Notes: generated from the letters alone by a model not told the origin. A stretch of 40,539 nt of DNA from Lachnospiraceae bacterium (GCA_022764445.1 JALERT010000209.1:1-40539), one strand, 5' to 3'. Positions 1-40,539 are shown, counted from the first letter of the stretch. A program made the numbers and translations.

Positions 1-79
1 ATTGACTGACTTTGGTCAGACGCTTGCTCCTATTCTTGATGCCATGTGCGATTGGGGAACCAATTATCTAAACGGATAA
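1..79 (+). CDS. C-terminal fragment of an HxlR-family winged-helix transcriptional regulator (truncated by window edge)
   Basis: Frame from base 2 reads LTDFGQTLAPILDAMCDWGTNYLNG*, resembling the HxlR C-terminus (LTxxGxxLxPILxAMxxWG). Confidence 0.65.
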   Translation, partial: LTDFGQTLAPILDAMCDWGTNYLNG

Positions 80-142
80 CTTTTCAAAGTTTTCTTCACA
101 TTTCTTTTCAAAAAACTGCAAGCATTTTGCAAGCACACAAAT

Positions 143-171
143 CGGGAAGCCTTGATTTATAAGGCTTCCCG
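143..171. terminator. Intrinsic (probably bidirectional) terminator between the HxlR-like gene and guaA
   Basis: Perfect 11-bp inverted repeat CGGGAAGCCTT/AAGGCTTCCCG with 7-nt loop, followed by CTATTTT on the + strand. Confidence 0.75.
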
Positions 172-182
172 CTATTTTCACA

Positions 183-1727
183 TCATTCAAACTCAATCGT
201 TCCCGGTGGCTTACTGGTCAAATCATAAAATACCCTGTTAACTCCCTTAACTTCATTTATAATTCGACTCATAACCTTCTGGAGAACTTCAAAAGGAATC
301 TCTGCGCTTTCGGCTGTCATGAAATCAATTGTGTTGACAGCACGAAGTGCTATTGCATAATCGTAGGTTCTTTCGTCACCCATGACACCAACTGAACGCA
401 TGTTGGTGAGGGCTGCGAAGTACTGACCTATTGATTTATCAAGACCTGCGTTTGCAATTTCCTCGCGGTAGATTGCATCAGCTTCCTGAACGATCCTACA
501 TTTTTCAGCTGTTACTTCTCCGATTATACGGATACCAAGTCCCGGACCTGGGAATGGCTGACGGAATACAAGCTTTTCAGGGATACCAAGCTCAAGTCCT
601 GCTTTACGTACTTCATCCTTGAAAAGACTGCGAAGTGGTTCAATTATTTCTTTAAAATCAACATAATCAGGAAGTCCACCTACATTATGGTGTGATTTAA
701 TTACAGCGGACTCTCCACCAAGACCACTTTCAACTACATCAGGATAAATTGTACCCTGTACAAGAAAATCTACGGCTCCTATTTTCTTAGCTTCCTCTTC
801 AAATACACGAATGAACTCTTCACCTATTATCTTACGTTTCTTCTCTGGTTCTGTCACTCCGGCAAGTTTTTCATAGAAACGTTCTTGTGCATTTACACGG
901 ATGAAGTTAAGATCGTATGGACCATTAGGACCAAATACTTCCTCTACTTCATCGCCTTCGTCTTTACGAAGAAGTCCCTGATCTACAAATACACATGTAA
1001 GCTGATTTCCTATTGCCTTAGACATCATAACAGCTGCTACTGATGAATCAACACCACCTGATAAAGCACAAAGAACTTTTCCGTTACCAACCTTTTCGCG
1101 AATTTCTTTTATGGAATTTTCAACAAACGAATCCATTCTCCATGTTCCTGCACAGCCACATATATTACGCACAAAATTATAAAGCATTTCTGTACCATGC
1201 TCTGTATGAAGCACCTCAGGATGGAACTGTATTGCATAAAGCTTCTTATCCTCATTCTCTGCTGCCGCAACCGGACAGTCGGCAGTGTGGGCTACTATTC
1301 TAAATCCAGGAGCAGGAGTTGCTATTCTGTCAAAATGGCTCATCCAGCAGATTTCTTTTTCCTGAAGATTTTCAAACAGTCTTGAAGAACAGTCAAGAGT
1401 AACTTCTGTCTTTCCGTATTCTCCAACTTCCGGTGTCTCTACCTTACCGCCAAGCACATGCATCATAAGCTGTGCACCATAGCAAAGCCCCAGTACCGGG
1501 ATACCAAGTTCAAAAAGTTCCTTACTATATGTCGGTGAATCAGGCTCATAACAGCTGTTTGGCCCACCTGTAAGAATTATTCCTTTAGGATTCATCGCCT
1601 TAATCTCTTCAAGGGAAGTACGATAAGAATAAATCTCACAATAGACATTACATTCTCTGACACGTCTTGCTACAAGCTGATTGTACTGACCGCCAAAATC
1701 AATGACTATTACCTTTTCGTTATCCAT
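183..1727 (-). CDS. guaA: GMP synthase (glutamine-hydrolysing)
   Basis: GATase class I ([14 protein letters not shown]) plus ATP pyrophosphatase ([10 protein letters not shown]) and C-terminal dimerisation domain ending KPPGTIEFE. Confidence 0.97.
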
Positions 1728-1787
1728 TGATATTTATCCTCCTTGTATGATTATGAAACAAATCATATTTTTTAAAAACTATATTTT

Positions 1788-1816
1788 ATTATAAAATAGC
1801 CACTGATTAATGACAA
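1788..1816 (-). promoter_or_regulatory. Predicted sigma-A promoter of guaA
   Basis: Minus strand TTGTCA - 17 nt - TATAAT upstream of an AGGAGG-type RBS and the guaA start. Confidence 0.7.
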
Positions 1817-2080
1817 GCATTTTTTATCCATATATAGTGTAATAATCCTATATTTGGTTACTGTACAAACGCAAGCTTGACACTTGCTGTCAAACTATGC
1901 ACAAATAATTAAATTGTGCCAGATTACAGCCCCATGCATTAATTTGTCATAAGGTATTTTCCAATTTTTAATTAGTACCTCCTTATCACATCCGCTGACA
2001 GATTTTATGAATGCAGGAAATATTATGTGTAAACTTTAACATACTCGCAGATATTTTCATCTATCGGACAATCTTTCTTT

Positions 2081-2123
2081 TAGAAGAAAAATGACTCTGC
2101 CACCTATTCAGCAGCAGAGCCAT
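2081..2123 (-). terminator. Intrinsic terminator downstream of the TIGR00266-family gene
   Basis: Minus strand ATGGCTCTGC...GCAGAGTCAT (10-bp stem with one G-U) followed by TTTTTCTTC. Confidence 0.65.
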
Positions 2124-2258
2124 CTACTTCCAGACTATTTTACAGTCTGATTTTCATTTATCCTGCAAATAAAGTTGCAGGTTTTCTTCATTAGTTCATA
2201 CTAGAATATGTCCCAGACATCATCTAATTTATCAAATATCCCTGAAGATGAGCTGGAA

Positions 2259-2939
2259 CTATTTTGAGGGAATCATCCTTGCTATCCTTCCTGCAAATTC
2301 GTTAAAGTTCTGTGTCTGAAGAATTACTTTTCCCGGTCCGACAAGTCTTGTAAGGAATAATCCTTCCCCTCCAAAGAAAATGTTCTTAAAGCCTTTTACG
2401 GTCTCAATCTCATATCCTACACTTCTGTCAAATGCAACGATATTTCCTGTATCTACCTTAATCACTTCTCCGGGAGCTAATTCTTTTATAACCTTATCTC
2501 CGTCTATCTCAAGAAATACCATTCCGTTACCTGTGATTTCTTCAAGGATGAAACCTTCACCACCAAAAAGACCTGATGAAAATTTCTTTGTAAGTGTTAC
2601 ACTGAGATTAACTCCTGGCTCTCCACAAAGGAAAGCTCCTTTTTGGCAAATAAGACCATTTGTCTGACCTATGTCTATAGGAAGTATTTCTCCGGCTACT
2701 GTTGATGCAAATGCAATAGATGCTCCCGGCTGCGTTGCAGTGTAATACGCCATGAACATTGATTCACCGGCAAACATTCTTCCAACGCCTTTAAGAAGAC
2801 CACCGCCTGTACTTGTTTCCATCTTAATTCCATCTGTCATCCAAGCCATTCCGCCTGACTGTGTATACATCTGCTCCCCCGGCTGGTCAAATAAAACCTC
2901 AACTGCAGGCATTGTGTTCCCTATAATTCTATATTTCAT
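2259..2939 (-). CDS. TIGR00266/AIM24 family protein
   Basis: 226 aa; Gly-rich beta-repeat protein with GGMAWMTDGIKMET and GEGLFLTRLVGPGKVILQTQ typical of the family. Confidence 0.85.
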   Translation of the reverse strand: MKYRIIGNTMPAVEVLFDQPGEQMYTQSGGMAWMTDGIKMETSTGGGLLKGVGRMFAGESMFMAYYTATQPGASIAFASTVAGEILPIDIGQTNGLICQKGAFLCGEPGVNLSVTLTKKFSSGLFGGEGFILEEITGNGMVFLEIDGDKVIKELAPGEVIKVDTGNIVAFDRSVGYEIETVKGFKNIFFGGEGLFLTRLVGPGKVILQTQNFNEFAGRIARMIPSK

Positions 2940-3047
2940 TTTTCCCCCTTATCTGTATGCAGCTGCATACCTTGTACTTTAGAATATGTTAAATATAAAC
3001 ATATTTTATCATAATAATATTTGTCTGAAAAGTAAATTTTTTGTTTG

Positions 3048-3896
3048 TTATCTTAATACAAGAAGAGGATCTACAGTTTTACCATTTTCCATAACCTGAA
3101 GGTAAAGATTGCTTCCTTCCTCTGTATAATACTTAGTTGGTTCGGCTATTTTTCCTAAAAGTTCCCCTTCCTTTACTTCTTTTCCGTTATTAACAGTTAT
3201 ATCCTTAAGCTGTCCATATGTGACGGTATAATTACTTCCTATATCGACAGTAACATAATTACCTATTTCTTCATTTTTTCCAACTTTAATAACTGTTCCA
3301 TCTGCTGCCGATTTTACAGCTGTTCCCTTCTTAGCAGCTATTGCAATAGCAGGATTACACTTATACTGTGCAAGTGTCTTAAAATATACTGTATTATTCA
3401 TACTGTATTTAAGGATTACATCACCATTGACAGGCCATATAAGCCCTTTTTCTTCATTAAATGTATGTTTTCCATTCACTCCCGACATAACGGTAACTGC
3501 ATCGTTTTTATCTTCGCTTTTACTTTTATCATCCTTAACATCATTACTTTTCTTATTTGCTTTATTATTTTCTGCTAAATCAATTTTTTTGTCTGTGATA
3601 TCTTTTATGTCTTTTTTATCTTCTGTTTTTTCATTTGTTTTGCTTTTCTGATCTGATATATCAGCTGTTTTAGTGGTTTTTTCAGTTTTTCCAGCCACTT
3701 CATCTCCATTTTTATTTGATGCTGCCTTATTAGAATCTTCTGTCTGTGTCTCTGCAAAAAGATTTCCTCCATTGTCCTTTTTGCCATAATTCATCTTGTA
3801 ATACACTGTTCCGACTGCAAGCAGACATACCATTGCTGTACAAACGGAAAGATAAAATCCTTTTTTCTTCCAAAATGATTCCTTATCTTCAATCAT
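3048..3896 (-). CDS. Membrane-anchored protein with degenerate LytM/M23 domain (possibly SpoIIQ-like)
   Basis: N-terminal TM, low-complexity K/D/E/N linker, C-terminal LytM-like fold (GTAVKSAADGTVIKVG...GNYVTVDIG...YGQL...VKEGELLG...NLYLQV) lacking the Zn ligands. Confidence 0.75.
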   Translation of the reverse strand: MIEDKESFWKKKGFYLSVCTAMVCLLAVGTVYYKMNYGKKDNGGNLFAETQTEDSNKAASNKNGDEVAGKTEKTTKTADISDQKSKTNEKTEDKKDIKDITDKKIDLAENNKANKKSNDVKDDKSKSEDKNDAVTVMSGVNGKHTFNEEKGLIWPVNGDVILKYSMNNTVYFKTLAQYKCNPAIAIAAKKGTAVKSAADGTVIKVGKNEEIGNYVTVDIGSNYTVTYGQLKDITVNNGKEVKEGELLGKIAEPTKYYTEEGSNLYLQVMENGKTVDPLLVLR

Positions 3897-3921
3897 AATT
3901 ATTTCCTCCTTTCAAATGAAA

Positions 3922-3947
3922 AGCACCCCGATGCTAATCGGAGTGCT
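3922..3947 (-). terminator. Intrinsic terminator downstream of the sppA-RDD pair
   Basis: AGCACcCCGAT-GCTA-ATCGGaGTGCT hairpin; minus strand followed by TTTTCATTT. Confidence 0.65.
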
Positions 3948-4048
3948 GCGATAGTATCTGCTAGTATTTTTAACAGATATTTTTCTTTTATTCATTTTGG
4001 GTTGCGAAATCACAATTTTTTTATTATCTTTTTTTCTTTGATATATAT

Positions 4049-4924
4049 CTATTCTTTATCATTTACAAAATTCTGCGATTCTTCATATGATGATTTTCCA
4101 TCATTTTCAGAACCATGTGAATCAACATAACCGTCATTACTTTCGTTTACATAACTTTGTGACTGATTATAAACAACATTACTATCTTTTAAAGAATACT
4201 TTGTATTATCATAAACATCATTGTTTTCACTTACAGAACCCTGTGTCCGGCTATAAACCATGTTATCTCCATTTGCAGGTGACTGTGTCTGGTTGTAAGC
4301 CATGTTATCTCCTTTTACGGGTGGCTGTGACTGGTTGTAAGCCATGTTATCTCCATTTACAGATGGCTGTGGCTGGTTGTAAGCTATATTTCCTCCATTT
4401 ACAGGTGGATATGGCTGATTTTCTGTCATATTGCGATAATATACAGGTGCATGCGTATATATCTTTTTCTCATGATAATATACAACACTGGTATCACTAA
4501 GAAGATCGTGCAAACCTCTCTTTTCCTTATCAACACCAATCATAATATAGCCGACATATATTATTACAGAAGAGAGAAATCTTCCTACTGACTCTCTAAA
4601 TGCAACCTCAAAAAAAGTCATTTTACGTTCTTCTGTGCTTACTACACGGAGATGAAAAAGTTTCTTGCCAAGTGTAGAGCCGGTGTAATAAGTAAGCAGT
4701 ACAAAATACGTTACTGTTAATAAATAAAATACAATATCTTTTATAGAATAATCAAATATTATATCTTTTACAATAAAATTATTGGGAGCTGCAATTGTAA
4801 ATATCCAGACTGGTATCCTGACTACAAGTAAAGCAACACTTACGATGATCATATCTACTATATAAGCAGCGAGACGTACAAAGAATCCGGCATATACTTT
4901 ATTATCTGCTTTTTTATTCTGCAT
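4049..4924 (-). CDS. RDD family membrane protein with C-terminal 14-residue repeat tail
   Basis: N-terminal RDD signature (VRLAAYIVDMIIV, TGSTLGKKLFHLRVV, RGLHDLLSDTSVV) followed by repeats of the YNQxQxxVNGDNMA type. Confidence 0.85.
   Translation of the reverse strand: MQNKKADNKVYAGFFVRLAAYIVDMIIVSVALLVVRIPVWIFTIAAPNNFIVKDIIFDYSIKDIVFYLLTVTYFVLLTYYTGSTLGKKLFHLRVVSTEERKMTFFEVAFRESVGRFLSSVIIYVGYIMIGVDKEKRGLHDLLSDTSVVYYHEKKIYTHAPVYYRNMTENQPYPPVNGGNIAYNQPQPSVNGDNMAYNQSQPPVKGDNMAYNQTQSPANGDNMVYSRTQGSVSENNDVYDNTKYSLKDSNVVYNQSQSYVNESNDGYVDSHGSENDGKSSYEESQNFVNDKE
4100..4425. repeat. Degenerate 42-bp tandem repeat coding for a 14-aa unit
   Basis: Successive units such as gtaagccatgttatctccttttacgggtggctgtgactggtt and gtaagccatgttatctccatttacagatggctgtggctggtt, decaying toward the 3' end of the gene. 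Confidence 0.85.
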
Positions 4925-5930
4925 AATACTTTAACACCCCGTTTCCTTTATTCTCTATGATATCCTGTGCCAGATCTGTTTCTGACTTTGGAGTAAGCTT
5001 CTTTGCAGCACCGAACAAACTCTTCATAAAACTAGAAAGACTATCGTCAGGTGTAAAGTATGTAATATTTTTAGGAAGACCTGCTTCTTCTTCAAATGCT
5101 TTTTTCTCTTCTTCAATTGAACCTATCTCATCTATAAGACCTTTTTCTTTAGCCTGCTTTGCAGAGTAAATTCTACCATCAGCTAATTTTCTCACTGTAC
5201 TCTCGTCAATTTTTCTTCCAGTACTTACAATTCCAACAAACTGATCATAAGCTTCATCTACAAGTGACTGAAGTATCTTATACTGTTCATCTGTAAGGTC
5301 AAGTCCAGCAGAACCCATAGATTTATTTGCTCCACTTGTTATATCAATTTCTTTAAGACCAATCTTGTCATATAAATCTTTACAATTCATAAGTGAAACT
5401 ATAACACCAATTGAACCGGTCCAACAGTTGCGGTTAGCATATATCTTATCAGCTGCCATTGCCATGTAATAACCTCCGGAGCAAGCTTCATCTGCAAAGT
5501 ATGCCCAGATAGGTCTTCCTGTCTTTTCCTTATACTCCATAAGCTTAAGATACATTTCATCTGTCTGATATACGGCTCCTCCAGGACTGTTTACATATAA
5601 AAGTATTCCCTTATTTTTATCTGATTTTTCCATCTGATCGACATAATTCATATATAACTCATGATTATAACCACTGTCAGATTTAAATGCTGAATCTGAT
5701 GATGCGCCAATCTCTCCTTCGATGTTCATAACACCTATAAAATCTTCATTAGGAAGATCCATTTTCTGATTAGCCTGATCATCAATAATCTGACTGAATA
5801 CGCTCTTAGTAGTTTCCGCCTGCTTTGCAGCCATCTTACTGCTAAGTACATTCGACAATGCTCCCGTTACTCCTACTGCTATAATTACAGCACCTGTAAC
5901 TACGATACCAACAATTTGCTTTGTTTTCAT
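4914..5930 (-). CDS. sppA: Signal peptide peptidase SppA (S49 family)
   Basis: LLYVNSPGGAVYQTDEMY, DEACSGGYYMAMAADKIYANRNCWTGSIGVI. ATG at 5930 with GGAGG is preferred over the TTG at 5945. Confidence 0.93.
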   Translation of the reverse strand: MKTKQIVGIVVTGAVIIAVGVTGALSNVLSSKMAAKQAETTKSVFSQIIDDQANQKMDLPNEDFIGVMNIEGEIGASSDSAFKSDSGYNHELYMNYVDQMEKSDKNKGILLYVNSPGGAVYQTDEMYLKLMEYKEKTGRPIWAYFADEACSGGYYMAMAADKIYANRNCWTGSIGVIVSLMNCKDLYDKIGLKEIDITSGANKSMGSAGLDLTDEQYKILQSLVDEAYDQFVGIVSTGRKIDESTVRKLADGRIYSAKQAKEKGLIDEIGSIEEEKKAFEEEAGLPKNITYFTPDDSLSSFMKSLFGAAKKLTPKSETDLAQDIIENKGNGVLKYYAE

Positions 5931-5992
5931 GATATACTCCTCCAATTATTTAATATAACAATTATGTACAAAATATAATCATATAAGATAAG

Positions 5993-6040
5993 ATACGGAT
6001 ATCACCATATTGATTAAATATGGCAACATCCGTATTTTTA
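5993..6040. terminator. Extended hairpin between glgP and sppA (probable terminator)
   Basis: Nested inverted repeats ATACGGAT/ATCCGTAT and CCATATT/AATATGG, followed by TTTTTA on the + strand. Confidence 0.5.
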
Positions 6041-6062
6041 CATATGCGTTTAATATAAACTA

Positions 6063-8519
6063 TTATCCCTCAACTTCTACCTTGACTTTTTTAAGATTCC
6101 ATATCTCTTTTGCATACTCTTCGATAGTTCTGTCAGATGAGAACTTTCCTGATTTTGCTACGTTTAACATAGCTGAACGAGCCCATCCTGTAGTATCACG
6201 ATATGCTTCCTCAACTCTCTTCTGTGCTTCTGCGTAAGAACGGAAGTCTTTAAGGATAAAGTACATATCTGGGCGACCACCCTGACCATCAAGTAATGAG
6301 TTATAGATATCACGGAATTCATCGTAATTATTTGGTGAATAAGTTCCATCTACAAGCTGTGTAAGTACGGCACGAATATCAGGATCTGTATTATATATAT
6401 CTCTAGGATTGTACTGGCCATTATGCTCATATTCTATTACTTCATCAGAAGACATACCAAATATGAATGCATTTTCCTCACCAACTTCTTCTACTATCTC
6501 TACGTTGGCACCATCCATTGTACCAAGAGTAAGAGCACCATTAAGCATAAACTTCATGTTACCTGTACCTGATGCCTCTTTACTTGCTGTAGATATCTGT
6601 TCTGATACATCTGCTGCCGCAAAGATTATCTCTGCATTTGACACGCGGTAGTTCTCGATAAATACAACTTTAATCTTACCATTAATAGACTTATCATTAT
6701 TAACCACATCAGCAACACTGTTGATAAGTTTGATAATTGACTTTGCTCTCTTATAACCAGCTGAAGCCTTTGCACCAAAAATAAATGTTCGTGGATAGAA
6801 ATCCATACCAGGATTTTTCTTTAACTGGTTATAAAGGTACATAATATGAAGTATATTTAAAAGCTGTCTCTTATACTCGTGGAGACGCTTAACCTGAACA
6901 TCAAATATAGAACGAGGATCTACCTCAATACCATTATGCTCTTTGATATATTTTGCAAGACGAACCTTATTCTGATATTTAATATTCATAAATTCTTTCT
7001 GGCTGAGTTCATCATCAACATATGTTGAAAGCTCATTAATATGAGAAAGATTTGTAATCCATTCATCACCAATCTTCTTTGTAACCCAGTCTGCAAGAAG
7101 AGGATTACCATGAAGAAGGAATCTACGCTGTGTAATACCGTTAGTCTTATTGTTGAACTTCTCCGGCATCATTTCATAGAAGTCCTTTAACTCCTGATTC
7201 TTTAATATCTCAGTATGAAGTCTGGCAACACCATTTACGGAAAAACCTGCTACGATAGCAAGATTAGCCATCTTAACCTGACCATCATAAATTATAGCCA
7301 TCTTCTGAACCTTACTATAATCATTAGGATATTTAGCCTGTATCTCAAGGATAAATCTTCTGTTTATCTCTTCTATAATCTGGTAAATTCTAGGAAGAAG
7401 TCTTGAGAACAACTCGAGAGGCCACTTTTCAAGAGCTTCTGACATAATTGTATGATTAGTATATGCACATGTCTTTGTAGTTATATCCCATGATTCCTCC
7501 CATGAAAGACCATAATCATCCATGAGTATACGCATTAATTCTGCTATTGCAACTGTTGGATGTGTATCATTAAGCTGGAAACATACCTTTTCATAAATCT
7601 TGTGTATGTCATCATGATTTTCCATATATTTAAGAACTGCACGCTGTACACTTGCTGATACAAAGAAGTACTGCTGTTTAAGACGGAGCTCTTTACCAGC
7701 CATATGATTGTCATTTGGATAAAGCACCTCACAGATTGTACGTGCAAGATTCTGCTGTTCTACAGCCTTCTGGTAATCACCCTTATCAAATGAATCGAGG
7801 TTAAATGTATCTATCGCCTCAGCATCCCATATACGAAGAGTATTAACTACGTTGTTATTATATCCGACAATAGGTACATCATAAGGTACTGCACGTACTG
7901 ACTGATAATTTTCCTGAACGAATCTGTCTTTTCCATTCTTATCTTTACGTATAGTTACATAACCGCCAAATTTAACTTCAACAGCATACTCAGGACGCTT
8001 AATCTCAAATGGATTGCCATACTTAAGCCAGTCATCCGGCTTTTCTACCTGATATCCATTCTCTATAACCTGCTTAAACATACCATACTTATAACGAATA
8101 CCACATCCGTATGCGGGATATCCTAATGTTGATAATGAATCAAGGAAACAAGCTGCAAGACGTCCAAGTCCACCATTTCCAAGAGCTGCATCAGGTTCCT
8201 GATCTTCTATAACATCAAGATTCATACCAAGTTCTTCTATCGCATCTTTAATAGCCTTATTACCTTTTAAATTTATAATAATGTTACCAAGTGCACGACC
8301 TGTCAAAAACTCCATTGACAAATAATACACTGTCTTAACATCCTGTTCTTCATATGTTTTATGTGTAGCCATCCACTGATCAACCACAAAATCTTTTACA
8401 GCATATGCCACAGCCTGGAACTTCTGCTGATCATCTGCTTCACTTATTGACTTACGGAAAAGTACTTTTAAATAATCTTCAACTTCTTTTTTGAATTCTT
8501 CTTTGTTCAATTCTTTCAT
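6063..8519 (-). CDS. glgP: Glycogen/starch (alpha-glucan) phosphorylase
   Basis: 818 aa; YYLSMEFLTGRALGN, DAALGNGGLGRLAACFLDS, KEASGTGNMKFMLNGALTLGTMDGANVEI (PLP-binding region). Confidence 0.97.
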   Translation of the reverse strand: MKELNKEEFKKEVEDYLKVLFRKSISEADDQQKFQAVAYAVKDFVVDQWMATHKTYEEQDVKTVYYLSMEFLTGRALGNIIINLKGNKAIKDAIEELGMNLDVIEDQEPDAALGNGGLGRLAACFLDSLSTLGYPAYGCGIRYKYGMFKQVIENGYQVEKPDDWLKYGNPFEIKRPEYAVEVKFGGYVTIRKDKNGKDRFVQENYQSVRAVPYDVPIVGYNNNVVNTLRIWDAEAIDTFNLDSFDKGDYQKAVEQQNLARTICEVLYPNDNHMAGKELRLKQQYFFVSASVQRAVLKYMENHDDIHKIYEKVCFQLNDTHPTVAIAELMRILMDDYGLSWEESWDITTKTCAYTNHTIMSEALEKWPLELFSRLLPRIYQIIEEINRRFILEIQAKYPNDYSKVQKMAIIYDGQVKMANLAIVAGFSVNGVARLHTEILKNQELKDFYEMMPEKFNNKTNGITQRRFLLHGNPLLADWVTKKIGDEWITNLSHINELSTYVDDELSQKEFMNIKYQNKVRLAKYIKEHNGIEVDPRSIFDVQVKRLHEYKRQLLNILHIMYLYNQLKKNPGMDFYPRTFIFGAKASAGYKRAKSIIKLINSVADVVNNDKSINGKIKVVFIENYRVSNAEIIFAAADVSEQISTASKEASGTGNMKFMLNGALTLGTMDGANVEIVEEVGEENAFIFGMSSDEVIEYEHNGQYNPRDIYNTDPDIRAVLTQLVDGTYSPNNYDEFRDIYNSLLDGQGGRPDMYFILKDFRSYAEAQKRVEEAYRDTTGWARSAMLNVAKSGKFSSDRTIEEYAKEIWNLKKVKVEVEG

Positions 8520-8573
8520 CTATATGTTCCTCCTCAACAACATCTATTATGTACACTCTGAATTTACTTTAAC

Positions 8574-8602
8574 ATTATATACTACCGCTATTTAAAAATC
8601 AA
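8574..8602 (-). promoter_or_regulatory. Predicted sigma-A promoter of glgP
   Basis: Minus strand TTGATT - 17 nt - TATAAT upstream of the glgP RBS (GGAGGAAC). Confidence 0.6.
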
Positions 8603-8626
8603 TTAATTATTATTATTTTTTTAGTT

Positions 8627-8673
8627 CATTGTTTTAGCGTCATAAAATTGCTGCTTATTTTCCTAAAACAATG
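8627..8673. repeat. Perfect 11-bp inverted repeat in the divergent glgP / PrcB-lipoprotein intergenic region
   Basis: CATTGTTTTAG (8627-8637) and CTAAAACAATG (8663-8673), 25-nt spacer. Confidence 0.8.
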
Positions 8674-8760
8674 TATTTTCCTTATTTTTCACCTATTATT
8701 AGAGCATATTTTTTGCTTAAATTAATATATATTTACTAATATTACATCAAAGGAACATAT

Positions 8761-9198
8761 ATGTTAAACCGAAAAAAACACTGTTATAACCGAATAAATT
8801 TATTATTATATTCATTATTATTACTTATTTTATGCCCTTTTATGACTTCATGTTCATCAAAACAAGACTATCCAAAGACTTCAGACATTGATTATACCAT
8901 AGTAACAGGTTCTGATATTCCTTCAGAACTAAAAGAACTTATAAAAGAAAGACGCGAAAACAGCTTCGAGTTAAGTTACAGTGACGGATCATATCTTTAT
9001 ATTGTAAAAGGATACGGAAGACATGACACCTCCGGATATAATGTAAGTGTCACCGATCTATATCAGTCAGATGACAATATAATTTTTGAAACTGATATAA
9101 AAGGACCTTCCGAAGATGATAAAGTACACGAAAGGGCAACTTATCCTTATATAGTTGTTAAAACAGAATATATGGGAAATTCAGTTGTATTTAAATAA
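8761..9198 (+). CDS. Lipoprotein with PrcB C-terminal-like domain
   Basis: Lipobox FMTSC; C-terminal region YLYIVKGYGRHDTSGYNVSVTDLYQ...ATYPYIVVKTEYMG resembles PrcB_C. Confidence 0.65.
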   Translation: MLNRKKHCYNRINLLLYSLLLLILCPFMTSCSSKQDYPKTSDIDYTIVTGSDIPSELKELIKERRENSFELSYSDGSYLYIVKGYGRHDTSGYNVSVTDLYQSDDNIIFETDIKGPSEDDKVHERATYPYIVVKTEYMGNSVVFK

Positions 9199-9216
9199 AT
9201 ATTATGTTACTTCCGT

Positions 9217-10203
9217 TTATTTGAATGCCTCCTTTTTTATAACTCTATATTTGATATTTGCAAATGTAACTATATCATTTAATTTACAATGTATAGTTAC
9301 ATGGGCAGATATCTTTTTATCATTAATATATGTACCATTGGTGGAGCCAAGATCTTTAATATTTATCCCATCAGATTCAGGATATATCATTGCGTGGCGT
9401 CTGCTTATCTGCATTAATGGTATGTATATATCACTTTCATTTGATCTTCCAATTATATATCCCTCTTCTTTGTCCTTTTTCATTGTAATGCCATTATGCA
9501 TAGTTATAAGAATATTTTCTGGAGCCACCTTACCACCAAATCGTTTATCTGATTTATAATCGCCACATAAAGCAAGACCATACACTTTATCATCTGTTGC
9601 TTTTACACCTTTATCATATTTTGTGTCTTTACAGATACTCTCTTCATTTTTATTATAATCCGTATCACTATCGGATTTATCTTCAGGTATACACTGGAAG
9701 TTATTCATATAAAGTTTTACATTATCATATAAAAATCCGTCACAAGCCAAAATGTTGTACATACCATATATAAATTCCACTGCCATTTTATCATTATGAT
9801 CTGTCTTTTTAAGGAAAAAGGATGTTAATTCAATTATATCTTTTTGAAAGTCACTTTCTCTCCAAGGCACACAGCATACTGCAATCTTATTATTTCTTTT
9901 ATCAAGATAAATATAATCCGGCTTTATAACATAATTTTCTTCATATATAAAATATGCTTCTCCCTGTTGAAGAGCTCCTGCAATACCATCATATACATTA
10001 TACAAAAAGCTATAATCTGCTTTTTTTATCTTAAGATATTCCTCCACTGATATCATGCCTTTTGTATTATAATAAAAGCATTTCTTATTATCCTCATATC
10101 TAAGCTCCATATTAATAATACAGTTAATATCATTATTAATAAGCATCTTTTCTGCCAGTGTATCTTTTTCCTCGTTTTCTTCTGTAAGCATAAAATATGA
10201 CAT
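9217..10203 (-). CDS. FHA domain protein with DUF6382-like N-terminus, Tad-locus associated
   Basis: C-terminal FHA: YIIGRSNESDIYIPLMQISRRHAMIYPESDGINIKDLGSTNGTYINDKKI. Confidence 0.88.
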   Translation of the reverse strand: MSYFMLTEENEEKDTLAEKMLINNDINCIINMELRYEDNKKCFYYNTKGMISVEEYLKIKKADYSFLYNVYDGIAGALQQGEAYFIYEENYVIKPDYIYLDKRNNKIAVCCVPWRESDFQKDIIELTSFFLKKTDHNDKMAVEFIYGMYNILACDGFLYDNVKLYMNNFQCIPEDKSDSDTDYNKNEESICKDTKYDKGVKATDDKVYGLALCGDYKSDKRFGGKVAPENILITMHNGITMKKDKEEGYIIGRSNESDIYIPLMQISRRHAMIYPESDGINIKDLGSTNGTYINDKKISAHVTIHCKLNDIVTFANIKYRVIKKEAFK

Positions 10204-10301
10204 TCTACTGTCTTTTATATCTGTTCTGTCTAGAATAATTATCTACCCCTTTTACTATTTTTATTTATGATTCCAATTAATTTCACTATCTTCTGTTAAT
10301 T

Positions 10302-10784
10302 TTACTGCCTGTCATGCGTCTTTTCCTTATTGTCGCCAAATATTTCTTTTGTTCTGATAACAGACTCTGGATGTATTTTCATATATTTAATTTTATATGC
10401 AAGCTTTAAATCTGTATTCATATACCTGCTTATAAGCGGAACAGCTATATGCTTCACGGCAGATACACTTGCATCGACTGATATTTTTTTGTCTGATATA
10501 TTCCCACCTTCCACATTCATCATCCATAATTTACTCTGCATATCACGCTGCCACACCTTAGAAGAATTATATGACTTCATTTCCTGTGCCACCTCCACCG
10601 TTTTTTCTTTTATATTGGCATATAATATTACCCTGTCATGAAGATAAAAAAGCATTAATATCATGGCAAATATAATCCCTAAAACAATAGGAACAATAAA
10701 TGATGCTTCTACCGTATAACTTCCTGGCAGTCCCAATCTGCTATTAGGATAATGATATTTTCTTTTTTTATTACCAAAATGCAT
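10302..10784 (-). CDS. TadE-like pseudopilin
   Basis: TadE-type site GSYTVEASFIVPIVLGIIFAMIL. Confidence 0.85.
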   Translation of the reverse strand: MHFGNKKRKYHYPNSRLGLPGSYTVEASFIVPIVLGIIFAMILMLFYLHDRVILYANIKEKTVEVAQEMKSYNSSKVWQRDMQSKLWMMNVEGGNISDKKISVDASVSAVKHIAVPLISRYMNTDLKLAYKIKYMKIHPESVIRTKEIFGDNKEKTHDRQ

Positions 10785-10828
10785 CTTATTTCCCCCTAGT
10801 TTATCTGTCGTATTGCCATCTTAACCTG

Positions 10829-11269
10829 CTACAGCACAAAATAAATAATATATCCCGCCATAACGTATGGTGCTAACGGCATCTGGTATTTACGTCCCTT
10901 CTTTTTAACCAGCATAAGATATGCCGCACCTAATGCTGCAATCATAAAGCTTATAAATATCAGATATATGTTATTAATTGAACCTATTCCGACACCAGTC
11001 ATTATATATACGCAAACATCTCCAAGACCTAACTGGCCTCCACTTATTACAGATATAGCAATAAACAAGCCACCAGTAATAATTAGTGAAATGACTTCAA
11101 ATAAGTTTAACTGACCTGTAATGATATTTAATACAATACAAATAATACTAACCGGAATAACTACTCCCAAATATATTTTCTTTGATCTTATATCTGTTAT
11201 AGTGCATATAAAAAGACCTATTCCAACAGCAATATAACTAATTATTTTTAATATCTCATTAATTTCCAC
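10829..11269 (-). CDS. A24-family prepilin peptidase (TadV/CpaA-like), first of two
   Basis: TDIRSKKIYLGVVIP and GLGDV (GxGD) aspartates, multiple TMs. GTG start at 11269 preceded by GAGGTGATAAAA is preferred over the ORF start at 11323. Confidence 0.85.
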   Translation of the reverse strand: MEINEILKIISYIAVGIGLFICTITDIRSKKIYLGVVIPVSIICIVLNIITGQLNLFEVISLIITGGLFIAISVISGGQLGLGDVCVYIMTGVGIGSINNIYLIFISFMIAALGAAYLMLVKKKGRKYQMPLAPYVMAGYIIYFVL

Positions 11270-11279
11270 TTTTATCACC

Positions 11280-12080
11280 TCATTTACCACATTTGCTGCA
11301 AGGTGGCATGCTGCCAACATCACTTAATTTTACTTGACGTATGCCTCTTTTAATACCTGAACATCCTTTATCTGTATGATACCTGTCACCATATGATGTA
11401 ATATATACAACATCTCCTCCATTACTATTTGCACCACAGCACCTTTCACATGGTTTGTACCTGCCACCCGAAGAATTTCTCTTTTTATCAACCTGATTAA
11501 TAAGGCAGCTGACCACAGAAGGATTAAGATATGAACACCCGGAATTTCTATGATATACCCTTCCATTTTCAGTTATGTATACATATACATCATCCGTTTT
11601 ATCAGGCAGGCCTTCCATCATACTTTTGCCTTTAAAGTCACTAAACCTCATCTGCTGATATAATCTCACTTTAAAAAAATTTGTTCCGATTACAGGTATT
11701 GTTTCTTTATATTCTACATGGCATAACTTATTATCTTCATCCCATACAAGCATTTTTCCGTCTGACAAAAATGTAGATACACTGCTTATTTTAGTATTGT
11801 ATGCTTCATACTCTCTTACAGCCTCAGACATCTGAAACTGCATGGTATTTATCCCCAATAAAATCTGAAACACATAAAATAATGATATAACAACAAGGAA
11901 AAATATTGGTACACATAATGATGCTTCCACTGTCATAGAACCCAAAAGCCAATGGGAATGTCCTCTATGTGTATATTTATTGTTAATCAGGGGAGCTGTC
12001 TTTATAATAGAATTTAATTTATTGTTATTATCGTTACTTTTCTGTTGATAGAGGACATCCCCATTAGCTCTTGTATTCAT
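11280..12080 (-). CDS. TadE-like pseudopilin with two C-terminal Cys/His (putative zinc) modules
   Basis: GSMTVEASLCVPIFFLVVISLFY plus two repeats of VYIT..G..YH....CS.......PC..C. Confidence 0.85.
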   Translation of the reverse strand: MNTRANGDVLYQQKSNDNNNKLNSIIKTAPLINNKYTHRGHSHWLLGSMTVEASLCVPIFFLVVISLFYVFQILLGINTMQFQMSEAVREYEAYNTKISSVSTFLSDGKMLVWDEDNKLCHVEYKETIPVIGTNFFKVRLYQQMRFSDFKGKSMMEGLPDKTDDVYVYITENGRVYHRNSGCSYLNPSVVSCLINQVDKKRNSSGGRYKPCERCCGANSNGGDVVYITSYGDRYHTDKGCSGIKRGIRQVKLSDVGSMPPCSKCGK

Positions 12081-13689
12081 ATAAAGCGATCACCTCTCTT
12101 CCTGACATCATCTCACCTTTTTCATCCCTTTTTAAATACGAATATGCATATGGTATATCATATGAAACTCTAAACCTGGCACTGCATATGCAGGTATCGA
12201 TACAAAAACTTTCCTGAAATCTTTTTCTCATATCGTGTTGTATCAGATCAAGCATCCTCTCTTTAATAGTCTTTTTAGGAACAAGCATCTGAAGCATATA
12301 AATTCCTTTTATATATGTAAATTCATCTGCTCTTTTTATATCAGACTCCGCACCATACTGAAGAGCCTTTTGCTCAAACAGATTCTTTGAGCCAAGGCAG
12401 ATTTCCTCATATGACATTTTAAAATTCGTGACATTCTTAACCATAGGAACAGCCCTTCCCTGAAGTACTGCACATAAATCAATACATGATTCTTCATAGG
12501 CAAGTATAGTAAGTATTGTATACTTTACTGCCGTTATAACAGCAGGTATGCCTATTACCCCTGCTATCGTTGTAGCGGTTGCAAGACTTTTTTCCTGAAG
12601 TATTGGATCAGATACAATATATGAGTAATTAACAGCCATTCTCATGACCATAAGTCTGTTTACTACATATAACAGATTGTCCTTCTCGCTTTCCTTCCCT
12701 GCAATTATATACTCATTCCCATAGTCCACTGTCTTATTAAGATTATTAACGTATGACGAAAACATCTTTTGTGCATATATGATATATTCTATCTTTCCGG
12801 CGGATGATTTTTCCTCCTTTTCTAATTCAACACCCTGACCAGACTGGTTATCCTCTATATACTTTTTAAGATATCCTCCTGCACTAAACTTTTCATCATT
12901 ACCTGCTTTATCTTTTTTCTTTTCATCACATGATTCTCTTTTACATACTTCTTTTTCAGAAACATTATGTACATCACATACAAGAGATAAAATTCCATCC
13001 TTAACCATGTCCTTAAGACATTTAAGCGGATTCCCACCTGCACTGTCACTAACAGTATTATCTTTTTTCTCATCATCGTTACCCGTATTCTTAGCATTGG
13101 AACTTGGTAAATTTCCACTGCCATCTTTGGGATTGCTTCCATTGTCATTTTGATCAAATTTCCCACTTTCGTAATCATCTGCTACAGACAATCCATCAGT
13201 ATCCATCTTTCTATTCATTAATCCTGTATCTGTATTCATAATGCTGTTCTTAATATCATCAACTGCAACTACTTTAAGATAAGATGATATCTGTTTATCA
13301 AAAAAGTCATCTTCTGTAATATACTTACATTTATCCGGTTCTGACTTAATATTACAAAGCCTGTAAATGTCAGAGTAAGATTTATAAGAATTTTCAGGAC
13401 GGACAGTAAGATTGTCTTTAAGAATTTCATTAAATTCATTATTAATGTCAATTTCACCTAATCCGTTATATCCTCCATATCCAAAAAGCTTATATTGTTC
13501 ATAAAGTTCTCTGTTATAATCCCCCATAACAGTCTCTGCAGCAGAATCAGCAGCCACAGAGACATACGCATCAGATGACAGAACTCTTGTATTTTCTATA
13601 ACTGCAGTTATCATTGACATTATAATTACAAATATGAACGTTAAAAATACAGTTATACTCCCTCTTTTACACATATAATTATCTCTCAT
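12064..13689 (-). CDS. DUF5702/TadG-like protein of the Tad locus
   Basis: N-terminal KRGSITVFLTFIFVIIMSMITAVIENTR; position between the TadE-like and Flp1-like genes. Confidence 0.8.
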   Translation of the reverse strand: MRDNYMCKRGSITVFLTFIFVIIMSMITAVIENTRVLSSDAYVSVAADSAAETVMGDYNRELYEQYKLFGYGGYNGLGEIDINNEFNEILKDNLTVRPENSYKSYSDIYRLCNIKSEPDKCKYITEDDFFDKQISSYLKVVAVDDIKNSIMNTDTGLMNRKMDTDGLSVADDYESGKFDQNDNGSNPKDGSGNLPSSNAKNTGNDDEKKDNTVSDSAGGNPLKCLKDMVKDGILSLVCDVHNVSEKEVCKRESCDEKKKDKAGNDEKFSAGGYLKKYIEDNQSGQGVELEKEEKSSAGKIEYIIYAQKMFSSYVNNLNKTVDYGNEYIIAGKESEKDNLLYVVNRLMVMRMAVNYSYIVSDPILQEKSLATATTIAGVIGIPAVITAVKYTILTILAYEESCIDLCAVLQGRAVPMVKNVTNFKMSYEEICLGSKNLFEQKALQYGAESDIKRADEFTYIKGIYMLQMLVPKKTIKERMLDLIQHDMRKRFQESFCIDTCICSARFRVSYDIPYAYSYLKRDEKGEMMSGREVIALYEYKS

Positions 13690-13881
13690 TCAGTCTATTG
13701 ATATATTTTCGTTAACCTTTCCGGCACCGGAATTAATCTGTGCAAATGCACTTTTTACTATCTTGGTAATCTGTTCTCTGAAAATAACAATTATCATAAT
13801 CAGTATTACAAGAATCAATATAATTTCAACAACACCTATTCCATCCTCTTCATTCCAAAACTCTTTTAATATTCTAACCAT
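13690..13881 (-). CDS. Flp1-family type IVb pilin
   Basis: 63 aa; EEDGIGVVEIILILVILIMIIVIF, i.e. G/IGVVE prepilin site plus hydrophobic helix, between the DUF5702 and tadC-like genes. Confidence 0.88.
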   Translation of the reverse strand: MVRILKEFWNEEDGIGVVEIILILVILIMIIVIFREQITKIVKSAFAQINSGAGKVNENISID

Positions 13882-13901
13882 AATTAAAACCTCTCTTTCT
13901 C

Positions 13902-15275
13902 TTACATACTTTGAAATGCCGCATAAATAATAATTGCAAATACCTCGACCATCATTATCATCATCGGAAAAAGAAGTTTAGTGCTGGCTTCTTCTCCTAG
14001 TATCCTGGCGTTTTCCTTTTTTTCATTCATAACATCAACAGCCTCATATTCAAGTATTCTAAGCATATCTGAAGTTCCTTTTCTAAGATTCTGTGTTATT
14101 AGAGTACTGAATTTCATATATGGAAGTAATCCTATCCTCCTTCCAAATAACTCATATGCTTTTATCTCAGACATGCCGTTTTCAATGTTATGACGTGTAA
14201 CAAGCATTTCCTCATATGCGTATGACTTTTTATTATCCTTATCAAGTCTGTCAAGATATTCATCAGTCATCCTGTTCCAGGCTCCCCTTACACCTAGACC
14301 GGCACCTATAAGAAGAATAAATTTCTCAATAAGCTCAGGATATTCCTTCCTAAGTTCCTTATCTCTTTTTTCTATAGATGATTTCATTTGGCTGTCCATT
14401 ACAAATGGAACCGAAATAATACATAACACACCACACAATAATACACAGGCAATACTCTTATCCCTTTTTTCACTATAATGAACGCTATGTCCCATAACTT
14501 CTTTTGGAAGCATAAGATATTTCTGATCTGACGTATTATCTTTTGCAATTCCTAACATCTCTTTCCACTTATCCCATATAAGATCCTGCTGGCTCTTTTG
14601 TGGTGGAATTACAGTTAACTGATAAAATAACTCTTTTTTATAATCCTTATACTTAAGCGTAACTCCTATCTCAAGCTGCTTCTCACTTTTTAATCCATCT
14701 CTGTTAAGCTTTCCATTATCATCTATATATTCTTCTGAATCACCATTCCATATTATTTCAATTGCGCTATTCGGTATTGACTTAACGAAATTAAGATTTT
14801 TAGTAATTTTATCTGCTGACTCATTCTCTCCAAGATAATTCTTATCTATATATCTCTGCGCCTCATCTATTTTTTTCTTAAGTTCTTTGTCAGAATACTC
14901 TTTAGCCGGAATATCAACCGTCACATCTTTTTCCTCACCATCAATCTTAGTCCTGATATTTACACTTTTTTCGCTTCCTCCTACATCCTCTTTTTCAATA
15001 AAGTAATCATTGTATAAGATCTTCTTTCCGCCAGATGAGACAATACAAATGGGAATTAATAGCAAAATACATATCAGGATTAATGTAACAGATGTAATAA
15101 TCTTACTAAAATATTCTCTTTCTATTTCCTTTGAATCAATACCTACATAAATTTTCTTAAGCTTTTCCAGTCTGTCCTTATTTATTGACAGTCTGAATTT
15201 TGTATTCAGATAATCATATATTATTTCTGAAACACCATAAAATGGATTATTCTTAATAATATCTTTAAACTTCAA
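13902..15275 (-). CDS. tadC: TadC-like type II/IV secretion F-domain protein with large extracytoplasmic insertion
   Basis: Conserved RKEYPELIEKFILLIGAGLGVRGAW...NIENGMSEIKAYELFGRR...EASTKLLFPMMIMMVEVFAIII; about 200 aa inserted between TM1 and TM2. Confidence 0.88.
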   Translation of the reverse strand: MKFKDIIKNNPFYGVSEIIYDYLNTKFRLSINKDRLEKLKKIYVGIDSKEIEREYFSKIITSVTLILICILLLIPICIVSSGGKKILYNDYFIEKEDVGGSEKSVNIRTKIDGEEKDVTVDIPAKEYSDKELKKKIDEAQRYIDKNYLGENESADKITKNLNFVKSIPNSAIEIIWNGDSEEYIDDNGKLNRDGLKSEKQLEIGVTLKYKDYKKELFYQLTVIPPQKSQQDLIWDKWKEMLGIAKDNTSDQKYLMLPKEVMGHSVHYSEKRDKSIACVLLCGVLCIISVPFVMDSQMKSSIEKRDKELRKEYPELIEKFILLIGAGLGVRGAWNRMTDEYLDRLDKDNKKSYAYEEMLVTRHNIENGMSEIKAYELFGRRIGLLPYMKFSTLITQNLRKGTSDMLRILEYEAVDVMNEKKENARILGEEASTKLLFPMMIMMVEVFAIIIYAAFQSM

Positions 15276-16005
15276 TATCCATTATCCTTTCATTCCATTT
15301 AAAGGCTAATATATATACTATAAACAATACTGTCATTACCATTCTTCCTGCTCCAATATAAAGGCAGTCAAGAAATCCCGGTGAGCATATCCAGAAATAC
15401 AATATAATTCCAAGTGGAATAAAATTCATAATCTTTCCTTCCATGCTCTTTCCGGCAATCAGTGTCTTTATCTCCCTCTTAACCTCTATTCTGCTGCTTA
15501 TCCTTGATGCAGTAGTTCTTGTTATATCAATAAGATCACCACCAGTTTTCTTTGCTATCTGAAATACCTCAGCAAAATTATATATATCATCTACCTTTGT
15601 ATATTCCGCAAATTCCATTAATACTTCTTCAAGAGGCTGGTTAAGCTTTACCATGCTGATTATATTTTCTATTTCTCCTGCAAGTTCTGACTCATCTCCA
15701 TATAATATCTTTAGATCATTTATCGATTCCTTAAAGGCATTCTCAATGGAATATCCGGCATTAAGAGATGCAGCGACTGCAAGCATCACCTCTTTAAATT
15801 CAAGATTAATCCGCCACCTCCATTCACTCTGACGCTTTTTTCTTTCAAGCGGAATACTATAGATTCCATATATAAAGCCTAATATAAGAACTATTGCAAA
15901 AGATCTGTAAAAAAAATAAAGAACTGCACCACCTTTTATAAATCCAAATAAAAAAGCTTTTATATCATTAATATCCGGATGTACTTTTTTAAGTTGTATA
16001 GTCAT
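15265..16005 (-). CDS. tadB: TadB-like type II/IV secretion F-domain protein
   Basis: LNLEFKEVMLAVAASLNAGYSIENAF...AKKTGGDLIDITRTTASRISSRIEVKREIKTLIAGKSMEGKIM. Confidence 0.9.
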   Translation of the reverse strand: MTIQLKKVHPDINDIKAFLFGFIKGGAVLYFFYRSFAIVLILGFIYGIYSIPLERKKRQSEWRWRINLEFKEVMLAVAASLNAGYSIENAFKESINDLKILYGDESELAGEIENIISMVKLNQPLEEVLMEFAEYTKVDDIYNFAEVFQIAKKTGGDLIDITRTTASRISSRIEVKREIKTLIAGKSMEGKIMNFIPLGIILYFWICSPGFLDCLYIGAGRMVMTVLFIVYILAFKWNERIMDIEV

Positions 16006-16011
16006 CTATCA

Positions 16012-17313
16012 TCACACCTCTATCCCTGCATACTGTAATTTTCTTATATTCTTCAGATTATTTCCTGTTGATTTAAGGCATCCGATAACCTTCCCTGTCG
16101 GATCTTCTCCCTCCTCTTTAAATTCATATAGAGGATTAACAAGTATATCTCCATCTTTTACGTCAAGAATCTCTGATATCTCCAACACTTTTCTTGACTT
16201 GTCACGTAATCTTCCAAGCTGGACTGAAATATCTATAGCCGATGCAATATTATTTCTGATAGCAGTTACCGGAATATCTTTACCCATAAGGACAAGAGTC
16301 TCAAGTCTTCTAAGTGAATCTCTTGCCGAATTAGAGTGAATCGTACTTAAACTTCCATCTGCTCCTGTTGAAAATGCCTGAAGCATATCGAAGGCAGATG
16401 CATCTCTTGTTTCTCCAACGATTATTCTGTCTGGTCTCATTCGCATACATGATCTTATGAGGTCTCTTATTGTAATTTCATTCTTTCCCTCAACATTGGC
16501 ATTTCTTGTCTCAAGTCTTACAAGATTAGGAACATTTTGTATCTGAAGTTCGGCCGAATCCTCAATTGTAATTATTCTTTCATCAGAAGGGATATAATTT
16601 GAAAGCGCATTAAGAAAAGTTGTTTTACCACTTCCCGTACCTCCACTTATAAGAATGTTGTACTTTGCCCTAACAAGTTTTTTCATAAAAGATACTGCCT
16701 CATTTGTAATAGAGCCAATCTCTACAAGTCTTTCCATAGTAATAGGCTTGTCCGGGAATTTACGGATGGTTATTATAGGTCCATCGAGTGCAACAGGCGG
16801 TAATACTATATTTACTCTGGAACCATCAAGAAGTCTTACATCAACTATAGGATTAGCCTCATTTACCATGCGGTTAACTTTTGATACTATCTGCTGCACC
16901 ACATTATCTAATCTTGCTTTATCTGAAAAGCTGTATGGATATTCATCTATTACACCATTTTTCTCAATAAATATATGTGATGTTCCGTTGACCATTATTT
17001 CCGTAATCTCCGGGTTATCAATTATATCCTGTAAAACATCAAGTCCTCTTATAGAATTATATATACTTCTTACAAGATACTCTTTTTCATCGACGGAAAG
17101 ATATGTATCATGTCCACTTTTTAGTACATATTCCTCTATTAGATCATGTATATACTCATCTGATACAGCCCCTTCACTATTGATTGACCTTACGATATTT
17201 TCCCTTAATCTTTCTTTTGTTTCTTCTATTTGTTCTCTTCTAACAGTATCATCCTCCCATCCTGTTACTATGTACTTTCGGATTGCAATATTATGCATAC
17301 TCACTGACTGCAT
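16012..17313 (-). CDS. tadA: TadA/CpaF family pilus assembly ATPase
   Basis: Walker A ISGGTGSGKTTFLNAL, Asp box RIITIEDSAELQI, TGADGSLSTIHSNSARDSLRRLE. Confidence 0.96.
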   Translation of the reverse strand: MQSVSMHNIAIRKYIVTGWEDDTVRREQIEETKERLRENIVRSINSEGAVSDEYIHDLIEEYVLKSGHDTYLSVDEKEYLVRSIYNSIRGLDVLQDIIDNPEITEIMVNGTSHIFIEKNGVIDEYPYSFSDKARLDNVVQQIVSKVNRMVNEANPIVDVRLLDGSRVNIVLPPVALDGPIITIRKFPDKPITMERLVEIGSITNEAVSFMKKLVRAKYNILISGGTGSGKTTFLNALSNYIPSDERIITIEDSAELQIQNVPNLVRLETRNANVEGKNEITIRDLIRSCMRMRPDRIIVGETRDASAFDMLQAFSTGADGSLSTIHSNSARDSLRRLETLVLMGKDIPVTAIRNNIASAIDISVQLGRLRDKSRKVLEISEILDVKDGDILVNPLYEFKEEGEDPTGKVIGCLKSTGNNLKNIRKLQYAGIEV

Positions 17314-18236
17314 AAATTCACAAAATTAATATTAGATAATACATCCTCCATTCCCTCACGCATAAGATATTTCTCAAAAGATTCCTGCATTTTATTCTGG
17401 AAACTATCCTCTGCTTTTGGAACCATCAGCTTATCACATGATTTCATTAAAACAAGTGAAGCCTCGCTTATAAACCCAATATCAAATATTATCGTTTCAT
17501 AATCTGTTTTCCTTGCAATGACATCAATAAACTCATTCATATCTCCGGCTGTAATACTGTATAAATCTCTATAATCATCAACAGGAAGAATACAGTCACA
17601 GCCTTCATAATTATGTATAATTGATTGAATTTTCATACCAAGTTTTCCCTTTTTCTGCTTGATATAAAATACAGCTTCAGACATTCCTCTGATATACTCA
17701 TTCTCATATTCCTTTTTCCTGTCTATATCCAGTCCGTCAAACATCTCCAGATTTATATAAAGAGTTTTTTTTACGCTATTAATTTGTTTTACGAGCTTCC
17801 ATGAAAACATTGATACTCCACTTCCTCCAAACGGAGAAAACACCCCTATAATCTCTTTATCTTTACGTCTGAATCCTGCCTGACAATCTTCTATAGAATC
17901 ATCATCAGCTATGATATTAAAAATTTCTTTGATAATTCTGTCAATTGACTGATACTTAAATATAACCGGATATTCTGAATACTCACAGACGCTGTCACCT
18001 TCTGAAAGTACAATTATTTTCTTTATCTGTCTGCACCCTGCTATATCATTAACCATATCCTGTCCCACTAAAAGGATATTGATTACATTGTCAGCCAAAT
18101 ACTGTCTGATGCTATCTAGTCCCGTAAATATCTGCACATCCATAAAATCATTCTTTTTATGACTTACATACTCTGAAAAACACCTTGAGTATGATATATC
18201 ATCCAACAATGCTATTTTAATTTTGCTCAACAACAT
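17301..18236 (-). CDS. TadZ/CpaE-like protein with divergent P-loop
   Basis: Pseudo-receiver N-terminus then IGVFSPFGGSGVSMFSWKLVKQIN (degenerate Walker A), directly upstream of tadA. Confidence 0.78.
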   Translation of the reverse strand: MLLSKIKIALLDDISYSRCFSEYVSHKKNDFMDVQIFTGLDSIRQYLADNVINILLVGQDMVNDIAGCRQIKKIIVLSEGDSVCEYSEYPVIFKYQSIDRIIKEIFNIIADDDSIEDCQAGFRRKDKEIIGVFSPFGGSGVSMFSWKLVKQINSVKKTLYINLEMFDGLDIDRKKEYENEYIRGMSEAVFYIKQKKGKLGMKIQSIIHNYEGCDCILPVDDYRDLYSITAGDMNEFIDVIARKTDYETIIFDIGFISEASLVLMKSCDKLMVPKAEDSFQNKMQESFEKYLMREGMEDVLSNINFVNLCSQ

Positions 18237-18736
18237 CCCCTCCTTATCAGTGTGATAAAATATGCGGCTGCCGTTATAGGTGCCATTGGTATAACATTAT
18301 CTTTACCATCTCTTTGCAATGAATAATATCTGGAATTACAATTTCTCCCATACATCATATATGTAAAAAGATGCATAAACCTTTTTAACAGTGATCTGTG
18401 ACTAAGCAAACGTATCAATGACACAAAACCAGCTATAATAAAAAGACAGACAAGCATTTCACAAAGGAAGTTCAGACCATATAAAAGACTTATAACAGAC
18501 CATAGTTTTATGTCGCCGGCACCAATACCACCAAATCTGTATAATGGAAATGCTGCTACTATAGTTATTAAGATATGCAAAATCCCAATCACAAGATTTT
18601 GTATATCTCCTTCCATAAGAAAAATCATAACTCCCAAAAACCACCCGGTCAGTATGATAGAATTCCTGATTTTACAATTCTTAAGATCATCCAGCCCTGA
18701 TAGAATTAAAACATGCAGCATAACTATTTCGCTCAT
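18227..18736 (-). CDS. A24-family prepilin peptidase, second of two
   Basis: LDDLKNCKIRNSIILTGW and GGIGAGDIKLWSVI (GxGD) motifs; multi-TM. Confidence 0.88.
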   Translation of the reverse strand: MSEIVMLHVLILSGLDDLKNCKIRNSIILTGWFLGVMIFLMEGDIQNLVIGILHILITIVAAFPLYRFGGIGAGDIKLWSVISLLYGLNFLCEMLVCLFIIAGFVSLIRLLSHRSLLKRFMHLFTYMMYGRNCNSRYYSLQRDGKDNVIPMAPITAAAYFITLIRRGCC

Positions 18737-18766
18737 ATCGTCTTCTCCTTTCCTGAGTGTGACGAC

Positions 18767-18795
18767 AATATAGCACCATGGTAATCATTTGTCAA
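18767..18795 (-). promoter_or_regulatory. Predicted sigma-A promoter of the Tad operon
   Basis: Minus strand TTGACA - 17 nt - TATATT, followed by a GGAAAGGAG RBS and the prepilin peptidase start. Confidence 0.7.
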
Positions 18796-18829
18796 ACATA
18801 TGTAATATTATGAATTATACACAAATTTT

Positions 18830-19102
18830 CTAAAGCACACTTGTTAATATCCACTGAAAAATATAAGTAAAAATAACTCCGCTTATACCTAATATGCCCG
18901 AAATGACAAGTGAAATTTGATTGATATTTACCATAAGATTTAACCCCATCATTTTTAATAAAAAATTCGCAAATGTAATAAATACAATGCCTGAAAGACA
19001 TCTTGTAAGTGTATTTATAAACAGCTCCTTTACATTTACGTTCATAAAACTAAGAAACAGTAAAAAAATCATCAAAAATGCCACATAATAAAAGTAATTC
19101 AA
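18830..19102 (-). CDS. bofA: BofA-like pro-sigma-K processing regulator
   Basis: 90 aa, two TMs, C-terminal ILGISGVIFTYIFQWIL resembling the BofA GxLGxPGV motif; next to a YaaL-type gene as in Bacilli/Clostridia. Confidence 0.75.
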   Translation of the reverse strand: MNYFYYVAFLMIFLLFLSFMNVNVKELFINTLTRCLSGIVFITFANFLLKMMGLNLMVNINQISLVISGILGISGVIFTYIFQWILTSVL

Positions 19103-19368
19103 CTAATGATACCTCCTTTAATATGTAATGTTCTCTCGAAATCATGCACATAGAACCTAAAAGAGAACATTGTCTGTTCTGAATGAATCACATTTTTTTA
19201 TCATATTATGATATTAGTACCAAAACTAAACTTTTCCACTTACATCATAATATGTTGGAATTTCTAAAAAAGACATGCCAAATAATGCATAAATCTTCCA
19301 TTACTGTCTATACTTATATAAATGGAAACGTAACACGCACATAATCATATTTAAGGAAGGACTAGTCT

Positions 19369-19593
19369 ATGTTATTTATGGGAAAAAAAAGAAATCTCCC
19401 TAAAAAGGAAGATTTCCTAAAAAAAGCTCTTTTAGAAGCTCAGCAAAGCTTTGAAAATGCCTACAAAGGATTAGAAAATGTAAATGATCCCGATCTTATT
19501 GACAGTTATATCTATGAAATAAATGCAGCTAATCTTAGATATAAAGTACTTCTTCGTGATGTAAAGATGCTTAGTGAAAATAATAACAATTAA
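19369..19593 (+). CDS. DUF2508/YaaL family protein
   Basis: Small coiled protein: LLEAQQSFENAYKGLENVNDPDLIDSYIYEINAANLRYKVLLRDVK. Confidence 0.8.
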   Translation: MLFMGKKRNLPKKEDFLKKALLEAQQSFENAYKGLENVNDPDLIDSYIYEINAANLRYKVLLRDVKMLSENNNN

Positions 19594-21341
19594 CTCCTGC
19601 CTGAAATAAGACTTTCAAAGACACCGTACAGATAAAGTGTACCATTCCCCCACAATCTGTTGACTCCACTCATCCCTGAAGCATCCGCCCCACGTATCAG
19701 ATATTTTTGTACCTTTACCGTATTCATACTTATATCATTTTTTCTTACTATCCCCCACTCTAGAAGAAGAGCCGCAGCTCCCGCCGTTACTGCACAGGCC
19801 CCACTTGAACCATTCATATATCCAAATCTCGTTAAAAGCATACGTTCTTCTTCCGTACCGGGATATTTATTGCCGACGTATGGCAATGGTCCGTAAACAT
19901 CAATTCCCGGAGATGCAATATCAGGCTTAATGTACCCTAAACGAGTATAGCCTCTGCTTGAATTAATAGCCACACTTCTATTTGATGAATTATAATATGA
20001 TGCTGATATAAGATTTGTATTATTACTTGGATCGCAAAGTGTAACATCAGGATCTGCCTTTAAAAAATAAGTTGTTTCAGGCAAAAAATTTCTTATTGGA
20101 AGCCACATATCAAAAAAACCTGTTGCATCATTTTCATTAAAAACTCTTATATTCCATATTCCTACAGAGGGATTATCGAATCGAATCTGTATACATTCAT
20201 CTCCACTTTCATATGCAAAAAGAAGATACTCCACATCTACCACCGTATCATCAAGAATGAAATCAATGTGTCTCTTCTCACCAAGTCCTGCCTGTATTTT
20301 CCCACTGTATTCACCATTTGGCGATGTCAGAGCTACAGCGTAAAGATAAGGAGCTTCACTCCACAGTTCAATCATAAATCCGTTATTACTGCCGACTCTT
20401 ACCTCAACCTGAACATCCGTACCGGGAGATACCATATCACTTCGATAATGATGCGATGTATTTGCCTCATTTCCGCACGACGTTACTACAGTAACACCTC
20501 TGTAGTCTCCTACCGTCTGAAGATATCTTCCAAGCACTCCTCCCTGTTCGTGACCACCCATGCTGGTTCCAAGTCCAAGGCATATAACAAGCGGTCTATT
20601 CCTTTTATTTGCCGTTTCCCATAGATATCTGACAGCAAGAAGAATATCATTTTCAGCATATACCGGTTCATTTGTAGTTATTCTGTAAAATCTTTTTAAA
20701 GAATTTTTTGCCTCCTTGCATTTAACGACACATATATCTGCAAGTGGTGCAACTCCTGAAAAAGCCTTTGATTCAATACTGCTGCCGCATGCTACCCCGG
20801 CTGCAAATGTACCATGGCCATTTAAATCTCTGCTCGGAACTATTTCCCATGGATTATCAGACGAAAGTGCATCATTTATATCTTCTCTTGTATATTCCTG
20901 ACCAAATGCAAATCCCTCCGGAATCCTGCCTTTATTGGTATCATCCGGCTCTATACTCTGATCCCATATAGAATATATTCTTGTTGTATTGTCTGAACCT
21001 AGAAAAGCAGGATGTGTGTAATCTATCCCCGTATCAATAAATCCGATCATAACTCCCTGTCCAAAAAGACTTAAGGCAGGCTGACGCTGTGTCCTCAATA
21101 TTCCTGATGACTCAAGCACCTGCTCAGACGACATAAGTCCGTAACAATGCGGTATAATAAATGAGCCATCACTTACATAGTTATCCATTGAACCACTTTT
21201 TGTATAAGCAATGGCATATCTTTCTGATACAATCTGAAAACATGCATCCGGATACTTCTGATAAAGATACTGCTCATCACCATAATATTCTACAATGTGA
21301 TCCTCATAATCTTCTGAATAAATTCTATCTGCGCATACCAT
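19590..21341 (-). CDS. Subtilisin-like S8 family serine peptidase (Csp-like architecture)
   Basis: Catalytic Asp (IGFIDTGIDYTHPAF), His (DLNGHGTFAAG), Ser (MNGSSGACAVTAG). Confidence 0.92.
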   Translation of the reverse strand: MVCADRIYSEDYEDHIVEYYGDEQYLYQKYPDACFQIVSERYAIAYTKSGSMDNYVSDGSFIIPHCYGLMSSEQVLESSGILRTQRQPALSLFGQGVMIGFIDTGIDYTHPAFLGSDNTTRIYSIWDQSIEPDDTNKGRIPEGFAFGQEYTREDINDALSSDNPWEIVPSRDLNGHGTFAAGVACGSSIESKAFSGVAPLADICVVKCKEAKNSLKRFYRITTNEPVYAENDILLAVRYLWETANKRNRPLVICLGLGTSMGGHEQGGVLGRYLQTVGDYRGVTVVTSCGNEANTSHHYRSDMVSPGTDVQVEVRVGSNNGFMIELWSEAPYLYAVALTSPNGEYSGKIQAGLGEKRHIDFILDDTVVDVEYLLFAYESGDECIQIRFDNPSVGIWNIRVFNENDATGFFDMWLPIRNFLPETTYFLKADPDVTLCDPSNNTNLISASYYNSSNRSVAINSSRGYTRLGYIKPDIASPGIDVYGPLPYVGNKYPGTEEERMLLTRFGYMNGSSGACAVTAGAAALLLEWGIVRKNDISMNTVKVQKYLIRGADASGMSGVNRLWGNGTLYLYGVFESLISGRS

Positions 21342-21428
21342 CTGATTTTATTCCATTCATTTTTTTTAATATATGCACCTAATGATACAATGATTGAAAA
21401 TTCATATAAAAATATAAAACAAATTATA

Positions 21429-21457
21429 CAGGGCAGATATTTTACCTATCTGCCCTG
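21429..21457. terminator. Intrinsic terminator between clpX and the S8 peptidase gene
   Basis: Perfect 11-bp inverted repeat CAGGGCAGATA/TATCTGCCCTG with 7-nt loop. Confidence 0.7.
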
Positions 21458-21473
21458 CAATTTTATGAAATAA

Positions 21474-22904
21474 TTAATTTTCTGATGACTCTATAGCCGG
21501 AATATCTCGCTGTGTAAGTATCTTCGCTTCTCCGCTTTCACGCATCTTAATAACCGGTGCACCCTTATTCTCAATATAATCCTCTGTAATTGTTACACTT
21601 CCTATCATATCGTCTTTTGGTATTTCGTACATTATATCTAGCATAAATTCTTCTATAATTGCCCTTAATGCTCTTGCTCCGGTGTTCTTCTTAGCGGCCT
21701 TTCTTGCTATTGCATGCACTGCATCATCATCAAATATAAGTTCAACTTCATCAAGTTCAAGAAGCTTTTTATACTGCTTAAGTATGGCATTCTTAGGAAG
21801 TGTAAGAATATCGCACAACATATCTTCTGTCATTGCCTGAAGTGTAAATACTATAGGCAGACGTCCGAGAAACTCAGGTATCATTCCAAACTCTCTAAGA
21901 TCCTCTGTCGTTACCTTTGAAAGAATATTCTCATCTTTATCATATTTATCACGAAGCTCTGCTTCAAAACCAATCGATGACTGCTTCGTCAGACGGTTCT
22001 TTATAACTTTTTCAAGCTCTGGAAAAGCACCGCCACAAATAAATAATATATTACGTGTATTTATTGTAGTGAGAGGAACCATGGCATTCTTACTTGTAGC
22101 ACCCACAGGTACTTCAACCTCACTTCCTTCAAGAAGTTTAAGCATCCCCTGCTGTACTGATTCTCCACTTACATCGCGACTGTTGGTATTGCGCTTTTTA
22201 GCTATCTTATCTATCTCATCAATAAATATAATACCATGCTCCGCCTTCTCCACATCATTATCAGCTGCAGCAAGAAGTTTGGAAAGAACACTTTCTACAT
22301 CATCTCCTATATAACCTGCTTCTGTGAGTGAAGTCGCATCTGTTATGGCAAGAGGTACCTGAAGTATCTTCGCGAGAGTTTTTACAAGATAAGTCTTGCC
22401 ACATCCTGTAGGTCCGATCATAAGCATATTGGACTTCTCTATCTCAACATCATTATCCGGACTGTCAGTCAGAACACGTTTATAATGATTATATACTGCT
22501 ACTGACATAACCTTTTTGGCATAATCCTGTCCTACAACGTATTCATCAAGCTTTTCTTTTATAATATGAGGAGCAGGCATATGCTGTATATCAAATGTTC
22601 CTTCATCATACATTGACTTATCCTTCTTAGGTTCTGCCTTCTTTTTCTTAACCTTCTGACGCTTTGGAACACCATCCTGCATATTTGGAGGAACCATGTT
22701 AAACATATCCATATAAGGCATTCCCTGAAATGGATTGCCCATATTTCCCATAGAATCAAATGTCTTTTGCATGCAGTCACTGCAGATACATATATTATTA
22801 GGTATATGAATTAACTTTCCTGCCCTGCTTTCAGGACGTCTGCATATGTAGCATACATCCTCATAATCTTTATCATCATTTGTCTTTTTTATATCTTCTG
22901 CCAT
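21474..22904 (-). CDS. clpX: ATP-dependent Clp protease ATP-binding subunit ClpX
   Basis: Zn finger CYICRRPES...CSDC, Walker A MIGPTGCGKTYL, IIFIDEIDKIAKK, GARALRAIIEE. ATG at 22904 with GGAGAG RBS is preferred over the TTG at 22916. Confidence 0.96.
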   Translation of the reverse strand: MAEDIKKTNDDKDYEDVCYICRRPESRAGKLIHIPNNICICSDCMQKTFDSMGNMGNPFQGMPYMDMFNMVPPNMQDGVPKRQKVKKKKAEPKKDKSMYDEGTFDIQHMPAPHIIKEKLDEYVVGQDYAKKVMSVAVYNHYKRVLTDSPDNDVEIEKSNMLMIGPTGCGKTYLVKTLAKILQVPLAITDATSLTEAGYIGDDVESVLSKLLAAADNDVEKAEHGIIFIDEIDKIAKKRNTNSRDVSGESVQQGMLKLLEGSEVEVPVGATSKNAMVPLTTINTRNILFICGGAFPELEKVIKNRLTKQSSIGFEAELRDKYDKDENILSKVTTEDLREFGMIPEFLGRLPIVFTLQAMTEDMLCDILTLPKNAILKQYKKLLELDEVELIFDDDAVHAIARKAAKKNTGARALRAIIEEFMLDIMYEIPKDDMIGSVTITEDYIENKGAPVIKMRESGEAKILTQRDIPAIESSEN

Positions 22905-23055
22905 ATTACTCTCCAATCCGGTTTATTTCATATAACTGTAATCTACAATCAAAACTATAGTACAAATGAACTACAACTTTAAAAACCTTTGTTCTTTAGC
23001 TTAACGCAAGTTATATTACTTAGTCAACTCTATAATTATTAAACATTTGTGAACT

Positions 23056-23083
23056 GTTAGGTGTGAACTGTAACAACTGTTAC
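23056..23083 (+). repeat. Intergenic motif copy A: GTTAGGTGTGAACTGTAACAACTGTTAC
   Basis: Contains the palindrome GTAACA-AC-TGTTAC; the core recurs at 23287 (+) and 34851 (-), with a partial copy at 37484 (-). Confidence 0.75.
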
Positions 23084-23112
23084 GAAATGTTGTGTATGAA
23101 CGTTTCAGATGC

Positions 23113-23141
23113 TTGACGCTGGGTATCTACTATGATACAAT
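23113..23141 (+). promoter_or_regulatory. Predicted sigma-A promoter of tRNA-Arg
   Basis: TTGACG - 17 nt - TACAAT, ending 10 nt before the tRNA 5' end. Confidence 0.75.
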
Positions 23142-23151
23142 ATCTAAGTAC

Positions 23152-23223
23152 GCTCTCATAGTTAAATGGATATAACAGCCCCCTCCTAAGGGGCAGTTGT
23201 AGGTTCGATTCCTACTGGGAGTG
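23152..23223 (+). tRNA. tRNA-Arg (anticodon CCT)
   Basis: Cloverleaf: acceptor GCTCTCA/TGGGAGT, D-stem GTTA/TAAC, anticodon stem GCCCC/GGGGC with loop CTCCTAA, T-arm GTAGG-TTCGATT-CCTAC; CCA not encoded. Confidence 0.93.
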
Positions 23224-23232
23224 CTTAAAAGC

Positions 23233-23260
23233 AGAGTTTCGCAAGCGAAACTCTTTCTTT
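23233..23260 (+). terminator. Intrinsic terminator after tRNA-Arg
   Basis: AGAGTTTCG-CAAG-CGAAACTCT followed by TTCTTT. Confidence 0.85.
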
Positions 23261-23286
23261 ATATTATTATATTAATAGTAAAAAAT

Positions 23287-23306
23287 GTTAGGTGTGAAAT
23301 GTAACA
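23287..23306 (+). repeat. Intergenic motif copy B: GTTAGGTGTGAAATGTAACA
   Basis: Matches copy A over 20 nt with one mismatch (A for C after GTGTGAA), 27 nt before the carboxypeptidase ATG. Confidence 0.75.
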
Positions 23307-23333
23307 AGTTTTATTATAAGAAAGGTTTAAATC

Positions 23334-25022
23334 ATGAAAATTAAGCGTACACTTGCAGCCCTTTTAATCGGACTGATAATTATAACGTCAACAGGAGGAA
23401 CATATGCATCTGCTGCCCCTGCCAAATCTGATACACAATCTGTATCAGACGATTCTAAAAATGATACATTTAACTGGCCTAAAGGTCCTTCCTCAAGCAA
23501 ACTGTCTTGTGATTCAGCTATTGTTATGGAAGTTTCAACGGGATCTATTCTTTATAAAAAAAATATCCATAAAAAGCATTATCCCGCAAGTATTACAAAG
23601 ATACTCACCGCACTTCTTGCAGCAGAGAACAGTTCTCTTAGTGAAACTGTTAATTTTTCAGAAACTGCTGTTTATGGTATTGAACAGGGCAGCTCTACTA
23701 TCTATTCAGAAGTTGGTGAAAAGCTTTCTATGGAGCAGTGTCTTTATGCTATAGCCCTTGAGTCAGCCAATGAAGTTTGTCTTGGTGTCGCCGAACATAT
23801 CGCAGGTTCTATAAGTAATTTCGTTGACATGATGAATGCCAGAGTCAAAGAGCTTGGCCTTAAAGATACACATTTCAATAACCCTAACGGTCTTCCTGAT
23901 CCTAAGCATTATACTTCGGCATATGACATGGCTGTTATTGCAAGAACAGCGGCAAGAAACTCAACTTTCCGTAAAGTATTTAACACAAGGACATATGTAT
24001 GTGCAAAAACTAATAAGCACAAGGTAACACGCGTGTGGAATAACCACCATCAGATGATTAATGGTTACAAATTTCCTCAATATGAATATAAATACTGCAC
24101 AGGTGGAAAGACAGGATTTACACAGGTTGCTAAAAATACGCTTGTAACATTTGCAGAGAAAGACGGTATGCAGCTTGTATGCGTTGTTATGAAAGCAGGC
24201 AATCCTCTTACCGGAGAACCAAATGAATATACAGATACAATATCACTTTTAAACTTCGGTTTTGAAAAATATAAAAAATATCCATTAAACGAATCAGATA
24301 CAAATATTAATTCAAATCTTTTTAATAACTACGATAATTTTTTCAATTCTGAGAAATCGCCTATACACCTTGCAAGCGAGTCAGCTGTTGTACTTCCAAA
24401 GGGAGTAAAACCAACTGACGTTACACAGAAAATAAAGTATAATAATGACGTTTCTATCAAGGATGGCGAAAATATAATTGGTCAGGTGACATATCAGTTT
24501 GCAGGCAAAACAGTGGGAAGTACTGATATAATATATGATAAGTCTGAAACAACGCATCTTGATGAAGCATCTCGTGATATAATCAATAATGAAATTCAGG
24601 AAATAGAAACAAAAAATGAAAAACTTTCAGGCAAATTTAGGTTTTTATCAAAATTTGCAAATGCCATTTCTACCGCATTTTCCTCTATTGCTGATTTTAT
24701 CATTTCAAATCTTATAATCATTGTAATTGCCCTGGCTGTGATTATACTTATAATTTTTATCATAATCCGCAGATTACCATCTGATGACAAAATCGGTACC
24801 GGCGGATACAGGACAAGACGTGGAAGACGTAAACATGCAAGAATACAAAGAGAACGAAGACGTGAATTATCAAAGAATAAGAATAAAAGACGTAATCACA
24901 GTAAACATTACAATAAAGATAAAAATGTAAAAGAAAAAAATAATTTCTCGAGAGGAAGACGTTCAAGAAGACGTCATAAAAAGACAAAAGAAAGTTTTGG
25001 CAAAAACTACTTTAACTTTTAA
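23334..25022 (+). CDS. Serine-type D-Ala-D-Ala carboxypeptidase with C-terminal TM and basic cytosolic tail
   Basis: Signal peptide; SxxK (PASITKILTALL), SxN (LESANEVC), KTG (TGGKTGFT). Confidence 0.93.
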   Translation: MKIKRTLAALLIGLIIITSTGGTYASAAPAKSDTQSVSDDSKNDTFNWPKGPSSSKLSCDSAIVMEVSTGSILYKKNIHKKHYPASITKILTALLAAENSSLSETVNFSETAVYGIEQGSSTIYSEVGEKLSMEQCLYAIALESANEVCLGVAEHIAGSISNFVDMMNARVKELGLKDTHFNNPNGLPDPKHYTSAYDMAVIARTAARNSTFRKVFNTRTYVCAKTNKHKVTRVWNNHHQMINGYKFPQYEYKYCTGGKTGFTQVAKNTLVTFAEKDGMQLVCVVMKAGNPLTGEPNEYTDTISLLNFGFEKYKKYPLNESDTNINSNLFNNYDNFFNSEKSPIHLASESAVVLPKGVKPTDVTQKIKYNNDVSIKDGENIIGQVTYQFAGKTVGSTDIIYDKSETTHLDEASRDIINNEIQEIETKNEKLSGKFRFLSKFANAISTAFSSIADFIISNLIIIVIALAVIILIIFIIIRRLPSDDKIGTGGYRTRRGRRKHARIQRERRRELSKNKNKRRNHSKHYNKDKNVKEKNNFSRGRRSRRRHKKTKESFGKNYFNF

Positions 25023-25025
25023 AAA

Positions 25026-25071
25026 CAAAGAAGAGCAGTTTTCTCATTCATGAGGAACCTGCTCTTCTTTG
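25026..25071. terminator. Bidirectional terminator between convergent carboxypeptidase and DHHW genes
   Basis: 13-bp perfect outer stem CAAAGAAGAGCAG/CTGCTCTTCTTTG with inner CTCAT/ATGAG stem. Confidence 0.8.
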
Positions 25072-25099
25072 CATATCGGACTTTCATACAACTAATTTA

Positions 25100-26227
25100 T
25101 TATTTTTCTGTCAACTTATATAAATTAGTATCCCCGGCAAAATTGCTCATCTCATACAATATAAGCGTATGATCAAATGTACCTGACTCAGCCAATTCTG
25201 TAATTGAACCGCTATAATATCTCAGATCGATCATTGTAATTTCAGAATAACTGTCAATAAGAAACGGTACGAAACAATTGGCAAATGAATCTTTAATGAC
25301 TAAAAGCTTTAATCCATTTTCGACTCCCGTACTTATATCAACCCTGCCACAATTACCGCCAAAAAAATATGAATATTTATCCTTCATTTTCAATTCTTTT
25401 TCATTATATATTCCGTCTGTAATCTTTCCATCATCTGTTACCTTTATATTGGCTAAAGAATCACAAAATGGTGCATATATTTTATCCGGTGATGCCTCTC
25501 TGTCAAGGACCTTTGAATATAACGATCCATAAAAATTATCACAAACCTCTTTTACATTAAATTCGTCGTATTTACGTTTATCAATCCCCATCTCTTTACA
25601 GTATTCACAATACGCTTCATACGCTCCTCTCAAAGTCCAGTGATGATCTGTACGATAATATATCTGCTCTGATTTTTCAGCCTCTTTTAAACTATCCCTG
25701 ATATCAATTAACTTTGATGACGACAGTACCGTCTCTGCCGCCTTATACATAGCTTCTGCATCATAAGAAGATGCATACTCAGGCATTTTATCTTTAAGAA
25801 CAATACAGCCGGATGGAACTAAGATTGTGAAGGAACTTCCCTTTTGTTTAGATAAAAAGTACTGCACATATCTTAAGTTCTGCATATATCTTTCCTGAGA
25901 AATTTGAGCCTCATCTTTTTTCTCAATATAATAACCATCCTTTGCCAGATAAACACCGCCTATATCCTTATAACCAAGCATCTTTTTTAACTCTGTAGAA
26001 ACCTGCATAAAATTGTCTCTTTTAAAGAACTGATCATTTAATGCATTAATCATGTCATCCTGAAAATCACCTGACATAACAGACTCTGCACTAAGCTTAG
26101 GATATTTCTCCAGATATCTGTTCTCATTAGGCGAATAACTTTTCTGCTCAGAAAATAAGGTAATTCCACCTGCTGCCCCAAGCAAAGCAATAATTATAAT
26201 TATATAAATCTTATATGAAATCCGCAC
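25100..26227 (-). CDS. DHHW/AlgX-like SGNH-fold protein (cell-surface polymer acylation)
   Basis: YYRTDHHWTLRGAYEAY and LLVIKDSFANCFVPFLIDSYSEITMIDLRYY; N-terminal TM. Confidence 0.85.
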   Translation of the reverse strand: MRISYKIYIIIIIALLGAAGGITLFSEQKSYSPNENRYLEKYPKLSAESVMSGDFQDDMINALNDQFFKRDNFMQVSTELKKMLGYKDIGGVYLAKDGYYIEKKDEAQISQERYMQNLRYVQYFLSKQKGSSFTILVPSGCIVLKDKMPEYASSYDAEAMYKAAETVLSSSKLIDIRDSLKEAEKSEQIYYRTDHHWTLRGAYEAYCEYCKEMGIDKRKYDEFNVKEVCDNFYGSLYSKVLDREASPDKIYAPFCDSLANIKVTDDGKITDGIYNEKELKMKDKYSYFFGGNCGRVDISTGVENGLKLLVIKDSFANCFVPFLIDSYSEITMIDLRYYSGSITELAESGTFDHTLILYEMSNFAGDTNLYKLTEK

Positions 26228-26238
26228 TTTAATTCCCC

Positions 26239-27684
26239 CTAAAATCTAAAATACAAAAACGGATTATATGTTTCTCCTATAATAAGTGCTATACTCAAAG
26301 CCAGTATGATAAGATAAAATACTGCACAGCACCAGAAACCAATATTTTTACAAAATGCTAACATAAAACCTTTTAGTTTTAACATAAACTTTTTCTTTAC
26401 AAAAGATATTACCTTTACAGGAAAATTGGTAGATGCAAATATAAGTATAATAAATAAAATCGCATTGGTGTAACAAAGATATATATCAGTTCCTTTTACT
26501 ACAGAAACTCCCATTCCAAAAAGAGCCTTTATGTAAATTCCAAGCTTATCAAAATTATCACATGCAAATATTACCCAGCCCACTACAATTATAAATATTG
26601 AATATATGTGAGAAAAAATACCCGGTAATTTATCAAGCAGTTTATGTAAAAACAGTTTTTCCATTAAAAGAATGACAAAATAATACAAGCCCCATATCAG
26701 GAAATTCCATCCTGCACCATGCCACAATCCCGTAAGCGACCATACTATAAAAAGATTAACTATCTGAACTTCCAGTCCTTTCCTGTTGCCACCAAGAGGT
26801 ATATATACATACTCTTTAAACCACTGTCCAAGAGTGATATGCCACCTTCTCCAGAATTCTGTGATGCTCTTTGACATATACGGATAATTAAAGTTCTCCG
26901 GGAATTTAAATCCAAGCATCTGCCCCATACCGATAGCCATATCTGAATATCCTGAAAAATCAAAATATATCTGAAATGTATATGCAAAAGCTCCGAGCCA
27001 TGCAGACAGTACAGAAATCTCTGATACGTCCATAGTATATATTTTATCCCATAGACTTCCAATCTGATTTGCCAATAAAACTTTCTTACCAAGACCTATT
27101 ATAAATCTCTGTAATCCCAAAGCAACATTCCCAGATGTAATTTTCCTTTCTTTTATCTGCCCTTCTACCTGCTCATAGCGCACTATCGGCCCGGCTATAA
27201 GCTGAGGAAACATGCAGACATACATAGCAAAATCAAAGAAATTATGCTGTGCACTTACACGCCCTCTGTAAACATCTATCGTATATGACATTGCCTGAAA
27301 TGTATAAAATGATATTCCTATGGGAAGTGCAATCCCCAAAAGACTAAAGTGAGTGCCCCATAAATCATTTAAAGATTTGATGATAAAGTCAGTGTATTTA
27401 AAAAAGCAGAGTATAGCAACATTACCTATAACAGACAAAACAAGCATCGCTTTTTTCATAAATTCTTTATCATGCTTTTTAGAATATTCAATCAATATTC
27501 CATCAATGTAATTAAACGCCGTAGAAAAAAGCATAATACAGATATACTTCGGCTCACCCCATGCATAAAATAAAAGACTTGCAACAAGCAGAAAAAAGTT
27601 TCTTAACCTGCCCGGACATATATAATATAGACAAAATACCACCGGCATAAATACACATAAAAATAATATGCTGCTAAAAACCAT
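26239..27684 (-). CDS. MBOAT family O-acyltransferase (AlgI/DltB-like)
   Basis: 481 aa multi-TM; FDFSGYSDMAIGMGQMLGFKFPENFNYPYMSKSITEFWRRWHITLGQWFKEYVYIPLGGNR...SLTGLWHGAGWNF. Confidence 0.95.
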   Translation of the reverse strand: MVFSSILFLCVFMPVVFCLYYICPGRLRNFFLLVASLLFYAWGEPKYICIMLFSTAFNYIDGILIEYSKKHDKEFMKKAMLVLSVIGNVAILCFFKYTDFIIKSLNDLWGTHFSLLGIALPIGISFYTFQAMSYTIDVYRGRVSAQHNFFDFAMYVCMFPQLIAGPIVRYEQVEGQIKERKITSGNVALGLQRFIIGLGKKVLLANQIGSLWDKIYTMDVSEISVLSAWLGAFAYTFQIYFDFSGYSDMAIGMGQMLGFKFPENFNYPYMSKSITEFWRRWHITLGQWFKEYVYIPLGGNRKGLEVQIVNLFIVWSLTGLWHGAGWNFLIWGLYYFVILLMEKLFLHKLLDKLPGIFSHIYSIFIIVVGWVIFACDNFDKLGIYIKALFGMGVSVVKGTDIYLCYTNAILFIILIFASTNFPVKVISFVKKKFMLKLKGFMLAFCKNIGFWCCAVFYLIILALSIALIIGETYNPFLYFRF

Positions 27685-27686
27685 CT

Positions 27687-28853
27687 CTAATCCTCCACAA
27701 GCTGCATAAGCTTACCAATAAGATATGCATTACGCGTCATTGAAATATTATTGCAGAATATAACATCATCCACATTTTTCTTTTTCGCAAGCTTAGCTAT
27801 ATTTCCCTGCCAATAACGATAATCAATCACGTATATCTTACTATAGTGATCTGCAAGAAACGGTACAAAAGCATTGCCAAAAGATTCCTTTAAAACCATG
27901 CATGAAGAACCGGCTTTTATTTTTTTATTGGTAATTACTGTATATGGATTGTCCCCGTCTATAAAAGAGCAGTATTTAAGATTTTCTGCATATGATGATG
28001 CATCTTCAATGATATGTCCACTTTTAACCTCTCCCGAATTCTCTGTATATTCAGTAGAAATGTTATCATTATCTATCGGATACAAAGCGTCAAGCCTGTC
28101 CGCCTTAAGATGTACATTATCATCTGTTTCTCTATAAAAAGAGCCCTTGAATTTACCAAATGAATCCGTCTTATATGATTCAATATTATTGGGAACTATA
28201 CCTTTTGTTTCGCAAAACACCTTATAAGCATAATATGCCCCACGCGCAGTCCAGTGATGATCAGTTCTGAAATAAATATACTCTTTCCTGTGTTTCATCA
28301 ATTCATCAAATATATCAACAGGCATAATTCTGTCTGAAAGACGTTTATACATTTTATTAACTGCATCTTTCTGATTTGACGAATCAACTTTATCATACTT
28401 ATCATCAGGAAGAGTAATAGCTATACTTGTAGGTATTATCATTTCATATACATTAACTTTCTCTTCAAATTTCTTTGAAATCTTATTGACGGTATCTATG
28501 TACTTCTTAGATGCACTTTCAACATAATTATATTGTTCATATGCTGTATCACCGATAACAGCTACTCCGGAATTATACATTTTCACTTTGCCTTTCGATT
28601 TTATCTCCTGGTATCCTGCTGTAATTGATGATTTTGTAGCAACATCTTTTTCTTTATAATCACTATCTGGAAGTGTATATACTTTTACGTCTTTATCGCC
28701 TGCACTTACATCTGTATCTGATTCCATAAGAGAATCAGATATTATAATATATGCTTTTTTTGCAGAGTCATCTGTCCCTATTTTGGTACATGACGTACAT
28801 AAGATGGAAATAAGACCACCGATAATGACTACTGCAACTTTTCCTATTTTCAT
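27687..28853 (-). CDS. DHHW/AlgX-like SGNH-fold lipoprotein
   Basis: YFRTDHHWTARGAYYAYKVF and MVLKESFGNAFVPFLADHYSKIYVIDYRYW. Start moved from 28937 to ATG 28853, giving MKIGKVAVVIIGGLISILCTSC lipobox and removing overlap with the upstream gene. Confidence 0.87.
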   Translation of the reverse strand: MKIGKVAVVIIGGLISILCTSCTKIGTDDSAKKAYIIISDSLMESDTDVSAGDKDVKVYTLPDSDYKEKDVATKSSITAGYQEIKSKGKVKMYNSGVAVIGDTAYEQYNYVESASKKYIDTVNKISKKFEEKVNVYEMIIPTSIAITLPDDKYDKVDSSNQKDAVNKMYKRLSDRIMPVDIFDELMKHRKEYIYFRTDHHWTARGAYYAYKVFCETKGIVPNNIESYKTDSFGKFKGSFYRETDDNVHLKADRLDALYPIDNDNISTEYTENSGEVKSGHIIEDASSYAENLKYCSFIDGDNPYTVITNKKIKAGSSCMVLKESFGNAFVPFLADHYSKIYVIDYRYWQGNIAKLAKKKNVDDVIFCNNISMTRNAYLIGKLMQLVED

Positions 28854-28869
28854 TTGTACTGCTCCACTC

Positions 28870-29433
28870 CTACTTAAACTCTGACAAAATGACATCTTTG
28901 GTATTGTCACTGTCTCCGCTGACACACGCCGTAACATAACATCCGCTTCTGATTATAACTGCATCCGATATTTTCTTTGCCTGTTCGGGTATATATGCTT
29001 CAAAAGACTTCCTCATATCCTTAAGATAATCTTCAACGACCTTCTGATCCTTTTCTGCCTTTTCTTCATCAGCAGACCTTACTATAATTAACTCATCAGA
29101 AAAATTACCACTGCCCATGTATATATTTAATTCCGATTCTTTATCCGTTTTAATCATACCCTCTGCAACAGATGAATCTATCCTTTTAAGTTCCGTATCA
29201 AATTTGACTTTAGACAAAATATTCTCTGCAAGCTTTTCACTATCTATTTTGTTTACTTCTGATATAGTTTTATCACTAATTATGTCATCATTACTCTCGC
29301 CCTGCATTGGGGATTTCTTGTTGAGATTGCCAATCAGACCGCCAATAGCCCAGATAAATACCGCTGATGTAAACAATGCCATGATAAATACGATTAAGAA
29401 ACGTCCTGTCGCTTTTTTTTCTTTCTTTTTCAT
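28870..29433 (-). CDS. DUF4358 family protein
   Basis: N-terminal TM, C-terminal ADEEKAEKDQKVVEDYLKDMRKSFEAYIPEQAKKISDAVIIRSGCYVTACVSGD. Confidence 0.75.
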   Translation of the reverse strand: MKKKEKKATGRFLIVFIMALFTSAVFIWAIGGLIGNLNKKSPMQGESNDDIISDKTISEVNKIDSEKLAENILSKVKFDTELKRIDSSVAEGMIKTDKESELNIYMGSGNFSDELIIVRSADEEKAEKDQKVVEDYLKDMRKSFEAYIPEQAKKISDAVIIRSGCYVTACVSGDSDNTKDVILSEFK

Positions 29434-29535
29434 TAAAATAACTCCTGCTCTTTTTATCTTTAGTTTTTACCTAATTATACTTTTTTCGTTTGTCTAAAGT
29501 CAATATATTTTAGTTTTATTTACTAATAATACCAT

Positions 29536-31392
29536 CTATCCATCTATCCATTTATCCATTCTTTCTTTTATAATATCAAAAGGTGCCGGACCGGTTGACA
29601 GGATAAATTTGTGAAAATCTTTTAATATAAAATCAGAACCGAGTTTTTCCGAAGCCTCCTTCTTTAAATTGGCTATTTCCAGATATCCAAGCGTATAAGG
29701 CATATAACTTGCCGGTTCCGCAACCATTGAGTCAAAAATGATACGGCTCTGTGCAGCACTGAATCCATACTGGTTAAGATACTTTTCAAGCTTTTTATAA
29801 TCCCATCCAAGATAATTTACACCAATGTCTGACTTAGCATAAAGACAAAGTGTAGCAATTGTATTTTTCTCAAGAAGTTCTGCAACTTTCCTGTCAAGCC
29901 CTGCAAGATAATAACCATATAATTCTGCATACGTTCCCCAGCCTTCTGTATATCCGTCTATGTTTATTATGCTTCTTACCGGTGATGGGTTTGTTGAAGC
30001 AAAATAACAGTTCTGATAAAGATGACCGGGATAACTTTCATGAGCGATTGTTGTAAATATTTTTGACAGATCATATTTTTCACTGTTGTTTATATATATA
30101 ACATTATTTTCGTAATTATCTACGGCAGGTGTCAGATAAAAAGCCGGACTTAAACTGTCCTGCAGTGATTTATCAACATACTTCACGTCACAGGAAATGT
30201 TGTCTGACAACTCCGGAAAGTCTTTCTTTACGGCTTTTTGCAGGTGATTTATTGTCTCCTTTGGATCATCATATGGATATTTTATATTTTGGGACTCATA
30301 ATATATATCCGGTGAATCAGTAATTATTTTTGACATATACTTACTCGCCTGCTTTATATTTTTATCAAGCATATCATTAATTTCTTTAATAGAATGATCT
30401 GAACCAGTCTTTGTTTTTACAAGATATTCATAATACTTCTTTCCTTTCTTGTAACCACATAACCCATTGGGATTAACACCTGTACCCTTCAGGGAAGTAA
30501 GTGTATCTGTCAGACTCTCATATGCCGGAATTACATATCCTGTAATCTCTTTTTTATTGGTATCGATATATGATGATACCTCTTCCTCTGATAAACCTTT
30601 AAACTTTTTTATTTTATTGTCAAATACTTTTATAAGATAATTGTCGGAAGAATCGCTAATAAATTCTTTGCACTGATCAATAATTGCCTGTGCAGTCGTA
30701 TCACTCATAAATAGTCCGTCTTTTGATTTCTGTCTTTCAAAGTTCTCTATTTTCATAAAGTAATCAGGTATTAGCTTTAGTAATTCCAAATATGTATCTA
30801 TATCTTCTTTGCTATAAAAATTATATTCTGCCAAAAGTATAGGAAGCTGAGCCTGAATACCTGATGTTACACCAAGATATTCGGTATATTCAAGAAGTTC
30901 TGATGACTCTAGATTCTGCTTAAGCATTTTCTTCATGATATCATAAATAAGCTTCTGTTCATCTGTGAGTTTCTTATATTCAAATGTTTCCAGCGAAGCC
31001 AGTCTGTTTTCAGATACAAATAAACTTTCTCTCATAGCATCTATACCAACATCACCTAACGATGCCTCTGTCTCTTCTATCTCATATGGAGATTTATTTT
31101 TCAATGTATAATTAAGTGTAATGCTGTTATCTGTAACTTCATCGACAAACACCTGTTGAATAAAGCGAGAGAAATCTTCCTGTGTATCTTCCGTTGTTCT
31201 TTCCTCTCCAGTATTCTGTCTGTTATTTCCTGTAGGAATTACTATTATTCCTTTCTGGTATAAAATACCACTCACAAGGGCAATTACACATATTATGGTG
31301 CATAATACTTTAAAATACTTTACTTTATTTTCTTTCTCTCTTTTCTGTCTGTATGGATACCTGTAATCTTCCTTTTTCACAATGCTCCCCAT
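29536..31392 (-). CDS. DUF885 family putative metallopeptidase
   Basis: TIAHESYPGHLYQN motif and C-terminal LGYLEIANLKKEASEKLGSDFILKDFHKFILSTGPAPFDIIKERMDKW. Confidence 0.88.
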   Translation of the reverse strand: MGSIVKKEDYRYPYRQKREKENKVKYFKVLCTIICVIALVSGILYQKGIIVIPTGNNRQNTGEERTTEDTQEDFSRFIQQVFVDEVTDNSITLNYTLKNKSPYEIEETEASLGDVGIDAMRESLFVSENRLASLETFEYKKLTDEQKLIYDIMKKMLKQNLESSELLEYTEYLGVTSGIQAQLPILLAEYNFYSKEDIDTYLELLKLIPDYFMKIENFERQKSKDGLFMSDTTAQAIIDQCKEFISDSSDNYLIKVFDNKIKKFKGLSEEEVSSYIDTNKKEITGYVIPAYESLTDTLTSLKGTGVNPNGLCGYKKGKKYYEYLVKTKTGSDHSIKEINDMLDKNIKQASKYMSKIITDSPDIYYESQNIKYPYDDPKETINHLQKAVKKDFPELSDNISCDVKYVDKSLQDSLSPAFYLTPAVDNYENNVIYINNSEKYDLSKIFTTIAHESYPGHLYQNCYFASTNPSPVRSIINIDGYTEGWGTYAELYGYYLAGLDRKVAELLEKNTIATLCLYAKSDIGVNYLGWDYKKLEKYLNQYGFSAAQSRIIFDSMVAEPASYMPYTLGYLEIANLKKEASEKLGSDFILKDFHKFILSTGPAPFDIIKERMDKWIDG

Positions 31393-31573
31393 TTCTATTT
31401 GTTTTCATTACTGACCTGCTGATAATTTATGCTTTTATCCGAATTTATATTCATTACTGTACACTAACTTATATTCTTCTTATAAATCTTGTCTTATATT
31501 TTCTCACCAATTACTGATATATGAATATTATGTACTAATACGGAAATTAATTCCGTTTATTTCTAACGAAAGG

Positions 31574-31996
31574 ATGTTTTTTATGAATAATATGACTAGA
31601 CCACCTATGAAACATAACTGTGGCTGTATGAAGGATAAAGATTGTATGAATGACAAAAACTGTATGAATGATATGGGGTGTATGAAAGACAGAAACCGCA
31701 TGAATGATATGGGATGTATGAAAAATAGAAACCGTATGGATGATATGGGGTGTATGAAGGATAGGAACTACATGAATGACAAATGTAACGGCTGTGACGC
31801 CGATTCAAGCATGCATAATGATCCGATATACGGTATGCCAATAGGAATGGGGTATGTTCCATGGCAGCAATGGGGTGAAATATATAACCCATGCGATGCA
31901 CTAAAAGCAGCTACCATCTTTCCACCTCTTAATCTTCCATTTTATGGCTGTATACCACCACGCAGCCACGACAGATCTAACGGAGGTGCATTATGA
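31574..31996 (+). CDS. cotJA: CotJA family spore coat protein with Cys/Met/Asp-rich N-terminal repeats
   Basis: C-terminal MGYVPWQQWGEIYNPCDALKAATIFPPLNLPFYG; followed by cotJB and cotJC. Confidence 0.88.
   Translation: MFFMNNMTRPPMKHNCGCMKDKDCMNDKNCMNDMGCMKDRNRMNDMGCMKNRNRMDDMGCMKDRNYMNDKCNGCDADSSMHNDPIYGMPIGMGYVPWQQWGEIYNPCDALKAATIFPPLNLPFYGCIPPRSHDRSNGGAL
31620..31790 (+). repeat. In-frame 18/36-bp degenerate tandem repeat within cotJA
   Basis: Encodes CMKDKDCMNDKNCMNDMGCMKDRNRMNDMGCMKNRNRMDDMGCMKDRNYMNDK, a 6-aa period. Confidence 0.85.
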
Positions 31997-32247
31997 ATAA
32001 AGATAAACACAATTTATTAGTATATATTACACAGGTCAGCTTTAGTCTTAATGATGTTGTTCTTTTCCTCGATACGCATCCCTGCGACACTGATGCACTT
32101 GCCTACTATCAGGAACTAAGGAAAGCCCGTGAAGAAGCATTGAAAGAATACTCAATGAAATACGGACCACTTCTTAATGACCAGGTAGATGATTCATGCT
32201 ATTGGGAATGGGTTAAAGATCCATGGCCTTGGCAGGTATATAGATGA
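31993..32247 (+). CDS. cotJB: CotJB family spore coat protein
   Basis: Overlaps the cotJA stop (ATGA); FSLNDVVLFLDTHPCDTDALAYYQELRKAREEALKEYSMKYGPL...WEWVKDPWPW. Confidence 0.92.
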   Translation: MNKDKHNLLVYITQVSFSLNDVVLFLDTHPCDTDALAYYQELRKAREEALKEYSMKYGPLLNDQVDDSCYWEWVKDPWPWQVYR

Positions 32248-32263
32248 AAGGAGACAGATAGAA

Positions 32264-32869
32264 ATGTGGAATTATGAAAAGAGACTACAATACCCTGTGC
32301 ATATAACGAAATGTGATCCAAAGGCAGCTATGATCATAATGTCTCAATACGGTGGCCCCGATGGTGAAGCTAACGCATCAATGAGATATCTTTCACAACG
32401 CTACAGCATGGAAAACAGAAAAGTTATCGGTGCATTAACCGATATAGGAACAGAAGAACTTGCACACCTTGAAATGATAGCAACTATTATCCATCAGTTG
32501 ACAAGAGATCTCACCCCTGAAGAAATAAAAGCTTCAGGTTTTGATAAATATTATGTAGACCATACTCTTGCAATCTGGCCACAGGCAGCCGGCGGAATTC
32601 CGTTTAATTCATGTGAAATCCAGTGTAAAGGTGATACGATAACAGATCTTTATGAAGACATGGCGGCTGAGCAAAAAGCAAGAAGCACATATGATAATAT
32701 ACTTCGTGTAATTAAGGATCCTGAAATAGCTGATCCAATAAAATTTTTACGTGAACGTGAAATTGTTCACTTCCAGAGATTTGGTGAATGTCTCAGACGC
32801 GTGCAGGATGATCTTGATCATAAAAACTTCTATGCATTTAATGGTCAGATTGATAAAAAGCCTTGTTAA
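32264..32869 (+). CDS. cotJC: CotJC manganese-catalase family spore coat protein
   Basis: MWNYEKRLQYPVHITKCDPKAAMIIMSQYGGPDGEANASMRYLSQRYSM...ALTDIGTEELAHLEMIA. ATG 32264 with AAAGGAG RBS is preferred over 32189. Confidence 0.93.
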   Translation: MWNYEKRLQYPVHITKCDPKAAMIIMSQYGGPDGEANASMRYLSQRYSMENRKVIGALTDIGTEELAHLEMIATIIHQLTRDLTPEEIKASGFDKYYVDHTLAIWPQAAGGIPFNSCEIQCKGDTITDLYEDMAAEQKARSTYDNILRVIKDPEIADPIKFLREREIVHFQRFGECLRRVQDDLDHKNFYAFNGQIDKKPC

Positions 32870-32898
32870 ATTAATATCAGTTATAATCACTTAATCAA

Positions 32899-32937
32899 AA
32901 AGGAAAGAGTCTCACTTAAAATGAAACTCTTTCCTTT
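32899..32937. terminator. Bidirectional terminator between cotJC and the YvyF-like gene
   Basis: AAAGGAAAGAGT...ACTCTTTCCTTT 12-bp stem. Confidence 0.8.
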
Positions 32938-32943
32938 CTCAAA

Positions 32944-33381
32944 CTAGTAACTTTGACCATCTTTATTTTTACCAAGGAAATGCATACCAGCTTCCTGAGC
33001 ATCTCCATATCTCTTTGCTACAACCTGGAGTTTCTGCAGTTTTCTACATTCAGAACATGCACTTCCAAAATCGATAGGTTTTCCACATATCTGGCAATAA
33101 ACAGTACTTACCGTTGTATTACCATTGTCCTTATACTGGATACGCCCATCTTTAATCCATTCACGAACTTTCCTGATAGGTATATTAAAATGCTCTGCAA
33201 CATCTGATTCACGTACATCATTAGACCTGATATATTCTTTTACCTCTGAAAAAAGATTGATTTCCTGACACTCCGGACAAATATCATCTTTATACAGTGT
33301 ATTCAAAGTCCTGCCACACTGAGCACAGTATTTTGTGTTTTCTTTGAAATTCTCACGCCTGTTTTTTATATCTAGCCTCAT
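32944..33381 (-). CDS. TIGR03826/YvyF-like zinc-ribbon protein
   Basis: Two CxxC pairs (CAQCGRTL...CPEC; CQICGKPI...CSEC) flanking a wHTH-like VREWIKDGRIQY segment, as in the YvyF layout. Confidence 0.65.
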   Translation of the reverse strand: MRLDIKNRRENFKENTKYCAQCGRTLNTLYKDDICPECQEINLFSEVKEYIRSNDVRESDVAEHFNIPIRKVREWIKDGRIQYKDNGNTTVSTVYCQICGKPIDFGSACSECRKLQKLQVVAKRYGDAQEAGMHFLGKNKDGQSY

Positions 33382-33462
33382 GCAACAATCCCTCCAGTAT
33401 ATAAAATAACTTATAAGGCAAATAATATATCAGACATAACTCCCTTTTATTCAACTGACGTA

Positions 33463-34746
33463 TTATTTACTTAAAAATTCTTTACCACCCATGTATGGTC
33501 TTAAAGCTTCAGGTATACGGACATTTCCATCTGCCTGAAGATTATTCTCAAGAAATGCTATAAGCATACGAGGTGGTGCAACAACTGTGTTATTAAGCGT
33601 ATGAGCAAAGTACTTTGTTCCATCCTCTTTACGTATACGTATCTGAAGACGGCGAGCCTGTGCATCACCAAGATTTGAGCAGCTTCCAACTTCAAAGTAC
33701 TTCTTCTGACGAGGAGACCATGCTTCTACATCAATAGATTTTACCTTTAAATCTGCAAGATCACCTGAGCAACACTCAATTGTACGTACAGGAATATCAA
33801 GTGAACGGAAAAGGTCTACTGTATTCTGCCATAATTTATCAAACCACATCATGCTTTCATCAGGTTTACATACTACAATCATTTCCTGCTTTTCAAACTG
33901 ATGTATACGGTATACACCTCTTTCTTCTATACCATGTGCACCCTTTTCTTTACGGAAACATGGCGAATAACTTGTAAGAGTCTTTGGAAGTTCTTTTTCA
34001 TCAGTTATTGTATCTATGAATTTTCCAATCATAGAATGTTCACTTGTACCGATAAGATATAAATCCTCTCCTTCTATCTTGTACATCATGGCATCCATTT
34101 CATCAAAACTCATAACACCTGTAACTACATTACTTCTAATCATATAAGGAGGTATGCAGTATGTGAAACCTCTGTCGATCATAAAATCTCTTGCATATGA
34201 TATAACTGCTGAATGAAGTCTTGCAATATCTCCCATAAGATAATAGAAACCATTACCTGCAACCTTACCTGCTGCATCTATATCTATACCATTAAACTTT
34301 TCCATTATCTCTGTGTGATATGGGACCTCAAAGTCAGGAATTACAGGCTCACCAAATCTCTCTATTTCAACATTTTCAGTATCATTCTTACCGATAGGTA
34401 CACTTGGATCAATGATATTAGGAATTGTCATCATTATCTCTTTGACCTTTTCCTGAAGCTCTTTCTCTTTAGCTGAAAGTTCTTCAAGACGCTCTGCATT
34501 CTTTGCAACCTCGGCTTTCTTAGCCTCAGCTTCTTCCTTCTTACCCTGTCCCATTAATGCACCGATTTCTTTAGAAATCTTCTTTCTTGAAGCACGAAGA
34601 TCATCTGCTTCCTGCTGAGTCTTACGTGCCTGTGCATCAAGTTCAATAACCTGATCTACAAGTGGAAGTTTTTCATCCTGAAACTTATTTTTAATATTCT
34701 GCTTTACTATATCCGGATTCTCTCTAAGAAATTTAATGTCGATCAT
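33463..34746 (-). CDS. serS: Seryl-tRNA synthetase
   Basis: MIDIKFLRENPDIVKQN; class II motifs LIGTSEHSMIGKF, CFRKEKGAHGIEERGVYRIHQFEKQEM, NNTVVAPPRMLIAFLENN. Confidence 0.97.
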   Translation of the reverse strand: MIDIKFLRENPDIVKQNIKNKFQDEKLPLVDQVIELDAQARKTQQEADDLRASRKKISKEIGALMGQGKKEEAEAKKAEVAKNAERLEELSAKEKELQEKVKEIMMTIPNIIDPSVPIGKNDTENVEIERFGEPVIPDFEVPYHTEIMEKFNGIDIDAAGKVAGNGFYYLMGDIARLHSAVISYARDFMIDRGFTYCIPPYMIRSNVVTGVMSFDEMDAMMYKIEGEDLYLIGTSEHSMIGKFIDTITDEKELPKTLTSYSPCFRKEKGAHGIEERGVYRIHQFEKQEMIVVCKPDESMMWFDKLWQNTVDLFRSLDIPVRTIECCSGDLADLKVKSIDVEAWSPRQKKYFEVGSCSNLGDAQARRLQIRIRKEDGTKYFAHTLNNTVVAPPRMLIAFLENNLQADGNVRIPEALRPYMGGKEFLSK

Positions 34747-34792
34747 TACTTTATCTCCTTTTAAACTTAATAAACTTTCTGCCTAATTAATT

Positions 34793-34821
34793 ATTGTACA
34801 CATATCTTTATTATAATGCAA
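34793..34821 (-). promoter_or_regulatory. Predicted sigma-A promoter of serS
   Basis: Minus strand TTGCAT - 17 nt - TACAAT. Confidence 0.6.
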
Positions 34822-34850
34822 GTTTTAAAACCAGGGCTTTTTTGTTATAA

Positions 34851-34879
34851 GTAACACAGTGTTACAGTTCACACCTGAC
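34851..34879 (-). repeat. Intergenic motif copy C: GTCAGGTGTGAACTGTAACACTGTGTTAC
   Basis: Minus-strand match to copy A; includes the palindrome GTAACAC-A-GTGTTAC with perfect 7-bp arms. Confidence 0.75.
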
Positions 34880-34891
34880 ATCTCTTAAATG

Positions 34892-37447
34892 CTATTTCAG
34901 AAAACACTTCTCAAAGACATTGCTTCTTACTGCGCCGTAATACATATCACCCTCAAGCACATCACAGCCAATCTCTCTTGCAAAATTCTCCTGCAGCTGA
35001 GTATGTATACCACCGCATGAGACTGACATATCAAGCTCTTTAGCCATTTCAACTACCTTACCAAGTATTATCTTCTCTTTTTCATTTGTCATATTTTCAT
35101 TGAAGTATTCACCATGAAATTTAATACCGGTTACAGGTATCCTTCTAATTGAATGAAGAGCTGTATGGTCTGATCCAAATCTGCTTATTACAACCTTATA
35201 TCCTCTCTTGACGAGTTTTTCAATTGTCATTTCAAATATAGTTGTTATCTCTGCGAAATATCTTTCCTGAATCTCGATAATGATGTCCTCCGGCTCAAGA
35301 TTATTCTTATTGACAACAATATTATCTATAATATCAACTGCATTTTGTGAAGAAAGTTCACTTGCTGTCATCTCGATTGATACAGGGAATATTTTATTTC
35401 CCTTCTTCTTCCATGCCCCGATACTGCAGCAGACGGAGGACAATGTTACAAATGCAAACTTATCAAGTTTTCCTCCTCTTTCTATAAGACGATATAATCT
35501 GTCTGACTCTAGATACTGTCCATCCTTAAGCTGAACACGTGGTATTGCTTTACATCCCACGATATTTTCTTTATTGCCGCAGATACGTGGCAAATAACAA
35601 ATCTCAATGGTTCTGTTACTTATAGCACTATATATCTCTTCTATTATCTCTTCTTCCGTAAATCGTTCGTCCTGAAGATCATCTGTATAGATAGCATAAT
35701 GATTTCCCATAAGACCTTTAATGCTTCGTCTTGCAAGATCTGCCTTTTCAAGCATATCTATAAGTTCATGATCTGAAGGCTGAATAAGATAAATACCTGT
35801 CGTAGTACCAAAATTTATGCCTCCATTCTTTTCAAGCACCTCTTCCTGCGAACGTACCATGGAAGACATAATATTAAGGAGTTCCTTATGGTGCGAATAC
35901 TGAAAAAGAACAATGAAGTAATCGCCATCTACTCTTGAACACATACCATCTTCAGCAATATTATCCAAAAGAATTTTAGAGAAAGTCTTAAGTATCTGGT
36001 TGCTTATAGAAAAGCCATAATGATGACTGAATTTTCCAAACTCATTTATATCTGCACAAACTAAAGCATAACGGTCATCCTCTGACCTGTTACTTAATAT
36101 CTTTTCTGCTTTTTTAAGGAATGTAGCATATGGTACAAGTCCTGTTATGTAATCCTCTGTTTTGGCCTGTGCTGATTTAGCCATTGTAACCAGCTTATTC
36201 TCCATAGAACGAGTCTTAACTACTGTATGACCGCCTTCTTCTCTTTCATCATCAATAAATCTTGTAACACCGTATATTTTATCAGAATCCGTTCCGTCAT
36301 CACTAACAGATATCATACTTATTTCAAACGTTCTGTAATTACCTACATTATCCTTAATACGGTATCTGCCTTTCATTTTTACAGCGGATTCCTTTAATCT
36401 TTTCAAATCATTTTCAAATGTTCTGCTGTCATCGGGATGTATTATATCAGACACTTTTTCAGATGAAAATAAGTCCTCTAATACACTTTTATCTGAATAT
36501 GTAGTACCAAGATTTCCACTTCTTGAAAGTCGTTTCTTTTTTATATCATATGTCCATATGGTCTCCTGCATATAATTGGATATAAGCTCTGCCCTTTTAG
36601 CATTATCCTCAAGCTCTTCCTCCATTACTTTTTTGGAGGTTATATCCATTATTACACATAAATATACCGGCTGCCCTTTATCATCATCAATACGCCTTCC
36701 ATTTATATAAAGCCACTTTACTTCATTATTTTTTGATAAAATCCTGCATTCAAATCCCAGCAGTCCAAAGTTTTCAATAGCTGTATCAAGCTGTCCCTGA
36801 ACAAATTCCATATCAGCCGGATATAGAATCTGGTCAAAATAATCCCCGAAATTCATGTGAAATTCTGAACGCGAATAACCTGATAAAAGATAAAATCCAT
36901 CATTTGAATAAATTATCTTTTTATCATTCATTCTGAGTTTTATAACACCACCCGGAATACTATTTGCGATAATTTCCATCTCATTTTTTGCCTTATAAAC
37001 ATCATCAAGACTTCTTTTTACTTTTGTAATATCCATGCATGATACATAATATCTCATTTCTCCATCAACCATAATGGTATGAGCAGAAAGCGAAAGCCAC
37101 AAAACACCTCCATCTTTCCTTGCAGCCCTGAATTCAAGATGAAGTGTTCCTCCTGCTGCAATCTGCCTGTCAATGAGAGTTCTTATTTTCTGCTTCTCTT
37201 CTGGAAGAACTGCTGCCATAAGACTGTTTCCATACTTTTCTTTATACTCTTTACTCGTATACTGCAGCATGGAATAAAACTTTGCATTAGCAAATAATAT
37301 CTCAATTTCTGCACCCGGCTTTGCAATAAAAAGTGCACATTCCGACATATTCAAAAGTCTTTTTAACTCTTCTGATGTTATAATATCAGGTACTCCTCCG
37401 ACACCATCCGGTGAACCGCTTATCATATTTGATTCGTTTTTCTCCAT
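34892..37447 (-). CDS. PAS-PAS-(PAS)-GGDEF-EAL signalling protein with degenerate catalytic motifs
   Basis: PAS repeats; GGDEF region ALVCADINEFGKFSHHYGF...RVDGDYFIVLF; EAL-like C-terminus. ATG at 37447 has better RBS spacing than 37456. Confidence 0.88.
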   Translation of the reverse strand: MEKNESNMISGSPDGVGGVPDIITSEELKRLLNMSECALFIAKPGAEIEILFANAKFYSMLQYTSKEYKEKYGNSLMAAVLPEEKQKIRTLIDRQIAAGGTLHLEFRAARKDGGVLWLSLSAHTIMVDGEMRYYVSCMDITKVKRSLDDVYKAKNEMEIIANSIPGGVIKLRMNDKKIIYSNDGFYLLSGYSRSEFHMNFGDYFDQILYPADMEFVQGQLDTAIENFGLLGFECRILSKNNEVKWLYINGRRIDDDKGQPVYLCVIMDITSKKVMEEELEDNAKRAELISNYMQETIWTYDIKKKRLSRSGNLGTTYSDKSVLEDLFSSEKVSDIIHPDDSRTFENDLKRLKESAVKMKGRYRIKDNVGNYRTFEISMISVSDDGTDSDKIYGVTRFIDDEREEGGHTVVKTRSMENKLVTMAKSAQAKTEDYITGLVPYATFLKKAEKILSNRSEDDRYALVCADINEFGKFSHHYGFSISNQILKTFSKILLDNIAEDGMCSRVDGDYFIVLFQYSHHKELLNIMSSMVRSQEEVLEKNGGINFGTTTGIYLIQPSDHELIDMLEKADLARRSIKGLMGNHYAIYTDDLQDERFTEEEIIEEIYSAISNRTIEICYLPRICGNKENIVGCKAIPRVQLKDGQYLESDRLYRLIERGGKLDKFAFVTLSSVCCSIGAWKKKGNKIFPVSIEMTASELSSQNAVDIIDNIVVNKNNLEPEDIIIEIQERYFAEITTIFEMTIEKLVKRGYKVVISRFGSDHTALHSIRRIPVTGIKFHGEYFNENMTNEKEKIILGKVVEMAKELDMSVSCGGIHTQLQENFAREIGCDVLEGDMYYGAVRSNVFEKCFLK

Positions 37448-37483
37448 AATTTTCATCCTCTCTGTGCCAATAAACTAATACTA

Positions 37484-37517
37484 TGTTACTGTAACGATAC
37501 TATTAGCGTTCACACCC
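37484..37517 (-). repeat. Divergent intergenic motif copy D: TGGGTGTGAACGCTAATAGTATCGTTACAGTAAC
   Basis: Shares GGTGTGAAC and a GTTAC-A-GTAAC palindrome with copies A and C. Confidence 0.5.
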
Positions 37518-37534
37518 ACGGTGCACAAAATATG

Positions 37535-38764
37535 CTAATACTTTTTAACGAGAACTGTAGCATTGTGACCACCAAATCCAAGAGAATTACTGATAGCCAC
37601 ATTTACAGGCATGTATACTCCCTCTCCTTTGGTATAATCAAGATCACATTCCGGATCATCATCCTTCAGACCTACTGTCTGATGAATATAACCCTCATTA
37701 ATTGATTTTATACATGTAATTAATTCAACTGCTCCACCTGCTCCAAACAGATGACCAATCATAGACTTGGTTGAATTAATCTTAACCTTGTAAGCATAAT
37801 CTCCAAATGCCTTTTTAATGGCTCTTGTTTCATACTTATCATTCATAGGTGTACTTGTACCATGTGCATTAATGTAATCCACATCCTCCGGTTTAAGACC
37901 AGCATCTTCTATGGCGAGACTCATGGCTCTTGCTGCACCTTCACCATCCTCAAGCGGTGCGGTAAGGTGGCTTGCATCACATGTTGCACCATATCCTCCT
38001 ACCTCTGCATATATTGTAGCACCTCTGTTAAGTGCATGTTCTAATTCTTCCAGGACAAGTACACCTGCTCCTTCACCCGTTACAAATCCATCTCTCTTTT
38101 TGTCAAATGGAATTGAAGCCTGCAAAGGATCTTCTGATGAACTGAGTGCTGTTAGCGCCTGGAATGTTGCTACACCTAATCTGCTTACAGAACTGTCAAC
38201 ACCACCCGCAAGAATCACATCTGCTTCTCCGTGCTGTATACTTCTAAATGCCTCTCCGATAGAGTTTGTACCTGTAGCACATGCTGTTACAACATCAAGG
38301 CATTTACCATGACATCCGAACTTTATGGCAACATTGGCTGCTGCCATATTGCCAAGAACCATTGGTGCAGTAAGCGGATGAATCCTGTTAGGTCCTTTAG
38401 CAAGAAGCTTGTCATATTCTCTTTCGATACCCATAAGACTTCCTACACCTGATCCAATATAAACTCCTACTCTGTAAGAGTCTTCATTTTCTAAGTTCAA
38501 TCCTGAATCATTAACCGCTTCTGTAGCAGCGGCTATGGCAAACTGACTAAATCTGTCCATTCTTTTAGCATCTTTTGGAGACATATAATCTTTTGGATCA
38601 AAATCTGTTACTTCTGCCGAAAGCTTAGCTTTATAATCTGATGTATCAAAGTTTCTTATTGGTCCTATTCCAACTTTTCCCTCATGAATACTTTTCCAGA
38701 AAGTTTCAACATCGTTTCCTATAGGAGTTATAAGTCCCATACCTGTTACTACTACTCTTTTCAT
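37535..38764 (-). CDS. fabF: Beta-ketoacyl-ACP synthase II
   Basis: MKRVVVTGMGLITPIGNDVETFW; VTACATGTNSIGEAFR active-site Cys; NAHGTSTPMND; NSTKSMIGHLFGAGGAVE. Confidence 0.97.
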   Translation of the reverse strand: MKRVVVTGMGLITPIGNDVETFWKSIHEGKVGIGPIRNFDTSDYKAKLSAEVTDFDPKDYMSPKDAKRMDRFSQFAIAAATEAVNDSGLNLENEDSYRVGVYIGSGVGSLMGIEREYDKLLAKGPNRIHPLTAPMVLGNMAAANVAIKFGCHGKCLDVVTACATGTNSIGEAFRSIQHGEADVILAGGVDSSVSRLGVATFQALTALSSSEDPLQASIPFDKKRDGFVTGEGAGVLVLEELEHALNRGATIYAEVGGYGATCDASHLTAPLEDGEGAARAMSLAIEDAGLKPEDVDYINAHGTSTPMNDKYETRAIKKAFGDYAYKVKINSTKSMIGHLFGAGGAVELITCIKSINEGYIHQTVGLKDDDPECDLDYTKGEGVYMPVNVAISNSLGFGGHNATVLVKKY

Positions 38765-38781
38765 AAAAAAGCCCCCCCTAG

Positions 38782-40539
38782 TTATTCTTTTTCTATCTTT
38801 TGTTCAGGCAGATACTTTACAAGCATCTCATTTATCTGATCAAGGTTGACCGGTTTAAATATACAGTCATTCATTCCAGCTGCCTGATATTCTATCTCAA
38901 CACCCTGTATCGCATTGGCTGTAAGTGCAATAATAGGAACATTATGAAAAAATTTGCCTGACATTGCACGTATCTTTTTAGTTGTCTCTACGCCATCCAT
39001 CTCCGGCATCATGTGATCCATAAAGATAATATCATATTTACGTCCTTTGTCCAATGCCTTAATAATTGCTTCTCCACTTGAAAATGCCTCAGGCATTGTT
39101 CCCAATTCCTTAAGCTGTATGGCAACCACCTTAAGATTTACCTTATTATCATCTACTATGGCAATATGAACATCTTTAAAACTTATCTTTTTAGGCTTAT
39201 TATCATCTTTTTCATCCTGATTAAAAGGTTCAAATATTGCCTGATAGATTTTAAATATATCAAATGGTTTTCTTATGTACCTGATATCAAGTTCTCCTTT
39301 TTCAAGTACGGCATAGTATTCGAGTATTGCAACTTTTTCAATACCTTTTGGAAGTGGAACTCCAGCTTCCTTCCACTGCTCATAATTATAAATAAGTATT
39401 TTTTTACAGTAGTCATACTCAGGATAACGTCCGTTAACACAATATTCTATATCACATATGCTTATATATTTTAAACCCAATTTTTCTAAAATACGCGCCA
39501 TATGCCATCTGCAGTCATAATCTTTCTCATATATAAAAATAACTGTATCATTATCATCATAAGTAATAATATCATTCTCTTTATATACCTTCTGAATCAT
39601 TGTTATAGTGAATGAACTTCCTATACCGTATTCACTAATGACACTTATATCTCCGCCCATAAGCTGTGCGAGCCTCTTAGAAAGAACAAGACCAAGACCT
39701 GTTCCTTCACGCTTTCGGTTACGCATGGCATCAACCTGACTAAACTGATTGAAGAGCTTGTCCATATCATCTTTCTTTATTCCAATACCCGTATCAGAAA
39801 CGCAGTATATCAACTTCACTTTATTATCAGGGAGTCTTTCGTAATCTACTTTAAGTGTTATCTTTCCTTTATCAGTAAACTTAACTGCATTGCCAAGTAT
39901 ATTTATAAGAATCTGATTAATTCTTCCTGAATCACCGCAAAGATTAACAGGTATACCTTCACTTATATTAACTTCAAAACGGACATCGTTAGGATATATT
40001 CTTGCCGCTATTATATTTTCTATAAAATGTAGTAAATCATCAAGACGGTAATTCGCTTCTATGATTTCCATCTTGTCTGCATCTATCTTAGAAAAATCAA
40101 GTACTTCATCAATTATCTCAAGAAGATTACGACCCGCAAGCTGAATCGTATTGACATACTCTTTCTCCAGATTGGTAAGTTCGCATCTTTCCAGTATATC
40201 AGCCATGCCGCATATGGCATTCATAGGAGTTCTTATCTCATGCGACATATTGGCAAGGAATGCACTTTTGGCACGGTTGGCTTCCTCTGCTGCCTGACGT
40301 GCTTTTGCTTCTGTCTCTTTCGCTTCTTTAATCATACGCGGATTCTGAAGCGTAAGCTGCATAACAAGACATCCTATAGAAGATGCTGCCCCGATAAGAA
40401 GTATATTGGTACTCATCTGGATTATTATAGCTATACCAGAAAAAAGAGCTAACATAATCGTAACATTTTTATACTTCATTTCTGACTGCTCATCAGATTT
40501 TATGACCTGCAGGCAGGTTAATACCATGTAAAAAAAATT
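38782..40539 (-). CDS. Hybrid sensor histidine kinase/response regulator (N-terminus outside window)
   Basis: H box FLANMSHEIRTPMNAI, DTGIGI, GTGLGL, C-terminal receiver VDDNKVN...FMDHMMPEMDG; reading frame stays open to the window edge. Confidence 0.93.
   Translation of the reverse strand, partial: NFFYMVLTCLQVIKSDEQSEMKYKNVTIMLALFSGIAIIIQMSTNILLIGAASSIGCLVMQLTLQNPRMIKEAKETEAKARQAAEEANRAKSAFLANMSHEIRTPMNAICGMADILERCELTNLEKEYVNTIQLAGRNLLEIIDEVLDFSKIDADKMEIIEANYRLDDLLHFIENIIAARIYPNDVRFEVNISEGIPVNLCGDSGRINQILINILGNAVKFTDKGKITLKVDYERLPDNKVKLIYCVSDTGIGIKKDDMDKLFNQFSQVDAMRNRKREGTGLGLVLSKRLAQLMGGDISVISEYGIGSSFTITMIQKVYKENDIITYDDNDTVIFIYEKDYDCRWHMARILEKLGLKYISICDIEYCVNGRYPEYDYCKKILIYNYEQWKEAGVPLPKGIEKVAILEYYAVLEKGELDIRYIRKPFDIFKIYQAIFEPFNQDEKDDNKPKKISFKDVHIAIVDDNKVNLKVVAIQLKELGTMPEAFSSGEAIIKALDKGRKYDIIFMDHMMPEMDGVETTKKIRAMSGKFFHNVPIIALTANAIQGVEIEYQAAGMNDCIFKPVNLDQINEMLVKYLPEQKIEKE

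Follow-up and report, generated by a model that had tools for sequence, protein, structure and literature searches.

Eubacterium rectale is a member of the Lachnospiraceae, and a tad locus of the kind described here is therefore expected in that species. The structure of its TadZ has been solved (PDB 3fkq; Xu et al. 2012, as cited in PMC12786226). This structure covers TadZ only, which is homologous to the TadZ of the locus analyzed in this work. A survey of Gram-positive bacteria revealed that tad operons are most widespread in Clostridia (Imam et al. 2011, PMC3244431), and their distribution in this class was also covered in PMC6668835. The Gram-positive operons of the survey resemble our locus in the small Flp-like pilin without a tyrosine at position +6 and in the short A24 prepilin peptidases. 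However, the parts of the survey drawn on here do not describe DUF5702, cysteine modules or a conserved promoter, and the terms Lachnospiraceae, Roseburia and FHA are absent from the text of the paper.

Monoderm Tad machines have been described as minimal (PMC6916266). Those of Bifidobacterium breve and Micrococcus luteus share with our locus a pilin, two minor pilins, TadA, TadB, TadC, a peptidase and TadZ. Like our locus they have no secretin, and RcpC is likewise absent from known monoderm Tad machines (PMC6916266). Compared with these two systems, our locus additionally encodes a DUF5702 protein, a DUF6382 protein (with FHA), a second peptidase, a minor pilin with twin modules and an enlarged TadC. 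Bulleidia extructa likewise carries a monoderm tad operon, with 13 genes and tadV first. That operon was reported to be unique in its arrangement and probably horizontally acquired (PMC12786226), whereas the Lachnospiraceae locus has one order family-wide. Our literature search, which covered few subscription journals, found no paper on the Lachnospiraceae tad locus as a whole, no functional work on the Lachnospiraceae Tad pilus, and no paper containing the word DUF5702. The initial annotation had called the system under-described. This holds for its parts, such as DUF5702 and the Cys-module tail. Surveys of clostridial tad operons are available (PMC3244431, PMC6668835).

Gene layout and modified parts

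The window, the whole 40,539-nucleotide stretch of DNA that was analyzed, contains eleven tad genes on the minus strand at 9217-18736. They are tightly packed and follow the order given by the initial annotation; all eleven frames are open, and the active-site motifs are kept. The run begins with TFPP1 (18227-18736), a TadV-like A24 prepilin peptidase with DxxxxK and GxGD motifs in its translation (PF01478, 42 bits). TadZ (17301-18236; PF21194, 31.6 bits) has a Walker A motif without the usual lysine (GGSGVS), and its homology to 3fkq extends across 300 residues (E 7.6e-13). The assembly ATPase TadA (16012-17313) carries the Walker A motif GGTGSGKT and matched T2SSE (PF00437) with 191.6 bits. 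Its best NCBIfam match was the TadA family TIGR03819 (275 bits), under that family's own cut-off. The platform protein TadB (15265-16005) matched T2SSF (PF00482, 31 bits). The second platform protein, TadC (13902-15275), had no Pfam match over the cut-off and was assigned by its clustering with TadB homologues and by its position. The Flp-like major pilin (13690-13881; Flp1_like, PF16982, 78 bits) is followed by the DUF5702 protein (12064-13689; PF18960, 205 bits), the minor pilin TadE2 (11280-12080; PF07811, 18.8 bits) and a second A24 peptidase, TFPP2 (10829-11323; PF01478, 26.3 bits against a cut-off of 26.5). The TadE-like minor pilin TadE1 (10302-10784; PF07811, 20.5 bits) and the DUF6382 and FHA protein (9217-10203; PF19909, 127.5 bits; PF00498, 60 bits) complete the run. 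The curated Pfam cut-off was passed by DUF6382, FHA, DUF5702, Flp1_like, T2SSE, T2SSF, TadZ and TFPP1, and TadE1, TadE2 and TFPP2 fell just under it. Five gene pairs overlap (TFPP1/TadZ, TadZ/TadA, TadB/TadC, DUF5702/TadE2 and TadE2/TFPP2), and the Flp and DUF5702 genes abut.

Directly upstream, and outside the machine, lies bofA (18830-19102, minus strand; PF07441, 39 bits). The other near neighbors are glgP, a PrcB_C protein, a DUF2508 gene and an S8 peptidase, so that the earlier description of sporulation and surface surroundings is correct only in part. No match to the secretin (PF00263) or RcpC (PF16976) was found in the host genome, an 88% complete draft, in agreement with the claimed absence of outer-membrane components. 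The features missing relative to the type IVc definition are these diderm parts (RcpA and RcpC) and Tyr+6. The claim of several modified parts was also borne out, in the Cys modules of TadE2, the absence of Glu+5 from DUF5702 and the enlargement of TadC.

The window Flp retains G-1 and E+5 and has no Tyr+6. Among 30 aligned sequences E+5 was invariant, G-1 was kept, and Ile, Val, Leu or Met occupied position +6 in place of the tyrosine of canonical Flp pilins. Gram-positive Flp-like pilins are known to lack this tyrosine (PMC3244431). Processing sites were present in both TadE1 (GSYTVEAS in the window) and TadE2, with Glu at +5 detected in 51 of 73 TadE1 and 65 of 80 TadE2 sequences.

TadE2 ends in two modules of the H-C-CxxC type, which were present in all 80 recognized copies. 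The strict motif was matched twice in 75 of the 80, and the other five had one changed residue. H177, C182, C211, H235, C240, C261 and C264 were invariant among 41 sequences, and C214 was nearly so. In the AlphaFold model a long helix at the N-terminus is accompanied by a beta domain and by the tail, for which pLDDT was mostly between 81 and 96. No consistent Pfam family was found for the tail among the 41 members, and no convincing PDB match by sequence or fold; PDB profile matches to 'Pizza' designer proteins were rejected as short repeat matches. The invariant His and Cys residues suggest that the tail, which may resemble the C-terminal modules of nucleases, may bind metal. Among genomes sampled from the class, all Lachnospiraceae had the full double module, and it was matched more weakly next to DUF5702 in two genomes from a single other family. 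In other genomes the modules were mostly single; one such module terminates an MBL-fold protein.

The N-terminus of DUF5702 is pilin-like, scoring 18.2 bits against the TadE/G-like N-terminus PF13400 (cut-off 22.3). Its residue at +5 was Phe or Tyr in 47 of 52 readable loci and Glu in none of the 52. The predicted structure had a mean pLDDT of 80.6 and a pTM of 0.77, and there was no PDB match by sequence and none by fold search at E≤0.001. In the window TadC, hydropathy indicated that the first and second hydrophobic spans are separated by an additional segment of about 180 residues. A weak match of TadC to aBig_2 remained under the cut-off. Most relatives have a similarly long loop; the automated first-loop measure varied in them because extra N-terminal spans were predicted. 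G188, L256 and P257 of TadC were invariant in 41 sequences from 41 genera. In the last protein of the unit, DUF6382 is the part that stays constant. The FHA domain, tallied by sequence motif only, was found in about 51 of 80 relatives and absent in about 29.

Gene order and promoter across the Lachnospiraceae

Of 150 Lachnospiraceae genomes, each representing a different genus, 148 contained DUF5702, whereas 14 control genomes all lacked it; one of the two negative Lachnospiraceae genomes (G038) still contained pieces of TadC. In the class sample 88 of 293 genomes matched DUF5702, including every genome drawn from the same family. We fetched 80 loci, mostly of about 19 kb, around DUF5702 from 80 genera, and searched these and the window (81 loci) with profiles grown from the window proteins. 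DUF5702, TadE2 and Flp were found in all 81 loci, FHA/DUF6382 in 80, TadA, TadB and TadC in 76 each, and TadZ in 71; some genes were missing because the contigs were short. Six anchor genes were present together in 69 loci. They lay on one strand in all of these, and the neighborhood comparison placed them in the window's order in 67. The same cluster surrounded DUF5702 in the 80 genera fetched, a recurrence beyond chance. The earlier reading of a complete monoderm Tad locus was supported. The gene set had also been called non-canonical, which is correct only relative to Proteobacteria, as this is the near-universal arrangement of the family. The locus is well conserved, ordinary in kind, and the standard Lachnospiraceae Tad locus.

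Smaller variations were seen among the loci. Two A24 peptidases were recognized in 34 of 74 loci, one in 29 and none in 11, so the peptidase pair is common and either not universal or partly missed by recognition. In many loci where flp was listed as absent, the gene was probably hidden by an overlapping frame; one such genome (L045) has an intact flp, though the gene-picker listed none at the locus. Upstream, bofA adjoined the tad locus in 32 of 81 loci. Frequent downstream neighbors were a rhomboid protease (by Pfam on one representative), which the window locus does not have, and HIT-like and MurG-like genes, both named from sequence alone. Flagellin-like and FliS-like neighbors were observed at 18 loci.

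The initial annotation had placed one strong predicted promoter ahead of the run, and we located it at 18795-18767 on the minus strand (TTGACA-N17-TATATT, with the TG of an extended -10; score 11/12). It lies 30 bases ahead of the first start codon, behind the bofA stop. The scan alone is weak evidence, because promoter-like sites occurred only at the chance number (58 weaker sites found, 65 ± 8 expected). The window promoter is nevertheless credible, because other genera have promoters of this type ahead of their tad genes. Of 71 loci, 31 carried the pattern TNGACA-N16-18-TATA(A/T)T before the first tad gene, as against 0.1 expected in shuffled sequence and 0 on the other strand. In 18 of these 31 promoter-bearing loci, counted by eye, a YACAAA box started exactly 30 bases before the -35 element; the window promoter has no such box. 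The full pattern occurred exactly once per genome in 18 of 19 genomes scanned. These genomes were picked because most have the pattern, so its presence is by construction and its single occurrence is the result. As to signals that would divide the run, no minus-strand terminator was predicted inside the locus, and weaker promoter-like sites were present, at the chance level given above, so that internal promoters are possible. The locus is compatible with a single unit behind one strong promoter. Two other candidate elements were dropped. A sigma-D promoter, suggested by the flagellin-like and FliS-like neighbors, was found upstream in 1 of 70 loci at p≤0.1, and an inverted repeat around the bofA stop, considered as a conserved hairpin or operator, had at least six perfect pairs in just 6 of 32 loci.

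Interrupted flp genes and integrated elements

The window flp is intact. Outside the window, at least five genera, the window's own among them, have an flp that is interrupted at one and the same codon. The Flp profile matched as two halves, at positions 2-27 and 25/26-58, in four of the genera sampled. The cut followed ...ILIL/IV in genomes G117, G129, G003 and G107. The halves were separated by 55.0 kb in G117, 64.2 kb in G129 and 26.3 kb in G003, and lay on two contigs in G107. The first three thus hold an integrated element of 26-64 kb between the halves, in which a trio of tyrosine recombinases, together with one or two DUF6262-like proteins of small size, directly precedes the 3' half, a Tn554-like arrangement. 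The G117 insert also carries VirD4-like and VirB4-like genes, methylases and a helicase, and that of G003 a Mob relaxase, Z1, AIPR and a methylase. In G107 we found a small DUF6262-like protein and an IS21-like pair, the latter named from its sequence. Only the 3' half of flp was present in Coprococcus comes MSK.16.63 and isolate C63_86 (loci L243 and L231), and the recombinases of the former were 99.8-100% identical to those of G117.

In the window's genus, G687 has both flp halves and the same left end. Among the other eleven congeners sampled, a full-length Flp match was found in ten and none in one. The left-end motif occurred in 6 of 397 genomes, with none for the reversed control. Not all six matches are in flp, as that of G676 sits in another gene; the match in G639 (2 mismatches) looks unrelated. 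The congener G479 has a joined right-left element end on an 8.4 kb contig without overlapping ends and without a recombinase beside the junction. This joined end may stem from a circle, from a tandem copy or from the remnant of an element.

A prophage in comK of Listeria provides a precedent for switching by such insertions. We tentatively propose, with less than even confidence, that flp of the Lachnospiraceae may be an attachment site of large integrative elements with a tyrosine-recombinase trio, whose carriage would turn the pilus off and whose excision would restore it. Of all these observations, the proposed use of the pilin gene by mobile elements as their attachment site is the newest.

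A probable monoderm pilus and its alternatives

Taken together, the gene content, order and conservation point to one unit for the type IVc (Tad/Flp) pilus of a monoderm, to which we assign a probability of roughly 0.8. The A24 peptidases would process both the Flp-like prepilin and the minor pilins, TadA would power assembly on the TadB/TadC platform, and TadZ would position the machine. TadE1, TadE2 and DUF5702 may form a starter or tip complex. By analogy, DUF5702 without Glu+5 could be the TadG/GspK-like member of this complex, a role for which the fold search returned no supporting match. The paired modules of TadE2 may represent metal-stabilized extracellular domains, and guidance of the filament, for which diderms use the periplasmic RcpC, may fall to the additional TadC segment. 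DUF6382, accompanied by FHA in about two-thirds of genera, would couple assembly to Ser/Thr-kinase signaling; in the host genome, a frame of 701 codons matches a Ser/Thr kinase.

A monoderm precedent for DNA uptake exists in the Tad pili of Micrococcus luteus (PMC6916266), and the near-universality of the locus would suit such a housekeeping role. We consider it unlikely, however, that the machine serves mainly for uptake and not adhesion. Neither the locus nor its recurrent neighbors included a competence gene, and the second pair of type IV pilus ATPase matches of the host genome, on contig C207, could serve uptake instead. Less probable again is a Tad-like secretion machine that exports cargo with a short pseudopilus and makes no long filament. 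The aligned genera keep a Flp-like major pilin with an intact processing site, and the locus has no conserved cargo gene linked to it, although the large ectodomain-like parts (DUF5702, TadE2 and the TadC segment) and the very small pilin would be in keeping with secretion. That the window copy is a non-functional relic is very improbable in view of its eleven open frames, active-site motifs, tight spacing, promoter and family-wide conservation, even though the draft assembly of the host is only 88% complete and one congener has a split flp.

For the preferred reading of a type IVc pilus, a niche-specific adhesin is less likely than a general function in contact with surfaces or mucus, because almost every genus keeps the locus. 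Solved structures include no match to the minor pilin with paired Cys/His modules or to the DUF5702 protein. Ready comparisons are provided by the recurring promoter and the split-flp genera, with natural split-flp species set against intact relatives. The Lachnospiraceae are among the commonest mammalian gut bacteria, and the locus was present in nearly every genus sampled. If made and used, this pilus would be a surface-contact machine common to the family.

Interruption of the pilin gene

At least five genera have the gene for the Flp-like major pilin, flp, interrupted at one and the same codon. The genus of the window is among them, its interrupted copy being that of the congener G687. The 3' halves of the gene lie in the loci L085, L065, L059, L040, L243 and L231, and the 5' halves in L151-L152, L150, L165 and L294. 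Between the two halves in the genomes G117, G129 and G003 is an insert of 26-64 kb, which carries a trio of tyrosine recombinase genes.

A second congener, G479, retains an intact flp. On its contig C152, the left end of the element was found fused to a sequence resembling the right end (L278:6830-6853). This junction could be a circle, a tandem copy or a remnant.

Related recombinase trios were also seen at other places in or beside the tad locus (L045:202-5009, L207:44-3183 and L238:2737-6760). L238 has an intact flp, as does the genome to which L045 belongs, which is probably one and the same record as L207.

A recurring promoter ahead of the tad genes

In the 420 bases examined ahead of the first tad gene at each locus (L036-L115), the promoter TRGACA-N17-TATAAT recurs; frequently, a YACAAA box stands exactly 30 bases ahead of its -35 element. 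The pattern occurred only once per genome in 18 of 19 genomes; these were picked because most carry it, so that its presence is by construction and the single occurrence is the result.

Neighboring genes and related modules

In most genera the tad locus is followed by a gene for a rhomboid protease, which is missing from the window. It lies downstream of the FHA gene, the last of the tad unit, in 48 loci (for example, L056:13525-14196). The window has a plus-strand gene for a lipoprotein-like PrcB_C protein (8761-9198), which faces the end of the tad unit in convergent orientation. Elsewhere in the same genome, on contig C207 (467-2822; L001 and L003), a second adjacent pair of genes matches type IV pilus-type ATPases.

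No Pfam model fitted the cysteine-containing tail module of the minor pilin TadE2 in a Pfam search. Other Clostridia proteins end in a single such module (L140:538-1722 and L134:1315-1632), and one of these two is an MBL-fold protein.
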